A stretch of DNA of 64,000 bases, taken from positions 186,001-250,000 of the forward strand of contig NZ_QZMN01000003.1 in assembly GCF_003702705.1 (NCBI RefSeq). Direction: 5' to 3'. Position 1 is the first letter of the stretch. Each line of letters starts with the position of its first letter. The translations under genes and the position numbers were made by a program. This DNA is from Ornithinimicrobium cerasi (lineage in GTDB: Bacteria > Actinomycetota > Actinomycetes > Actinomycetales > Dermatophilaceae). The notes under the pieces are model-generated. The model saw only the letters and a program-made list of their open reading frames with translations. It was not told where the DNA came from and ran no database searches. Positions 1-64,000 of this stretch are shown here, in pieces.

Positions 1-1
1 G

Positions 2-1900
2 ACCGACCAGCTGGACCAGCTGACGAAGTACGTCGGCGGCGAGGCGCCCACGCTGAACCGCCTGGGCGGCTCGGACTGGCAGCGCACCAAGAGCCGCGCC
101 CGCAAGCACATCCGGGAGATCGCCGCCGAGCTCATCCGCCTCTACTCCGCACGGATGGCCACCATCGGCTACGCGTTCGGACCGGACACCCCGTGGCAGC
201 GCGAGCTCGAGGACGCCTTCGCCTTCACCGAGACCCCGGACCAGCTCTCCTCGATCGAGGAGGTCAAGGCCGACATGGAGAAGCCGGTGCCGATGGACCG
301 CCTCATCAGCGGCGACGTCGGCTACGGCAAGACCGAGATCGCCGTCCGGGCCGCGTTCAAGGCGATCCAGGACGGCAAGCAGGTGGCGGTGCTGGTGCCC
401 ACGACTCTCCTCGTCCAGCAGCACTTCCAGACCTTCTCCGAGCGCTACGCGCAGTTCCCGGTGACCGTGCGGGCGCTCTCCCGCTTCCAGTCGGACAAGG
501 AGGCGAAGGACACGATCGCCGGGATCTCCGACGGGTCGGTCGACGTCGTCATCGGCACCCACCGGCTGCTCGGCTCGACGGTGCGCTTCAAGGACCTCGG
601 GCTGGTCATCGTCGACGAGGAGCAGCGCTTCGGGGTGGAGCACAAGGAGCAGCTCAAGGCGATGCGCACCGACGTCGACGTGCTGGCGATGTCCGCGACG
701 CCGATCCCGAGGACGCTGGAGATGGCGGTCACCGGGATCCGCGAGATGTCGACCCTGGCCACCCCGCCGGAGGAGCGGCACCCGGTGCTGACCTTCGTCG
801 GCGGCTACGACGAGAAGCAGATCGCGGCCGCGATCCGGCGCGAGCTGCTCCGGGAGGGGCAGATCTTCTACGTGCACAACAAGGTCGGCTCGATCGAGAA
901 GGCCGCCTCCCGGCTGCGGGACCTCGTGCCCGAGGCGCGGATCGAGACGGCGCACGGGCAGATGGGCGAGCACAAGCTGGAGCAGGTCGTGGTGGACTTC
1001 TGGGAGCGCCGGTTCGACGTCCTGGTCTGCACGACGATCGTGGAGACCGGTCTCGACATCTCCAACGCCAACACGCTGATCGTCGAGCGTGCCGACACCC
1101 TCGGCCTCTCGCAGCTGCACCAGCTGCGCGGCCGCGTGGGCCGCGGCCGGGAGCGGGCCTACGCCTACTTCCTCTACCCGCCGGAGAAGCCGCTGACCGA
1201 GACGGCCGTCGACCGGTTGCAGACCATCGCCGCCAACACCGACCTGGGCTCGGGCATCGCGGTCGCGATGAAGGACCTGGAGATCCGCGGTGCGGGCAAC
1301 CTGCTCGGCGGCGAGCAGTCCGGGCACATCGAGGGCGTCGGCTTCGACCTCTACGTGCGGATGGTGGGGGAGGCGGTCGCCAACTTCAAGGGCGAGGGCC
1401 GGGAGGCGCCGGCCGAGGTCAAGATCGAGCTGCCCGTGGACGCCCACCTGCCGCACGACTACGTGCCGGGGGAGCGGCTGCGCCTGGAGGCCTACCGCAA
1501 GCTCGCGCAGGTCAAGGACGAGGTGGAGCTCGCGGAGATCCGGGCCGAGCTCGTCGACCGGTACGGCGAGCCGCCCGCGCCCGCGCAGACGCTGCTGGAG
1601 GTGGCGCGGCTGCGCACGGTCGCCCGCGCGGCGGGGATCTCCGACATCGGCATCCAGGGCCAGCTGGTCCGCTTCGCCCCGGTGGCGGACCTGCGGGACA
1701 GCCAGCAGCTGCGGCTCAACCGGCTCCACCCCGGCACGATCGTCAAGCCCGCGGTGCGTCAGATCCTCGTGCCGGCGCCGAGGACGGCACGGGTCGGCGG
1801 CAAGCCGCTGCGCGACAAGGACATTCTCGACTGGGCGGCCCAGCTGGTCCGCGCCGTGCTCCTCGACGACGTCGCCGCGGCCTCGGCCAGCAGCCGCTGA
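2..1900 (+). CDS. mfd: Transcription-repair coupling factor Mfd, C-terminal part (5' truncated by window)
   Basis: The reading frame is open from base 2, so the true start lies outside the window. Mfd is the ATP-driven translocase that removes RNA polymerase stalled at DNA damage and recruits UvrA. The visible part holds the helicase motor: Walker [10 protein letters not shown], a DEEQ box, the [10 protein letters not shown] motif VI region and the [15 protein letters not shown] segment typical of Mfd, followed by the C-terminal regulatory domain. About 633 residues are present, roughly the last half of a usual 1150-1200 residue protein. It heads the conserved actinobacterial order mfd, lipoprotein, mazG, eno. 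Confidence 0.97.
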
Positions 1901-1914
1901 GCCGACCGGGCGGG

Positions 1915-1932
1915 GCGGTGCAGGTGCACCGC
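1915..1932. terminator. Hairpin between convergent mfd and NAD(P)-binding gene
   Basis: GCGGTGCA and TGCACCGC form a perfect 8-base inverted repeat with a 2-base centre. It lies between two convergent stop codons, so it could end both transcripts. No T-run follows. Confidence 0.4.
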
Positions 1933-1947
1933 GTCCGGCACCGGGCG

Positions 1948-2628
1948 TCAGGCGTCGCCCAGGGGGGTCCCCGCCACGGCGTCGAGAGCCTCGTCGACCG
2001 GGACCTCGCCTGCGATGAACTCCACGGTCCGGCCCCCCAGGTCGCCGCGACCGATGACGGCGGCGACCACCCTGGCCACGTCGTCACGACCGACCTGTCC
2101 GCCGCCGACCTCCTGCCCGGGGAGGACGACCTCGATGCGACCCGTGGGCGGGTCCAGGGTCAGGCCTCCGGGGCCGAGGATCACCCAGTCCAGCGCGCTG
2201 CCGCGCAGGTGCTCGTCGGCGGCCGCCTTGGCGTCGGCGTAGGCGTAGAACGGGTCGTCCTGGGCCAGCCCGTGGTCCGGGCCCGCGCCGAGGTAGGAGA
2301 CCATCACGTAGCGGTCCACCCCCGCGCGCGTCGCGGCGTCCATGGACCTGATTGCCGCGTCCCGGTCCACGGCGTAGGTCCGCTGCGGGTCGCCCCCGCC
2401 GGCGCCCGCCGACCACACCACGACGTCGTGGCCGGCCAGCAGGTCGGTCAGCGCGTCGGTGTCGAGCCGCTCCACGTCGGCCACGACGGGCAGGGCGCCG
2501 GTGCCCGCCACCTCGTCCGCCTGCTCCGCGTCGCGGATGATGGCGTCGACCTCGTGGCCGGCCTCCCGCAGCAGCGGGCTGAGCCTGAGGGCGACCTTGC
2601 CGTGTCCTCCGATGATGGCGATACGCAT
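1948..2628 (-). CDS. NAD(P)-binding SDR/NmrA-like protein
   Basis: 226 residues read from an ATG whose product opens MRIAIIGGHGKVA, a Rossmann dinucleotide-binding glycine motif (GGHGKVA, residues 7-13). It resembles atypical short-chain dehydrogenases of the NAD(P)H-binding/YwnB type, which are about 210-230 residues long. The reading frame stays open upstream, but the ATG at 2628 puts the Rossmann strand right at the N-terminus, as in the family. The substrate is unknown. It is convergent with mfd and divergent from the lipoprotein gene. It is not part of the usual mfd-mazG neighbourhood, so it looks like a local addition. Confidence 0.8.
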   Translation of the reverse strand: MRIAIIGGHGKVALRLSPLLREAGHEVDAIIRDAEQADEVAGTGALPVVADVERLDTDALTDLLAGHDVVVWSAGAGGGDPQRTYAVDRDAAIRSMDAATRAGVDRYVMVSYLGAGPDHGLAQDDPFYAYADAKAAADEHLRGSALDWVILGPGGLTLDPPTGRIEVVLPGQEVGGGQVGRDDVARVVAAVIGRGDLGGRTVEFIAGEVPVDEALDAVAGTPLGDA

Positions 2629-3222
2629 GTCGGGGACAGCGACCGACGGGGGCCGGACATTCCCCGACGCCCGCTCCGGCACCGCGCGGCCCCGTGCGAT
2701 GATGGCCCGCGTGAAGCGCCAGCCCGTCAAGATCGCCCTCGCCCTGACCGCTGTCCTCACCCTCGCCGGCTGCTCCGCCGGCTTCGGGTCCGACACCGCG
2801 GTGAGCGTGGAGGGCAAGGACTACTCGGTGGCGGAGCTGCAGCAGGCGACCGCGCAGCTCAACACCGTCTCCCAGCAGCCCAGCGAGCCGCAGCAGGTCC
2901 TCGCGGACCTGGCGCTGCTCCCGCTGCTGGACAGCATCTTCACCGGGTCCCCCCGCGAGGCGACCGACGGCGCGGTGCGCGAGCTGCTCAGCGCCGGGGG
3001 CGTCACCGATCCCGGCCCGGCGACGCTCGACGCGGCGCGCTCGCGGCAGTACCAGGCCGTGCTCAGCGACCCGGCGCTCGCGCAGGACCCGGCGATGGCG
3101 GACGCGGTGGCCATCGCGATGAACGTGACCGCCGAGGACGTGGCGGCGCTGGACGTCGACGTCAACCCCCGGTACGGCGAGTGGGACACCGTCAACGGCG
3201 GCATCGCCCCGTCGGTGCCCGG

Positions 3223-5626
<2,404 letters not shown>

Positions 5627-5650
5627 CCCCACGCCCCACCGCCCTTCCCC

Positions 5651-5706
5651 CACCGCCTCCCCCCCACCGCCTCCCCCCCACCGCCTCCCCCCCACCGCCT
5701 CCCCCC
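5651..5706. repeat. 14-bp C-rich tandem repeat after eno
   Basis: Four copies of a CACCGCCTCCCCCC unit start at 5651, 5665, 5679 and 5693. The array is almost pure pyrimidine on the + strand. It opens the 340-base gene-free stretch 5627-5966, which also holds a long hairpin and a second, purine-rich array. Confidence 0.85.
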
Positions 5707-5707
5707 T

Positions 5708-5780
5708 CAACTCACAGGCGCGTAGCGTTCCTCCGGCTGGATGCATCCGGCCGGAGGAGGGGTTCCGCGCCTGTGAGTTG
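5708..5780. repeat. Long intergenic inverted repeat (hairpin) after eno
   Basis: CAACTCACAGGCGCG (5708-5722) is the exact reverse complement of 5766-5780. Inside it, 5730-5742 and 5745-5757 form a second 13-base stem with one mismatch around a 2-base centre. It may end eno transcription, but it is longer than a usual terminator and has no T-run. Confidence 0.85.
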
Positions 5781-5782
5781 GG

Positions 5783-5843
5783 GAGAGTGCGCGGGCGGAG
5801 AGTGCGCGGGCGGAGAGTGCGCGAGGCGGAGAGTGCGCGGAGG
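5783..5843. repeat. 15-bp G-rich tandem repeat
   Basis: Four copies of a GAGAGTGCGCGGGCG unit, the third with one inserted base and the fourth partial, begin at 5783, 5798, 5813 and 5829; degenerate purine-rich sequence continues to about 5880. It mirrors the C-rich array on the other side of the hairpin. No gene is seen here. Confidence 0.85.
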
Positions 5844-5966
5844 AGGGGTGCGGGGAGGGCGCGGAGGAGGGTGCGGGATGAGGGCGTGCGCGGCGCGGCC
5901 TACGGGGCGGACGCGAGGGCACGGCATACCCTGGCAGGGCCCCGCCACAGCCGACCCAGGAGCACC

Positions 5967-6527
5967 ATGAGCACCGCCCGCAGCCCCCGCGGCGCCCGCG
6001 CGTCCTCCTCGCCCGGCGCGCGCCCGTCGGCCCGCCCCGCCGCGCGCCCGGCCAGCCGCCGGCCGGGCCCGCGCCCCGGCGTCCGGGGCGTGTCGAGCGC
6101 CGCGAGCAGCGTCCGGCGGGCGCCGGCGCACGTCCGCCGGCTGCTCACCCTCGTCGCCCTGGTCGTGGTGATGGGGCTGATCATCGCGCCGGTGCTCTCG
6201 GGCTACCTGCGGCAGCGGGCCGAGATCGGGGAGGCGAAGCGGCAGATCGAGGCCGAGCAGGAGGAGATCGCCGCGCTGCAGACGGAGCTGGACCGCTGGG
6301 ACGACCCGGGATACGTCGAGCGGCAGGCCCGGGAGCGGCTGCGCTTCGTCAAGCAGGGGGAGACAGCCTTCACGGTTCTGGACGACACCGGGACGGACTA
6401 CACTGAATCGCTCCCCGGCATGGCACCGGTCAGTGACGACGTGCTGGCGGCTAGCCCGTGGTACGGCCAGGTCTGGGAGTCGGTGAAGATCGCCAACGAA
6501 GGTCTCCCTGAGACCAAGGAGCCATGA
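5967..6527 (+). CDS. Septum formation initiator, DivIC/FtsB family
   Basis: 186 residues: a disordered Arg/Ala/Pro/Ser-rich cytoplasmic N-terminus (about 1-55), one transmembrane helix (LLTLVALVVVMGLIIAPVLS, about 60-80), then a coiled coil (QRAEIGEAKRQIEAEQEEIA) and the family-typical YVERQARERLRFVKQGE. FtsB/DivIC links FtsL and FtsQ in the divisome. The ATG is preceded by CCAGGAGCACC. The stop overlaps the next start (ATGA). The position after eno matches M. tuberculosis Rv1024. Confidence 0.92.
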   Translation: MSTARSPRGARASSSPGARPSARPAARPASRRPGPRPGVRGVSSAASSVRRAPAHVRRLLTLVALVVVMGLIIAPVLSGYLRQRAEIGEAKRQIEAEQEEIAALQTELDRWDDPGYVERQARERLRFVKQGETAFTVLDDTGTDYTESLPGMAPVSDDVLAASPWYGQVWESVKIANEGLPETKEP

Positions 6528-7141
6528 GCAACCCAGACCGCACGACCCTGGACGAGCCTCCCAGCGAGGAGGACGTCCACGTCATCGCACGCCAGCTCGG
6601 CCGTGAGCCGCGCAGCGTCGTCTCCATCGCCCACCGGTGCCCGTGCGGGTGCCCCACCGTGGTGCGCACGGAGCCCCGTCTGCCCGACGGGACACCGTTC
6701 CCGACGAGCTTCTACGCCACCTGCCCGCGCCTGACGGCCGCCATCTCCACCCTGGAGAGCAGCGGCCTGATGAAGGAGATGTCGCAGCGTCTCCTGCAGG
6801 ACGAGCAGCTGTCGTGGCACTACGCCCAGGCGCACGACGACTACCTGCGCCGCCGCGAGGAGCTGGCCCACGTGCCGGAGATCGCCGGCATCAGCGCGGG
6901 CGGCATGCCCAACCGGGTCAAGTGCCTGCACGTCCTCGTCGCCCACTCGCTCGCGGCCGGGCCCGGGGTGAACCCGCTCGGCGACGAGGCCCTGGAGGCG
7001 CTTCCCGACTGGTGGGCGGACGGCTGCTGCCGCGCCCTGGATGTCGACGACCTCCACGAGGTGGTCGCCAACACCTGCCCGGCGCACCACCCCGTCGACC
7101 CGCCCCACGAGGACCACGGGCCGACGGTCCGGGCGTCGTGA
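6524..7141 (+). CDS. DUF501 family protein
   Basis: 205 residues with a Cys-rich motif [17 protein letters not shown] near residue 40, then [10 protein letters not shown], characteristic of DUF501 proteins, which are about 170-210 residues long in Actinobacteria. Function is unknown. The cysteines look able to bind a metal, but that is inference. It is coupled by ATGA to divIC and by GTGA to ppx, as in the mycobacterial order divIC, Rv1025, ppx2. Confidence 0.93.
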
Positions 7142-8091
7142 CCCGGGTCGGTGCCGTCGACTGCGGCACCAACTCGATCCGGCTGCTGATCGCGGACCTC
7201 GCGCCGGACGGGCACAGCCTGGCCGAGGTCACCCGCACGATGCAGGTCGTCCGTCTCGGCGAGGGCATCGACGCCACCGGCCGCATCTCCGAGGGCGCCA
7301 TGACCCGCACCGTCGCGGCTGCGGAGGGGTATGCCGCGCTGTGCCGCGACGCAGGGTGCGAGTCGGTGCGCTTCGTCGCGACCTCGGCCTCGCGGGACGC
7401 CGCCAACGCCGGGGACTTCGTCGCAGGCGTGCGGGAGGCGTTCGCCGGCTTCGACGTCACCCCCGAGGTGGTCTCCGGCCGCGAGGAGGCCGAGCTGTCG
7501 TTCACCGGGGCGACCGGCAGCCTGCGCTCGGCGGGAGCGCCCGGCCCCTACCTCGTCGTCGACATCGGGGGCGGTTCCACCGAGGTCGTGCGGGGCACCG
7601 ACCACGTCGAGGCGGCCCGCTCCGTGGACATCGGGTGCGTGCGGATGACCGAGCGCCACCTGCACGACGACCCGCCCACCGAGGACCAGGTCTGGGCCGC
7701 GCTGGGCGACATCGTCCGTGCGCTCGACGACGTGGGCACGGACGTCGACCTCACGGGGGTGGGCACCCTGGTCGGGCTGGCCGGCTCGGTCACGACGGTG
7801 ACGGCCCACGCCCTCGACCTGCCGGTCTACGACCCCGCCCGGATCCACGGCGCGGAGCTGCCCGCCGACCAGGTGGTGGACGCCGCCACCCACCTCCTGC
7901 TCATGCCCCGGTCCGGTCGCCGCGAGCTGCCGTTCATGCACGAGGGCCGGGTGGACGTCATCGGGGCCGGCGCGCTCATCTGGCGCACGGTCGTGCAACG
8001 GGTCGCCCACGACTCCCGGCTCGCGACGGTCCGAGCCTCGGAGACGGACATCCTCGACGGCATCGCGCTGTCGCAGGCGCGGGCGGGGTGA
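7138..8091 (+). CDS. ppx: Exopolyphosphatase / pppGpp phosphohydrolase (Ppx/GppA)
   Basis: 317 residues starting with GTG inside the DUF501 stop (GTGA). It has the ASKHA-fold signatures [14 protein letters not shown] at the N-terminus and [13 protein letters not shown] near residue 140, plus a C-terminal [12 protein letters not shown] segment. The family removes terminal phosphate from polyphosphate or hydrolyses pppGpp. The short, single-module form is usual for actinobacterial Ppx proteins. It overlaps the following glycosylase gene by four bases, so repair and stress phosphate genes are co-translated here. Confidence 0.93.
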
Positions 8092-8909
8092 GGCTCGACC
8101 CGCACCCCGTCACCGGCGAGCCGTTCCCCTCGCCGGTCCCGCCCGGCACCGGCTGGCCGGGTGACCCGGCCACGCCGCGGACCCGCGCGGCCCGGTCCGC
8201 CGCCGGGGTGCGCCGCCTCGCGGCGGGGGCGCACGGCATACCCGAGCTCGACGCGCGGGTCTCGGTATGCCGCGCCTGCCCCCGTCTGGTGGCGTGGCGC
8301 GAGCGCGTCGCGGGGGAGCGTCGGGCGGCGTTCGCCGACCAGCCCTACTGGGGCCGGCCCGCCCCGTCCTTCGGCCCGGCCGGCGCGCCGGTGCTGGTCG
8401 TCGGCCTGGCGCCCGCGGCGCACGGAGCCAACCGCACCGGGCGGATGTTCACCGGGGACCGGTCGGGGGACTGGATCTACGCCGCGCTCCACCGCGCCGG
8501 GTTCGCGTCGCAGGCGGGCAGCGCGCACGCCGGCGACGGCCTGGAGCTGAGCGGCGTGCGGATCGTCGCCGCCGTCCACTGCGCCCCTCCGGACAACGCC
8601 CCCACGACCGAGGAGAAGGCGAGCTGCCGGCCGTGGCTGGAGCGCGAGCTCGTGCTCGCCGCCCCCGGTCTGCGCTCGGTCCTCGCGCTCGGAGGCATCG
8701 GCTGGGACGCCGCGCTGGCCGCCGCCCGGTCGGTCGGCTGGGAGGTCCCCCGGCCCCGGCCACGGTTCGGGCACGGCGCGGAGGCGGTGCTGCGGACCGG
8801 CGAGGGCCGGGACGTGCGGCTCGTCGGCAGCTACCACGTCAGCCAGCAGAACACCTTCACCGGGCGGCTCACCGAGGCCATGCTCGACGAGGTCGTCGGA
8901 CGGCTGTGA
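8088..8909 (+). CDS. Uracil-DNA glycosylase, family 5-like
   Basis: 273 residues from a GTG start overlapping the ppx stop. Uracil-DNA glycosylases excise deaminated bases. Motif [22 protein letters not shown] is the family 5 (UDGb) form of the active-site loop, and [12 protein letters not shown] is the C-terminal motif. Cysteines in VCRACPRL and in AVHCAPP, together with others, fit the four-Cys iron-sulfur cluster of family 4/5 enzymes. UDGb-type enzymes also act on hypoxanthine and other deaminated bases. GC-rich genomes suffer much cytosine deamination, which suits the role. Confidence 0.88.
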
Positions 8910-9004
8910 GCGGGCCAGGACGGCGGGCCGGGCACGTGCTCCAGGAGCGGACCGGCCGCGTGCCGTGACGTGACGGCCGCGCTCGTTATCCTGACCACGC
9001 CGGG

Positions 9005-9078
9005 GCCCCCGTAGCCCAACAGGCAGAGGCGACCCACTTAAAATGGGTTCAGTGCGGGTTCGAATCCCGCCGGGGGCA
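9005..9078 (+). tRNA. tRNA with anticodon UAA (nominally Leu) but a short variable loop
   Basis: A full cloverleaf can be drawn: acceptor GCCCCCG/CGGGGGC, 3-bp D stem, anticodon stem ACCCA/TGGGT with loop CTTAAAA (anticodon TAA at 9039-9041), a 5-base variable loop TCAGT, T stem GCGGG/CCCGC with TTCGAAT, discriminator A; CCA is not encoded. UAA reads UUA leucine codons. Leucine tRNAs normally carry a long variable arm; this one does not. I saw no in-frame TTA codon in the genes of this window. Confidence 0.9.
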
Positions 9079-9082
9079 CGAA

Positions 9083-9107
9083 CGTGATATGTCACGAATC
9101 GGTCACG
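9083..9107. promoter_or_regulatory. Repeated TCACGA sites before cstA
   Basis: CGTGA and TCACG face each other across 4 bases (9083-9096), and TCACGAATCGG / TCACGATCGG repeat directly with an 11-base period (9092-9112). They lie about 90 bases before cstA, so a regulator may bind here. The half-site spacing does not match the classic CRP site. Confidence 0.35.
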
Positions 9108-9192
9108 ATCGGGGGTTCGAGGAACCTCTGGGGGCGGCGGGCGTTACGGTGTGGCCGTCCCGACCCCTGTCCCCTCGCAAAGGTGCGTCCCC

Positions 9193-10983
9193 ATGAACTC
9201 CCTGTTGCTCGCCGCAGTCGGCGTGGCGATGATCCTGGCGGGCTACTTCCTCTACTCGAAGTTCCTCGCGGAGAAGATCTACGCCCTCGACGACTCCATC
9301 CCGACCCCGGCCCACCAGCTGGAGGACGGCATCGACTACGTCCCCACCAACAAGTACGTCCTGTGGGGCCACCACTTCACTTCCGTCGCGGGTGCCGCGC
9401 CCATCGTCGGGCCGGCCATCGCGGTGATCTGGGGGTGGGTGCCCGCCTTCCTCTGGGTCACGATCGGCACCGTCTTCTTCGCCGGTATGCACGACATGGG
9501 TGCCCTGTGGGCCTCCATCCGCAACAAGGGCCAGTCGATCGGCGCCCTGTCCGGGCGCTACATCGGTGCCCGCGGACGCAACCTCTTCCTGGTCGTCATC
9601 TTCCTGCTGCTGCTGATGGTCAACGCGGCCTTCTCGGTCGTCATCGCCAACCTGCTGGTCTCCACCCCGACCGCCGTCATCCCGACCTGGGGCGCGCTGC
9701 TGGTGGCGGTGCTGGTCGGCCAGGCGATCTACCGCTTCAAGTGGAACCTGCCCCTCGTCTCGGTCGTCGGTGTCGTCGCGCTCTACACGCTCATCCTGAT
9801 CGGTGACAGCAACCCGCTCGCGCTGCCGGAGACCATGATGGGTCTGCCGGACCGGTCGGTGTGGATCATCCTGCTGTTCGTCTACGCCGGCATCGCCTCG
9901 ATGCTGCCCGTCTGGATGCTGCTGCAGCCGCGCGACTACATCAACGGCCTGCAGCTGTTCATCGCCCTCGGCATCCTCTACGTCTCGGTGCTCATCGCCC
10001 GGCCCGAGATCGTCGCCCCGGCGTTCAACTCCTCCCCGCCGGAGGGCACCCCGTCGATCATCCCGCTGCTCTTCGTCACCATCGCCTGCGGCGCCATCTC
10101 CGGCTTCCACGGGATGGTCAGCTCCGGCACCAGCTCCAAGCAGCTGGACAAGGAGAGCGACGCCCGCTTCGTCGGCTACTTCGGGGCCGTCGGCGAGGGC
10201 CTCCTGGCGCTCGGCTCCATCATCGCCACCACCGCCGGCTTCGCCACCCTGACGGACTGGGAGGCGACCTACAACGCGTTCGGCCAGGGCGGCGTGGTCG
10301 CCTTCGTCCAGGGCGGCGGCACCATCATCGAGCAGGGCATCGGGCTGCCGCAGTCACTGTCCGCGACCATCATGGCGACCACCGCGATCCTCTTCGCCGC
10401 GACCACCATGGACACCGGCGTGCGCCTGCAGCGCTTCGTCGTCCAGGAGATCGGCGAGATCATGGGCGTCTCCCTCGGCAAGATCGTGGCGACCGTGATC
10501 GCCGTGGGCGTCGCCCTGGCGCTGACCTTCGGCGCCGGTGCGGACGGCTCGGGCGGCATGCTCATCTGGCCGCTGTTCGGCACGACCAACCAGCTGATGG
10601 CGGCGCTCACCCTGTCGATCCTGGCGATCATGCTCATGCGTCGCCGGCGGTCGCCGCTCCCGGCCCTCATCCCGCTGGTGTTCGTCGCGTTCATGACGCT
10701 CTACGCCGCGGTCATCCAGCTCGGGACCTTCTGGGACACCCAGAACTGGTTGCTCCTGGTGATCGACGTCGTGATCATCGTCGCGGCGGTGTGGGTCATC
10801 GTCGAGGCGGTCAGCGCCATGCGGACCGCACGGGACTACCCCGGTGACGACGACGCCGAGCTGCGTGAGCTCAGCGTCGCGCAGATCGCCATCGGCCTGG
10901 ACAGCCCGGCGCCGCACGAGGACACCGACGCCGGTCACCACCACCAGCGCCACCGGGGCGACCAGCCGCCCACGCGCGACTGA
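9193..10983 (+). CDS. cstA: Carbon starvation protein CstA family transporter
   Basis: 596 residues, almost entirely membrane helices (about 16). CstA/BtsT proteins import pyruvate or small peptides when carbon is short. Family segments: YFLYSKFLAEKIYALDD at the N-terminus, VLWGHHFTSVAGAAPIVGP, SGFHGMVSSGTSSKQL, and MLIWPLFGTTNQLMAALTL. An ATG 14 codons further on than the longest frame gives the usual N-terminus, with AAAGGTG as ribosome site. The C-terminal tail is hydrophilic and His-rich. The usual small YbdD partner is not downstream; a different small protein follows. Confidence 0.95.
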   Translation: MNSLLLAAVGVAMILAGYFLYSKFLAEKIYALDDSIPTPAHQLEDGIDYVPTNKYVLWGHHFTSVAGAAPIVGPAIAVIWGWVPAFLWVTIGTVFFAGMHDMGALWASIRNKGQSIGALSGRYIGARGRNLFLVVIFLLLLMVNAAFSVVIANLLVSTPTAVIPTWGALLVAVLVGQAIYRFKWNLPLVSVVGVVALYTLILIGDSNPLALPETMMGLPDRSVWIILLFVYAGIASMLPVWMLLQPRDYINGLQLFIALGILYVSVLIARPEIVAPAFNSSPPEGTPSIIPLLFVTIACGAISGFHGMVSSGTSSKQLDKESDARFVGYFGAVGEGLLALGSIIATTAGFATLTDWEATYNAFGQGGVVAFVQGGGTIIEQGIGLPQSLSATIMATTAILFAATTMDTGVRLQRFVVQEIGEIMGVSLGKIVATVIAVGVALALTFGAGADGSGGMLIWPLFGTTNQLMAALTLSILAIMLMRRRRSPLPALIPLVFVAFMTLYAAVIQLGTFWDTQNWLLLVIDVVIIVAAVWVIVEAVSAMRTARDYPGDDDAELRELSVAQIAIGLDSPAPHEDTDAGHHHQRHRGDQPPTRD

Positions 10984-11041
10984 CGACCCCGTCCCGTCCC
11001 GCCCGGAGGCCTGGCCAGGCACCAGGGCGGGCGTGGCGGCC

Positions 11042-11047
11042 TACGCT
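11042..11047 (+). promoter_or_regulatory. -10 box of a leaderless transcript
   Basis: TACGCT ends 6 bases before the ATG at 11054, the spacing expected when transcription starts at the start codon. No ribosome site precedes this ATG. Confidence 0.5.
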
Positions 11048-11053
11048 GGACCC

Positions 11054-11329
11054 ATGAGCGACACTCCGCAGCCCCGCAGCCGCCTCTCGCAGGTGGCGGT
11101 GGGGCTGCGTGAGTTCTACAGCGGCCCCTACCGGCGCACCTTCGCCCGCGCCCGCCAGGACGAGGACGACCTCTTCATGGTCATCGTCATGGCCGAGGCG
11201 CTCGGCGTGCCGAACCCGGTGAGCTACTACACCGTCGAGCTGCTGCCGGTCGTCTACGAGCAGTTCCACGACTGGCACCGCCGGATGGGGCTGGACCGCT
11301 CGCCGCTCGACCACTTCTCCTGCTGCTGA
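11054..11329 (+). CDS. Small cory-CC-star-type protein
   Basis: 91 residues, soluble, with REFYSGPYRRTFAR near residue 20, ALGVPNPVSYYTVELLP in the middle and a terminal HFSCC directly before the stop. I recognise this as the family named for its terminal Cys-Cys-stop, found in Actinobacteria beside an ArsA-like ATPase, which is exactly its neighbour 7 bases downstream. Function is unknown. Two C-terminal cysteines could bind a metal, metalloid or be modified; this is inference. The start is supported by a leaderless-type -10 box. Confidence 0.8.
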   Translation: MSDTPQPRSRLSQVAVGLREFYSGPYRRTFARARQDEDDLFMVIVMAEALGVPNPVSYYTVELLPVVYEQFHDWHRRMGLDRSPLDHFSCC

Positions 11330-11336
11330 AGGACCC

Positions 11337-12332
11337 ATGACCTCCCCCCTCACCGAGCTCACCCGCCACCGGGACGTCCTCTTCGTCGGCGGCAAGGGCG
11401 GCGTCGGCAAGACCGCAGTGGCCTCCGCGCTCGGGCTGGCCAGGGCCCGCGAGGGACGTCGCACGCTCGTCGTCTCGACCGACCCGGCCCACAACCTGGG
11501 ACACCTGTGGGGACGCCCCGTGGGCGACTCGCCCGTCGAGCTGGCCCCCCTGCTCCGCGGCGTCGAGATCGACCCCGGCCGCACCACCGACGCCCACCTC
11601 AGCGCGGTGCGTCAGACGATGCGGCGCCTCATGCCCGAGCACCTGCAGGGCGAGGTCGACAAGCACCTGGACCTCGCCCGCGACGCGCCGGGCACCCACG
11701 AGGCCGCGGTGCTGGAACGGGTCGCCGAGGTCGTCGAGCAGCGCGCGGCCGACGAGCTCGTGGTCATCGACACGGCGCCGAGCGGGCACACCAGCCGCCT
11801 CGTGGCGCTGCCCGAGCTGATGCAGGCGTGGACCGAGGGGCTGCTGCGCCGCCAGGACCGCTCGGCGCGCTTCGGCGCGGCGCTGCGCGGGCTGGAGGGC
11901 GACGACCAGGCCGCCGCCGACGTCGTCGGCTCCCGCCGCTCCCCGGACCGGCGCTCACGCCGTGACGCCGAGATCCGGGAGGTCCTCGACCGGCGGCAGC
12001 AGCGCTTCCGGCACCTGCGCACGGTCCTCCAGGACCACGACCGCACCGGGTTCGTCATCGTCACCGCGGCGGAACGACTCCCCGTCCTGGAGTCGGTCGA
12101 GCTGCACGGGCAGCTCACCCGGGCGGGGATGGACGTCGTGGCGCTCGTGGTCAACAAGCGATCGCCGGCCGACGCGGGCGACCTCCTCGCCGCGCGCAGG
12201 ACGCTCGAGGAGGGGTATGTCGAGCAGCTCGCCTCGACGTTGCCGCACCTGTCGGTGATCCAGGTCCCCCTCCTGGCGGGGGAGGTCCTGGGCGAGGAGG
12301 GGCTGACCGCCCTGGGCCGCCACCTGGCCTGA
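11337..12332 (+). CDS. ArsA/GET3-like ATPase
   Basis: 331 residues with the deviant Walker A GGKGGVGKTAVASALGLA near residue 20, VVSTDPAHNLGHLWG (the switch region of ArsA/Get3) and VIDTAPSGHTSRL (Walker B/switch II). ArsA drives arsenite efflux and Get3 targets tail-anchored proteins. This single-domain form has no ArsB, ArsC or ArsR gene nearby, so an arsenic role is not supported here. Coupling to the Cys-Cys protein suggests a two-component unit that handles that small protein or its cargo. ArsA signature cysteines are not evident. It is convergent with the M14 peptidase gene. Confidence 0.88.
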   Translation: MTSPLTELTRHRDVLFVGGKGGVGKTAVASALGLARAREGRRTLVVSTDPAHNLGHLWGRPVGDSPVELAPLLRGVEIDPGRTTDAHLSAVRQTMRRLMPEHLQGEVDKHLDLARDAPGTHEAAVLERVAEVVEQRAADELVVIDTAPSGHTSRLVALPELMQAWTEGLLRRQDRSARFGAALRGLEGDDQAAADVVGSRRSPDRRSRRDAEIREVLDRRQQRFRHLRTVLQDHDRTGFVIVTAAERLPVLESVELHGQLTRAGMDVVALVVNKRSPADAGDLLAARRTLEEGYVEQLASTLPHLSVIQVPLLAGEVLGEEGLTALGRHLA

Positions 12333-12336
12333 TCAC

Positions 12337-12353
12337 GTCGGCGAGGAGCCGAC
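12337..12353. terminator. Weak hairpin between convergent genes
   Basis: GTCGGC and GCCGAC form a 6-base stem around GAGGA in the 31-base gap between the ArsA-like gene and the M14 peptidase gene. No T-run. Confidence 0.3.
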
Positions 12354-12363
12354 ACCTGCCTGG

Positions 12364-14865
12364 TCAGCCCAGCGAGGACCAGAGCAGGGCGCGGGCCACG
12401 AGGGCGTACTGACCCTTGGGGTGCGCCCGGAAGAGCGGCTCGGAGCCCATGAGCACCACCCGGGCCCCCGTCTCGGCGTCCGTGCCCCGGACGACCACGG
12501 CCTGCCCGGCGGCGGCGTCCGGGCCGCCGCGCCCGTCCACGTCGGCCCGCCAGTGCCCGCTCACCAGCGGGTCGGCGGCGTAGGTCTGGTCCGCCTCCAC
12601 CCCAGGTCCCAGGTCGGTGAACCACAGCGGGGCGTAGACGAAGGTGTGCGGCGTCGCGCCCGCCGTGACGGGGGAGTCGGCGTTGTCGACGGCGACGACG
12701 CCGTTGGCGTCACCACGCCCCACGACCGCGTCCACGTCGAGCAGCCCCAGGGCGTCGTTGAGCCCGGCGCCGGTGCCGCCGCGGCCGACGACGCCGCCGC
12801 CGTCCTCGAGGAACGACTCCAGCTCGGCCCGGCCCAGGGCCCCGAGATCACGCCAGGACAACCCGCTGGACACGTAGAGCGCGTCGACGCCCTCCAGGTC
12901 CAGGCCCGCGTCGAGCGCGGCCGAAGTCACCGGGACCACGTCCAGGCCGAGCTCGCCGAAGGCCCACAGCTCCTCGGCCGTGCCGGCGACCCCCACCGTC
13001 AGGGGACCCATCGGGTCACCGGCGGCCCCGGCGGGCGCGGGCGCCAGCGCGACCCCGTGCTCCGCGACGACAGCCTGGGCGGCGGCGACGTCGCCGGCGG
13101 GCACCAGGACCGCACCGTCGTCCAGCAGCTCGACCTGCACCCCGGCGGAGAGGAGGTCCACGAGGGCCCGCACGTCGGCCGGGTCCTCCAGCTCGAGCCG
13201 CCAGCCGGCGGAGGAGAGGGCGAGGGAGCCGCTGGCGGCCGCCGCGTCGACCTCCTGCCCGACGACGGAGAGCCGCACGCCCTCGGGGACGGTGACCACG
13301 TCGGCGCCCCAGAGCAGGCCGTGGCTCCACCCGGCGATGTCGTACATGGCCTCGACCCGCTCGGAGATGTCGGTGCCCGCACCGAGGATGGTGTTCGCCA
13401 TCCCCCTCCGGGCCTGGTGCAGGTCGACCAGGTAGCTGCCGGCTGGATAGGTCTGGCCGGCGATGGACGCGGGCCGCGTCAACCGGGTCACCTCGACCCC
13501 GTTGGCGACGAGGTGGTCGACGAGACGGGCTGCCGCGGGTGCCGAGCGCTGCCCCGCGCCGACGGGCACGACGTAGGCGCGGGGGTAGTCACCGAGGTAG
13601 ACGTCCTCCGGCCCGATCAGCCCGAAGAGGCCCTCCTCGACGGGGGTCTGCGGCGCGCCGTCCACGCCCCGGCGGAAGATCTCGATCTGGCCCGCGAGCA
13701 GCTCCGCGCGGTGCTCGCGGACGTAGTCGAGCGACGCGGTCATGGCCGCGTGCGCGATGTCGGTGTTGATCGCGGCACGGCGGCGCAGCTCGGTCTCCGG
13801 CAGCGAGGAGGCGGAGTTGTTGACCCGCAGCGGCACCTCGACGGTGTGCGCGACGGCGCCGTGCAGCGCGGCGTACTGCGGCGTGAAGATCGGCGGCCAG
13901 TCGTCCCACCCCTCGGACCAGTCGCGCAGGGGGATCTGGGTGGGCTCGACCCCGTCGGCCCGGTCGTGGCCGAGCGCCCGGATCGCCTCCTCCATCCCGA
14001 GGGCGTTGGGGTAGGCGTGCTCGACGACGAGGTCGTACTCGTAGTTCTCGCCGTGCGGGGGAGTCGTCGGCTCCACGAGCGTGCCGTTGACGTAGCCGTG
14101 CAGGTCCAGCAGGAGGACCGGCTGGGTGCGCACGATCGCGTCTCGGACCCCGACCACCTCAGGCTGCGTGGCGGTGACGAGGTCACGGTTGAGGTCGAAC
14201 CCGGCCGAGTTGCGCCGGGTCCCGTCGTGGCGGCCGTCCGGGTTCATCGAGACGACGAGGTGGATCCGGGACCGCTCGAGGGTCTCCAGGACCTCCGGGT
14301 CCTGCGACGTCGCGTAGTCCTCGACCAGGCGGAGCGCGGCGTCGGTCCCCTCGTACTCGTTGCCGTGGATGTTGGCGTTGAGGAAGACCGGCACCTTGTA
14401 GGAGCGTGCCAGGCCGCGGTCCCGCGCGGCCTGCGCGGGCAGCCTGGTGACCCGGTCGCGCATCGTCGCCTGCTGGCGCGCCTGGGCGAGGCTCTCCGGC
14501 GCGGTGAGGGTGACCAGCACGACCTCGCGGCCGGTCGCGGTCGTCGCGACCACCTCCGTCGAGACGCGGTCGGAGCCGGCCTGCGCGGCGTTGAGCCGTC
14601 GCGCGATGTCGGAGTATGGCGTCAGTCCCAGCCGCAGGGCGGCGTCACCCGGGTCCGGCGCCGGCTCGGGCAGCACGGTCCGCCGCGGGTAACCCGCCTC
14701 CACGACAGGGGCCGCGAGCTCCTCGACCCGGAGCACGTCCGCCGCCGCCGGGGGGAGGGCGAGGAGCGCCGGGGCGAGCACCGTGGTGCCCAGCAGCCCG
14801 GCCGCGAGCACGGCGGCGAGCGCACCCCTGCGGGGGCGCGCTGCGCGCGGCGCGGCGTACGGCAT
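12364..14865 (-). CDS. Secreted M14 family zinc carboxypeptidase
   Basis: 833 residues. A signal peptide (basic residues 11-13, hydrophobic 14-37, AAA-D cleavage near 43) directs export. The M14 zinc site is intact: HGNE (His167, Glu170) and LHG (His256), with NPDGR and FDLNRD for substrate binding and HTVEVPLR holding the catalytic Glu. The last 350-400 residues form a further region with a glutamine-amidotransferase-like look (DALYVSSGLSW, GRGGTGAGL). GAGGAG precedes the ATG. It diverges from the three-gene amidohydrolase-QEGLA-ATP-grasp operon, and a paralogue lies at 51050-53641. Confidence 0.9.
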   Translation of the reverse strand: MPYAAPRAARPRRGALAAVLAAGLLGTTVLAPALLALPPAAADVLRVEELAAPVVEAGYPRRTVLPEPAPDPGDAALRLGLTPYSDIARRLNAAQAGSDRVSTEVVATTATGREVVLVTLTAPESLAQARQQATMRDRVTRLPAQAARDRGLARSYKVPVFLNANIHGNEYEGTDAALRLVEDYATSQDPEVLETLERSRIHLVVSMNPDGRHDGTRRNSAGFDLNRDLVTATQPEVVGVRDAIVRTQPVLLLDLHGYVNGTLVEPTTPPHGENYEYDLVVEHAYPNALGMEEAIRALGHDRADGVEPTQIPLRDWSEGWDDWPPIFTPQYAALHGAVAHTVEVPLRVNNSASSLPETELRRRAAINTDIAHAAMTASLDYVREHRAELLAGQIEIFRRGVDGAPQTPVEEGLFGLIGPEDVYLGDYPRAYVVPVGAGQRSAPAAARLVDHLVANGVEVTRLTRPASIAGQTYPAGSYLVDLHQARRGMANTILGAGTDISERVEAMYDIAGWSHGLLWGADVVTVPEGVRLSVVGQEVDAAAASGSLALSSAGWRLELEDPADVRALVDLLSAGVQVELLDDGAVLVPAGDVAAAQAVVAEHGVALAPAPAGAAGDPMGPLTVGVAGTAEELWAFGELGLDVVPVTSAALDAGLDLEGVDALYVSSGLSWRDLGALGRAELESFLEDGGGVVGRGGTGAGLNDALGLLDVDAVVGRGDANGVVAVDNADSPVTAGATPHTFVYAPLWFTDLGPGVEADQTYAADPLVSGHWRADVDGRGGPDAAAGQAVVVRGTDAETGARVVLMGSEPLFRAHPKGQYALVARALLWSSLG

Positions 14866-14962
14866 ACCAGACTCCTCGACGTCCTGAACCCCCGACCCTA
14901 TCCGCGCGCACCGACGGAGGGAAGCCGGTCCCCGCGGAGGTGACGCGCGCGTCAGGGTGGGG

Positions 14963-14968
14963 TAGACA
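14963..14968 (+). promoter_or_regulatory. -10 box of a leaderless transcript
   Basis: TAGACA ends 6 bases before the GTG at 14975; GTGACG at 14940-14945 is a possible -35 box with a 17-base spacer. This would drive the whole amidohydrolase-QEGLA-ATP-grasp operon. Confidence 0.45.
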
Positions 14969-14974
14969 AGCACC

Positions 14975-15775
14975 GTGACCTCCACCGACGCGTTCACCCT
15001 GTCCGGCGACTGGTCCGGCCAGCTGGTGGCCACCGCCATCCACGCCGGTCACGCCCTGCGGCCGGAGGTCTCCGACCTCCTGGTCCTCGACGAGGCCGTG
15101 CGGCTGCGCGAGGAGGACCCCTTCACGGACGTGATCGGTGCCGGGCGCGCCGAGACGGCCCGCGTCGTCGTCCACCGCTCCCGCTTCGAGGTCGACCTGA
15201 ACCGGCCCCGGGACACCGCCGTCTACCGGACCCCGGAGGAGGCGTGGGACCTGGAGGTGTGGCGCGAGAACCCTCTGGACGAGGGTGTGGTGGGTCGCAG
15301 CCTCGAGGTCTACGACGCCTTCTACGCGGCGCTGGGCGCCCGGCTGGACGAGGTGGCGGCGCGGGGTCCCTTCGTCGTCTACGACGTCCACTCCTACAAC
15401 CACCGCCGGGACGGTGCGGACGGGCCGGAGGCCGACGTCGAGGGCAACCCGGAGGTCAACCTCGGCACGGGGACCGTGGCGGAGGTCTTCCGGCCGGTCG
15501 TCGCCGCCTTCGCGCAGTCCCTCGGGGACCAGGAGGTGCGGGGCCACCGGCTGGACGTGCGGGAGAACGTGAAGTTCGAGGGGCGCGCGCTCGCCTGGTG
15601 GGTGCACGAGCGCTACGCCGGGGTCGGTGTCTGCCTGGCGCTGGAGTTCCGCAAGACCTTCATGGACGAGTGGAGCGGGGAGCCCGACCCCGACCACCTC
15701 GCGCAGCTGCAGCGCGCCCTGACCGCCACCCACGAGCCCGTGCTCGACGCGCTCGCGGGTCTGTCGCGACGATGA
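14975..15775 (+). CDS. N-formylglutamate amidohydrolase-like zinc enzyme
   Basis: 266 residues. Family marks are IHAGHALRPE (metal-binding His near residue 23), RFEVDLNRPRDTAVY and VVYDVHSYNHRR, then LALEFRKTFMDEW near the C-terminus. N-formylglutamate amidohydrolases release formate and glutamate in histidine breakdown, but no hut gene is present here. Instead the stop overlaps (ATGA) a DUF1704 metallopeptidase that itself overlaps an ATP-grasp ligase. The true substrate is therefore more likely an N-acyl amino acid or a small glutamyl conjugate made by that operon; this is inference. GTG start with a leaderless-type promoter. Confidence 0.85.
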   Translation: MTSTDAFTLSGDWSGQLVATAIHAGHALRPEVSDLLVLDEAVRLREEDPFTDVIGAGRAETARVVVHRSRFEVDLNRPRDTAVYRTPEEAWDLEVWRENPLDEGVVGRSLEVYDAFYAALGARLDEVAARGPFVVYDVHSYNHRRDGADGPEADVEGNPEVNLGTGTVAEVFRPVVAAFAQSLGDQEVRGHRLDVRENVKFEGRALAWWVHERYAGVGVCLALEFRKTFMDEWSGEPDPDHLAQLQRALTATHEPVLDALAGLSRR

Positions 15776-16965
15776 CCTCCTCGACCGGGCGCGGGGGACA
15801 GGTGCGGCTGGGGCCACGCGACCTCGCCGTCGACCACACCCTGGCGATGCTGGCGGAGGGGACCCGGTTCATCCTCGACGTCACGCCCGTGGACGCGGAC
15901 ACCCACCGGGCCGAGTTCGTCGCCGGCACCCTCGACGAGCCCGCCTTCACCTACCGCGAGCTCGAGGCCGACCCCGACGTCGTGGAGGCCCAGCTCGAGC
16001 ACGCGCCGGTGGACCGGGTGGAGGACCCGACCCTGGCGGACCTGCTCCGGAGCAAGCAACGGGAGATGCGCCTCCAGCTGGAGATGCTGCGGGCCCGCGG
16101 CACCGACGACTTCCGGCAGCTCTCCGTCGAGCTCTACGGCGCGGTCGGGCCGACGCTGCGCTCCCGCGCCGAGGATCTCGTCGGGCGGCTGGACGTGTCC
16201 GACGACCCGGTGGACCTCATCGGCGCCGAGGGCTTCCTGCTGCTGGCCGAGGCCGAGATCGAGCACTACCGCGACCAGGACCCGGACATCGGCATCCACG
16301 CGGAGGTCCGGCCCGACGTCAGCGGGGTGCTCGTCGAGGGCGGGACGCTGCTCATCAGCGAGGACGCGGCGATCGCGAGCGAGCGCGGCGAGGCGCTGCT
16401 CCACCACGAGGTCGGCACCCACCTGGTGACCCAGGTCAACGGCACCGGTCAGCCGGTCCGCACCCTCGGGTCGGGTCTCGCCGGCTACGACGAGACGCAG
16501 GAGGGGCTGGCGGTGCTCGCCGAGGTGGGGTGCGGCGGCCTCACCCCCTTCCGCCTGCGCCAGCTGGCCGTGCGGGTGCTCACGGTCCACCGGATGCTCG
16601 CCGGGGCCAGCTTCCGCGAGGCCTACACCGCCCTGGTCGAGGTGGGGATCCCGGCCGGCGCGGCCTACCTGACGACCATGCGGGTCTACCGTTCCGGCGG
16701 CCTGACCAAGGACGCCATCTACCTGCGCGGGCTCCTCGACCTGCTCGAGCACCTGCGGCACGGGGGTCGCCTCGACCTCCTGTTCCTCGGCAAGTTCGCG
16801 CTGCGCGACCTGCCCCTGGTGCAGGACCTGCACGACCGCGGGGTGCTCTGCCCCGCGCGCCTGACCCCACGGTGGCTGCTGGACCCGCAGGCGGTCGACC
16901 GCCTGGAGCGGGCCGCCGCCACCGACGACCTCACCACCCTGACGGAAGGCAGCACAGCCGCATGA
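15772..16965 (+). CDS. DUF1704 'QEGLA motif' metallopeptidase
   Basis: 397 residues. Family annotation is 'flavohemoglobin expression-modulating QEGLA motif protein'. The zinc site is visible: HEVGTH (His212, Glu213, His217, HExxxH) followed by ETQEGLA (residues 241-247) whose Glu would be the third ligand. The eukaryotic relative MATCAP removes the C-terminal tyrosine of tubulin with this same arrangement, so the bacterial protein is probably a carboxypeptidase of some modified protein or peptide. It is translationally coupled at both ends by ATGA overlaps. Its bacterial substrate is, to my knowledge, undetermined. Confidence 0.88.
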   Translation: MTSSTGRGGQVRLGPRDLAVDHTLAMLAEGTRFILDVTPVDADTHRAEFVAGTLDEPAFTYRELEADPDVVEAQLEHAPVDRVEDPTLADLLRSKQREMRLQLEMLRARGTDDFRQLSVELYGAVGPTLRSRAEDLVGRLDVSDDPVDLIGAEGFLLLAEAEIEHYRDQDPDIGIHAEVRPDVSGVLVEGGTLLISEDAAIASERGEALLHHEVGTHLVTQVNGTGQPVRTLGSGLAGYDETQEGLAVLAEVGCGGLTPFRLRQLAVRVLTVHRMLAGASFREAYTALVEVGIPAGAAYLTTMRVYRSGGLTKDAIYLRGLLDLLEHLRHGGRLDLLFLGKFALRDLPLVQDLHDRGVLCPARLTPRWLLDPQAVDRLERAAATDDLTTLTEGSTAA

Positions 16966-18005
16966 AGATCGCGTTCGTGGTCAACGACGTCGCCACCGAG
17001 CAGTCTTACTACACGACGACGAGGCTCGCCATGGCGGCCTCCAACGCCGGGCACGAGACCTGGCTCATGGGGATGGGGGACTTCGGCTACGAGCCCGACG
17101 GCTCGCTGCGCGCCCGGGCCCGTGCGGGCGCCTCCAAGCGCTACCGCTCCCACGAGCGCTACCTGGAGGACGTGCAGCTGCCGGAGACGGAGCAGCAGGT
17201 GGAGCTGCACACCTTCGACGTGGTGATGCTGCGGGCGGACCCTGCCGACGACAGCGGTGCGGCCTGGGCCAACAACGCCAGCGTCGCGTTCGGCGACCTC
17301 ATGAGCTCGTGCGGGGTGCTCGTCGTCAACGACCCGACCACCCTGGCCAAGGCGCTGTCCAAGGCCTACTTCCAGCACTTCCCGGAGTCGGTGCGCCCAC
17401 GCACCCTGATCTCCCGCGACCAGCCCCGGATCTCGGAGTTCGTCGACGAGCTCGGCGGCAAGGCGGTGCTCAAGCCGCTGCAGGGCTCCGGCGGCTCGGG
17501 GGTCTTCATGGTCAACCGCAAGGAGCGCCCCAACCTCAACCAGATCATCGAGACGCTGTCCAAGGACGGCTACGTCGTGGCGCAGGAGTACCTGCCCCAG
17601 GCCAAGGACGGCGACGTGCGGATGTTCGTCATGAACGGGGAGCCGCTCGAGGTGGGCGGCGCGGTGGCGGCGTTCCGACGGACCCGGGGCGGCGGCGAGG
17701 ACTTCCGGTCCAACATGTCCGCCGGCGGCAAGGCGGTCGCCGTCGACGTCACCGACGAGATGCGCGGCCTCGTGGAGGCGGTGCGCCCCAAGCTGGTCGC
17801 CGACGGCATGTTCCTCGTCGGCCTGGACATCGTCGGCGACAAGCTCATGGAGGTCAACGTCTTCAGCCCCGGGGGCCTGGGCAGCTGCCTGAGCCTCTAC
17901 GACGTGGACTTCGCCCCGGCGATCATCCGGTCGCTGGAGCGCAAGATCACGATGCGCAGCCACTACGGCCCCCAGCTCGACAACATCTCTCTCGCGACCC
18001 TCTGA
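16962..18005 (+). CDS. ATP-grasp ligase, glutathione-synthetase/RimK-like
   Basis: 347 residues: an N-terminal MKIAFVVNDVATEQSYYTTT substrate domain, then an ATP-grasp fold with KAVLKPLQGSGGSGVF (glycine-rich ATP loop), VAQEYLPQAKDGDVRMFV, and a C-terminal metal site in LDIVGDKLMEVNVFSP. This resembles prokaryotic GshB. Actinobacteria with mycothiol normally lack glutathione, and no gshA lies nearby, so a classical glutathione role is unlikely. ATP-grasp enzymes of this group join an amino acid to a carboxylate. Coupling with DUF1704 suggests it writes the bond that DUF1704 or the amidohydrolase removes; this is inference. Confidence 0.85.
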   Translation: MKIAFVVNDVATEQSYYTTTRLAMAASNAGHETWLMGMGDFGYEPDGSLRARARAGASKRYRSHERYLEDVQLPETEQQVELHTFDVVMLRADPADDSGAAWANNASVAFGDLMSSCGVLVVNDPTTLAKALSKAYFQHFPESVRPRTLISRDQPRISEFVDELGGKAVLKPLQGSGGSGVFMVNRKERPNLNQIIETLSKDGYVVAQEYLPQAKDGDVRMFVMNGEPLEVGGAVAAFRRTRGGGEDFRSNMSAGGKAVAVDVTDEMRGLVEAVRPKLVADGMFLVGLDIVGDKLMEVNVFSPGGLGSCLSLYDVDFAPAIIRSLERKITMRSHYGPQLDNISLATL

Positions 18006-18039
18006 GCCGCGCGGAATCCGCCGGGGCCCTCGGTCGTTC

Positions 18040-18045
18040 TAGTCT
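18040..18045 (+). promoter_or_regulatory. Candidate -10 box
   Basis: TAGTCT lies 56 bases before the Bax-inhibitor-like ATG and leaves room for a leader with the TCGGAGG ribosome site. Confidence 0.4.
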
Positions 18046-18101
18046 GTGACGTGACACGCGGGGGGACTTTCCCCGCGTGCCGGTACGACATCGGAGGTTC
18101 C

Positions 18102-18980
18102 ATGGCCGTCAACCCGGTCTTCAACCGCATCGACAAGGAGGCCGCCCAGCGCGGGTACGCCGGCTTCGGCAACCAGCCGACCAGCTACGGCCAGCCCCAG
18201 GGCGCCCCCCAGATCCCGGCCGGCTACCAGCCCGGCCCCAGCGAGACGCTGACCGCCGAGCAGCTGCGCGACATGTACCAGCAGGCACCGGCCGGCCCGG
18301 TCCAGACCGGCCGCGTGACGCTCGACGACGTCGTCGTCAAGACGCTGTTCCTGTTCGGCATCGTGCTCGCCGCCACCGCCGCGACCTGGTTCTTCGTCGG
18401 GGCCCAGCCGGGCATCGCGATGCCGGTCTGGCTGCTCGGCATGTTCGGCTCGCTCGGTCTCAGCTTCGCCATCGGCTTCTCCAAGAAGGTCAACGTCCCG
18501 CTCATCGTGGCCCACGCGGTGCTGCAGGGCCTGTTCCTCGGCGCCGTGAGCGTGACCTTCGACGCCCTCTTCCCCGGCGTGGTGACCACCGCGATCGTCG
18601 CGACGCTGGCCACCTTCGTCGGCATGTTCATCGGCTGGAAGATGGGCTTCATCAAGGTGACCAGCAAGACCCGCCGGATCTTCGGCATGGTCGCGATGGG
18701 CTACCTGGTCTTCCTGCTCGTCAACCTGGGCGCCTCCTTCCTCGGGTTCGGCGACGGCTGGGGCATCTACGGCGGGCAGTTCGGCTGGCTCATCGCCCTC
18801 TTGGGCGTCGCGCTGGCGTCATACTCGCTGGCCGTCGACTTCGACTCCGTCGACCGGGCCGTCGCCGGCGGCGCGCCGCAGAAGTACTCCTGGCTGCTCG
18901 GCCACGGTCTCGTCGCGAGCCTGGTCTGGCTGTACATCGAGTTCCTGCGGCTCTTCTCCATCCTGCAGAGCAACAACTGA
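18102..18980 (+). CDS. Bax inhibitor-1/YccA family membrane protein
   Basis: 292 residues. A cytoplasmic Gly/Pro/Gln-rich N-terminus (about 75 residues) precedes seven transmembrane helices, with the C-terminal YIEFLRLFSIL typical of the actinobacterial BI-1/YccA group. The family includes pH-sensitive calcium leak channels and FtsH inhibitors; the role here is not known. ATCGGAGGTTCC before the ATG is a good ribosome site and decides the start. The stop shares one base with the next start. Confidence 0.9.
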   Translation: MAVNPVFNRIDKEAAQRGYAGFGNQPTSYGQPQGAPQIPAGYQPGPSETLTAEQLRDMYQQAPAGPVQTGRVTLDDVVVKTLFLFGIVLAATAATWFFVGAQPGIAMPVWLLGMFGSLGLSFAIGFSKKVNVPLIVAHAVLQGLFLGAVSVTFDALFPGVVTTAIVATLATFVGMFIGWKMGFIKVTSKTRRIFGMVAMGYLVFLLVNLGASFLGFGDGWGIYGGQFGWLIALLGVALASYSLAVDFDSVDRAVAGGAPQKYSWLLGHGLVASLVWLYIEFLRLFSILQSNN

Positions 18981-19279
18981 TGATCGGCCCCGACGACCGC
19001 GTCGGGGCCGACGTCGAGCTGGAGCGCGTGGTCCGGCGGTGGCAGCAGCTGCCGCTGGACCGCGCGCTCCCTGCTGTCCCGGGGTTCCACGAGGTCGTCC
19101 AGGCGCTCGCGGACGTCGTCTCCGACGCGGAGGGTATGCCGCACGACCCCGTCCCCGACCTCGGCGCCGCCGCGCTCCCCGACCAGCTGCGGGTGATGGT
19201 CCACGACTGGCGCTCCGTGGGGCTGGCGGAGGAGGAACTGGCGCAGCGGCTCACCGCCCTCCGCCGGGCGCTCCCCTGA
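18980..19279 (+). CDS. Small hypothetical protein
   Basis: 99 residues, acidic, no membrane segment or signal. It starts at the ATG formed by TGATG with the preceding stop, so it is co-translated with the BI-1-like protein. Predicted mostly helical (LERVVRRWQQLPLDRAL, EEELAQRLTALRRALP). I do not recognise a family. Codon use matches neighbouring genes, which favours a real gene over a chance frame. Confidence 0.6.
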   Translation: MIGPDDRVGADVELERVVRRWQQLPLDRALPAVPGFHEVVQALADVVSDAEGMPHDPVPDLGAAALPDQLRVMVHDWRSVGLAEEELAQRLTALRRALP

Positions 19280-19334
19280 CGCCAGCCGTCGGACCGCCTC
19301 GAGCCACGGACCCTCTCCGCCTCCGTGCCCCGCG

Positions 19335-19468
19335 AGCCACTCACGTGAGTGCGTCGTGCACGCGTTGAACCTCGGCCGGGTGCTTCAGCCACTCACGTGA
19401 GTGCGTCGTGCACGCGTCCGACCTCGTCCCCGTGCGCTAGCCACTCCGGTGAGGGCGTCGTGGGCGTC
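19335..19468. repeat. 52-bp tandem repeat with CACTCACGTGAGTG core
   Basis: The 31 bases at 19335-19365 recur identically at 19387-19417, and a degenerate third copy begins at 19439, so the period is 52. Each good copy carries the perfect 14-base palindrome CACTCACGTGAGTG. It fills most of the gap between the hypothetical gene and DUF808. A related two-copy version with the same period is at 35019-35100. Confidence 0.85.
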
Positions 19469-19475
19469 GACCCGC

Positions 19476-20441
19476 TCAGTGCGCTGCCGCCTCCGCGTGC
19501 TCGTCCTTCTTGCGAGGCACCAGCTTGAGCAGACCGACGACGACGAGGCCGACGGTCAGGCCGAGGATGGCCGAGAAGAAGGTGTTGGTCAGCCAGGTCG
19601 CGAGGCCGGCCATCCCCGGCAGCCAGCCCGCGACGACCTCCTCGGCATGGTGCACCCAGTCGTAGATCGGCGAGAAGCCGAGCTCGTCCATACCCACCAG
19701 CAGGATGTGCCCGCCGACCCAGAGCATGGCGACGACGCCGACGATGGAGAGCACCTTCAGCACGACGGGCATGGCCTTGACGAGTCCCCGGCCCACCCGC
19801 TGGGCCCACTCCTGCGGGCGTGCCGCGAGGTGGAGGCCGACGTCGTCCATCTTCACGATGAGCGCGACGGCCCCGTAGATGAGCAGCGTGATGGCGATCG
19901 CGACGACGACGAGGATGACCGCCCGGTTGAGCAGCGGCTCGTCGGCGACCTCGTTGAGGGAGATGACCATGATCTCGGCGGAGAGGATGAAGTCGGTGCG
20001 GATCGCGCCCGCGACCATCTTCTTCTCCTGCTCCGGCCCCTGCTCGACGACCGGCGCGTCCTTCGCGGCGTCGTGGTGGCCACCCACGCCGAGCCACTCC
20101 AGCACCTTGTGGGCACCCTCGTAGGACAGGTACAGCCCACCCAGCATGAGGATCGGGGTGAGCAGCCAGGGAGCGAACTGGCTGAGGAGCAGCGCCGCGG
20201 GCACGATGAAGAGCAGCTTGTTGCGCAGCGACCCCAGGCCGATCTTCTTGATGATCGGCAGCTCACGGCTGGGGTCGAACCCGGTCACGTAGCGCGGCGT
20301 GACGGCGGCGTCATCGACGACCACACCCGCTGCCTTCATCCCCGCCCGCCCCGCGGCGGCGCTGATGTCGTCGACGGAGGCGGCCGCGACCCGTGCGATC
20401 GCGGCGATGTCGTCGAGCAGGGCGGCCAGACCAGCAGCCAT
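19476..20441 (-). CDS. DUF808 family membrane protein
   Basis: 321 residues. N-terminal MAAGLAALLDDIAAIARVAAASVDDISAAAG, then VDDAAVTPRYVTGFDPSRELPII and ISLNEVADEPLLNRA, all typical of DUF808 (E. coli YedI). Six or seven transmembrane helices. Function unknown. The ATG at 20441 follows GGAAGAGG; the frame runs on upstream, but the family N-terminus fixes this start. It stands alone, with a repeat array on its 3' side and a thiolase gene upstream in the same direction. Confidence 0.9.
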   Translation of the reverse strand: MAAGLAALLDDIAAIARVAAASVDDISAAAGRAGMKAAGVVVDDAAVTPRYVTGFDPSRELPIIKKIGLGSLRNKLLFIVPAALLLSQFAPWLLTPILMLGGLYLSYEGAHKVLEWLGVGGHHDAAKDAPVVEQGPEQEKKMVAGAIRTDFILSAEIMVISLNEVADEPLLNRAVILVVVAIAITLLIYGAVALIVKMDDVGLHLAARPQEWAQRVGRGLVKAMPVVLKVLSIVGVVAMLWVGGHILLVGMDELGFSPIYDWVHHAEEVVAGWLPGMAGLATWLTNTFFSAILGLTVGLVVVGLLKLVPRKKDEHAEAAAH

Positions 20442-20579
20442 CGGGGGTACCTCTTCCACGGACGGGCGGTGAACTGTCCAAGGGTAGGCCAGCCCGGGAC
20501 GAGGGGCAGCGTGTGCCGTGCGCAACCGGCTCCCCGTGCAGCGCGGCCGCCCTCCACCGGGCCGCGCCCGGACGGGCCG

Positions 20580-21809
20580 TCAGCTCAGGCGCTCGATCAC
20601 CATCGCCATGCCCTGCCCGCCACCGACGCACATCGTCTCGAGGCCGAACTGCCCGTCCCGGGTCTGCAGCGCGTTGATGAGGGTCGTCGAGATGCGCGCA
20701 CCGGTCGACCCGAACGGGTGGCCCAGCGCGATGGCCCCACCGTGCACGTTGAGCCGCTCGGGATCCATCCCGAGGGCGTCCGCGGACCCGAGCACCTGCA
20801 CCGCGAAGGCCTCGTTGATCTCGTAGAGGTCCATGTCCTCGATCGTCATCCCGGCCCTGGCCAGCGCCTGCCGCGACGCGTCCACCGGGCCCAGCCCCAT
20901 GATCTCCGGGGAGAGCGCGGACACGCCGGTGGAGACGACCCGCGCCAGCGGTGTCAGCCCCAGGTCCCTGGCCCGCGTGTCGCTCATCACCACGAGCGCC
21001 GCCGCCCCGTCGTTGAGCGGGCAGCAGTTGCCCGCGGTGACCGTGCCGCCCTCCCGGAACACCGGCTGCAGCTGCGACACCTTCTCCAGCGTCACTCCCG
21101 CGCGCGGCCCGTCGTCGGTGGACACCACGGTGCCGTCGGCCAGGGTGACCGGCGCGATCTCACGGGCGAAGACGCCCTCCGCGATGGCCTGCTCCGCACG
21201 GTTCTGCGAGAGCACCCCCCACTCGTCCTGGCGCTCGCGGGAGATGCCCAGCGAGGTGGCGACGTTCTCGGCCGTCTGGCCCATCGCCAGGTAGACGTCG
21301 GGCAGCGCCCCGTGCTCGCGGGGGTCCGTCCACGTCTCGTTCGTCCGGGCCGTCTCCTCGCCGCGGGCCACGGCCTCGGCGAAGAGCGGGTTGCGCCACG
21401 CCTCCCGGCCCCCGCCCGCGCCGCCGAACTCGGCATACCTCGACACGCACTCCACCCCGGCGCTGATGAAGACGTCCCCCTCGCCCGCCCGGATGGCGTG
21501 GAAGGCCTGGCGGGTGGTCTGGACCGAGGAGGCGCAGAAGCGGTTGACCGTCGCGCCCGGCACGCCGTCGAGGCCCAGCAGCACGCTCACCACGCGGGCC
21601 ATGTTGAAGCCGTGCTCGCCCCAGGGCTCCGCGCACCCGAGGTAGAGGTCGTCCACCGTCGTCGGGTCCAGCGCCGGGACCTGCTCCAGCGCCGCCCGGA
21701 TCACGCCGGCGGCGAGATCGTCCGGCCGTACCGTGGTCAGCGAGCCCTTGAAGGCGCGGCCGATGGGAGTGCGGGCGGCGGCGACGATGACGGCCTGGGG
21801 CGCTGACAT
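20580..21809 (-). CDS. Thiolase (acetyl-CoA C-acyltransferase)
   Basis: 409 residues. Active-site Cys in NRFCASSVQ, His in ALGHPFGSTG and second Cys in CVGGGQG are all present, so it should be a working thiolase that breaks or makes 3-ketoacyl-CoA. Length and motifs fit the degradative, FadA-like type. A strong AGGAGG site precedes the ATG. The following genes on the same strand are the ole olefin operon, but a 210-base gap with a long palindrome separates them, so co-regulation is uncertain. Confidence 0.93.
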   Translation of the reverse strand: MSAPQAVIVAAARTPIGRAFKGSLTTVRPDDLAAGVIRAALEQVPALDPTTVDDLYLGCAEPWGEHGFNMARVVSVLLGLDGVPGATVNRFCASSVQTTRQAFHAIRAGEGDVFISAGVECVSRYAEFGGAGGGREAWRNPLFAEAVARGEETARTNETWTDPREHGALPDVYLAMGQTAENVATSLGISRERQDEWGVLSQNRAEQAIAEGVFAREIAPVTLADGTVVSTDDGPRAGVTLEKVSQLQPVFREGGTVTAGNCCPLNDGAAALVVMSDTRARDLGLTPLARVVSTGVSALSPEIMGLGPVDASRQALARAGMTIEDMDLYEINEAFAVQVLGSADALGMDPERLNVHGGAIALGHPFGSTGARISTTLINALQTRDGQFGLETMCVGGGQGMAMVIERLS

Positions 21810-21924
21810 GGTGATCCTCCTTGACGGGCGCCGGGGGTGGTCGGCGCCTGGGAACGGGTCGGTATGCCGGGAGTCTAGGCGCGCGCGTCCGGGCCCCGAG
21901 GGTGCCGTGCCGCTCGCGTCACAT

Positions 21925-21994
21925 GCCTGTGCCGGGCTGTCGTGCCACGACGAACGCCCTGGCGACGGGCGTGACACGACAGCCGCGCACAGGC
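21925..21994. repeat. Imperfect 20-bp-arm palindrome between thiolase and oleD
   Basis: The 20 bases at 21925-21944 match the reverse complement of 21975-21994 at 18 positions, with a 30-base loop. A further small hairpin (CATCGC...GCGATG) lies at 21994-22011. It follows the end of oleD, so it may serve as its terminator. Confidence 0.75.
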
Positions 21995-22020
21995 CATCGC
22001 GCACAGGCGATGCGGACGGT

Positions 22021-23010
22021 TCAGCGACCGGAGGTGGCCGCAAGCCGGGCCAGGCCCTCGTCCAGGCGCACGCGCGGCGCCCAGCGCAGCACCTCGCGCG
22101 TGCGCCGCTGGTCGAACCAGTGCGCGGTGCTGAGCTGCTCGGCGAGGAAGCGGGTGATGGGCGGCTGCGTGATCGACGGCACCCGCGGGAGGCGGTCCGC
22201 GACCGCGACGGCGCCCTCGACGACGGCCCCCAGCCCCCAGGCGAGCGGCACCGGCACGTGCACGCGGGGCGGCGGTGCGCCCACGGCGCGGCAGATGTCC
22301 GCCACCAGCTCGCCGACGGGTCGTGGCTCGCCGTTGGAGACGACCAGCGCCTGCCCGTGCGCGTCCTCGGCCCGGTCCAGCGCGGCGACGATGGCCTCCG
22401 CCGCGTTGTCGACGTACGTCGTGTCGATGAGGACGGTGCCCCGGCCCACGAGCACCAGGCGCCCCTGGCGCGCGCGGTCGATGATCCGCCCGACGAGCTG
22501 GGTGTCCCCGGGGCCCCACACCAGGTGCGGCCGGACCGCGACGACCGCCAGCTCGGGGCTGTCGGCGTTGAGCGCGAACAGCTCCGCCGCAGCCTTGGTC
22601 CGCGCGTAGTGCCCCCGCGCCCGCATCGGGGTCGCCGGACCGGCGGGCGCACCCACCAGCGAGCGCCCGGTGTGCGTGACCGAGGGGGAGGAGACCTGGA
22701 CCAGCCGCCCGCCGCCCTGGGCGCGGAGCGCCTCGACGACGTAACCGGTGCCCCGCACGTTGGTGTCCACGAACTCCATCCAGTCGCCCACCACGTCGAC
22801 CTTGGCGGCAAGGTGGACGACGGCGTCCTGGCCGTCGACCGCGCGGCGCACGTCCTCGCGCCGCCGGACGTCGCCGAGCACCTCGCGGTGCCTCCCTCCC
22901 GCGCTGCGCCGCTGCATGACCGTGACCGCGTCCCCGCGGGCGGCGAGCAGGTCGGCGACGGCGCCGCCGAGCATGCCGCTCGCGCCGGTCACCAGGACCG
23001 AGCGCGCCAT
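22021..23010 (-). CDS. oleD: OleD-like NAD(P)-dependent 2-alkyl-3-ketoalkanoate reductase
   Basis: 329 residues of the 3-beta-HSD/epimerase type: VLVTGASGMLGGAVA Rossmann motif at the N-terminus and the YxxxK catalytic pair in HYARTKAAAE. OleD reduces the beta-keto acid from OleA to a beta-hydroxy acid, which OleC closes to a beta-lactone. The ATG overlaps the oleBC stop (TGATG), so it is the last gene of the operon. Identification rests on the family plus the oleA-oleBC context. Confidence 0.85.
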   Translation of the reverse strand: MARSVLVTGASGMLGGAVADLLAARGDAVTVMQRRSAGGRHREVLGDVRRREDVRRAVDGQDAVVHLAAKVDVVGDWMEFVDTNVRGTGYVVEALRAQGGGRLVQVSSPSVTHTGRSLVGAPAGPATPMRARGHYARTKAAAELFALNADSPELAVVAVRPHLVWGPGDTQLVGRIIDRARQGRLVLVGRGTVLIDTTYVDNAAEAIVAALDRAEDAHGQALVVSNGEPRPVGELVADICRAVGAPPPRVHVPVPLAWGLGAVVEGAVAVADRLPRVPSITQPPITRFLAEQLSTAHWFDQRRTREVLRWAPRVRLDEGLARLAATSGR

Positions 23011-25721
23011 CAGCGGCTCCGCCTGCTCGGTGCGCCGTGGGGCAGCAGATCCCTCAGCCGGCGCCCGACGGTCCGGCCGTGCAGCACCCCGTCGGCCCAC
23101 GCGGACAGCGCCGTGCGGTCGACCTTGCTGGCGTGCCGCACGTCGACGGGCAGCCAGCTGCGCACCAGGACCGCCGCCACCGGGACGGGCGCCGCGGCGG
23201 CGCGCACCGCCGCCGCCAGGCCCGCCGGCGCCAGCACCGCGCTCCCCGCCGGTGCACCCAGCGCCTGTGCTCGGCCCCCGGGACGCTCCTCGGGCACGAC
23301 CACGACGACGACCTGCTGCACCCCGTCGGGACCGACGCCGACGGCGGCCACCTCCGCCAGCCCGGGCACCTGCCGCACCCGTCCCTCGACCGGGTAGGGC
23401 GTCACCGGCCCCTCGCTCGTCCGGACCACGTGGGAGAGCCGCCCCTCGACCCACAGCCTCCCCGCACCGTCGAGGTGGCCGACGTCACCGGTGCGGTGCC
23501 AGCCCGCGGGCCGCTCGCTCGCGGCCTGCCGCGCCCACAGCCGGTCGTAGCGGTCCTTGACGTGCGCCCCGCGCACCACGACCTCCCCGACGGTCCCGGG
23601 AGCGGTGGTCAGGTCCTCCTCCGGTATGCCGTTCGCGTCCAGCCGCGCGATCCCCACCTCGACACCCGGCACCGGTGTGCCCACGCACACCCCGGCCTGA
23701 CCGTCCGTGTCGGCGGGGGAGAGGGCGGTGGGGTCCAGGGTGGCGACGGGCAGCGCCTCGGTCATGCCGTAGGGCGTCTGGGTCTGCGCGGAGGGCAGCA
23801 CCGCCCGCACCTGGCGGAGCAGCTCGACGGGGACGGGGGCCCCGGCCGAGAGGACGAGCCGGGGCCCGCGCAGCCCGTCGCGCCCGGTGCCGTCCAGGTC
23901 CGCGGCGGTCGCCACCACGTTGCGCAGGGCTGCCGGGGCCGCGAAGACGACGCTGGCGTCGACGGCGCTGACCGCGTCGGCGAGCGCGGTGGCGGTCAGC
24001 GTGTGCGGCGCCGTGACGTCCATGTCCGGGACTGCGCTGGTGAGCCCCAGGGCGGGGCCGTAGAGCGCGAACGGGGCGAAGGCCGCCACGAGGCGCTCGC
24101 CCGCCCTCAGGTCGAAGGTGTCCCGCAGCAGGGCCACCTGGGCGCCGAGCTGGTCGCGGGTGTAGACGACGCCCTTGGGGGGGCCGGTGGCCCCCGACGT
24201 GAAGAGCACCGCCCCGTCGGCGTCCCCGGGCACGGCACCGGAGCCGGCGCCCCCGGAACCCCCGGGCCCGTCCCCGCTGAGTCCGCGCCCGAGCAGGGCG
24301 AGCGCCTCCAGCTCGGGACCGCCGACCTCGACCCGCAGCCGCCGCGCCCGGACCCGGCTCGCGGCGGCGAGGGCGAGCGCGGGCCGGATGCCCACGACGA
24401 GGCTGGGGGCTGCCGACCGCAGCGCCGCGCCGAGCCGCCCGAGGCCCAGCCCCGCGTCGGCGACCACGACGACCGCCCCGAGCCGCCACAGCGCGTAGAC
24501 GAGGGTGGTGAGCTCGACACCGGGGGGCACCATGACCGCGACCCGGTCGCCGGGGCCCACGCCCCGCTGCGCCAGACCGCGTGCGACGTCCTCGACCAAC
24601 GCCGCCAGCTCGCCGAAGGTCACGCTGCGTCCGCCGGGGCGCAGCTCGACGACGGCCGGCCGGTCGGGGGCGGAGTCGTCGACGGTGATCGGGACCCGCT
24701 GCGCCGCAGCCGGTCCGGATGACCTCGTGGTCGTCCCCGGTCGGTGGGCCTCGAGCCAGCTCCAGATCACCCCGACCCCCTCGGGGCGGTCCTCGAGAAC
24801 GAGGTGGGAGGCGCCGGCGTAGCGCTGCACGTCCGCGTGGGGGAGGCGGTCGAGGAGATCCGTCAGGTACCGGTCGCCGAAGACCGGGTCCCGGGGACCC
24901 CAGACGAGCAGCGCCGGCACGTCGAGGCCGCGCACGCCCTCGGCGATCGTGTCGAGCGTGCCCCGGCTGGGGTGGTGGTCCTCGAAGGGGATGTCGCGCA
25001 CGAAGTCGGCGACCGCCGCCCGGCGCCCCGGCGTCGCGTAGGGAGCGGCGAACGCGTCGCGCACCTCCCGAGGCAGCGGCGGCACGGACAGCACCGTCGT
25101 CGCCCGCACGAAGGCCGGCGTGCGCTGGCAGGCCCGGGCCAGCACGCCGGGGGCCCGGGCCAGCCGGATGACGGACGGAGGGGCGCTGTCGGCGGGCTGG
25201 TGCACCGCGGTGTTGGTGAGCACGACGCCGGCCAGCTGCTCGCGGTGCCGCAGCGCCCAGCCCAGGCTGACGGGGCCGCCCCAGTCGTGCGCCAGGGTCA
25301 GGACCGGCCCGGACACCTCCAGCACGTCGGTCAGCCGGGAGAGGTCCTCCACACGCTGGGCCAGACGGCGGGGCGCCTCCGGACGGGACGAGTACCCCAT
25401 ACCGAGCTGGTCGACGGCGACCACGCGCCAGCCGGGCGGGGCCTGCGCGAGCACCCGCCGCCACAGGTAGGACCAGGTCGGGTTGCCGTGCACGCACAGC
25501 AGCGTGGCGACCACCACCTCGCCGCGCTCCTCCAGGAGCGGACCGGTGTCCAGCACGTGCCAGCTGCGGCTGACCCCCTCGGCGTCGGGCGCCACGACCA
25601 CCCGCGACCAGCGCGGGTCCAGGCCGGGGAGGTCGTGCCCCTGTCGCGGCAGGCCGGCCGCGTCGTGGGCGGAGGGCCCCGCCGGGCCGTGCACGTGCTG
25701 GCTCGTCGCGGGCACGCTCAC
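23010..25721 (-). CDS. oleBC: OleBC fusion: beta-lactone decarboxylase + beta-lactone synthetase
   Basis: 903 residues. Residues about 40-330 are an alpha/beta hydrolase of haloalkane-dehalogenase type with VHGNPTWSY (oxyanion region), nucleophile Asp146 in LAHDWGGPVS and His in GASHLVLED. Residues about 345-900 are an AMP-binding enzyme with LFTSGATGPPKGV and YGMTEALPV. In olefin synthesis OleC forms the beta-lactone and OleB removes CO2 to give the cis-olefin. Such OleBC fusions are known in actinobacteria such as Micrococcus luteus. GTG start one base after the oleA stop. A Pro/Gly-rich linker lies inside the OleC part (around 483-495). Confidence 0.92.
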   Translation of the reverse strand: MSVPATSQHVHGPAGPSAHDAAGLPRQGHDLPGLDPRWSRVVVAPDAEGVSRSWHVLDTGPLLEERGEVVVATLLCVHGNPTWSYLWRRVLAQAPPGWRVVAVDQLGMGYSSRPEAPRRLAQRVEDLSRLTDVLEVSGPVLTLAHDWGGPVSLGWALRHREQLAGVVLTNTAVHQPADSAPPSVIRLARAPGVLARACQRTPAFVRATTVLSVPPLPREVRDAFAAPYATPGRRAAVADFVRDIPFEDHHPSRGTLDTIAEGVRGLDVPALLVWGPRDPVFGDRYLTDLLDRLPHADVQRYAGASHLVLEDRPEGVGVIWSWLEAHRPGTTTRSSGPAAAQRVPITVDDSAPDRPAVVELRPGGRSVTFGELAALVEDVARGLAQRGVGPGDRVAVMVPPGVELTTLVYALWRLGAVVVVADAGLGLGRLGAALRSAAPSLVVGIRPALALAAASRVRARRLRVEVGGPELEALALLGRGLSGDGPGGSGGAGSGAVPGDADGAVLFTSGATGPPKGVVYTRDQLGAQVALLRDTFDLRAGERLVAAFAPFALYGPALGLTSAVPDMDVTAPHTLTATALADAVSAVDASVVFAAPAALRNVVATAADLDGTGRDGLRGPRLVLSAGAPVPVELLRQVRAVLPSAQTQTPYGMTEALPVATLDPTALSPADTDGQAGVCVGTPVPGVEVGIARLDANGIPEEDLTTAPGTVGEVVVRGAHVKDRYDRLWARQAASERPAGWHRTGDVGHLDGAGRLWVEGRLSHVVRTSEGPVTPYPVEGRVRQVPGLAEVAAVGVGPDGVQQVVVVVVPEERPGGRAQALGAPAGSAVLAPAGLAAAVRAAAAPVPVAAVLVRSWLPVDVRHASKVDRTALSAWADGVLHGRTVGRRLRDLLPHGAPSRRSR

Positions 25722-25722
25722 C

Positions 25723-26745
25723 TCACCAGATCAGCTCGAGGCAGGTCATGTTCAGGCCCGAGCCGATCCCCATGAGGAGGACCCGGTCGCCGCGCTCCAG
25801 GCTGGACGCCTCCTTGGCGAGGGTGATGGCCACCGCGGCCGGCCCGACGTTGCCGAAGGTGGGGAAGGTGAGGGGGATGCGGCTCTTGTCCAGGCCCAGC
25901 GCCTCCGCGGTGCGGCCGGTGTGGACCTTGGAGACCTGGTGGACGATGTAACGGTCCATGTCGGACCAGTCGAAGTCGGCCGCCGCGGCCTTCCAGAGGT
26001 CGGCGGCGAGCCCCATCCCGGCGATGAGCAGGCCCTGGGTGTCGGTGCGCATGTGCTCGAAGTCGCCGACGCACAGGTCGTGGTGCTCGCTGGCGGCGCG
26101 ACTGGCACCGCCGACCACCCGGTGGCCGTCCGGGTGCTCGCTCGACCGCCCGAGCACCATCGCCGCGGCTCCCGACCCGAGCGTGAGGGTGGCGAACTGG
26201 CTGACGATGTCGTGCGAGGTCGCCTCGGGGGAGGACAGCCGGGCCAGGGTCCGCTGCTGCGGCTCGCGGGAACCCTCGCCGTCGACGACGAGCGCGTAGT
26301 CGATCTGGCCCGCGTCGATCATCGTGGCCGCGAGCTGCATCCCGTTGACGAAGCCGAGGCAGGCGTTGGTCAGGTCGAAGTTCAGGCAGCTCGGCGCCAG
26401 GCCCAGCTCCGCGTGGACCCGCACCGCGATCGAGGGCTCGAGGTAGCTGCGGCTGACCGAGGTGTTGATGAGCAGGCCGATCCGGCCCGGGTCGATGCCG
26501 GCCTCCTCGATCGCGAGGCGGCCCGCCTCGATGGCACCGTCGACGAAGTCCTCACCCTCGGCCCACCACCGTCGCTCCCGGATGCCCGCCAGGGCGGCCA
26601 GCATCCCGGGACGCAGGCCGTTGCGGGCGTAGGAGGCGCCGATGATCTCGTCGAACTCCGCCGAGGTCTTGACGACCGGGGCGTCGACCGCGACGACGGA
26701 CAGCACCGCGGTGTCGGTGGTGCGGAAGGTGGCGTTGCCGTTCAC
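25723..26745 (-). CDS. oleA: OleA, acyl-CoA head-to-head condensing thiolase
   Basis: 340 residues, KAS III-like. OleA joins two acyl-CoA molecules by non-decarboxylating Claisen condensation to a 2-alkyl-3-keto acid. Nucleophile Cys129 (LTNACLGF), His269 (VHQVSK) and Asn299 (FGNVGPA) are present. Glu103 in YLEPS stands 26 residues before the Cys, the same spacing as the diagnostic Glu117/Cys143 pair I recall for Xanthomonas OleA. This separates it from ordinary FabH. GTG start. First gene of oleA-oleBC-oleD. Confidence 0.93.
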   Translation of the reverse strand: MNGNATFRTTDTAVLSVVAVDAPVVKTSAEFDEIIGASYARNGLRPGMLAALAGIRERRWWAEGEDFVDGAIEAGRLAIEEAGIDPGRIGLLINTSVSRSYLEPSIAVRVHAELGLAPSCLNFDLTNACLGFVNGMQLAATMIDAGQIDYALVVDGEGSREPQQRTLARLSSPEATSHDIVSQFATLTLGSGAAAMVLGRSSEHPDGHRVVGGASRAASEHHDLCVGDFEHMRTDTQGLLIAGMGLAADLWKAAAADFDWSDMDRYIVHQVSKVHTGRTAEALGLDKSRIPLTFPTFGNVGPAAVAITLAKEASSLERGDRVLLMGIGSGLNMTCLELIW

Positions 26746-26915
26746 GGGTGAGGAACCTCGCAGCAGAAGGGGGGTAGGGCGTCATTCGATCACAGCGCAC
26801 GGCCCTGGGCAGAACCGGAACGTCCTCCCCAGGGGCGTGTGTCACGATGACCCGGTACCGGCCGCAGGCGCGCTCGCGGCGCGCCCTGGCCCCACCCAGA
26901 GGGGAAGGAAGACCC

Positions 26916-27776
26916 ATGAGCACCATCCGTACCCGTTGGGCGGGACTGCTGAGCGCGGGTGCGCTGACGCTGACGCTCGGCGCCTGCTCCGACGACGGCA
27001 CCGTCGCCGAGAGCAGCGCGACGCAGACGCAGCCCGCCGCCGACGCCGGGGCCACGCAGACGCCGACCGAGGCGACCGAGGTGGCCGAGGGCGAGGAGAT
27101 CGACCCCACCGAGTTCGTCGCGATGATGAAGTCCCCCGGCGAGGCCATGCTGTCCTCCTACACGATGACGATGATCATGAGGACGGGTGGTGAGGACGTC
27201 ACCCTGGACGGCGCCGTCGACGTCTCCGGCGACAGCCCGGCGCTCGACATGGAGATGGAGATCCCCGGCGCGGGCGCCATGGAGATGGTGATGGTCGACG
27301 GGCGACTCTTCATGTCGATGGCCGGCCTCACCCCCGACGGGAAGTACCTGGAGGTGCCGCCGGAGCAGCTCGGCGACACGGCGAGCGCCCTGGAGGAGGT
27401 CGACATCACCTCCCAGATGGACACCTGGGAGGAGGCGGCACGCAAGGTCGTCTACGTCGGCGAGGAGGACGTGGACGGCCAGACGATGCGTCACTACCAG
27501 GTGACCGTCGACAGCGCCGCCGCCCTCGACGCCGCCGGCGTGACCGGTGACGACGCCGCGGCCGCCACCTCGGCCGCCGGGGAGGAGTTCGTCTACGAGG
27601 TCTGGCTGGACGACGACAACCTCATGCGCAAGCTGGCCTTCGAGCTGGACGGCGTCGTCACCGAGATGACGGCCGACAACTGGGGCGAGGAGCAGGAGAT
27701 CGAGATGCCCGCCGAGGGGGACATCGTCCAGGGCCCCGGCGGGTCCGTGGACGACAGCACGTCCACCGACGGCTGA
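26916..27776 (+). CDS. Secreted lipoprotein, LppX/LprG-like fold suspected
   Basis: 286 residues with a signal peptide and lipobox L-G-A-C (Cys24), then an acidic Thr/Ala/Glu-rich linker to about residue 65 and a Met-rich beta-type domain (TMTMIMRTGG, DMEMEIPGAGAMEMVMVDGRLFMSM). The repeated beta strands are compatible with LolA/LppX-like half-barrels that bind lipid, but I cannot assign a family with certainty. GGGGAAGGAAG before the ATG decides the start. It diverges from oleA, so a link to export or sensing of long-chain hydrocarbons is possible but speculative. Confidence 0.8.
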   Translation: MSTIRTRWAGLLSAGALTLTLGACSDDGTVAESSATQTQPAADAGATQTPTEATEVAEGEEIDPTEFVAMMKSPGEAMLSSYTMTMIMRTGGEDVTLDGAVDVSGDSPALDMEMEIPGAGAMEMVMVDGRLFMSMAGLTPDGKYLEVPPEQLGDTASALEEVDITSQMDTWEEAARKVVYVGEEDVDGQTMRHYQVTVDSAAALDAAGVTGDDAAAATSAAGEEFVYEVWLDDDNLMRKLAFELDGVVTEMTADNWGEEQEIEMPAEGDIVQGPGGSVDDSTSTDG

Positions 27777-27786
27777 GCCGGGCCGG

Positions 27787-27816
27787 CTGCGGCGGGGCCG
27801 GTCGTCCCCGCCGCAG
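27787..27816. terminator. Bidirectional hairpin between lipoprotein gene and msrA
   Basis: CTGCGGCGGGG and its exact complement (27806-27816) form an 11-base stem with an 8-base loop between convergent stop codons. No T-run, as is common in GC-rich actinobacteria. Confidence 0.65.
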
Positions 27817-27822
27817 CACCGC

Positions 27823-28494
27823 TCAGGACGGCGGCAGCACGTCCGCCTGGGCCGGGACCTCGTCCTGACGGACCAGCCCGACGGGGCAGGTGTAGCCGTT
27901 CGGACCGTGGTTGCAGTAGCCGCCGGGGTTCTTGTGCAGGTACTGCTGGTGGTAGTCCTCCGCGTAGTAGAACGGTCCGGCCTCGGCCGCCGGGCGCAGC
28001 TCCGTGACGATGCGGCCGTGGCCCGCCGCCGTGAGGACCTTCTCGAAGGCGTCGCGGGTGGCCCGCGCCGCCGCCTCCTGGCCGGGCGTCGTCCAGTAGA
28101 TGGCCGAGCGGTACTGCGTGCCGCGGTCGTTGCCCTGCCGGTCCGGGGTCGTCGGGTCGTGGTTCTCCCAGAACGCCTTGAGCAGCAGCTCCGGAGTCGT
28201 GCGCCGCGGGTCGTAGGCGACGAGCACGGCCTCGGTGTGGCCCGTCCGGCCGGTGCACGTCTCCTGGTAGGTCGGGTTGGGGGTCGAGCCGCCCATGTAG
28301 CCGGCCGCGGTCGTCACCACCCCGGGCAGCTGCCAGAAGATGCGCTCGGCGCCCCAGAAGCAGCCCATGGCGACGTGGAGGACCTCGGTCCCCTCCGGCC
28401 AGGGCCCGTGCATCGAGGTGCCGAGGACCGTGTGGTGGGTCGGGATGCCGGGCAGCGGGTGCGCCCGGCCGGGCAGGGTGTGGCTGGTCTGCAT
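27823..28494 (-). CDS. msrA: Peptide methionine sulfoxide reductase MsrA
   Basis: 223 residues. It reduces methionine-S-sulfoxide in proteins. The active-site motif GCFWGAE holds Cys45; [18 protein letters not shown] and [14 protein letters not shown] (resolving Cys) complete the family pattern. The N-terminal extension of about 40 residues is usual for actinobacterial MsrA. ATG at 28494. Confidence 0.97.
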
Positions 28495-28568
28495 ACCGTC
28501 CAGTCTCGCACCCGTTCCTGGGCAGGTCCGGTGGCGCCGACCGGGTCTGCTGTGGCACCTTGCCTGTC

Positions 28569-28904
28569 ATGCCGACGCTCGTGAACGCCCTGCCCGCAGC
28601 CACGGTCGAGCAGGGGCTCGCCGGCAGCGACTGGCTCGTCTACGTGATCCTGCCGCTGCTGCTCCTCCTGGCCGGGGGCTTCCTCCACCTGCGCGGCCGC
28701 GCCGAGCACCGCGAGGCCACCCGGTTGCGCGGCGGGTTCGGCGGGCCCCCCGGCTCGCTCGACATCGGCACCGAGCTCGGCTTCGGTGTGAAGAACAACC
28801 GCGGGAAGGTCCTGGCCGCGCAGCGGCAGATGCTCTGGGGCGGCATCCTGGCCGCCGTGGGCGCCCTGTGGCTGGTCGTCGGTCTGATCCTCGCCCTGGT
28901 GTGA
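28569..28904 (+). CDS. Small membrane protein upstream of MutL-type activator
   Basis: 111 residues with two transmembrane helices, VYVILPLLLLLAGGFLHL (about 25-45) and ILAAVGALWLVVGLILALV at the C-terminus, and a basic loop between them. No family recognised. Its stop overlaps the GTG of the next gene (GTGA), so the two are co-translated. TTG at 28560 is a possible earlier start. Confidence 0.65.
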   Translation: MPTLVNALPAATVEQGLAGSDWLVYVILPLLLLLAGGFLHLRGRAEHREATRLRGGFGGPPGSLDIGTELGFGVKNNRGKVLAAQRQMLWGGILAAVGALWLVVGLILALV

Positions 28905-30316
28905 CCTACCTCCTCGCCGACGTCGGGTCGACGTTCACCAAGGCCGCCCTGGTCTCGGAGGAGGGGAGCCTCCTCGCGCGGGCCGCGGTGCCGACCACGG
29001 TCGGTCCCGGCCGGGACGTCCTCGACGGGCTGATCGAGGTATGCCGTGCGCTCGCGGTCCGCGACCCCCTCACCACCGCGACCGACGGGTCGGGAAGGAC
29101 CGACCGACGGGGCGGCACGGTCGGCGAGCGGCTCGACGTCCCCGACCCCCTCGACCCCCGGCACCGTGACCGGGTCCTCGTCTGCTCCAGCGCCGGGGGC
29201 GGGCTGCGGCTCGCGGTGGTCGGCTACGAACGCGCGGTCACCGCCGAGGCCGGCCAGCGCGTGGGGCTGTCGGCCGGGGCCAAGGTCGTGCACGTGGCGG
29301 CGGGTCCGCTGGGCACGGCCGACGTCGCCGCGCTGCGCGCCGCCCGCCCCGACGTCGTGCTCCTGGTGGGCGGGACCGACGGCGGCAACGCGGAGGTCCT
29401 GCTCCACAACGCCCGCCGGCTGGCGCGTTCCCGCGTCGGCGCGCCCGTCGTGGTCGCCGGCAACCGGGACGCGAGGGAGGAGGTGGCCGCGGAGCTGGCC
29501 GCGACGGGGCGACGCGTGACGCTGACCGACAACGTCCTGCCGCGGATCGGCGTGGTCGAGCCCGGTCCGGCCCGGCGCGCGATCCGGGAGGTCTTCCTGC
29601 GGCACGTGATCGGGGGCAAGGGCCTCTCGCGGGGGCCCCGCTTCGCGCGCCTCGTCCGGGCCGCCACCCCCGACGCCGTGCTCTCCGGAGTCGAGGTGCT
29701 GGCCGAGGTGGTCGACGGCGACGTGCTCGTGGTCGACGTGGGCGGGGCGACCACCGACGTCTACTCCGTGCTCACCCCGCAGGGCGAGGACGCCTCGCTG
29801 CGCAAGCACGTCGTGGCACCGCTGTGGCACGCCCGGACGGTCGAGGGCGACCTCGGGATGCGCTGGGGTGCGCCGGGGGTGCTGGAGTCGGCGCGGGCGG
29901 AGGGACTGCTCGGTGCTGCGGGTGGACCAGCCCTCGACGCGTGGGTGGCGCGGGCCGCGACGGACCCGGGGCTGCTGCCCGCCGACGACGCTGACCACGC
30001 CCGCGACCTCACCCTGGCCCGGCTCGCGGCGACCGTGGCCGCCCGTCGGCACGGTCGCCCTGGGGGTCCCGGGGAGGCTCCGAGGCCTCTCCAGGACGTG
30101 ACCGTCCTCGTCGGCTCGGGCGGCGTGCTGCGGCACTCGCCCAAGGCCGACGCCGACGCCGTGCTGGCCGCGGTGCTGGCGGACCACGGCGGCGGGTGGC
30201 GCCCGCCGGCGAACGCGCGGACCCGCGTGGACACGGCATACCTGCTCCTCGCGGCGGGACTGCTGGCGCCCGCGCACCCCGCCCTGGCCCGCGCGGTCGC
30301 CGCCCGGATCGTCTGA
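28901..30316 (+). CDS. MutL/GlmL-type glutamate mutase activator
   Basis: 471 residues. ASKHA-like ATPase signatures: LLADVGSTFTKAAL at the N-terminus, DVVLLVGGTDGGN, VLVVDVGGATTDVYSV and VTVLVGSGGVLRHSP. GlmL proteins are thought to reactivate adenosylcobalamin glutamate mutase (GlmES). No mutase subunit is encoded in the window, so this is an orphan. It may serve a mutase encoded elsewhere, or some other partner. GTG start overlaps the small membrane protein stop. Confidence 0.88.
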   Translation: MTYLLADVGSTFTKAALVSEEGSLLARAAVPTTVGPGRDVLDGLIEVCRALAVRDPLTTATDGSGRTDRRGGTVGERLDVPDPLDPRHRDRVLVCSSAGGGLRLAVVGYERAVTAEAGQRVGLSAGAKVVHVAAGPLGTADVAALRAARPDVVLLVGGTDGGNAEVLLHNARRLARSRVGAPVVVAGNRDAREEVAAELAATGRRVTLTDNVLPRIGVVEPGPARRAIREVFLRHVIGGKGLSRGPRFARLVRAATPDAVLSGVEVLAEVVDGDVLVVDVGGATTDVYSVLTPQGEDASLRKHVVAPLWHARTVEGDLGMRWGAPGVLESARAEGLLGAAGGPALDAWVARAATDPGLLPADDADHARDLTLARLAATVAARRHGRPGGPGEAPRPLQDVTVLVGSGGVLRHSPKADADAVLAAVLADHGGGWRPPANARTRVDTAYLLLAAGLLAPAHPALARAVAARIV

Positions 30317-30337
30317 CGCCCCGCTGGGGGGCGGGAC

Positions 30338-30343
30338 TAGGCT
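30338..30343 (+). promoter_or_regulatory. -10 box of a leaderless transcript (ilvA)
   Basis: TAGGCT ends 7 bases before the GTG at 30351; no ribosome site is present. Confidence 0.5.
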
Positions 30344-30350
30344 CCCTTCC

Positions 30351-31580
30351 GTGCCGACCTCTCCCGCCGTGACCCTGGACGACGTGCTCGCCGCCCGCGA
30401 GGTGCTGGCGGAGGTGCTCACCCCCACGCCGGTGGAGCGGAGCCGCTCGCTGAGCGAGCGGACCGGGCTGGAGGTGCACCTCAAGTGCGAGAACCTGCAG
30501 CGTGCCGGGTCGTTCAAGATGCGGGGCGCCTACACCCGGATGGCCCGCCTCACCGAGGAGGAGCGTGGGCGCGGCGTGGTGGCCGCGAGCGCCGGCAACC
30601 ACGCGCAGGGGGTCGGCCTCGCCGCCCGGCTGCTCGGCATCACGGCGACGGTCTACATGCCGTTCGGCGCCGCCATGCCCAAGCTGGCCGCGACCCGGGG
30701 CTACGGCGCCACCGTCGTGCAGGTGGGCACCACCATCGACGACTGCATCGAGGAGGCGCGCCGGCACGAGCAGGAGACCGGGGCGGTCTTCATCCCGCCG
30801 TTCGACCACCCGGACATCGTCGCGGGGCAGGGCACGTGCGGCCTGGAGATCCTCGAGCAGGTGCCCGACGTGCGGACCATCCTCGTGTGCACCGGTGGCG
30901 GGGGGCTGCTGGCCGGCATCGCCACCGCCGTCAAGGCCCTGCGCCCCGAGGTCACCGTCGTGGGGGTCCAGGCCGAGGAGGCCGCCGCCTGGCCGCCGTC
31001 CCTCACGGCCGGGCACCCGGTGGCGCTGGGGAGGATGAGCACGATGGCCGACGGCATCGCGGTCGGCCGGCCCGGTGACGTCCCGTTCGGCCTGGTCGCG
31101 GAGCTGGTCGACGGCGTCGAGACGGTGAGCGAGGACTCCATCGCGCGGGCGGTGCTCTTCCTCGCCGAGCGCGCCAAGCTGGTGGTCGAGCCGGCGGGCG
31201 CGGCGGCCACCGCCCACCTGATGGACCTGGGGGAGGACGCGGCGCGACGCTACGAGGGGCCGGTCGTCGCAGTCGTCTCCGGCGGCAACATCGACCCGTT
31301 GCTGCTCCTGCGCATCATCCGGACCGGCCTGACGGTCGCGGGGCGCTACCTCCAGCTGCGCGTCCGCGTGCCCGACCGACCCGGCGAGCTGGCCGCCGTG
31401 CTGGCCCTCCTCGCCGAGCTGCGCTGCAACGTGCTGGAGGTCCAGCACCACCGGCGGGTGGTCGGGCTGAAGGTCCACGAGGTGGCCATCTCGATGACGC
31501 TGGAGACCACCGGCCACGACCACTCCGCCGAGGTCGTGCGTGCCCTCCAGGACCGGAGCTACACGGTCGAGCAGGTCTGA
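30351..31580 (+). CDS. ilvA: Threonine ammonia-lyase
   Basis: 409 residues. A PLP enzyme that turns threonine into 2-oxobutyrate. The PLP lysine lies in GSFKMRGAY near residue 58, SAGNHAQG binds the cofactor phosphate side, and GGGGLLAG is the glycine loop. The C-terminal 70 residues form one ACT-like domain (LRVRVPDRPGELAAVLALL), the shorter catabolic type rather than the two-ACT biosynthetic enzyme. GTG start with leaderless-type promoter. Confidence 0.93.
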   Translation: MPTSPAVTLDDVLAAREVLAEVLTPTPVERSRSLSERTGLEVHLKCENLQRAGSFKMRGAYTRMARLTEEERGRGVVAASAGNHAQGVGLAARLLGITATVYMPFGAAMPKLAATRGYGATVVQVGTTIDDCIEEARRHEQETGAVFIPPFDHPDIVAGQGTCGLEILEQVPDVRTILVCTGGGGLLAGIATAVKALRPEVTVVGVQAEEAAAWPPSLTAGHPVALGRMSTMADGIAVGRPGDVPFGLVAELVDGVETVSEDSIARAVLFLAERAKLVVEPAGAAATAHLMDLGEDAARRYEGPVVAVVSGGNIDPLLLLRIIRTGLTVAGRYLQLRVRVPDRPGELAAVLALLAELRCNVLEVQHHRRVVGLKVHEVAISMTLETTGHDHSAEVVRALQDRSYTVEQV

Positions 31581-31619
31581 GCGGGTCCGTCCCATCTCGA
31601 CTCCCCGGCCGTTCGGGGC

Positions 31620-31737
31620 TAGACTCGTAGGTCAACCACGGTCCGGGCAGAAGGTGCCCGGACCTTGTGTTTGGGACGGGGCCCGCCCAGTGCGGGCGCC
31701 GTAAGGGTCCCAGGCACGCCGAAGGAGGAAGAGAATC
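31620..31737 (+). promoter_or_regulatory. greA promoter and structured leader
   Basis: TAGACT (31620-31625) with TCGACT 17 bases upstream is a likely promoter. The roughly 105-base leader then holds a perfect 10-base hairpin (31640-31649 with 31655-31664) followed by TTGTGTTT, which resembles an intrinsic terminator. A second structure follows: GGGAC/GTCCC outside and GCCCGC/GCGGGC inside (31673-31711). The GAAGGAGGAAG ribosome site comes last. Confidence 0.6.
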
Positions 31738-32232
31738 GTGACCGGGATTGCCAACGACGCCAGCTACCTGACCCAGGAGGCGTACGAGCGGCTCAAGGGT
31801 GAGCTCGCCCAGCTGAGCGGGGAGGGCCGCACAGAGATCGCGCGACGCATCGAGGCGGCGCGCGACGAGGGCGACCTCAAGGAGAACGGTGGCTACCACG
31901 CCGCCAAGGAGGAGCAGGGCAAGATGGAGGCCCGCATCCGCCAGCTCGAGCACCTCCTGCAGAACGCGGTCGTCGGCACCGCCCCCGCCGACGACGGGAT
32001 CGTCGAGCCGGGCATGATCGTCACGGTCGAGCTGTTCGGCGACGAGGAGGTCTTCCTCCTCGGCTCCCGCGAGATCATCAACGAGGGCGACGATCTGAAG
32101 GTCTACAGCGAGAAGTCCCCCCTGGGGGCCGCGCTGATGGGCCACAAGCCGGGTGACACCGTCACCTACGAGGCCCCGACCGGCAAGCAGGTCGAGGTCC
32201 GGATCGTCGAGGCCTCGCCCTACAAGGCCTGA
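31738..32232 (+). CDS. greA: Transcription elongation factor GreA
   Basis: 164 residues, full length. The N-terminal coiled coil carries the acidic tip RDEGDLKENGGYHAAKEEQ, which enters the RNA polymerase secondary channel and triggers transcript cleavage; the C-terminal FKBP-like domain includes SPLGAALMGHKPGDTV. GTG start with a strong AGGAGG site. Order greA, DUF4307, mca matches mycobacteria. Confidence 0.97.
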   Translation: MTGIANDASYLTQEAYERLKGELAQLSGEGRTEIARRIEAARDEGDLKENGGYHAAKEEQGKMEARIRQLEHLLQNAVVGTAPADDGIVEPGMIVTVELFGDEEVFLLGSREIINEGDDLKVYSEKSPLGAALMGHKPGDTVTYEAPTGKQVEVRIVEASPYKA

Positions 32233-32289
32233 CTGCTGCGGCGGAGGGCCTCGGGCCCCCGCCACCCACCGAGGCGTCGTCCGCCGGGC

Positions 32290-32778
32290 TCACCGCCCCG
32301 CGGGCGGCGCCTCGTCGGCATACCGGCAGGAGTCGACGTAGCCGGTGACCGCCTCGGTCGCCGTCTGCACGGACCCGATGTGGCGAGACGGCGACGACGC
32401 GGTCGGGCCGACCTCCACCTCGGTGCGGCCCACGACCGTGTGGCTGCCGTCCTGGGCCTCCAGCTCGCAGACGACGGCGCGTGCGGGGTCCCGGCGCAGG
32501 TCGAACCGGACGTCGACCTGGGTGGCCGAGACGACGTCGTGCCCCGTGAACACCCAGTGCACGCGTCCGGCGGTCGCGGCGACGCCGAACCACACGGCGA
32601 GCGCGACCATCACCGTGACGCCGAGCCCGCCGACCCACCACCACAGCCTCCGGTGACCCTCCGGGCGCGAGGCCCGCCACCCGTCCTCGTCCTCCTCCGT
32701 CGTCCAGGGCTCCTGGTCCGCGCGGGGCGCGGGAGGCCCCGTGCGGAGGGGCTCGTGCGGGGGCGGCGGGGTGGTCAC
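32290..32778 (-). CDS. DUF4307 single-pass membrane protein
   Basis: 162 residues: Pro-rich cytoplasmic N-terminus (about 1-45), one transmembrane helix (WWVGGLGVTVMVALAVWFGV), then an extracytoplasmic beta-rich domain with VDVRFDLRRDPARAVVCELEAQ. This layout and the location between greA and mca define DUF4307. Function unknown. GTG at 32778 is chosen; the frame continues upstream but with no family-like sequence. Confidence 0.85.
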   Translation of the reverse strand: MTTPPPPHEPLRTGPPAPRADQEPWTTEEDEDGWRASRPEGHRRLWWWVGGLGVTVMVALAVWFGVAATAGRVHWVFTGHDVVSATQVDVRFDLRRDPARAVVCELEAQDGSHTVVGRTEVEVGPTASSPSRHIGSVQTATEAVTGYVDSCRYADEAPPAGR

Positions 32779-32872
32779 GGTGTCGTCACGTCCTCGGGCG
32801 GGTGAGAGGATGGAGGGTGCGGCGCACCGCCTGACGGTGCGCCTGACCATTGTCCGACATGGAGAGAGCCGC

Positions 32873-33916
32873 ATGACCACCGAGGGACTCCGACTGATGG
32901 CGGTGCACGCCCACCCGGACGACGAGTCGTCCAAGGGAGCCGCGACCACCGCACGGTACGTGGCCGAGGGGGTGCAGGTCCGCGTCGTCTCCTGCACCGG
33001 GGGTGAGCGTGGCGACATCCTCAACGAGAAGATGCGGGACGACCCCCAGATCGTGCGGGACATCGCCCAGGTGCGCCGCGACGAGATGGCGAGGGCCGCG
33101 GCGATCCTCGGGGTCAGTCACACGTGGCTGGGTTTCGTCGACTCGGGGCTGCCCGAGGGCGACCCGCTCCCACCCCTGCCGGAGGGGTGCTTCGCGCTCG
33201 AGCCGGTGGAGGTCACCGCCGAGGCGCTGGTGCGGGTGATCCGCGAGTTCCGCCCCCACGTGCTGACCACCTACGACGAGAACGGCGGCTACCCGCACCC
33301 CGACCACGTGATGACCCACGTGGTGACGATGGCGGCGTTCCGCGCCGCCGGCGACCCCACGGCATACCCGCACGCCGGCGAGCCGTGGCAGCCGCTGAAG
33401 GTCTACTACAACGCCTGGAGCCCGGAGCGTCTCGTGCGGCTCAACGACGCCATGGTGCGGGCCGGTCACGAGGCCCCGTTCGCCGACTGGCTCAAGAACA
33501 TCGACAGCCGGCCCCGGCGCACGATCACCACCCAGGTGCGCTGCGAGAACCACTTCGAGGCCCGCGACGACGCGCTGCGCGCCCACGCGACGCAGGTCGA
33601 CCCGGACGGCAGCTGGTTCACCGTGCCGATGGACGTGCAGCGGCAGGAGTGGCCCTTCGAGGACTACGAGCTGGCCGCCTCGCTCGTCCCCGTCGACCTG
33701 CCGGAGGACGACCTGTTCGGGGGGCTGCGCGGCCTCGACGACCTCGACGGGGTATGCCGTCGCGCACCCCGGCGCGACCCGTCCGGTGAGCTGGTCCTCG
33801 CCTACGCGACGACGCCTCCCGGCGCCGTCGACGAGGAGGCGCGGTCCACCCGCAGCCAGGACGCGGACGGCGACGGCCGCGACGACATGCGCTCCGAGGA
33901 GGGGCACGCCGAATGA
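32873..33916 (+). CDS. mca: Mycothiol S-conjugate amidase
   Basis: 347 residues. Mca cleaves mycothiol adducts to release mercapturic acids for export, a detoxification step special to Actinobacteria. Zinc motif HAHPDDESSKG near the N-terminus and HPDH in NGGYPHPDHVMTH are intact; ERGDILNEKM is shared with MshB/Mca. The C-terminal 30 residues are a variable acidic tail. The ATG at 32873 follows GGAGAG. Stop overlaps the next gene by four bases. Confidence 0.95.
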   Translation: MTTEGLRLMAVHAHPDDESSKGAATTARYVAEGVQVRVVSCTGGERGDILNEKMRDDPQIVRDIAQVRRDEMARAAAILGVSHTWLGFVDSGLPEGDPLPPLPEGCFALEPVEVTAEALVRVIREFRPHVLTTYDENGGYPHPDHVMTHVVTMAAFRAAGDPTAYPHAGEPWQPLKVYYNAWSPERLVRLNDAMVRAGHEAPFADWLKNIDSRPRRTITTQVRCENHFEARDDALRAHATQVDPDGSWFTVPMDVQRQEWPFEDYELAASLVPVDLPEDDLFGGLRGLDDLDGVCRRAPRRDPSGELVLAYATTPPGAVDEEARSTRSQDADGDGRDDMRSEEGHAE

Positions 33917-34188
33917 ACAGCACCGGTGTCGAGCTGACCGCCGGCCTCGGCGGGTTCCTCGTCGTCTTCGCCCTGGGCCTGGCCGTGTGGGTGCTCGGCC
34001 GCGACCTGACCCGCCGGCTGCGCCGCATGCGGCTGCGCGAGGAGGAGCGGCTCGCCGCCCTCCGTCAGGACGCCGCCGAGGCGCCGCGAGCCGGCAGCGC
34101 GAGTGGTGCTACCGGCGCTGCCGGTGCCGCGCCGACGTCGGGACCGGTGGCCGGACCGCGGGCGGACGAGCCCGACCCGCTGGCCTGA
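33913..34188 (+). CDS. Small single-pass membrane protein after mca
   Basis: 91 residues: one transmembrane helix (AGLGGFLVVFALGLAVWVLG, residues 9-28), a basic stretch DLTRRLRRMRLREEER and an Ala/Gly/Pro-rich tail. Corresponds in place and layout to mycobacterial Rv1083. Function unknown. ATGA overlap with mca. Confidence 0.75.
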   Translation: MNSTGVELTAGLGGFLVVFALGLAVWVLGRDLTRRLRRMRLREEERLAALRQDAAEAPRAGSASGATGAAGAAPTSGPVAGPRADEPDPLA

Positions 34189-34238
34189 CGGCCCGCTCCC
34201 GACGCGCTCGGACCGTCGATCGCTCGGGCCGCGTCAGG
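34184..34238. terminator. Long bidirectional hairpin spanning two convergent stops
   Basis: CCTGACGGCCCG (34184-34195) pairs with 34225-34238 apart from a 2-base bulge. The stem includes the stop codons of both flanking genes, so it should end both transcripts. Confidence 0.6.
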
Positions 34239-34953
34239 CCGTGGCGGCGTGCAGACCGAGGGCGGCGAGCAGCGCCGCGGCCCAGTGCGAGGAGAAGGCC
34301 GCCACGGTGAACGCGTGGAAGACCTCGTGGAAGCCGAACCACCGCGGGGAGGGGTTGGGGCGCTTGAGGCCGTACACCAGCGCGCCGAGGGTGTAGAGCA
34401 GCCCGCCGGCCGCGATCAGCGCGACCACGACGAGGCCGCCGGCCCGCCAGAACGGCACCAGGTAGAACACCGCGACCCAGCCGAGGGCGACGTAGACGAC
34501 CGTGTAGAGCCAGCGCGGCGCGCCGACCCAGAAGACCCGGAAGAGGACGCCCGCGATCGCCCCGGCCCACACCACCGTCAGCAGGGTCCGCTGCTGGTCG
34601 GGGGCCAGCAGCAGCACCGCGAACGGGGTGTGCGTGCCCGCGATGATGAGGAAGATGTTGGCGTGGTCGAACCGCTTGAGGACGCCGGCCGTTCGCGGTG
34701 ACCACCGGCCCCGGTGGTAGGCGGCGGACGTGGCGAAGAGCAGCACCGCGGTGATGCCGAAGATGACGGCGGCGAGCCGGCCGGGCGTGGTCGGGGTGAG
34801 CAGCACGAGGACGACCGACAGCACGATGCTGACCGGGACCATGCCGAGGTGCAGCCAGCCGCGCAGGTGCGGCTTGACCTGCTCGACGACGGCCTCGAGC
34901 ACCTCACCGGCCGAGCTGGCCCTCTCGTGGGCGGGTTCGGACGCGCGGTTCAT
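34234..34953 (-). CDS. Hemolysin III / TrhA (PAQR) family membrane protein
   Basis: 239 residues with seven transmembrane helices. PAQR metal-binding residues are seen in AYHRG, FDHANIFLIIAGTHTPF and FHEVFHAFT. The bacterial family affects membrane fluidity and fatty-acid balance; haemolysis is a historical label. The ATG at 34953 is fixed by the operator/promoter region just upstream. Same position as Rv1085c in M. tuberculosis. Confidence 0.92.
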   Translation of the reverse strand: MNRASEPAHERASSAGEVLEAVVEQVKPHLRGWLHLGMVPVSIVLSVVLVLLTPTTPGRLAAVIFGITAVLLFATSAAYHRGRWSPRTAGVLKRFDHANIFLIIAGTHTPFAVLLLAPDQQRTLLTVVWAGAIAGVLFRVFWVGAPRWLYTVVYVALGWVAVFYLVPFWRAGGLVVVALIAAGGLLYTLGALVYGLKRPNPSPRWFGFHEVFHAFTVAAFSSHWAAALLAALGLHAATA

Positions 34954-34962
34954 GGGTCAAGG

Positions 34963-34995
34963 GTAACTTACGGTGGCGTAGGTTACGGAACCGTA
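34963..34995 (-). promoter_or_regulatory. Double inverted-repeat operator at hemolysin III promoter
   Basis: GTAACTTACG and CGTAGGTTAC (34963-34986, one mismatch) overlap a second palindrome TACGG-AA-CCGTA (34984-34995). On the minus strand TAAGTT (34970-34965) would be the -10 box 11 bases before the start, so a bound protein would block transcription. The form suits a TetR-type repressor. Confidence 0.55.
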
Positions 34996-35018
34996 GGTCA
35001 GGCGCGGGACGGGCGCAC

Positions 35019-35100
35019 GCCACTCAGGTGCGTGGCCGGTGCCCGGCCGGGCGAGGTATGACGTGCGCGCGCCACTCACGTGGGTGGCCGGTGCCGGGGG
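35019..35100. repeat. Second locus of the 52-bp repeat family
   Basis: GCCACTCAGGTGCGTGGCCGG at 35019 and GCCACTCACGTGGGTGGCCGG at 35071 are 52 bases apart and share the GCCACTCACGTG core with the array at 19335. Confidence 0.75.
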
Positions 35101-35135
35101 TGGCCCGCCCACGGCCGACGTCCAGAGTGGAGGGA

Positions 35136-35141
35136 TAGGTT
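35136..35141 (+). promoter_or_regulatory. -10 box of a leaderless transcript (prenyl transferase)
   Basis: TAGGTT ends 6 bases before the ATG at 35148. Confidence 0.5.
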
Positions 35142-35147
35142 TGGCGC

Positions 35148-35912
35148 ATGCAGACGCCGCGGGACCTGGTCTACCGGGCCTACACCTCGTCGCTGCGGCG
35201 GCAGCTGCCCGCCGAGCAGCTGCCCAGGCACATCGGCGTCATGCTCGACGGCAACCGCCGGTGGGCCCGCGAGCGGGGCGCCGCGTCGGCCGACGGGCAC
35301 CGCGCGGGGGCGGACAACATCGCCCCGTTCCTGGGCTGGTGCGAGGAGGCCGGGGTCGAGGTCGTCACCCTCTGGCTGCTGTCGACCGACAACCTCAACC
35401 GGCCGCCCTCCGAGCTCGAACCCCTGCTCGGGATCATCGAGGGTGTCGTCACCGACCTCTCCCAGACCCGGCGCTGGCAGGTCCGGGTCGTCGGGGCCCT
35501 GGACCTGCTCCCCCCGGAGACCGCCGCGCGCCTGGGGGAGGCGGCCTCCCGCACCGCCGACGTCTCCGGCATGGTCGTCAACGTCGCCATCGGCTACGGC
35601 GGCCGGCGGGAGATCGCCGACGCCGTCTGCTCGATGCTCGAGGAGGCCGCCGCTCAGGGGCGCACCCTGGAGGACCTCGCCAGCACCGTCACCGTCGAGG
35701 ACATCGCCGCGCACCTCTACACCAAGGGGCAGCCGGACCCCGACCTGGTCATCCGGACGTCGGGGGAGCAGCGGCTCGGCGGGTTCCTGCTGTGGCAGAG
35801 CGCGCACAGCGAGTTCTACTTCTGCGAGGCCTACTGGCCCGACTTCCGCGAGGTGGACTTCGTCCGTGCGCTGCGGGCCTACGCCGAGCGGGAGCGCCGC
35901 TTCGGCTCCTGA
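35148..35912 (+). CDS. cis-Isoprenyl diphosphate synthase (UppS family, Rv1086-like)
   Basis: 254 residues. Catalytic Asp34 in VMLDGNRRWARERG, ATDN-equivalent LLSTDNLNRP, and RTSGEQRLGGFLLWQSAHSEFYF identify the cis-prenyl transferase family. Its place next to the hemolysin III gene matches Rv1086, the short-chain Z-farnesyl diphosphate synthase, so it may make a C15 primer rather than full undecaprenyl diphosphate. Sequence alone does not settle chain length. Confidence 0.9.
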   Translation: MQTPRDLVYRAYTSSLRRQLPAEQLPRHIGVMLDGNRRWARERGAASADGHRAGADNIAPFLGWCEEAGVEVVTLWLLSTDNLNRPPSELEPLLGIIEGVVTDLSQTRRWQVRVVGALDLLPPETAARLGEAASRTADVSGMVVNVAIGYGGRREIADAVCSMLEEAAAQGRTLEDLASTVTVEDIAAHLYTKGQPDPDLVIRTSGEQRLGGFLLWQSAHSEFYFCEAYWPDFREVDFVRALRAYAERERRFGS

Positions 35913-35925
35913 CCGGGAATGGGCA

Positions 35926-35931
35926 TAGTCT
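35926..35931 (+). promoter_or_regulatory. -10 box of a leaderless transcript (substrate-binding protein)
   Basis: TAGTCT ends 8 bases before the ATG at 35940, inside the 27-base gap after the prenyl transferase gene; no ribosome site. Confidence 0.5.
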
Positions 35932-35939
35932 GCCCTGCT

Positions 35940-36767
35940 ATGAACCTGCGATCGCTCCGCACCCTGTCCGTCGCCACCGCGGCGATGCTCGCCCTCGCCG
36001 CCTGCGGGTCCGAGGAGGGGGACGGCGACGCCGGGGCGGGTGAGCTCGACCTGGTCGCCGACGGCACCCTCACCGTCTGCTCCGACGTCCCGTACCCGCC
36101 GTTCGAGGACTTCGACGAGTCCTCCCCGTCGGGCTTCACCGGCTTCGACATCGACATCGTCCAGGCCGTCGCCGACGGTCTCGACCTGGAGCTGGCCGTC
36201 AAGGACTCCTCCTTCGACGGTCTGCAGTCCGGGCTGGCCCTGAACGCCGGCGAGTGCGACCTCGCCGCCTCGGCCATGACGATCACCGAGGAGCGCCAGG
36301 CGAACCTGGCGTTCAGCGACGGCTACTACGACTCCAAGCAGTCGCTGCTCGTCCCCGTGGGCTCCGACGTCGCCTCCATCGCCGACCTCGAGGGCAAGCG
36401 CGTCGGTGTCCAGCAGGGCACGACCGGTGAGGCCTACACCAACGAGAACGCCTCGGGTGCGGAGGTCATCAGCTTCCCCAGCGACGCCGAGATGTACCAG
36501 GCCATCCAGGCCGGTCAGGTCGACGCGCTGCTCCAGGACCTCCCGGTCAACCTCGTGCACACCGCCGGCGGTGACTTCGAGATCGTGGAGGAGTTCTCGA
36601 CCGAGGAGACCTACGGCCTGGCGATGAGGAAGGACAACGCCGCGCTCGTGGAGGCGGTCAACGGCCAGCTGTCCGAGCTGCGGGACAGCGGCGCCTACGA
36701 CGACCTCTACGAGAAGTACTTCTCCGAGGCAGCCGTCGACGACGCCGCCCAGACCAGCGACTCCTGA
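35940..36767 (+). CDS. Amino-acid ABC transporter substrate-binding lipoprotein
   Basis: 275 residues with signal peptide and lipobox L-A-A-C (Cys21), then a family 3 solute-binding domain: LTVCSDVPYPPFEDFDE, FDIDIVQAVADGLDLELAVK, LAASAMTITEERQANLAFSD and GVQQGTTGEAY. It should capture a polar amino acid outside the membrane and pass it to the permease encoded 34 bases downstream. The exact substrate cannot be read. Confidence 0.93.
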   Translation: MNLRSLRTLSVATAAMLALAACGSEEGDGDAGAGELDLVADGTLTVCSDVPYPPFEDFDESSPSGFTGFDIDIVQAVADGLDLELAVKDSSFDGLQSGLALNAGECDLAASAMTITEERQANLAFSDGYYDSKQSLLVPVGSDVASIADLEGKRVGVQQGTTGEAYTNENASGAEVISFPSDAEMYQAIQAGQVDALLQDLPVNLVHTAGGDFEIVEEFSTEETYGLAMRKDNAALVEAVNGQLSELRDSGAYDDLYEKYFSEAAVDDAAQTSDS

Positions 36768-36801
36768 GTCCGGCCCCCACGACGAGGACTGAGGCGGCGA
36801 C

Positions 36802-37596
36802 ATGACACGCAGAGCGCGCGAACGCGCACTGACCCTGTCCCTGTACGCGGTCTTCGTGGTGATCGTCGTCGTCGTCGCCCTCCTCGCGGACTGGGAGGCG
36901 ATCACGGCGAACTTCTTCCTGAGGGAGGGGTTCACCGGCACCTGGCGCGCCATGATCCTGGTGGCGGCCAAGAACACGATCCTCTACACGGTCGTGGCCT
37001 TCGCCGGCGGTTTCGTGCTGGCCATGGTGCTGGTGCTGATGAAGCTCGCCCCGGTCGCGCCCTTCCGCTGGCTGGCCACCGGCTACATCGAGCTGTTCCG
37101 GGGGCTCCCGGCGATCGTCGTCATCCTCTTCATGGGCTTCGGCGTGCCGATCGCCTTCGGCTGGCGGCCCCCGGGCGGGGTGGTCGGCGCCGGTCTGGTC
37201 GCGCTGATGATGGTGGCCGGGGCCTACATGGCCGAGACGATCCGCGCCGGCATCGAGGCGGTGCCGAAGGGGCAGACCGAGGCGGCCCGCTCGCTGGGCA
37301 TGAACGGCTCGTGGACGATGGCCTCGATCGTGATGCCCCAGGCGCTGCGGATCGTGATCCCGCCGCTGACCAACGAGCTGGTGATCCTCCTCAAGGACAC
37401 CTCCCTGCTGTTCGTCCTGGGCATGGCGGCGAGCCAGCAGGAGCTCACGGTGGCGGCGCGCAATCTGATGAGCTCGGGGCCCTCGGCGGGGACGGCGACC
37501 AGCCTGGTGTTCGCGGCGCTGCTCTACCTGGCCATCACGCTGCCGCTCACCCAGCTGGTCGCGTGGATGGAACGCAAGCAGAAGAGGAGCCGGTGA
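36802..37596 (+). CDS. Polar amino-acid ABC transporter permease
   Basis: 264 residues, five or six transmembrane helices, with the His/Glu/Gln-permease signature [20 protein letters not shown] and EAA loop [22 protein letters not shown], which touches the ATPase. Works with the flanking binding protein and ATPase. The stop shares a base with the next ATG (TGATG). Confidence 0.95.
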
Positions 37597-38363
37597 TGGA
37601 GGAGCTGCACCCCACGCAGACGATCGACGAGCGTGCCCCGGCCATCCAGGTGCGGGACCTGCACAAGAGCTTCGGCGACAACGAGGTGCTGACCGGGATC
37701 GACTTCTCGGTGGATCACGGCCAGGTCGTGTGCGTCGTCGGACCCTCCGGCTCGGGCAAGTCCACGCTGCTGCGGTGCGTCAACCGGCTCGAGGAGCCGA
37801 CGTCGGGACAGATCTTCGTCGAGGGCATCGACATCACCGACCCCGACACCGAGCTGGACAAGGTCCGCTCGCGCATCGGCATGGTGTTCCAGCAGTTCAA
37901 CCTCTTCCCGCACATGACCGTGCTGCGCAACCTGACGATCGCCCAGCAGCGTGCCAAGAAGCGGGGCAAGGCGGAGGCCGAGACGATCGCGCGGGAGAAC
38001 CTGGACAAGGTCGGGCTGGCCGACAAGATCCACGCCTTCCCGGCGCACCTGTCCGGCGGTCAGCAGCAGCGCGTGGCCATCGCCCGGGCGCTGTCGATGA
38101 ACCCGGACATGATGCTCTTCGACGAGCCCACGTCGGCGCTGGACCCGGAGCTCGTCGGCGACGTCCTCGACGTGATGCGCGCCCTGGCGCACGACGGCAT
38201 GACGATGATGGTCGTCACGCACGAGATGGGTTTCGCCCGCGAGGTCGGTGACAAGCTCGTCTTCATGGACGGTGGCGTCATCGTCGAGGAGGGTGACCCC
38301 GTGCAGGTGCTCAACGACCCCCAGCACCGTCGCACCCAGTCCTTCCTGTCCAAGGTGCTCTAG
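37596..38363 (+). CDS. Polar amino-acid ABC transporter ATP-binding protein
   Basis: 255 residues. Walker [11 protein letters not shown]-loop [12 protein letters not shown], signature [15 protein letters not shown], Walker [14 protein letters not shown] and H-loop VTHEMGFA are all intact. The GlnQ-like pattern ([15 protein letters not shown]) marks the polar amino-acid family. Last gene of a three-gene uptake operon. Confidence 0.97.
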
Positions 38364-38571
38364 AGCCTCCAGGTATGCCGCACGCGCTCGGCGCCTCAGC
38401 GGCCCCTCCTGCCACCTGCGACCCACCAGCCCCGGATCACCCTGACGTTCACCGCCCGTTCGGCGACACGCCCGCTGCTCGTCGCCGTGTCGTCCAGGCG
38501 TGACGCGGGTCACGGCATACCGTCGGAGCAGACGCCAGGACGCCCCGTCCTCGTCTCGGGAGGCCCACCAC
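38364..38571. other. Intergenic stretch after ABC operon
   Basis: Together with 38671-38695 this surrounds a possible small frame, giving 332 bases without a convincing gene. It holds two copies of the GGTATGCC octamer in opposite orientation (38372-38379, 38514-38521) and a short hairpin AGGACG-CCC-CGTCCT around 38540. No clear terminator was seen for the transporter operon. Confidence 0.4.
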
Positions 38572-38670
38572 ATGGAGCTCACGCTTCGGACGGAGGGCCG
38601 GCACCGGCTCCTCGTTCCCATGGCGTGGTCCGGTCCCGGTCCCACTCCGACGAACGGCACGTCACCGTGA
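38572..38670 (+). CDS. Possible 32-residue small ORF before phoH2
   Basis: ATG preceded by TCGGGAGG, 32 codons rich in Pro/Gly/Thr, ending 25 bases before phoH2. In mycobacteria phoH2 is preceded by a small antitoxin gene (phoAT), but I see no sequence evidence of homology, and this frame is shorter. It may be chance. Confidence 0.25.
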
Positions 38671-38695
38671 GGGCGCGTGCCAGCAGGGAGCCTCG

Positions 38696-40051
38696 ATGAC
38701 GACCACCACCCGCACCCCCGTCGCGACGCCCGGCGCCGACGGGGCGCCGCCCACCGGCCTGAAGACCTACGTCCTGGACACCTCGGTGCTCCTGTCGGAC
38801 CCGCGCGCCGTGCAGCGCTTCGCCGAGCACGAGGTCGTGCTCCCCGTCGTCGTCATCACCGAGCTGGAGGCCAAGCGGCACCACCCGGAGCTGGGTTACT
38901 TCGCCCGTCAGGCGCTCCGCCTCCTCGACGACCTGCGGGTCGAGCACGGCACGCTGAGCGAGCCGGTGCCGGTCGGGGGCGCCGGCGGCGTCGTCCACGT
39001 GGAGCTGAACCACAGCAACCCGGACGCGCTCCCCGCCGGTTTCCGGCTGGGGGACAACGACACGCGCATCCTGGCGGTCGCCGCCAACCTCGCCGCCGAG
39101 GGCAAGGACGTGACGGTGGTCAGCAAGGACCTGCCGATGCGGGTCAAGGCGTCCGCGGTGGGCCTCGACGCGGAGGAGTACCGCGCCGAGCTGGCCGTGG
39201 AGAGCGGCTGGACGGGGATGGCCGAGCTGGAGGTGGACGACGAGGGTATGCACACGCTCTACGAGCACGGGCGGCTGGAGCACCCCGAGGCCCGCGAGCT
39301 GCTCGTGCACACCGGGCTCACGGTCCTCGGTCCCTCGGGCAGCGCGCTGGGTCGCGTGGCGCCCGACCACAGCGTGCGCCTGGTCCGAGGCGACCGTGAC
39401 GCGTTCGGGCTGCACGGCCGCTCCGCCGAGCAGCGGATCGCCCTCGACCTCCTGCTCGACCCCGACGTCGGCATCCTCAGCCTCGGTGGCCGGGCGGGGA
39501 CCGGCAAGAGCGCGCTCGCGCTCTGCGCGGGGCTCGAGGCCGTCATGGAGCGTCGGCAGCACCGCAAGGTGATCGTCTTCCGCCCGCTGTACGCCGTCGG
39601 CGGGCAGGAGCTCGGCTACCTGCCGGGCAGCGAGAACGACAAGATGGGCCCGTGGGCCCAGGCGGTCTTCGACACCCTCGGCGCGGTCGTCTCCAAGGAG
39701 GTCGTGGAGGAGATCCTCGACCGCGACATGCTCGAGGTCCTGCCCCTGACCCACATCCGGGGGCGGTCCCTGCACGACGCGTTCGTCATCGTCGACGAGG
39801 CGCAGTCGCTGGAGCGCAACGTGCTCCTGACCGTGCTGTCCCGGATCGGCCAGAGCTCGCGGGTGGTGCTCACCCACGACGTCGCCCAACGGGACAACCT
39901 GCGGGTGGGGCGTCACGACGGCATCGCCGCCGTCATCGAGGCGCTCAAGGGGCATCCTCTCTTCGCGCACGTCACCCTGACGCGGAGCGAGCGCAGCCCG
40001 ATCGCCGCTCTCGTCACCGAGATGCTGGAGGGAACTGCGGGTCTGGTGTGA
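38696..40051 (+). CDS. phoH2: PhoH2-type PIN-domain ribonuclease and RNA helicase
   Basis: 451 residues. Residues about 22-150 are a PIN ribonuclease domain ([11 protein letters not shown] with Asp28, [19 protein letters not shown] with further acidic residues). Residues about 245-450 are a PhoH ATPase: [14 protein letters not shown] Walker A and [10 protein letters not shown] Walker B. PhoH2 unwinds and cuts RNA. GGGAGCCTCG precedes the ATG. Neighbouring coaA also lies near phoH2 in mycobacteria. Confidence 0.95.
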
Positions 40052-40221
40052 TCTCCTGGGACGCAGGTGGCCGATGACGCGGTCGGGAGGCGTCCCCAGG
40101 GTGTGACCTTGACCACCTGGGCGGGTCTCGGTTTGACCTCCCGGGGGTTCGGCGGGCATCGTGGAGGAACTTGATCACGATTTGGTAACGCCGCCAGTCC
40201 CCCATCCGGGTGTCCCTGTGC

Positions 40222-40245
40222 GGTCCCGCGACAGGATGCGGGACC
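40222..40245 (+). promoter_or_regulatory. Leader hairpin before the transglycosylase-like gene
   Basis: GGTCCCGC and GCGGGACC form a perfect 8-base stem with an 8-base loop, 46 bases before the ATG. The 240-base gap 40052-40291 also has two TTGACC stretches (near 40107 and 40133). I could not fit a known riboswitch to it. Confidence 0.35.
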
Positions 40246-40291
40246 TGCTCCCCCGGAGCGTGCGGTGCGCCGATCTCCGAGAGGTAGCCCC

Positions 40292-41227
40292 ATGTCGAAC
40301 ACCCCTGTGCGCGAACCCCTGCACGACCCGAACGCCCGCCATCGCCCGCGTCGCCGCCTCGGCGGTCCCGCGGCGGCCGTGACGGCCGGCATCGCCGCGA
40401 CGTCGCTGCTCGTGGCCGGCTACGCCGTCAGCACGAACGCCGCGGCCCCGGACACGTCCGGCCTGACCGCCGCGATCAGCCGGATCGACCCCGACCTGGC
40501 CACCGACGCCGTGTCGAGCCGTAGCGCCGACGCCGGCGCCGAGGCGCGGGCCGCCTACGCCGAGGCCCGCGAGCTGCGCGCCCGGCAGGGCGCCGAGTCG
40601 CTCGGGGCCTCGGCGTCCCTGACCCGCAGCGGTGTGGACGCCGTCAAGGGCCAGGACGAGGCGATCGCCCAGCGCAAGGCCGAGGAGGCCGCCGCCGCCC
40701 GCGCCGCCGAGGAGGCTGCTGCGGCGAAGGCCGCCGAGAAGGCCGCCGAGGAGGCGGCCGAGCAGGCCGCCGCCGCCCGTGCGGCCGAGGAGTCGGCCGC
40801 GGCGCAGGCCGCCGCCGAGCGCACCGCCACCGAGCAGGCCTCGCGCTCCGCGGCCCGCGAGGCCGCCCCGGCCCCGGCTCCGGCACCCGCGCCGGCCCCC
40901 GCACCGGCGTCGACCCCGGTCTACTCCGGCGACTCCCGCTCGATCGCCCGCTCGATGCTCGGCAGCTACGGCTGGGGCGACGACCAGTGGGGCTGCCTCG
41001 ACTCCCTCTGGCAGCGCGAGTCCGGCTGGAACCACCTCGCCATGAACGCCTCGTCCGGCGCCTACGGCATCCCCCAGTCCCTGCCCGGCAACAAGATGGC
41101 CACGGTCGGCTCCGACTGGCAGACCAACCCGGTCACCCAGATCACCTGGGGCCTGAACTACATCCAGGGCCGTTACGGCAACCCGTGCGGTGCGTGGGCC
41201 CACTCCGAGGCCGTCAACTGGTACTGA
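40292..41227 (+). CDS. Secreted transglycosylase-like cell-wall protein
   Basis: 311 residues. After a basic N-terminus and a membrane or signal segment (AAAVTAGIAATSLLVAGYAVS, about 30-50), residues about 115-195 are an Ala/Glu/Lys/Arg-rich coiled coil, followed by an Ala-Pro repeat linker and a C-terminal SLT-like domain (about 220-311). That domain has WGCLDSLWQRESGWNH with the likely catalytic Glu and ASSGAYGIPQSLPGNKMA. Such proteins cut or remodel peptidoglycan in actinobacteria. GAGAGG precedes the ATG; a strong terminator follows. Confidence 0.88.
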   Translation: MSNTPVREPLHDPNARHRPRRRLGGPAAAVTAGIAATSLLVAGYAVSTNAAAPDTSGLTAAISRIDPDLATDAVSSRSADAGAEARAAYAEARELRARQGAESLGASASLTRSGVDAVKGQDEAIAQRKAEEAAAARAAEEAAAAKAAEKAAEEAAEQAAAARAAEESAAAQAAAERTATEQASRSAAREAAPAPAPAPAPAPAPASTPVYSGDSRSIARSMLGSYGWGDDQWGCLDSLWQRESGWNHLAMNASSGAYGIPQSLPGNKMATVGSDWQTNPVTQITWGLNYIQGRYGNPCGAWAHSEAVNWY

Positions 41228-41260
41228 GCCGACCCGGACGGCCGGCACCTCGGCATACTC

Positions 41261-41297
41261 CGCAAACCCCCGGTCGCACTGCGGCCGGGGGTTTGCG
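41261..41297 (+). terminator. Strong hairpin terminator
   Basis: CGCAAACCCCCGG (41261-41273) and its exact complement (41285-41297) form a 13-base stem with an 11-base loop, 34 bases after the transglycosylase-like gene. Confidence 0.85.
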
Positions 41298-41309
41298 ATG
41301 GTTAGCCCT

Positions 41310-42119
41310 GTGAATGACCTCCGCGACACCGGGGCCGGCGCGGAGCGCGCGGCCCGCAGACTCTCCGACCACCCGTGGCTGGAGCGTCTCGCGCGGGTCG
41401 GTTTCGCCGCCAGCGGCCTCGTGCACCTGCTCATCGGGTGGATCGCCGCGAGCGTCGCCCTCGGCAGCGGGGGAGAGGCGGACCAGGGCGGGGCCCTCGG
41501 CGCGCTGCGCGACGCCCCCGCCGGGGTGTTCCTCCTGTGGGGCTGCGTCGTCGGGTTCGCCGCGCTGGCGGTCTGGCAGGCGCTCGAGGCCGCCTTCGGC
41601 GGCGGCGAGGTGAAGGACAGGGTCAAGGCAGCGGCCAAGGCGGTGCTCTACGCCGCCCTGGGAGCCACCACGCTCACCTTCGCCCTGGGCGGGTCCAGCG
41701 ACAGCGGCGAGACCAGCAGCGACCTCACCGCGCGGCTGATGGAGGCCCCTCTGGGACGGGTCGTCGTGGGGCTGGTGGGGGTCGCCGTCATCGGGGTCGG
41801 TGCCTACCACGTCTACAAGGGCGTGGCGAAGACCTTCCTGGAGGACCTGCGGACCACGGGCGGGGGGAAGGTGGGTCGCGGCGTGGTCGTCAGCGGGATG
41901 GCGGGGTATGCCGCCAAGGGCCTCGCGCTCGCGATCGTGGGCGGGTTGTTCGTGCTCGCGGCTGTCCAGGCCGACCCCGAGGAGTCGACCGGGATGGACG
42001 GGGCGCTCAAGCTGCTGGCTGAGCAGCCGCTGGGCACCGCCCTCCTGCTGGCGGTCGCGCTGGGGCTGGTCCTCTACGGTCTCTACAGCTTCGCGCGCGC
42101 CCGCTACGCCGACCTCTGA
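41310..42119 (+). CDS. DUF1206 membrane protein
   Basis: 269 residues with about six transmembrane helices in three similar pairs: WLERLARVGFAASGLVHLLIGW, APLGRVVVGLVGVAVIGVGAY and GVVVSGMAGYAAKGLALAIVGG, the repeat pattern of DUF1206. Function unknown. GTG at 41310 is preferred over ATG at 41298, because the ATG touches the terminator stem; either is possible. Confidence 0.85.
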   Translation: MNDLRDTGAGAERAARRLSDHPWLERLARVGFAASGLVHLLIGWIAASVALGSGGEADQGGALGALRDAPAGVFLLWGCVVGFAALAVWQALEAAFGGGEVKDRVKAAAKAVLYAALGATTLTFALGGSSDSGETSSDLTARLMEAPLGRVVVGLVGVAVIGVGAYHVYKGVAKTFLEDLRTTGGGKVGRGVVVSGMAGYAAKGLALAIVGGLFVLAAVQADPEESTGMDGALKLLAEQPLGTALLLAVALGLVLYGLYSFARARYADL

Positions 42120-42168
42120 CCTCGGCGGCGCGCCGGAGCGGGCCTCGGGGTAAGCGTGGGCGGGCGGG

Positions 42169-43137
42169 TCACAGACGGCGTAGCCGGACCCGGTCCACCT
42201 TGTGGTCCGGGCCCTTGAGCAGGACGAGGGTCGCGCGGCTGCGGGTGGGGAGGATGTTCTCGACGAGGTTGGGCGCGTTGATGGACTCCCAGATGTTCTC
42301 CGCGATGTCGACGGCGGCGTCGTCGCTCAGCGAGGCATACCGGTGGAAGTGCGACTCCGGGTCGGCGAAGGCGGTCTGGCGCAGCGACAGGAAGCGCTCG
42401 ACGTACCAGCGCTTGACGTCGCCGGCGTGGGCGTCGACGTAGACCGTGAAGTCGAAGAAGTCGCTGACCGCCAGCCCCGCCCGGCCGTTGGTGTGGGCCT
42501 GCGGCGGCTGGAGCACGTTCAGCCCCTCGACGACGAGCACGTCCGGCTGCCGGACGACGATCCGCTCGCCCGGGATGATGTCGTAGACGAGGTGGCTGTA
42601 GACGGGGGCGCTGACCTCGGCCTTGCCAGCCTTCACCTCGGCCACGAAGCGCAGCAGCGCCCGCCGGTCGTAGGACTCCGGGAAGCCCTTGCGGGCCATC
42701 AGGTTGCGGCGGGTCAGCACGTCGTTGGGGTAGAGGAACCCGTCGGTGGTGACGAGGTCCACCGTCGGCCGGGAGTCCCAGCGCGAGATGAGCTCGGCGA
42801 GGATGCGCGCCGTCGTGGACTTGCCGACCGCCACCGAGCCGGCCACGCCGATGATGAACGGGGTCCGCTCGGGGCGCTCCCCGAGGAAGTCGCCGGTCAC
42901 CTGGTGCAGGCGCGCGGTCGCCTCCTCGTAGAAGGACAGCAACCGGCTGATCGGCAGGTAGACCTGCTCCACCTCGTCCATGTCGAGGCGGTCCCCCAGG
43001 CCGCGGATCCGCTCGACGTCGGCCGCGTCGAGGTGCATCGGGTGCTCCTCCCGCAGCCGTGCCCAGTCGTCACGGTCCAGCTCGACGTAGGGCGAGGGGA
43101 TGCTGGCACCGTTGCCCGAGGAACCCATGCGCCGCAT
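42169..43137 (-). CDS. coaA: Pantothenate kinase, type I
   Basis: 322 residues. It phosphorylates pantothenate in coenzyme A synthesis. P-loop [39 protein letters not shown] and VVEGLNVLQ are type I signatures. ATG at 43137 or 43128 are both possible; no clear ribosome site helps. It diverges from glmS with a 47-base promoter gap. Confidence 0.95.
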
Positions 43138-43171
43138 TCTGGCAGAGTCGGGATCCGCACCGACGACGTCG

Positions 43172-43177
43172 TAGGCT
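43172..43177 (+). promoter_or_regulatory. -10 box of a leaderless transcript (glmS)
   Basis: TAGGCT ends 7 bases before the glmS ATG. No glmS ribozyme fits in the 47-base gap. Confidence 0.5.
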
Positions 43178-43184
43178 GCACCCC

Positions 43185-45050
43185 ATGTGCGGAATCGTCG
43201 GTTATGTCGGACCCCGGGCCAGCCAGCGGGCCCTCGACGTGGTGATGGAGGGCCTGGGACGGCTCGAGTACCGCGGCTACGACTCCGCCGGTGTCGCCCT
43301 CGTGGGCGAGGGTGTCGTCGAGACCCGCAAGCGGGCCGGCAAGCTGGCCAACCTGCGCTCGGCGCTCGAGGACGCGCCGCTTCCTGACACCGCGACCGCG
43401 ATCGGTCACACCCGCTGGGCGACCCACGGCGGGCCGACGGACGAGAACGCCCACCCCCACCGCGGCGGCCCGGACGGCAAGCTCGCGCTGGTCCACAACG
43501 GCATCATCGAGAACTTCCACTCGCTCAAGCAGGACCTGATCGCGCGCGGGGTGCGTTTCACCTCCGAGACCGACACCGAGGTCGTGGCCCACCTGGTCGA
43601 CGAGGCGTTCGGCCGGACCGGCAACCTCACCGACGCGATGCGCGAGGTCGTCAACACCCTGCACGGCGCCTTCACGCTGCTGGCCGTGCACGCCGACCAG
43701 CCGCACGTCGTCGTCGGCGCCCGCCGCAACAGCCCGCTGGTCGTGGGCCTGGGCGAGGGGGAGAACTTCCTCGGCTCGGACGTCGCCGCGTTCATCGGCT
43801 ACACGCGCCACGCCCTCGAGCTCGGCCAGGACCAGATCGTCACCATCACCCCGGACAGCTACGAGGTCATCGACTTCGACGGCATCCCCACCGACGGCAA
43901 GGCCTACGAGGTCACCTGGGACGCCGCCGCCGCCGAGAAGGGCGGCTACGCCACCTTCATGGAGAAGGAGATCCACGAGCAGCCGCACGCGGTCGCGGAC
44001 ACCCTGCTCGGCCGCACCGACGCCGACGGCAACCTCACCCTCGACGAGCTGCACGTCAGCGAGGACGAGCTCCGCGCCGTGACGAAGATCGTCATCGTCG
44101 CCTGCGGCACCGCCGCCTACGCCGGAACCGTCGCCAAGTACGCCCTCGAGCGCTGGACCCGCATCCCGGTGGAGGTCGAGCTCGCCCACGAGTTCCGCTA
44201 CCGCGACCCCGTCATCGACGAGCACACGCTGGTGGTCTCCATCAGCCAGTCGGGGGAGACGATGGACACCCTGATGGCGGTCCGCCACGCCAAGGAGCTG
44301 GGTGCCCGGACGGTCTCGATCTGCAACACCCACGGCTCGACCATCCCGCGCGAGTCCGACGCCGTCCTGTACACGCACGCCGGCCCCGAGATCGCGGTCG
44401 CCTCGACCAAGGCCTTCCTCGCCCAGATCACGGCCAGCTACATCCTCGGTCTCTACCTCGCCTCGCTGCGCGGCTCGATGACGGCCTCGGGCACCGACCC
44501 CGCGGAGGTGATGGCCGAGCTGCGCGAGGTGCCGGCCAAGATCGAGCAGCTGCTGGGCTCCATGGACCGTGTCAAGGAGATCGCCTACTACATGGCCGAC
44601 TCGCGCTCGGTCCTCTTCCTGGGCCGCCATGTCGGCTACCCCGTCGCCATGGAGGGCGCGCTCAAGCTCAAGGAGCTCGCCTACATCCACGCCGAGGGCT
44701 TTGCGGCCGGTGAGCTCAAGCACGGCCCGATCGCGCTGATCGAGCCCGGTCAGCCGGTCTTCGTCATCGTCCCCTCGCCCGACAGCGAGCACGGCCTGCA
44801 CGGCAAGGTGGTCTCCAACATCCAGGAGATCCGCGCCCGCGGCGCCCGGACCCTCGTGATCGCCGAGGAGGGGGACGAGGAGGTGGTGCCGTTCGCCGAC
44901 GTCGTCATCCGGGTGCCGCGCACCTCGGCGTTGCTGGCCCCGCTGCTGACGGTCGTCCCGCTGCAGATCTTCGCGCTGCAGCTGTCCACCGCCAAGGGCC
45001 TGGACGTGGACCAGCCGCGCAACCTCGCCAAGTCCGTCACCGTCGAGTGA
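43185..45050 (+). CDS. glmS: Glutamine-fructose-6-phosphate aminotransferase
   Basis: 621 residues, full length. Makes glucosamine-6-phosphate for peptidoglycan and, here, mycothiol. N-terminal Ntn glutaminase with Cys2 (MCGIVGYVG) and [11 protein letters not shown]; two SIS sugar-isomerase domains follow ([38 protein letters not shown]). C-terminal KSVTVE is conserved. First gene of glmS-acpS-nnr. Confidence 0.98.
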
Positions 45051-45059
45051 GGTGAGCCG

Positions 45060-45440
45060 ATGATCGTCGGGGTCGGGATCGACGTCGTCGACATCGAGCG
45101 GTTCGCGGCTCGGCTGGAGGCCACCCCCCGCCTGGGGGAGCGCCTCTTCACGCCGGAGGAGCTGGGCCTGCGTCCGGAGTCGATGGCTGCGCGGTTCGCC
45201 GCCAAGGAGGCGCTCGCCAAGGCGCTCGGTGCACCCGTGGGGCTGCGCTGGACCGACGCGACGGTGGTCCGCGCCGCCGACGGGCGACCGCACCTGCGGG
45301 TCACCGGCACCGTGCAGGCGCGCGCGGAGGCGCTCGGCGTCACCGCCCTGCACGTGTCGCTGTCCCACGACGCGGGGATCGCCTCGGCCGTCGTCGTCGC
45401 CGAGGGCGAGGCCCCCGTCCCCGCCGCCGAGGAGGCCTGA
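45060..45440 (+). CDS. acpS: Holo-[acyl-carrier-protein] synthase
   Basis: 126 residues. Transfers phosphopantetheine from CoA to acyl carrier protein. [15 protein letters not shown] holds the magnesium-binding Asp, and [13 protein letters not shown] is the second family motif. GAGGTGAG lies before the ATG. The Ala/Glu tail is not conserved. Next gene begins directly after the stop. Confidence 0.97.
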
Positions 45441-47024
45441 GTGCTCCAGGGGTATGCCGTGGAGGACGTCCGCGCGGCCGAGGCCCAGGTGCGTGGGCGG
45501 CTGCCGTACGGCGAGCTGATGCAGCGGGCAGCCCGCGGCCTGGCCGCCGTGGTCCGGGAGCGGGCCGCCGAGCGCCAGGCCACGGGCCTGGTCGTGCTCG
45601 CCGGGCCCGGCGACAACGGCGGTGACGCCCTGCACGCGGCGGCCCTGCTGGCCGGGCCCCTGAAGGTCACCGCGGTCGGGATCGCCCGGGACCTGCACGC
45701 CCGGGGCCTCGCCGCCGCCACCCGGGCCGGGGTGGTCGTGCACCAGGTCGCCCCGGACGGGCCGCTGCCGACGCTGGTCGAGGACCTCCTGTCCAGGGCC
45801 GACCTCGTCCTCGACGGGCTCCTGGGCATCGGCGCCCGCCCGGGCCTGCGTGGCGCCATGGCGGCCGCCCTGGACGTCGTGCCGGACACGGCATACCTGA
45901 TCAGCGTCGACCTCCCCAGCGGCGTCGACCCCGCGGGGATCCGCCCGCCCGGGACCACCTCCCTCGGCGACGCGCTCCACGGCCGGTGCGTGCGCGACGC
46001 CGCCCGCGCCGAGGAGACGGTGACGTTCGGCATGCTCAAGCCCGCGCACCTGCTGCCGGCCACCGAGCCCGCCGTGGGACGGCTGACCGTCGTCGACATC
46101 GGCGTCCCGCCCGGCCGCCGCCCCGCCGTCGAGCGGCTCGAGCCCGCCGACGCGGCACGGCTGTGGCCGGTGCCCGGTGCGCGCGACCACAAGTACACCC
46201 GCGGGGTCCTGGGGGTGGTGGCCGGCAGCGACACCTATCCCGGTGCCGCGGTGCTGTGCACGACCGCCGCGGTCGAGGCCGGGGCCGGGATGGTCCGCTA
46301 CCTCGGGCCGCGGCGCTGCGCGGACCTCGTGCTCGCGGCCTGCCCCGAGGTGGTCCCCGGCCCGGGGCGGATGCAGGCGGCCGTCGTCGGGCCCGGCATC
46401 GAGCCGCACGGCTGCGACCACCCGGACTGCGACGACGACCAGGTGGAGAGGGTGCGCGAGGCGTTCGCGGACCAGGAGCTGGCCCTCGTCGTCGACGCCG
46501 GCGCCCTTCCCCTGCTCGCCGGCTGGCTCGCGGCGGGCGGTCGGCGGGCCGCGCCGACCCTGCTCACGCCGCACGCGGGTGAGCTGGCCCAGCTGCTGAG
46601 CGTCGTCGTGGCTGGCCAGGACGAGCCTGACCTGCCCCGCGGGGCGCAGGCGGCCGAGCACCACGTCACCCGTGGTCAGGTGGAGGCGGCGCCGGTTGAG
46701 CACGCCCGCCGGGCCGCCGCGCTCACCGGCTGCACCGTCCTGCTGAAGGGCGCCACCACGCTCGTCGTCGACCCGGACCCGGCTGTGCCGGTGCGCTCGC
46801 AGGCCGACGCCCCGCACTGGCTGGCGACCGCCGGTGCGGGTGACGTGCTCGCGGGGGTGGCGGGGGTGCTGCTCGCCGGTGGGCTGGACCCGCGCGACGC
46901 CGGTTCCCTGGCCGCGATGGTGCACGGTCTGGCCGCCGGGCGGGCCAACCCGGGCGGCCCTGCGCGCGCGCTCGCGGTGGCACGCGGGGTGCCGGGGGTC
47001 GTGGCCTCCCTCCTGCGGGGCTGA
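45441..47024 (+). CDS. nnr: Bifunctional NAD(P)HX epimerase/dehydratase
   Basis: 527 residues repairing hydrated NAD(P)H. N-terminal about 215 residues are the epimerase (YjeF-N): PGDNGGDALHAAALL and DGLLGIGARPGLRG. C-terminal part is the ADP-dependent dehydratase (YjeF-C, ribokinase-like): DHKYTRGVLGVVAGSDTYPGAAVL, LLTPHAGE, LLKGATTLV and TAGAGDVLAGVAG. GTG start abuts the acpS stop. A His/Cys/Asp-rich insert (HGCDHPDCDDD) is unusual. In most actinobacteria alr and tsaE follow; here they lie 10 kb away. Confidence 0.95.
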   Translation: MLQGYAVEDVRAAEAQVRGRLPYGELMQRAARGLAAVVRERAAERQATGLVVLAGPGDNGGDALHAAALLAGPLKVTAVGIARDLHARGLAAATRAGVVVHQVAPDGPLPTLVEDLLSRADLVLDGLLGIGARPGLRGAMAAALDVVPDTAYLISVDLPSGVDPAGIRPPGTTSLGDALHGRCVRDAARAEETVTFGMLKPAHLLPATEPAVGRLTVVDIGVPPGRRPAVERLEPADAARLWPVPGARDHKYTRGVLGVVAGSDTYPGAAVLCTTAAVEAGAGMVRYLGPRRCADLVLAACPEVVPGPGRMQAAVVGPGIEPHGCDHPDCDDDQVERVREAFADQELALVVDAGALPLLAGWLAAGGRRAAPTLLTPHAGELAQLLSVVVAGQDEPDLPRGAQAAEHHVTRGQVEAAPVEHARRAAALTGCTVLLKGATTLVVDPDPAVPVRSQADAPHWLATAGAGDVLAGVAGVLLAGGLDPRDAGSLAAMVHGLAAGRANPGGPARALAVARGVPGVVASLLRG

Positions 47025-47105
47025 CCGCCGCGCACCGCCATCGCGGCCGACCGCCGTGCCGTGCCACCGCCCTGCTCTGCCACCGCCCTGCTCCGCCCGT
47101 CCCGC

Positions 47106-47168
47106 CGAACGGGCACACCTGACCCGTTCCTGGGCCGACGCGGCCGGATCGGCAGATGTGCCCGTTCG
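47106..47168. repeat. 12-bp-arm inverted repeat after nnr
   Basis: CGAACGGGCACA (47106-47117) is the exact reverse complement of 47157-47168, with partial pairing further in. Just before it a 15-base stretch, TGCCACCGCCCTGCT, repeats directly about 18 bases apart (from about 47062). Part of the 230-base gap 47025-47254, which holds no gene. Confidence 0.8.
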
Positions 47169-47242
47169 CGGCAACCGGAGACTCCGGAGGTGCCGGGCGC
47201 CGCTGGGCCACCACCCCGTCGAGCGGGCCGGCGGCCTGTTGT

Positions 47243-47248
47243 TAGGTT
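47243..47248 (+). promoter_or_regulatory. -10 box of a leaderless transcript (VOC protein)
   Basis: TAGGTT ends 6 bases before the ATG at 47255. Confidence 0.5.
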
Positions 47249-47254
47249 GGCGGC

Positions 47255-47713
47255 ATGGAACAGCGCGTCTCCCTGGTGACCCTCGGCGTGGCCGACATGG
47301 ACCGTGCCCGCAGCTTCTACACCTCCCTGGGCTGGCGGCCCGGGCCGTCCCCGGAGCACATCGTCTTCTTCCAGGCCGGTGGCATGGTGGTGGCCCTGTG
47401 GGAGCGGATGGCGCTCGCGGTGGACTCCGGGATCGACGTCGAGGACGACAACGAGGACACGCCCGGCAGCGGCGACGGCTGGGGCGGCAAGGTGCTCGGG
47501 CTGAACGTGCCGAGCGCCGGCGACGTCGACGAGCAGTTCACCGCGGCGGTGGACGCGGGGGCGGAGGTGCTGCGCGCCCCCGCCACCCGCTACTGGGGCG
47601 GCTACTCCGGCGTCTTCGCCGACCCCGACGGCCACATCTGGGAGATCGCCTACAACCCCTACTGGAGCGTCACCGAGGACGGCCTGACGCTGCTGGGCGA
47701 CGGTCGGGGCTGA
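47255..47713 (+). CDS. VOC (glyoxalase/bleomycin-resistance) family protein
   Basis: 152 residues, two beta-alpha-beta-beta-beta halves: VSLVTLGVADMDRARSFYTSLGW at the N-terminus and YSGVFADPDGHIWEIAYNP near the C-terminus, the usual VOC metal-binding Glu position. Substrate unknown. The 3' end overlaps the convergent terC gene by 44 bases. Confidence 0.9.
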   Translation: MEQRVSLVTLGVADMDRARSFYTSLGWRPGPSPEHIVFFQAGGMVVALWERMALAVDSGIDVEDDNEDTPGSGDGWGGKVLGLNVPSAGDVDEQFTAAVDAGAEVLRAPATRYWGGYSGVFADPDGHIWEIAYNPYWSVTEDGLTLLGDGRG

Positions 47714-48704
47714 CCTCCCTCGACGACCGGCGGTCGGCGAGCAGGCTGGTCACCACGGTGATCGCGAGGATGCCGACGATGACGAGCAGCGAGGCCAGGG
47801 TGGGCACGGTCGGCACCGACTCCCACGTGCCGTGGGCCCAGTGCAGCACCAGCTTGACGCCGATGAAGGCCAGGATCACCGAGAGCCCGTAGCCCAGGTG
47901 GCGCAGCCGGCCGAGGGCGCCCTCGAGGACGAAGTACAGCGCCCGCAGGCCGAGCAGCGCGAAGGCGTTGGTGACGAACACGAGGTAGGGGTCGCCGGTG
48001 ATCCCGTAGACCGCCGGCACCGAGTCGATCGCGAAGACGACGTCGGTCCCGAGGATGGCGAGCGCGACGAGCGCGAGCGGGGTGAGCGCCCGACGACCGC
48101 CCTGGCGCACGACCATCCGGGTGCCCCGGTAGTCCTCGGTGACGGGCATCAGCCGCCGGGTCAGGCGCACGACCGGCAGCGTCGCCACGTCGACGTGCTG
48201 CTCCCCCTTGCGCGTGTCCCGCAGCACCTTCCACGCGGTGGCGAGCAGGATCAGCCCGAAGACCAGGAAGGTCACCGAGAAGCGCGAGATCAGGGCGGCG
48301 CCGACGGCGATGAAGATCGCCCGCAGGACGAGCGCGCCGACGATGCCGATGAGCAGCACCCGCTGCTGCAGGACCCGCGGGACCGCGAACGCGGTGAGGA
48401 TGATGATGAAGACGAACAGGTTGTCGACCGACAACGACTTCTCCACGAGGTAGCCCGTGTAGTACTCGAGCCCGGTCTGGGAGCCGTGCACGCGCCATAC
48501 CCAGACGCCGAAGGCGAGCGGGAGCGCGACGTAGAAGGCCGACCAGCCCAGCGCCTCCCGCATCGAGACCTCGTGGGGCCGGCGGGTGAGGAGGAAGTCG
48601 AGCGCGAGCAGCAGCAGGACCGCCGCGACGGTGACCGACCACAGCCAGGGGTCGGCGATGGTCGTGGTGCCGCCGGGGGCGGGCAGGGACAGGGGGAGTG
48701 ACAC
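47670..48704 (-). CDS. TerC family membrane protein (probable manganese export/metalation)
   Basis: 344 residues with about nine transmembrane helices. Family motifs with membrane Asp residues: LSVDNLFVFI and GTDVVFAIDSVPAVYGI. TerC proteins are linked to manganese export or metal loading of exported enzymes. A yybP-ykoY-type manganese riboswitch precedes it, which supports a manganese role. GTG start with GAGG seven bases upstream. Gene end overlaps the VOC gene. Confidence 0.95.
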   Translation of the reverse strand: MSLPLSLPAPGGTTTIADPWLWSVTVAAVLLLLALDFLLTRRPHEVSMREALGWSAFYVALPLAFGVWVWRVHGSQTGLEYYTGYLVEKSLSVDNLFVFIIILTAFAVPRVLQQRVLLIGIVGALVLRAIFIAVGAALISRFSVTFLVFGLILLATAWKVLRDTRKGEQHVDVATLPVVRLTRRLMPVTEDYRGTRMVVRQGGRRALTPLALVALAILGTDVVFAIDSVPAVYGITGDPYLVFVTNAFALLGLRALYFVLEGALGRLRHLGYGLSVILAFIGVKLVLHWAHGTWESVPTVPTLASLLVIVGILAITVVTSLLADRRSSREVSPDRRPAASGRPR

Positions 48705-48711
48705 GGGTGCA

Positions 48712-48738
48712 CCTCACTGGCGACGGACGTCAGCGAGG
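48712..48738 (-). promoter_or_regulatory. Shine-Dalgarno-masking hairpin of terC
   Basis: On the minus strand CCTCGCTG (48738-48731) pairs with CAGTGAGG (48719-48712), one pair being G-U, loop 11 bases. The second arm contains the terC ribosome site, and the first arm includes the 3' strand of the riboswitch P1 helix. The two pairings exclude each other. Confidence 0.55.
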
Positions 48739-48832
48739 TCTCCTTCACCCCGTCGGGACGGGGCGCGCGCCGGGCGGAGCATCGGGCTCCACGCAGTGAC
48801 CGGTCGCGGCTTCGGGAAGTACTCCCCTCGTG
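48733..48832 (-). ncRNA. yybP-ykoY-type (manganese) riboswitch before terC
   Basis: The RNA begins CGAGGGGAGTACTTCC and ends GAAGGAGACCTCG, the two conserved strands of this class; CGAGG (48830-48826) pairs with CCTCG (48738-48734) as P1. Two hairpins lie between. The transcription start predicted from the promoter falls at about 48831, right where the element begins. This class is well known before TerC genes. Confidence 0.75.
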
Positions 48833-48837
48833 CGGGA

Positions 48838-48867
48838 AGTGTAGGGACAATCCCGTTGAAGCGTCAA
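48838..48867 (-). promoter_or_regulatory. terC promoter
   Basis: On the minus strand TTGACG (48867-48862), an 18-base spacer and TACACT (48843-48838): one of the best matches to the actinobacterial housekeeping promoter in the window. Confidence 0.7.
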
Positions 48868-48952
48868 CCTCACGACCGGTCTCACCGCACGGGCGGGGAC
48901 CACCACCGGCGGCCGACCTCCTCCATCCGCGCGACGTGCTCGATCACCGACG

Positions 48953-50950
<1,998 letters not shown>

Positions 50951-50953
50951 TCA

Positions 50954-50969
50954 AGACTTGGTCAAGTCT
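50954..50969 (+). promoter_or_regulatory. Operator-like palindrome before the second M14 gene
   Basis: AGACTTG and CAAGTCT face each other across two bases, 80 bases before the M14 ATG, in the leuA/M14 divergent gap. Confidence 0.4.
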
Positions 50970-51049
50970 CTTCTCCCCCCGCTCCCTGAGCGGCAGACTG
51001 GCCGGACGCCCGTCCCCGCGTCCGACGCAGAACCCCTCCAGGAGTGCTC

Positions 51050-53641
51050 ATGGTCCCCTTCTCCTCCCGCCGTGCCGTGGTCGGCGTCGTCGCCTCCTCC
51101 CTCGCCCTGACGGTGGTCTCCGCGCCCGTCGCCTTCTCCGAACCGCGGAACGGCGGGGGCAAGGGTGGCCAGGAGGTCAACGTCGAGGCGGCCGAGCGCC
51201 GCGAGGCTCGCGGTCCCCGCCCGGTCGAGGCGCCCGTCTCGGGGCTGGAGATGCCGGCGTCCTACCCCTTCCAGCCCGAGCTCACGGTCTACCCCGCCGA
51301 CGCGACGGACCGCTCCTACGCCGGTGACCTCGTCGGTTATGCCGACCTCGCGCCCAGGCTCAACGACCTCATGTCGCGCAGCGACCGGGTGTCGGTGCAG
51401 GTCGTGGGGCAGTCGACGAGCGGTCGGGACCTCTACCTCGTCACCCTCACCGCGCCCGAGAGGGCGGCGGAGACCCGGCGCCAGACGGCATACCGGGACC
51501 TGATCCAGAACGCCCCCGAGAAGGCGGCGCGGGACAAGAAGCTCGCGGCGGACTACAAGACCCCCGTCTGGTTCTCCTCGAACATCCACGGTAACGAGTG
51601 GGAGGGCACAGACGCCTCCCTGGACTACATCGAGGAGCTGGCAACGGCCCCGTGGACGGAGGTCGAGGACCTGCTGACCAACCACCGCCTCTACTTCTCG
51701 CTGACGCTCAACCCGGACGGCCGCTTCCTCGGTCAGCGGGCCACGGCGCTCGGTTTCGACGCCAACCGCGACATGATCACCAACGTGACGCCGGAGTCCG
51801 CCTCCTACGTGCGCACCACCCAGGCGCTGCTGCCGCTCTATGCCTCCGACATCCACGGCTACACCGGCGTCCTGCAGGTGGAGCCGTGCGGGCCGCCGCA
51901 CGGGGAGAACTACGAGTACGACCTGTACATCCCGCACAACTACGCGCTCTCGCTGCAGATCGAGCGGGACGTCGTCGAGGCGGACATCCAGGGCAACCCG
52001 CTCACCGGCGCCGGCGGGATCCGGATCCCCTACCGGGACACCCCCTCGGGCTGGGACGACTACCCGCCGATCTTCACCGCTCAGTACGCCGCCTACTACG
52101 GCGCCCTGACCAGCACCGTGGAGCTGCCCCTGGGGCGCGTCGGAGGGGTCCAGACCCCCTCTGGTGCGGCGACCAACAGCGCTGTCGCGCTGCAGGTCAT
52201 CCGCAGCACCGTCGACTACATGGCGGAGAACGACACCGAGATCCTGGCCAACCAGATCGAGTTCTTCCGGCGTGGGCTCTCCGGCGAGCCGAAGGCCGCC
52301 CTGACGCAGGAGGACGTCGCCGCGGTGCCCGGCCCGGAGCAGTGGAAGGAGCTGTGGGACGTCGCGGACGACCAGGACCCGGTCGCCCTGCCCCAGGCCT
52401 ACGTGATCCCGGTCGGCGCCGGACAACGGTCGCTGAGCGACGCCACGGCGCTGGTGGACCAGCTGTTGCGGCACGACGTCGAGGTGCGCACCCTCAACGC
52501 GGCCACCACGGTCGCCGGCACGACGTACCCGCGCGGCTCCTACGTCGTCGACATGGCGCAGCCCAAGCGGGCCCTCGCCAACACGCTGCTGGACCTGGGC
52601 ACGGACATCTCCGCCAAGGTGCCGTTCATGTACGACATCTCGGCGTGGAGCTACTCCTACCTGTGGGGGGCGAGCGTCGACAAGGTCGGGGACGTCACCG
52701 ACGGCCGGGTGCTGCGGACCTCTGCGGTCGAGCGCGCGACCCGGCAGGCCACCGTCCCGGCCCGCGCCCAGCACGTCACCTTCGACGTCGCCGGCGCGCG
52801 GGACTACGTGGCGCTGAACGACCTGCTCGCGGACGAGGCGGTGGCCTGGCTGCTCCCCTCCGGTCAGGCGGTCGTCGCCCCCGAGTCGCACTCGTTGGCC
52901 GTCAACGTGGCGCTGGAGCACGACATCGCGTTCCGGGCCGCCACTCGCGCGGAGATCGCGACGGTCACCGCCGGGGGGGCCAAGGAGCTGGACGAGGTCA
53001 ACGTCGGCTACACCGGCAACCAGGACCACGTGAACTCGCTGCGGCAGCTGGGCTTCGACCCGGTGCCGGTCTCCACGGCGACGATCACGGCCGACCCCTC
53101 CCTGCTCGAGGACCTCGACGTGATCTGGCTCGGTGCGGCGCTCAGCTTCAGCGGCACCCAGGCGACCGGTCGTGACGCGTTGCAGGCGTGGCTCGACGAG
53201 GGGCACGCGCTCGTCGGGTCCGGCAACAACGCCTTCATCACGGCACGGACCTTCGGGCTGGTCTCCGCGACCGCGAGGAACGGGAACCGCGACGGCAACG
53301 GCATCGTCGCGGTGGACACGCCGGAGGACTCGATCCTGGCCAACTACCCGCAGTCCTCGGCCTTCGTCTACCCGGCGCAGTCCTACACCGGGCTCGGCGC
53401 CGGCACCAGGGCCGAGCAGACCTACGGCGAGGGGGACCCGCTGCTGGCCGGCCACTGGCGTGCGACGAGCGCGACGGACGGCCCGCTGGCCGCGGCCGGT
53501 AACGCGTCGGTGATCTCGGGCGAGTCGGCGACCGGCGGCAAGGCCGTCGTCTTCGGGACGTCGGTCTTCTACCGCACCCACCCCAAGGGCGGTCAGAGCC
53601 AGGCGGCGCAGGCCATCTTCTGGGCCACCCCGGAGGGCTGA
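51050..53641 (+). CDS. Secreted M14 family zinc carboxypeptidase (paralogue)
   Basis: 863 residues. Signal peptide (RRAVVGVVASSLALTVVSAPVAF, cleavage near residue 27). M14 zinc site in SNIHGNEWEGTDAS (HxxE) and ASDIHGYTG (third His); NPDGRFLGQ and ANRDMI bind substrate; STVELPLG supplies the catalytic Glu. As in the paralogue at 12364-14865, a long C-terminal region follows (VIWLGAALSFSG, GSGNNAFIT). AGGAG lies before the ATG. It stands between leuA and leuDC without evident link to leucine synthesis. Confidence 0.9.
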   Translation: MVPFSSRRAVVGVVASSLALTVVSAPVAFSEPRNGGGKGGQEVNVEAAERREARGPRPVEAPVSGLEMPASYPFQPELTVYPADATDRSYAGDLVGYADLAPRLNDLMSRSDRVSVQVVGQSTSGRDLYLVTLTAPERAAETRRQTAYRDLIQNAPEKAARDKKLAADYKTPVWFSSNIHGNEWEGTDASLDYIEELATAPWTEVEDLLTNHRLYFSLTLNPDGRFLGQRATALGFDANRDMITNVTPESASYVRTTQALLPLYASDIHGYTGVLQVEPCGPPHGENYEYDLYIPHNYALSLQIERDVVEADIQGNPLTGAGGIRIPYRDTPSGWDDYPPIFTAQYAAYYGALTSTVELPLGRVGGVQTPSGAATNSAVALQVIRSTVDYMAENDTEILANQIEFFRRGLSGEPKAALTQEDVAAVPGPEQWKELWDVADDQDPVALPQAYVIPVGAGQRSLSDATALVDQLLRHDVEVRTLNAATTVAGTTYPRGSYVVDMAQPKRALANTLLDLGTDISAKVPFMYDISAWSYSYLWGASVDKVGDVTDGRVLRTSAVERATRQATVPARAQHVTFDVAGARDYVALNDLLADEAVAWLLPSGQAVVAPESHSLAVNVALEHDIAFRAATRAEIATVTAGGAKELDEVNVGYTGNQDHVNSLRQLGFDPVPVSTATITADPSLLEDLDVIWLGAALSFSGTQATGRDALQAWLDEGHALVGSGNNAFITARTFGLVSATARNGNRDGNGIVAVDTPEDSILANYPQSSAFVYPAQSYTGLGAGTRAEQTYGEGDPLLAGHWRATSATDGPLAAAGNASVISGESATGGKAVVFGTSVFYRTHPKGGQSQAAQAIFWATPEG

Positions 53642-53667
53642 AGCCACAGCGTCCGTCGCGGCGGCAC

Positions 53668-53716
53668 CCGGTCCGGACCGGCACGAGCGAGCGCGCTCGG
53701 GGCCGGTCCGGACCGG
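53668..53716. terminator. Double-palindrome hairpin between M14 gene and leuD
   Basis: The self-complementary 14-mer CCGGTCCGGACCGG occurs at 53668-53681 and again at 53703-53716; the copies can pair with each other around an inner GAGCG...CGCTC stem. Lies between convergent genes. Confidence 0.6.
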
Positions 53717-53752
53717 CATCTCATCGGCACGGACCTGCCGTGGCCGGAGGAC

Positions 53753-54352
53753 CTACTCGACGGCGGCGGTGACGACCGGTGTCCAGCCCGGCCGCCGCGC
53801 CTCGAAGGCCGTGATGTCGGCCTCGTGCTCGAGGGTGAGTGAGATGTCGTCGAGGCCGTTCTCCAGCCGCCAGGCGACGTAGTCGTCGATCTCGAACGGG
53901 GCGACCACGTCGCCGCAGGTCACCCGGCGGGCCGGCAGGTCGACGGTCACCGTCGTACCGGGCTCCGCCTCCAGCTGCTTCCAGATGAGCTCGATGTCAC
54001 CCTGTCCCAGCTGGGCCGTGAGCAGCCCGCCCTTGCCGGAGTTGCCCCGGAAGATGTCCGCGAACTTGCTGGACAGCACCGCGCGGAAGCCGTACTGCTG
54101 GAGCGCCCACACCGCGTGCTCCCGGCTGGAGCCGGTGCCGAAGTCGGGACCGGCCACGAGGACCGAGCCGGCGGCATACCCCGGCTGGTTGAGCACGAAC
54201 CCGGGGTCCTCGCGCCAGCGGGCGAACAGCCCGTCCTCGAAGCCGGTCCGCGCGACCCGCTTGAGGTAGTGCGCCGGGATGATCTGGTCGGTGTCGACGT
54301 CGGAGCGCCGCAGGGGTACCCCGACACCGGTGTGCGTGGTGAAGGGCTCCAT
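53753..54352 (-). CDS. leuD: 3-Isopropylmalate dehydratase small subunit
   Basis: 199 residues. [22 protein letters not shown] and [13 protein letters not shown] are the swivel-domain motifs of LeuD. Pairs with LeuC to isomerise isopropylmalate. Its ATG shares a base with the leuC stop (TGATG), giving coupled translation. Confidence 0.97.
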
Positions 54353-55758
54353 CAGACCAGGACCTCCAGGTCGGCGGGGGAGGAGAGGGTGCCGCGCACC
54401 GCGGTTGCGGCGGCCACCGCCGGGGAGACGAGGTGGGTCCGGCCCCGGGCGCCCTGGCGGCCCTCGAAGTTGCGGTTGGAGGTGGAGGCGCACCGCTCCT
54501 CGGGGGCGAGCTGGTCGGGGTTCATGCCCAGGCACATCGAGCAGCCGGCGAGGCGCCAGTCGCCCCCGGCTGCGGTGAAGACCTCGTCCAGGCCCTCCTC
54601 CTCGGCCTGCAGCCGCACCGCGTGGGAGCCGGGCACGACGAGGAGCCGCACTCCCTGCGCCACCCGGTGACCACGCAGCACGTCGGCGGCCAGCCGCAGG
54701 TCCTCGATCCGGCCGTTCGTGCACGAGCCGAGGAAGACGACGTCCACCGGGATCTGCCGCATCGGCGTGCCGGCCTCCAGACCCATGTACTCCAGCGCCC
54801 GGCGAGCCGTGTCCTTGGCGTCGTCCTCGCCGAACGTCTCCGGGTCCGGGACGGCCTCGCCGAGCTGGACCGACTGGGCCGGGTTGGTGCCCCAGGTGAC
54901 GTAGGGGGTCAGCTCGGTGGCGTCGATGTGGATCTCGGCGTCGAAGACCGCGTCGACGTCGGAGGGCAGCTGGCGCCAGGCCGCGACGGCGGCGTCCCAG
55001 TCGGCGCCCTGCGGGGCGTGCGGCCGACCCTGCAGATAGGCGAAGGTCGTCTCGTCGGGGGCGATCATCCCCGCCCGCGCGCCTGCCTCGATGGACATGT
55101 TGCAGACCGTCATCCGGCCCTCCATCGACAGGCTCCGGATCGTCGAGCCGCGGTACTCCAGGACGTAGCCCTGCCCGCCTCCCGTGCCGATGCGGTGGAT
55201 GACCGCCAGGATGATGTCCTTCGCCCCGACCCCGACCGGCAGCTCGCCCTCGACGGTGACGGCCATCGTCCGGAACGGCTTGAGCGGCAGCGTCTGGGTC
55301 GCCAGCACGTGCTCGACCTCGGAGGTGCCGATGCCCAGGGCCAGCGCGCCGAACGCGCCGTGGGTGGAGGTGTGCGAGTCGCCGCACACGATCGTCATAC
55401 CCGGCTGGGTCAGGCCGAGCTCGGGCCCGATGACGTGCACGATGCCCTGACCGAGACGGCCGCGCTCGTGGTGGACGATCCCGAACTCGGCGCAGTTGGT
55501 CCGGAGCGCGTCCAGCTGGGTCCGCGAGGTGAGGTCGGTCACCGGGCCGAGGGTCGTCGGCACGTTGTGGTCCTCGGTCGCCACCGTCAGGTCCGGCCGG
55601 CGGACCCCCCGCCCGGCCAGCCGCAGTCCGTCGAAGGCCTGCGGGCTGGTGACCTCGTGCACGAGGTGGAGGTCGACGTAGAGCAGGTCCGGCTCACCGT
55701 CCGCAGAACGGACGACGTGCTGCGCCCAGACCTTCTCGGCCATCGTGCGGCCAGCCAT
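54352..55758 (-). CDS. leuC: 3-Isopropylmalate dehydratase large subunit
   Basis: 468 residues. The [4Fe-4S] cluster cysteines are in [10 protein letters not shown] and [26 protein letters not shown] and NRNFEGRQG are substrate-binding motifs of the aconitase family. AGGAAGGGG precedes the ATG at 55758; the frame runs on upstream but the ribosome site fixes the start. Diverges from leuB. Confidence 0.97.
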
Positions 55759-55798
55759 GACGGGCCCCTTCCTGCGGGTCGTGGCGGGTGGGTAAGAA

Positions 55799-55838
55799 TG
55801 CATGCACTGTAGTGCCCGTGCCTTGACGCGACGTCACC
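55799..55838. promoter_or_regulatory. leuC/leuB divergent control region
   Basis: Holds TGCATGCA (55799-55806), GCACT-GT-AGTGC (55804-55815) and CCTTGACGCGACGTCACC (55821-55838), the last nearly the same as the inverted repeat at the leuA promoter. On the minus strand TACAGT (55811-55806) is a possible leuC -10 box. Confidence 0.55.
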
Positions 55839-55849
55839 GGAGGTCCTCC

Positions 55850-56983
55850 ATGCGCTCCCACTCCATCGCCGTCCTGCCCGGTGACGGCGTCGGTCCCGAG
55901 GTGACGTCGGCCGCGCTCGCCGTCCTCGACGCGGCCCAGGAGCGGCACGGCTTCACGACCACCCGCACCGACGTCTCGCTCGGCGCGGAGCACTACCTCG
56001 CCACCGGCGAGCTGCTCGAGGACGAGGCGGTCGAGCAGCTCCGCGGGCACGACGCGATCCTCTTCGGCGCCATCGGCAGCCCCGCCGTGGCCCCCGGCAT
56101 CCTCGAGCGCGGCATCATCCTCGCGCTGCGCGGCGCCATGCGGCAGGCCATCAACCTGCGGCCCGTCCGGCTCTACCCGGGCGTCCCGACCCCCATTCGC
56201 GGGCTCACCCCGGAGCGCTGCGACCTCGTCATCGTCCGGGAGAACACCGAGGGCGCCTACGTCGCCCAGGGCAGCACCGTCCACCGCGGCACCCCCGCGC
56301 AGGTGGCGGTCCAGGAGTCGGTCAACACCTGGTATGCCGTCGAGCGCGCCGTGGACTTCGCGTTCCGGCTGGCGTCCGAGCGCCGCGGGCGCCTCACGCT
56401 GTGCCACAAGACCAACGTGCTCGTCGAGGCGGGTCGGCTCTGGACGGCGGTGATGGAGGAGGTCGGCGCGCGTCACCCGGACGTGGAGACGGACTACGTC
56501 CACGTGGACGCCATGTGCATGCACCTGCCGGTGAGCCCCGAGCGCTTCGACGTGGTCGTGACCGACAACCTCTTCGGGGACATCGTCACCGACCTCGGTG
56601 CGGTCCTGCAGGGCGGGCTCGGCGTGGCGGCCAGCGGCAACCTCAACCTCGACGGGGCCGCGCCGAGCATGTTCGAGCCCATCCACGGGTCGGCGCCCGA
56701 CATCGCCGGCCGGGGCTGGGCGAACCCTGCCGGTGCCTGCCTCTCCCTGGCGATGATGCTCGGGCACCTCGGCGAGGGCGAGGCGGCCGCGGCGGTCGAG
56801 TCCGCGACGGCCGCCGTGCTGGCCGACCTCCCGGCGCTCGCCGGCGCGGGGATGGGTGCCTCGACGCAGGAGCTGGGGGAGCGTGTCGCGGCGCTCGTCC
56901 GGGACGGGGGTGCCCCCGAGGTGGAGGGCAGCCTGATGAGCCAGCTGGCCCGGGTGATGGCCGGCCTGCGGCCGTCGTCGTGA
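55850..56983 (+). CDS. leuB: 3-Isopropylmalate dehydrogenase
   Basis: 377 residues. NAD-dependent oxidative decarboxylation in leucine synthesis. IAVLPGDGVGPEV, RENTEGAYVAQG, CHKTNVL, VTDNLFGDIVTDL and FEPIHGSAPDIAG are the family motifs. GGAGG precedes the ATG. The stop overlaps the alr start (GTGA), an unusual coupling of leucine and cell-wall genes. Confidence 0.96.
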   Translation: MRSHSIAVLPGDGVGPEVTSAALAVLDAAQERHGFTTTRTDVSLGAEHYLATGELLEDEAVEQLRGHDAILFGAIGSPAVAPGILERGIILALRGAMRQAINLRPVRLYPGVPTPIRGLTPERCDLVIVRENTEGAYVAQGSTVHRGTPAQVAVQESVNTWYAVERAVDFAFRLASERRGRLTLCHKTNVLVEAGRLWTAVMEEVGARHPDVETDYVHVDAMCMHLPVSPERFDVVVTDNLFGDIVTDLGAVLQGGLGVAASGNLNLDGAAPSMFEPIHGSAPDIAGRGWANPAGACLSLAMMLGHLGEGEAAAAVESATAAVLADLPALAGAGMGASTQELGERVAALVRDGGAPEVEGSLMSQLARVMAGLRPSS

Positions 56984-58191
56984 CCACCGCGGCAGGCCTC
57001 TGGCCCGCGCACGTGACCGTCGACCTCGACGCGATCCGTGACAACGTCCGTACCCTGCGTGATCGTGTGGGGGGCGCCGAGCTGATGGCTGTCGTCAAGG
57101 CCGACGCCTACGGCCACGGGCTGGTCCCGGCGGCCCGGGCCGCCCTCGCCGGCGGGGCCTGCGCGCTCGGGGTCGCCCAGCCGGCCGAGGCGCTGGCCCT
57201 GCGGGCGGCCGGCGTCGAGGCGCCCGTGCTCACCTGGCTGGTCGTGCCCGGCCCGGACCTGCGGCCGCTGGTGGACGCCGACGTGGAGGTCGCGGTGTCC
57301 GACCCCCGCCTGCTGGACGAGCTCGCCGCCACCGCCCGCGCCGCCGGGCGTCCGGCCACCGTCCAGCTCAAGGCGGACACCGGGCTGGCGCGCAACGGCG
57401 CCTACGCCCTGCGCGTCCGCCCGGACGACCCCCGCACCGACTGGGTCGCCCTCGCCGACCGCGCGGCCCGGCTGCAGGCCGAGGGGGCGGTGCGCGTGCG
57501 CGGGGTCTTCAGCCACTTCGCCTACGCCGACGCCCCGGAGCACCCGACGGTGCGCGCGCAGCAGGAGGTGTTCGCCGACGCCGTGGCTGTCGCCGAGCGG
57601 GCCGGTCTGGCGCTGGAGGTGCGACACCTCAGCAACTCCGCCGCGACCCTGACCAACCCTTCGGCCACGTGGGACATGGTGCGGCCCGGGCTGGCCGTCT
57701 ACGGCCTGTCGCCCGTGCCGGACGTCGGCAGCGCCACCGACCTCGGGCTGCGCCCGGCCATGCGGGTCAGCGCCCGGGTCGCGGTCGCCAAGCGCATCCC
57801 CGCCGGTCAGGGAGTCTCCTACGGCCACACCTACGCGCCCTCCTCGGAGACCACCGTGGTCGACGTCCCTCTCGGGTATGCCGACGGCGTGCCCCGCCAC
57901 GCCTCGGGCACCGGGCCGGTGCAGGTGGGTGGCCGGCGGTTCCGGGTCTCCGGCCGGGTCTGCATGGACCAGTTCGTCGTGGACGTCGGCGACCTCGACG
58001 TCGTGGCCGGGGACGAGGTGGTGCTCTTCGGCGCCGGGGACGCCGACGAGCCGACGGCGCAGGACTGGGCCGAGGCGGCCGGCACGATCAGCTACGAGAT
58101 CGTCACGAGGTTCGGGCCACGCGTGCCCCGGGTCTACGTCGGCGCGGACGTCGGCCGGGACGGCGGGACCATCTCGGGGGCGGACGGGTGA
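56980..58191 (+). CDS. alr: Alanine racemase
   Basis: 403 residues. Makes D-alanine for peptidoglycan. The PLP lysine is Lys40 in VVKADAYGHG; SYGHTY holds the catalytic Tyr of the C-terminal domain; CMDQFVVDVG is also conserved. GTG start inside the leuB stop; stop overlaps tsaE (GTGA). Confidence 0.96.
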   Translation: MTTAAGLWPAHVTVDLDAIRDNVRTLRDRVGGAELMAVVKADAYGHGLVPAARAALAGGACALGVAQPAEALALRAAGVEAPVLTWLVVPGPDLRPLVDADVEVAVSDPRLLDELAATARAAGRPATVQLKADTGLARNGAYALRVRPDDPRTDWVALADRAARLQAEGAVRVRGVFSHFAYADAPEHPTVRAQQEVFADAVAVAERAGLALEVRHLSNSAATLTNPSATWDMVRPGLAVYGLSPVPDVGSATDLGLRPAMRVSARVAVAKRIPAGQGVSYGHTYAPSSETTVVDVPLGYADGVPRHASGTGPVQVGGRRFRVSGRVCMDQFVVDVGDLDVVAGDEVVLFGAGDADEPTAQDWAEAAGTISYEIVTRFGPRVPRVYVGADVGRDGGTISGADG

Positions 58192-58670
58192 GCGGGCCGC
58201 TGCGCCTGGACCTGCCCACGAGCGAGGACACCCGCGCGCTGGGTGCCCGGCTCGGCGCACTGCTGAGGGCGGGGGACCTCGTGGTCCTGACGGGTGACCT
58301 CGGAGCGGGCAAGACCACCCTGACCCAGGGCCTGGCCGAGGGCCTCGGGGTGCGGGGGCCGATCACCTCGCCGACCTTCGTCATCGCCCGCGTGCACCCG
58401 TCGCTGGTGGGCGGCCCGGCGCTGGTCCACGTCGACGCCTACCGGCTGGGGGGCGAGGCCGAGCTGGACGACCTGGACCTCGACACCTCCCTGGAGGAGT
58501 CGGTGACGGTCGTGGAGTGGGGGCACGGGCTGGCCGAGCACCTCGCCGAGGAGCTGCTCGAGCTGGAGCTGCAGCGCTCCGGCACCGAGGACGGCGACCA
58601 GCAGTCGCGCACGGTGACCCTGCGCCCGGTGGGGGACCGGTGGCGGGACCTGCAGAGCCTGCTCCCGTAG
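58188..58670 (+). CDS. tsaE: tRNA threonylcarbamoyladenosine biosynthesis ATPase TsaE
   Basis: 160 residues. Walker A LTGDLGAGKTTLTQGLA, SPTFVIAR, and DAYRLGG are typical. TsaE drives the TsaB-TsaD complex that makes t6A at tRNA position 37. tsaB, which usually follows, is not next to it. The TAG stop is also part of the next gene's -10 box. Confidence 0.95.
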   Translation: MSGPLRLDLPTSEDTRALGARLGALLRAGDLVVLTGDLGAGKTTLTQGLAEGLGVRGPITSPTFVIARVHPSLVGGPALVHVDAYRLGGEAELDDLDLDTSLEESVTVVEWGHGLAEHLAEELLELELQRSGTEDGDQQSRTVTLRPVGDRWRDLQSLLP

Positions 58671-58673
58671 GGT
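58668..58673 (+). promoter_or_regulatory. -10 box of a leaderless transcript overlapping the tsaE stop
   Basis: TAGGGT ends 7 bases before the GTG at 58681. Confidence 0.5.
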
Positions 58674-58680
58674 GAGCCCC

Positions 58681-59289
58681 GTGGACAACGCTGCGATCCT
58701 GGTGGTGTGCACCGGCAACATCTGCCGGTCCCCCGTCGTCGAGCGCGTCCTGCAGGCCGGGCTCGACGAACGCTACGGCGCCGGCGCCGTCCAGGTGCGC
58801 TCGGCCGGGACCGGAGCGCTGGTCGACCACCCGATCGACGAGCGCGCGGCCAGGGTGCTGGCCGGCCTCGGCGGCCGGGCCGACGGCTTCCGGGCCCGCC
58901 GCCTGGCGGAGCCGATGGTCGCCGGGGCGGACCTCGTCCTCACGGCGACGCGGGAGCACCGGGCCCAGGTCGTGCGGATGCACCCGCGCGCGCTGAAGCG
59001 CACCTTCACCGTGCGTGAGCTGGCTGACATCGTCTCCCGCCTCGCCGACGACGAGCTCCCGGCCCGCGACGACCCCGCGGAGCAGGTCCGCGAGCTGGTC
59101 CGGGTCGCCGTCCAGAACCGGGGTCTGCACCTGCCGGCCGAGGCTGCGGACCACGACGTCGTCGATCCCTTCCGGCGCGAGGACGCCACCTACGACCTCA
59201 TGCGCGACCAGGTCTCGACGGCTCTCCCGCACCTGCTGCGGGCGCTCAGGGCCCGACCCTCCCCAGTCATACCCCCGGGGGTTTCCTGA
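58681..59289 (+). CDS. Low-molecular-weight protein tyrosine phosphatase
   Basis: 202 residues. P-loop CTGNICRS (Cys10, Arg16) and an Asp-Pro near residue 162 (VVDPFRRED) match the LMW-PTP family. Longer than the usual 150-165. Followed by an exopolysaccharide sugar transferase, so it may act in capsule control as Wzb-type phosphatases do. GTG at 58681 fits the leaderless promoter; GTG at 58672 is an alternative. Confidence 0.9.
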   Translation: MDNAAILVVCTGNICRSPVVERVLQAGLDERYGAGAVQVRSAGTGALVDHPIDERAARVLAGLGGRADGFRARRLAEPMVAGADLVLTATREHRAQVVRMHPRALKRTFTVRELADIVSRLADDELPARDDPAEQVRELVRVAVQNRGLHLPAEAADHDVVDPFRREDATYDLMRDQVSTALPHLLRALRARPSPVIPPGVS

Positions 59290-59420
59290 CTTCGCTGCGC
59301 ATGAGGGTAGACGCGGTGGGGTAGGGACTGATTAAATGCCCGAGGGTAAAGAGTTGGTAAGGAAGAATGCCGGTCCCGTGAATAGTCGGCCTTCCTGCCA
59401 GCACGGCAGATGGGTCATCA

Positions 59421-60977
59421 GTGACAGCTTCAATCGAGGTCTCTCCGCGGTCGGGGGTGACTGCGGTCTACGGCGAGCGAGCCGTGGGTGCGCCTCCGTT
59501 CTTCGTCATGCCCGACGCGTTCGCGCTGGGCCGTAGCTCCCGCGTGCGCACCACGGCCGGGGCCCGCAGGTATCTGAGGGGCTACCTGCGCACGATCCGT
59601 CTCCTCGACGTCGTGTGCGTCACCCTCGCCCTGCTCGCCGCGCACCTGCTGCGCTTCGGCACCGACTCGCCCTCGCTCAACGCGCCCTGGTTCTCGATCG
59701 GTTACACCTCGGTGTCCGTGGCGCTCGGGGTCGGCTGGCTGCTCAGCCTGCGGCTGCAGAACGCCTACGACGGCCGGCTCGTCGGCCACGGGGTGCAGGA
59801 GTACCGCCAGGTGTTCCAGGCCTCGACGTGGCTCTTCGCCGTGCTGGCCATCGTCGCGTTCGCCCTCAAGCTCGACTTCGCGCGCCTCTTCGTGCTCATC
59901 GCCTTCCCGCTGGGCACCGTCCTCCTTCTCGCCGGCCGCTGGTCGGCCCGTCGCTGGCTCGTCCGTCAGCGGCGCCGCGGGTTGCTCTCGGACCGGGTCC
60001 TGCTCGTCGGCGACCGCGAGCACGTGGCCAGTCTCGTCGTGGCCCTGCGCCGGGCCCCCGACGCGGGCTACCACGTCCTCGGCGCCTGCGTCGACGCCAC
60101 CCCCGCCGGCAAGGTCGCAGGGGTCCCGGTGGTGGGGCAGGAGGCCGACGTGCTCGTCCGAGCCCTGGAGCTCGACGTCAACGTCGTCGCGGTCTCCTCC
60201 TCGGCCGGCCTGGGGCAGACGGGTCTGCGCAAGCTGGGCTGGGCCCTCGAGGGCACCGACATCGACCTGGTTGTCGCCCCGGGGATCATGGACGTCGCCG
60301 GGCCCCGGGTCCTCACCCGTCCGGTGCAGGGCCTGCCGCTCATCCATGTCGAGGCACCGACCTTCGCCGGGCCCCAGCTCGTCCTCAAGAACGTCAGCGA
60401 CCGGGCCATGGCCATCCTCGGCAGCATCATCCTGCTGCCCCTGATCCTGGGGGTGGCGCTGGCCGTCAAGCTCGAGGACGGCGGCCCGGTGCTCTTCCGC
60501 CAGGAGCGGGTGGGCCGCGACGGCCGCACCTTCTCGATGTACAAGTTCCGCAGCATGGTCGTCGACGCGGAGAACCACCTGCCCCGGCTGCTCCTGGCCT
60601 CGGAGGGCTCGGGTCCGCTGTTCAAGATGCGCAGCGACCCGCGGGTGACCCGCGTCGGCCAGGTGATCCGCCGCTACTCCCTCGACGAGCTGCCCCAGCT
60701 CCTCAACGTCGTGCGCGGCGACATGAGCCTGGTGGGGCCACGGCCGCCGCTGCCCCGCGAGGTCGCCGAGTACGAGGTGGACGCCCGGCGCCGGCTGCTC
60801 GTCAAGCCGGGCATGACCGGCCTGTGGCAGATCAGCGGCCGCAGCGACCTGGCCTGGGACGAGTCGATCCGCCTGGACCTCTACTACGTCGAGAACTGGA
60901 CCCCCCTCCTCGACCTGATGATCCTGTGGCGGACCGCGGCCGTGGTCGTGCGCCCGGACACCTCCGGCGCCTACTGA
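59421..60977 (+). CDS. Exopolysaccharide polyprenyl glycosylphosphotransferase
   Basis: 518 residues: four or five N-terminal transmembrane helices (about 50-190), a Rossmann-like middle (RVLLVGDREHVASLVVALR), one more helix (RAMAILGSIILLPLILGVALAV) and a bacterial sugar-transferase domain (LFRQERVGRDGRTFSMYKFRSM; SLDELPQLLNVVRGDMSLVGPRP). It should load the first sugar phosphate on undecaprenyl phosphate for capsule or exopolysaccharide. GTG start lacks a clear ribosome site. The 131-base gap before it is notably AT-richer than the rest. Confidence 0.93.
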   Translation: MTASIEVSPRSGVTAVYGERAVGAPPFFVMPDAFALGRSSRVRTTAGARRYLRGYLRTIRLLDVVCVTLALLAAHLLRFGTDSPSLNAPWFSIGYTSVSVALGVGWLLSLRLQNAYDGRLVGHGVQEYRQVFQASTWLFAVLAIVAFALKLDFARLFVLIAFPLGTVLLLAGRWSARRWLVRQRRRGLLSDRVLLVGDREHVASLVVALRRAPDAGYHVLGACVDATPAGKVAGVPVVGQEADVLVRALELDVNVVAVSSSAGLGQTGLRKLGWALEGTDIDLVVAPGIMDVAGPRVLTRPVQGLPLIHVEAPTFAGPQLVLKNVSDRAMAILGSIILLPLILGVALAVKLEDGGPVLFRQERVGRDGRTFSMYKFRSMVVDAENHLPRLLLASEGSGPLFKMRSDPRVTRVGQVIRRYSLDELPQLLNVVRGDMSLVGPRPPLPREVAEYEVDARRRLLVKPGMTGLWQISGRSDLAWDESIRLDLYYVENWTPLLDLMILWRTAAVVVRPDTSGAY

Positions 60978-60997
60978 CCGGCCCGCGCGCCGGTGGG

Positions 60998-61003
60998 TAG
61001 GGT
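60998..61003 (+). promoter_or_regulatory. -10 box of a leaderless transcript (pheA)
   Basis: TAGGGT ends 6 bases before the GTG at 61010; CTGACC 18 bases further upstream may be the -35 box. Confidence 0.5.
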
Positions 61004-61009
61004 GCGGGC

Positions 61010-61939
61010 GTGACCAGCGCCCAGATCGCCTACCTCGGCCCCGCGGGCACCTTCACGGAGCAGGCCGCGAGGCAGTGGGCCCCCGACGACGCCGCCGACG
61101 CCTGGCCGGCGCCGAGCGTGCCGGCGGCCGTCGAGGCGCTGCGCGAGGGGCGCGTGCGCGAGGCCGTCGTCCCGTTCGAGAACTCCGTCGAGGGATCGGT
61201 CCCCGCGACCCTCCAGGCGCTCCTGGACGGGAGCACCGACGACGGGGTGCGGATCATCGGCGAGCTCCACGTCGAGGTGCAGTTCTCCCTCCTCGTCCGG
61301 CCGGGCACCACGCTCGGGCAGGTGCGCACGGTCGCCTCCCACCCGCACGCGTTCGCCCAGACCCGCGACTGGCTCTCGGCCCGGTTGCCGCAGGCGCAGC
61401 AGGTGCCCGAGAGCTCCACCGCGCGGGCCGCCCAGGCGGTGGCCGAGGGCGGGTATGACGCCGCCGTCGCCGCTCCCGGCGCGGCGACGGCATACCGGCT
61501 GGTCCCGGCAGCGGAGCACATCGCCGACCGCGAGGGAGCGGTGACCAGGTTCGTCGTGCTGCGCCGGGGCGCGGCCCTGCCCGCGCCGACCGGGGGCGAC
61601 CGGACCACCCTGGTCGTGCTCATCTGGCAGAACCGACCGGGCGCGCTGCTGGAGCTGCTGGAGCAGTTCGCCACCCGGGGCATCGACCTGAGCCGCCTGG
61701 AGTCGCGGCCGACGGGGGAGGGCCTGGGGGAGTACTGCTTCTGGATCGACGCCGACGCCCACCTGTCCGAGCAGCGGATGCGCGAGGCGCTCACCGGGTT
61801 GCGCCGCACCTGCCGCGAGGTGCGCTTCCTCGGCTCCTACCCGCGCGCCGACGGTCGGGCGGCCGAGGTGCCGCCGCACGCCGACGACGACGCCTACGCA
61901 GAGGCCCAGGGATGGGTGGAACGGCTGACCCGGGGGTAG
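61010..61939 (+). CDS. pheA: Prephenate dehydratase
   Basis: 309 residues. IAYLGPAGTFTEQAA, PFENSVEGSV and the TRF motif (VTRFVVL) belong to the catalytic domain; residues about 200-285 form an ACT domain (NRPGALLELLEQFATRGIDLSRLESRP) for phenylalanine feedback. Monofunctional, without chorismate mutase, as usual in Actinobacteria. Confidence 0.96.
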   Translation: MTSAQIAYLGPAGTFTEQAARQWAPDDAADAWPAPSVPAAVEALREGRVREAVVPFENSVEGSVPATLQALLDGSTDDGVRIIGELHVEVQFSLLVRPGTTLGQVRTVASHPHAFAQTRDWLSARLPQAQQVPESSTARAAQAVAEGGYDAAVAAPGAATAYRLVPAAEHIADREGAVTRFVVLRRGAALPAPTGGDRTTLVVLIWQNRPGALLELLEQFATRGIDLSRLESRPTGEGLGEYCFWIDADAHLSEQRMREALTGLRRTCREVRFLGSYPRADGRAAEVPPHADDDAYAEAQGWVERLTRG

Positions 61940-61943
61940 GCCC

Positions 61944-62615
61944 TCAGGCGTCCAGCCGCAGCCAGTGCTGCCAGCCGTTGTTGAGCACCAGCCAGGCGAT
62001 CAGGCCGTAACCGGCCTGACCGGGGTGGACCGCGTCGCCCGCGGCGAGGTCCGACTGCCACTGGTCGTGGGACGCGAGCGGGGTGAAGCAGTCCACGAAC
62101 GGCACGCCGCGGCGCTGGCACACGTCGGACTGGGCCTCCATGAGCACCCGGACCCGGTCGTTGACCTCGTGGTCCAGCGTCGGGGTGGGGCCGACCACGA
62201 AGCAGGCGATCCCCGTCGAGCTGGCCTCGTCGAGGATGTTCGCCATGTTGAGTCGCGAACGCGCGGTCGTCAGTCCCTGCGCGACGTCCTCGGCGCCCAT
62301 CGAGACGACGAGCCGCCGCTCCGACCTGCCCGCCCAGCGCGGCGGGCACTCCACCCGCCACCGGTTCATCACGTCGGCCGAGCTGCTGCCGCGCACGCCG
62401 AGGTTGTAGGAGGTCAGGCCGGCGTCCTGGGTGTCCGTGCGGCCCACCACCCGGGAGACCCAGCCCAGGGCCTTCGGGTCGCCGTACCCGGCCACGAAGC
62501 CGTCGCCCACGAAGCAGAGCCCGATGTCGCGCGGTCCCTCCGTGACCGTGAAGTCCGCGCTGGGGGTGTAGTGCAGGTCGACGGGTCCCCCGTCGGTCCG
62601 CTCGTCGGTGGTCAC
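61944..62615 (-). CDS. SGNH/GDSL hydrolase-like protein with altered active site
   Basis: 223 residues with the SGNH layout: block I FVGDGFVAGYGD, block II LGVRGSSS, block III SMGAEDVAQG and block V GDAVHPGQAGY. The catalytic Asp-His pair in block V is present. The block I nucleophile Ser (GDS) is Gly here, and the block III Asn (GxND) is Glu. It may be a pseudoenzyme or use another mechanism. Convergent with pheA. Confidence 0.8.
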   Translation of the reverse strand: MTTDERTDGGPVDLHYTPSADFTVTEGPRDIGLCFVGDGFVAGYGDPKALGWVSRVVGRTDTQDAGLTSYNLGVRGSSSADVMNRWRVECPPRWAGRSERRLVVSMGAEDVAQGLTTARSRLNMANILDEASSTGIACFVVGPTPTLDHEVNDRVRVLMEAQSDVCQRRGVPFVDCFTPLASHDQWQSDLAAGDAVHPGQAGYGLIAWLVLNNGWQHWLRLDA

Positions 62616-62645
62616 GTCGTCATCGCCTCCGCCATGCTGGGTCGC

Positions 62646-62816
62646 TCACTCGTCGTCGTCCCGGGCGAGCCAGGTCGCCAGCCGGTCGACCGGGGTCTCG
62701 AACTCGGGGTGCAGGTCGACGAAGGTCCGCAGCTGCTCGGACAGCCAGCCCAGCGTCACCTCGTCCCCGCCCCGGCGCTCGGCCAGCTCCTCGATCCCAC
62801 GGTCGGTGAAGTACAC
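62646..62816 (-). CDS. DUF6104-type small protein
   Basis: 56 residues, GTG start, opening M-Y-F-T-D-R-G-I-E-E-L-A-E-R-R and ending in four acidic residues. The start pattern and length match a small actinobacterial family (DUF6104) of unknown function. Start supported by a leaderless-type promoter 6 bases upstream. Confidence 0.75.
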   Translation of the reverse strand: MYFTDRGIEELAERRGGDEVTLGWLSEQLRTFVDLHPEFETPVDRLATWLARDDDE

Positions 62817-62822
62817 GTAGGC

Positions 62823-62828
62823 AGGTTA
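62823..62828 (-). promoter_or_regulatory. -10 box of a leaderless transcript (DUF6104)
   Basis: TAACCT on the minus strand, ending 6 bases before the GTG at 62816 and overlapping the TAA stop of the GNAT gene. Confidence 0.5.
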
Positions 62829-63881
62829 ACGCCCGGGCCCCGCCGAGCCCGGGAGGCTCAGGCTGCGGTGCCAGGACTGCGTCGTGTAGGCCGTGGTCCA
62901 GCCCAGGCTGAGGTAGAGCCCGTCGGCCCCCGTGGGCGAGTGGGCGTCCACCTCGAGCTTGACCGACTCGCGCCCCCGGACGGCGGCGTCCGCGACGACC
63001 GTGCGCAGGAGGGACTTGGCCACCCCGCGGCCCCGGGCCCGGCGGTGGACGCCGATGTACTCCACGTAGGTGGAGTCGGGGCGGGCGCGTCCGTGCTCGT
63101 CGACGCCCCCCGTCGAGGTGGTGGCGACGAGTGCACCGGCCGGCTCGCCGTCGACGGTGGCGAGCCACCAGTGGTCCCAGCGGTGCCCCGGATCCTCGCG
63201 CAGCCGGTTGACGAACTCCTCGAAGGTCTCGCGGTAGGAGTTGAAGTGGTCGGCGAAGGACTCCTCGAGGACGAGGTGCACGGCGCGCAGGTCCTCCTCC
63301 TGCGGCATCCCCACGCCGTCGTCACGCCGGACGCGGCGGATCTCGACGCCGGGCCGGGTCACCACCGGCTCGGCATCCGTCCCCGGGTCCACCGGCCGGG
63401 TCATCTGCCACCACTCGCGGACCTGCTCGTAGCCGGCCGCCGCGAGCCACCGCTGCTGGCGCGGGTCGTCGGCGTAGGCGCCCGAGTCCAGCTGGGTGGT
63501 GGCCATGCCGCGGCGCTCCAGCACCTCCCGTCCGAGGTCCTCGGCCCGGCCGAAGCCGTGCGCGGCCAGAGGGTCGGCGTGGTGGTCGGGCAGGTCGGGG
63601 TCGACCGTCACGCCCACCAGCACCCGTCCCGCGGCCCGGTCGTGGCAGTTGATCCAGGCGCGCAGGACCCCGTCGGCGTCGCGGACCACCTCGTGCAGCC
63701 GGGTGCTGGCGCCGCGGCCGGTGACCTCGGCGGCCACCGACTGGCTGTCCGCCCCCGGCCAGCCCCGCGCCTCCCGCTCGTGCCTGCGCAGGAGCCGCGC
63801 GAGGTCGTCCAGGTCGTCGGCGTCGGGCGGGTAGGCGGTGAACCCGGCGGGCAGGGCAGGTCCGGCGGCGCTGACGGTCAT
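62826..63881 (-). CDS. GNAT family N-acetyltransferase
   Basis: 351 residues, twice a single GNAT domain. The C-terminal half (about 180-345) has the acetyl-CoA loop IGVHRRARGRGVAKSLLRTV and LEVDAHSPTGADGLYLSLGW. The N-terminal half looks like a second, weaker GNAT fold, an arrangement also seen in MshD. The substrate is not evident. ATG overlaps the preceding hydrolase stop (ATGA on the minus strand). Confidence 0.85.
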   Translation of the reverse strand: MTVSAAGPALPAGFTAYPPDADDLDDLARLLRRHEREARGWPGADSQSVAAEVTGRGASTRLHEVVRDADGVLRAWINCHDRAAGRVLVGVTVDPDLPDHHADPLAAHGFGRAEDLGREVLERRGMATTQLDSGAYADDPRQQRWLAAAGYEQVREWWQMTRPVDPGTDAEPVVTRPGVEIRRVRRDDGVGMPQEEDLRAVHLVLEESFADHFNSYRETFEEFVNRLREDPGHRWDHWWLATVDGEPAGALVATTSTGGVDEHGRARPDSTYVEYIGVHRRARGRGVAKSLLRTVVADAAVRGRESVKLEVDAHSPTGADGLYLSLGWTTAYTTQSWHRSLSLPGSAGPGR

Positions 63882-64000
63882 GCGGGCCAGTGTGCCAAAC
63901 GCTCCACGCCGCGGACGTGGTCCAGGTGACCCAGCACGAGCCGGCTGGTCTCGACCGGACGCTCGAGGCTGGGCAGGTGACCGGCCCAGGCGAGCTCCAC
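63878..64000 (-). CDS. Alpha/beta hydrolase, C-terminal end (partial)
   Basis: 40 residues before the stop, containing AGHLPSLERP, the usual histidine region at the end of alpha/beta hydrolases (GHxPxxExP). The start lies beyond the window. Overlaps the GNAT ATG by four bases, so it is upstream in the same operon. Confidence 0.65.
   Translation of the reverse strand: MELAWAGHLPSLERPVETSRLVLGHLDHVRGVERLAHWPA

Follow-up and report, generated by a model that had tools for sequence, protein, structure and literature searches.

A conserved block of an ATP-grasp ligase and two hydrolases in Ornithinimicrobium cerasi, a possible writer/eraser system for an amino-acid addition

In silico analyses of a 64,000-nt stretch of the O. 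cerasi genome (hereafter the window) point to a block of three CDS on the same strand, a trio encoding an amidohydrolase, a metallopeptidase and a ligase, which is flanked by two resident genes. The features are as follows:

12364-14865, - strand: M14 carboxypeptidase (PF00246), a resident gene flanking the insertion site and lying outside the system
14975-15775, + strand: FGase-like (PF05013, Pfam) amidohydrolase of 266 aa, first gene of the trio
15772-16965, + strand: MATCAP/DUF1704/QEGLA metallopeptidase of 397 aa, in ATGA overlap with the FGase gene
16962-18005, + strand: GshB-like ATP-grasp ligase of 347 aa (NCBIfam PRK12458 subfamily), in ATGA overlap with the MATCAP gene
17982-18002, + strand: ligase C-terminal motif N-I-S-L-A-T-L, anchored at the stop and recognised from its conservation across trio ligases
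18102-18980, + strand: Bax1-type membrane protein gene, the other resident flank, adjoining the ligase

The open frames of the window confirm the ATGA coupling of three genes that an earlier note on this DNA had described, at both joins. As also described there, the M14 gene is divergent from the trio (- versus + strand); its frame of 833 aa starts at a chosen internal ATG, the longest frame extending to 15039. Its product (PF00246 Peptidase_M14, 65.4 bits, above the cut-off) is read as probably secreted from its signal-like start, and the name Bax1-type is likewise our reading of the product of 18102-18980.

The FGase belongs to PF05013 (82.3 bits for a cut-off of 28.9) and its predicted model (pLDDT 93) is best matched by 2q7s (E 4.6e-12) and 2odf (E 2.4e-9), the next fold matches being M14 carboxypeptidases from E 8.3e-5; in these Foldseek/VIA lists, the absence of a family carries no evidential weight. 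Residues H23, H26, E46, E47, D137, H139 and E224 are invariant in alignments of 10 and 28 sequences. A profile search against PDB sequences gave no match up to E 0.1, and the protein reaches 21.1 bits with the HutG N-formylglutamate deformylase model TIGR02017, for which the equivalog cut-off is 278.75.

The metallopeptidase falls into PF08014 (MATCAP, 265.6 bits for a cut-off of 27) and has the same fold as the solved MATCAP. The zinc site proposed earlier from HExxxH and QEGLA is borne out: in alignments of 17 and of 29 members, H212, E213 and H217 of the former and the Glu of the latter (E244) do not vary. Human TMCP1 also carries HExxxH and a downstream E(E/Q)G metal ligand and, according to the same source, TMCP1 and TMCP2, two human MATCAP relatives, are C-terminal carboxypeptidases and deglutamylases (PMC10499314); the excerpt of PMC13269789 holds no information on the active site. 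The link to eukaryotic MATCAP drawn in the earlier note is thus upheld by both the fold and the metal motif. The cut-off of the QEGLA model TIGR02421 (338.65 bits) is passed by the MATCAP proteins of Mesorhizobium (373.6) and Photobacterium (459.9) and is reached neither by that of the window (287.3) nor by that of locus L038 (326.3). Rhizobial MATCAP proteins display an additional N-terminal domain of about 240 residues, which has no Pfam match in the two proteins scanned and for which a profile comparison with FGase yields a probability of 34%.

The third product is indeed an ATP-grasp ligase as first noted, with PF02955 GSH-S_ATP (163.6 bits) and PF02951 GSH-S_N (51.6 bits) both above the Pfam cut-offs. 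These are the same two domains as in GshB, and the closest solved structure in a profile search of PDB sequences is 1gsa (E 6.8e-44); the 6 PDB sequences matched at E up to 0.001 are GshB and RimK-type structures and none is a TTL. The ligase satisfies the NCBIfam subfamily model PRK12458, named "glutathione synthetase" (436.6 bits, cut-off 408), but stays below the glutathione synthase equivalogs PRK05246 (206.8 versus 272) and TIGR01380 (190.9 versus 299.05), both of which are passed by the GshB proteins of E. coli and Sinorhizobium. It shares 29% identity with the former and 30% with the latter, and is separated from these two proteins by a 0.999 branch in the tree. The Photobacterium trio ligase passes PRK05246 (291.7 versus 272) and groups with GshB. 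With the RimK family model TIGR00768, the window ligase scores 80.8 bits for a cut-off of 143.4, and a separate RimK-type gene (L008) occurs in the same genome.

Co-occurrence was examined in 98 genomes, that of the window included. MATCAP was found in 12 of them, and an orthologous ligase in the same 12 (E 4.8e-85 or better, the next match in any genome being at 2.4e-13), while FGase occurs in 11 of the 12 and nowhere else in the sample. On genome contigs, the order FGase-MATCAP-ligase is kept in 78 of the best 80 of 508 MATCAP loci, some of which come from genomes also in the 98-genome sample, and in 19/19 rhizobial-type records, including L184 in which MATCAP is in two pieces. The neighbourhood survey suggested in the earlier note therefore shows the genes to be anything but rarely adjacent, and adjacency in nearly all close relatives examined supports its view of the three genes as one unit. 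The MATCAP/ligase junction is an ATGA-type overlap (-4) in 54 of 79 loci, and Vibrionaceae of the genera Photobacterium and Vibrio encode a fusion of FGase and MATCAP. The parts can also occur separately: four closely related Ensifer records have the ligase with neither FGase nor MATCAP in the flanks examined, in Vibrio HDW18 the 4 kb on each side of the fused hydrolases contain no ligase, MATCAP stands alone at two Pseudoalteromonas and three actinobacterial loci, and three further actinobacterial loci combine MATCAP and ligase without FGase.

All-against-all clustering of flanking frames, predicted with a simple purpose-made gene caller, revealed no fourth widely recurrent family among the 25 largest clusters from the 80 loci. 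Outside the trio, the biggest cluster spans 21 loci from a single genus, and the cluster with the most genus labels has 6 of them, from 6 loci, so that a fourth conserved neighbour was rejected. The M14 carboxypeptidase, which the earlier note had joined to the trio, was rejected as a fourth member as well: it is matched in 32/32 genomes of the genus (with only 46-48% identity in G169 and G157), the trio occurs in 7 of these 32, and in 10/10 loci examined in trio-less relatives M14 lies directly beside the Bax1-type gene, as expected of an empty site. That earlier interpretation stands for the three-gene unit and falls for M14 as a partner. The Bax1-type gene adjoins the ligase in all 7 trio-bearing genomes of the genus, window included; at a site that is otherwise conserved, the block is either there entire or missing altogether. 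In single-gene trees of the flanking M14, thiolase and Bax1-type genes, strains bearing the trio do not group together, which makes one gain followed by losses and several gains indistinguishable.

The ligase differs from GshB, found on the opposite side of the 0.999 branch, by an extra C-terminal tail. At its stop, the motif N-x-x-L-A-T-x is common to actinobacteria and rhizobia and absent from GshB; as a pattern read from sequence, it is new here. Among 94 distinct trio ligases, all from other genomes, N is found at -7 in 93, L at -4 in 88, A at -3 in 91 and T at -2 in 86, while positions -5, -6 and -8 are variable and the last residue is mostly L or S; in 79 actinobacterial genes, positions -4 to -2 are encoded by 19 codon combinations. 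The tail is missing in the three MATCAP and ligase pairs devoid of FGase, and the trio ligase of Photobacterium, where FGase is fused to MATCAP, lacks the N and the L. That the lone Ensifer ligase has a degenerate tail was rejected, three further records (89-99% identical to the first) having kept the core N-x-x-L-S-T-H/Y. Because of these lone ligases, the case for the tail requiring an adjacent FGase is weak. The tail might be a free C-terminus read by the trio hydrolases, serving as a built-in acceptor or a docking tether, an idea we regard as rather unlikely. The ligase would then either add an amino acid to its own tail, to be removed by MATCAP, as an automodified carrier, or the tail would dock in the cleft of FGase or MATCAP and tie the three enzymes together. 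LysW-type amino-group carriers follow a logic comparable to that of the automodified carrier.

FtsZ was considered as a tubulin-like substrate. Of 26 genomes searched, G153 gave no match and the tail of G190 was missed by the filter; in the other 24 (10 with trio or pair, 14 trio-less), FtsZ ends in DLDVPDFLK. These last nine residues are identical with or without the trio, which gives no sign of FtsZ as its partner, and FtsZ was set aside as a candidate substrate. Just before this end, FtsZ is one residue longer in the six trio-bearing Ornithinimicrobium than in trio-less ones, which may reflect plain ancestry.

Taken as a whole, the trio could by itself make up a writer/eraser system for the addition of an amino acid, a proposal to which we give about an even chance. 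The ligase would spend ATP on activating the free carboxylate of a peptide, a protein tail or a peptide-like metabolite and attach an amino acid there, while the metallocarboxypeptidase of MATCAP type would remove C-terminal residues from the product, and the FGase-like amidohydrolase would cut an acyl-amino-acid bond in this product or in the fragment released by MATCAP; we infer that the ligase acts in opposition to the hydrolases on a common substrate. The proposal is supported by the co-occurrence, strict order, ATGA overlaps, FGase-MATCAP fusion and presence or absence of the block as a whole, by the lack of a widely recurrent fourth family, and by the activities of human TMCP1 and TMCP2 and the RimK/RimB precedent. 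The separable parts (lone ligase, fused hydrolases lacking a ligase, lone MATCAP and FGase-less pairs) count against it. The same genes would also be expected together if they served to synthesise a peptide metabolite, which is a further point against it.

Two known cycles are comparable. TTL of the tubulin cycle is an ATP-grasp-type enzyme. In that cycle (TTL/TTLL with TMCP1/2), a ligase adds and a MATCAP-family enzyme removes a C-terminal residue, the latter with the same peptidase fold, HExxxH and E(E/Q)G metal motif as in the trio; the trio ligase, in contrast, has a profile that matches GshB and RimK-type structures and no TTL, and nothing in the cycle corresponds to FGase. RimK and RimB, an ATP-grasp writer and a peptidase eraser acting on RpsF (PMC11957791), are encoded in RimABK of Pseudomonas, to which the RloA-RloC operon is related, with the ligase gene beside that of the peptidase removing its additions, as proposed here. 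These additions are glutamates, and a fused-protein form also exists (PMC11957791; PMC12239564). RimB is a retropepsin-like aspartic peptidase, whereas the ligase partners in the trio are a MATCAP metalloenzyme (PF08014) and FGase (PF05013), and the trio ligase fails the RimK family model in a genome having its own RimK-type gene.

Alternatively, the ligase may make a small amide-linked peptide (osmolyte, thiol or cofactor side chain) that the hydrolases mature or recycle, no protein being modified; this is possible, if on balance doubtful. GshB and other ATP-grasp enzymes are frequent makers of small molecules, which favours such a route, as do the naming of PF05013 for N-formylglutamate and the lack of a co-travelling gene for a substrate protein. 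In the sole expression result at hand, from Photobacterium damselae at low salinity, ligase and peptidase genes around A0J47_RS17005-RS17025, which may form a trio, are strongly induced and rise together (PMC10308900), which would fit an osmolyte and does not by itself suggest opposition. Against the metabolite route, though not strongly, MATCAP relatives of tested activity act on protein C-termini, and the trio is not commonly accompanied by a transporter or regulator family. Salvage, in which MATCAP and FGase would degrade peptides, or what is left of formyl-peptides, for re-use of the products by the ligase with no specific tag, agrees with two hydrolases for one ligase and with the deformylase-type name of FGase; however, the HutG model is failed by far and both the strict three-gene order and the stop-anchored tail are left unexplained, and we find it quite improbable.

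Several lines of evidence set the ligase apart from typical glutathione synthetases. The genome of the window (completeness 99.99) has no match to GCS1 or GCS2 that would supply gamma-glutamylcysteine, so that an ordinary glutathione synthetase with gshA elsewhere, the outcome named in the earlier note as fatal to its reading, did not come true. Among 14 trio or pair genomes, MshC (mycothiol) is above its cut-off in 12, that of the window included, GCS1 in none, and GCS2-family genes occur in 6, namely the three MATCAP and ligase pair genomes and 3 of the 11 with the full trio (one by a weak match). A gshB (SMc00419) mutant of S. meliloti 2011 is reported to have no GSH, as validated by HPLC (PMC7063052), and pSymB of this strain carries a full-length trio ligase, which speaks indirectly against glutathione being its product. 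Despite the NCBI name, the GCS2 carriers and the GshB-like Photobacterium enzyme, ordinary synthesis by a GshB with a distant gshA is extremely improbable given the failed equivalogs, the missing GCS genes, mycothiol and this mutant.

In rhizobial records, the peptidase is named "flavohemoglobin expression-modulating QEGLA motif protein" (TIGR02421) and the ligase "glutathione synthetase" (PRK12458), and no experimental test of trio proteins of either family was found among the literature matches listed. The 2009 amidoligase survey of Iyer and others probably covers neighbourhoods of this kind, and the trio may already be noted there.

MATCAP is known in humans for trimming tubulin. These data indicate that, in two phyla, bacterial relatives of MATCAP are linked to another hydrolase and to a ligase of amino acids, and the conserved tail offers an immediate experimental handle. 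If the writer/eraser proposal is true, the trio would parallel the RimK/RimB and tubulin cycles in bacteria with a different set of components, "glutathione synthetase" genes of mycothiol-using actinobacteria and rhizobia would be something else, and the system could reveal a role of MATCAP where no tubulin exists.

The 3.83 Mb Ornithinimicrobium cerasi genome that holds the window (87 contigs) carries four neighbouring genes:

14975-15775, + strand: FGase-like amidohydrolase (PF05013)
15772-16965, + strand: MATCAP/DUF1704/QEGLA metallopeptidase (PF08014)
16962-18005, + strand: GshB-like ATP-grasp ligase
12364-14865, divergent from these three: M14 carboxypeptidase

ATGA overlaps join all three + strand genes (the trio), and the earlier note was right about the frames, the families and the divergent M14 gene. 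Its placing of M14 in the same unit is to be dropped, since an M14 match is present in all 32 genomes of the genus (at just 46-48% identity in two) whereas MATCAP occurs in seven. The unit consists of the trio alone. Another M14 peptidase is encoded within the window at 51257-53626 (+ strand) and shares 41% identity with the first. Ten of the 25 trio-less genomes of the genus, chosen from the match list, were fetched and in each M14 directly adjoins a Bax1-type membrane protein gene (flank gene labels were assigned by reading in this analysis), with 185 to 370 bases between aligned ends and most further flank genes queried also kept. Because this site is empty in all ten and filled by the trio in six of the seven trio-bearing genomes (in the seventh, L033, a contig end falls inside FGase), the trio is an all-or-none block at a kept site. 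Among five other family members with MATCAP, four (L024, L025, L026 and L029) matched none of the window flank genes and the fifth (L030) has one in common, of the DUF808 type.

The coupling of the three genes, as proposed in the earlier note, is borne out by their distribution. MATCAP was found in 12 of 98 genomes (own included) spread over 6 of 57 genera, and the ligase, at E <= 4.8e-85, in exactly the same 12; some ATP-grasp match occurs in 33 of the 98, the best outside the 12 being 2.4e-13. FGase is present in 11 of the 12, the exception being G194, which has MATCAP and ligase, and in none of the remaining genomes. In a phylum-wide sample of 149 genomes (own included), six encode MATCAP; within the fetched stretches, the other five have either MATCAP plus ligase (L038, L039) or MATCAP alone (L035-L037), so that the full trio is common in close relatives but not in every MATCAP carrier. 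A scan of genome contigs gave 508 places encoding a MATCAP relative, of which the best 80, representing close kin, were kept (79 titled actinobacteria and one titled Acidobacteria MAG, several being genomes of the above samples). The FGase-MATCAP-ligase order occurs in 78 of these best 80 (77 plus L124, in which one profile matched twice); of the other two, L102 has a contig edge at its start, and L127, whose frames are broken, yielded no ligase. MATCAP stop and ligase start share a four-base overlap in 54/79 loci, and no fourth family was found to recur widely in the flanks of the best 80. The Acidobacteria-titled locus (L054) gives the same trio match as contig C196 of G153, a genome of the genus Ornithinimicrobium, and equals that contig in length (11863).

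Plasmid records also carry these genes (MATCAP relative, 127 records; FGase relative, 116; close ligase at E up to 1e-60, 123). The three tallies are equal in Sinorhizobium (79 each), Rhizobium (11), Shinella (5), Aminobacter (3), Pararhizobium (2) and Mesorhizobium (1); MATCAP, FGase and ligase number 9, 9 and 20 in Ensifer, 2, 2 and 1 in Phyllobacterium, and 2, 2 and none at that E-value in Photobacterium, while nine Pseudoalteromonas records have MATCAP and are missing from the other tallies. Nineteen rhizobial-type records were read, of which 18 are rhizobial (several from a single species) and one carries the label Roseateles; all 19 show the gene order of the window, L184 with its MATCAP split in two. 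Rhizobial MATCAP proteins have an additional N-terminal domain of ca. 240 residues, conserved in L133, L134, L138, L139 and L140, which may be an FGase-like domain that has degenerated (hhalign probability against FGase, 34%). Photobacterium sp. DA100 has the ligase in first place and, after it, FGase and MATCAP as a single 660-residue protein; Vibrio sp. HDW18 has the fusion too, with no ligase within 4 kb either side. Such fusion supports the two hydrolases acting in one pathway. The fused gene in Vibrio, and the ligase plus fused gene in Photobacterium, are closely preceded by a DUF413/maoP gene (loci L135 and L193). The sole phage-collection match is a MATCAP-like frame of Pseudomonas phage Y1 (OQ572403.1, 63695-64441; 27.6% identity over 58% of the query).

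In the mechanism judged most likely, a carboxylate would receive an amino acid from the ligase, and MATCAP and FGase would remove it or process the ligase product. We give about an even chance to the trio being a writer/eraser for amino-acid addition, its substrate left open; the main rival is a peptide metabolite as its product.

Ordinary glutathione synthesis by the ligase is disfavoured, in line with the earlier note. Neither GCS2, a gshA-type family, nor GCS1 is matched in the window's genome, which is among the 12 of 14 with the mycothiol marker MshC above cut-off. Pointing the other way, GCS2 occurs in 6 of 14 genomes (all three MATCAP plus ligase pair genomes and three of the 11 full-trio genomes, one weakly). 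The window ligase scores above the PRK12458 cut-off but below those of the two glutathione synthase equivalog models, both of which accept E. coli and Sinorhizobium GshB; its identity is 29-30% with GshB and 46-49% with rhizobial ligases. In a tree of 18 ligases, a 0.999 branch separates the actinobacterial and rhizobial ligases from both GshB; the S. meliloti trio ligase shares 30 and 34% identity with these two. The S. meliloti 2011 gshB (SMc00419) mutant is reported to lack GSH, as validated by HPLC (PMC7063052), although pSymB encodes a full-length trio ligase, so this ligase gives no measurable glutathione under the conditions of that report. The trio ligase of Photobacterium sits, on a long branch, with GshB in the tree and scores above the cut-off of one GshB model; lumping it with the other trio ligases is therefore disfavoured. 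In a low-salinity table for Photobacterium damselae (PMC10308900), A0J47_RS17020, listed as glutathione synthase GshB and treated there as ordinary gshB, is 38-fold up, A0J47_RS17025 (QEGLA protein) 27.5-fold and a RimK gene 52-fold; judged by their tag numbers, the first two would be adjacent.

Ligase tails were read back from the stop in 94 distinct sequences (79 actinobacterial, from 79 of the best 80 loci, and 15 rhizobial; the window's own, ending N-I-S-L-A-T-L, left out). N occurs at -7 in 93, L at -4 in 88, A at -3 in 91 and T at -2 in 86, whereas at -5, -6 and -8 the most frequent residue reaches just 24 to 30%, and the last residue varies (L 47, S 21, I 6, M 5, others). At -4 to -2, 19 codon combinations occur among the actinobacterial genes, so selection acts on the protein, and small length changes occur upstream of the motif while its distance to the stop is constant. 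No comparable motif was found at FGase or MATCAP ends of the same loci; it is absent from the two GshB and from three FGase-less pairs, and is not kept in the Photobacterium ligase. Four lone Ensifer plasmid ligases (L177, L190, L191, L192) have an altered tail, N-x-x-L-S-T-H/Y, His or Tyr replacing the terminal Leu. A motif fixed to the free C-terminus, together with a carboxypeptidase-family enzyme in the operon, suggests that the tail may serve docking or processing.

Amino-acid addition and removal by paired enzymes has a known bacterial example in RimK/RimB, described as adding and removing glutamates on ribosomal protein RpsF (PMC11957791), and genetic evidence is reported to tie the ATP-grasp protein and the peptidases encoded by the rlo operon of P. 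aeruginosa to low-osmolarity tolerance (PMC12239564). The window's genome has a RimK-type alpha-L-glutamate ligase elsewhere (L008:1102-2529, - strand, contig C59), which scores 329.4 bits on PRK10446 (cut-off 331) and 245 bits on the RimK family model (cut-off 143.4). FtsZ of trio-bearing Ornithinimicrobium (L163 and other FtsZ loci) has one extra residue before the constant DLDVPDFLK end when compared to trio-less members, which probably reflects ancestry. One of the two trio hydrolases belongs to the MATCAP family of protein C-terminal trimmers, and the analogy with tubulin tyrosination drawn in the earlier note may be taken as a lead, not a result.
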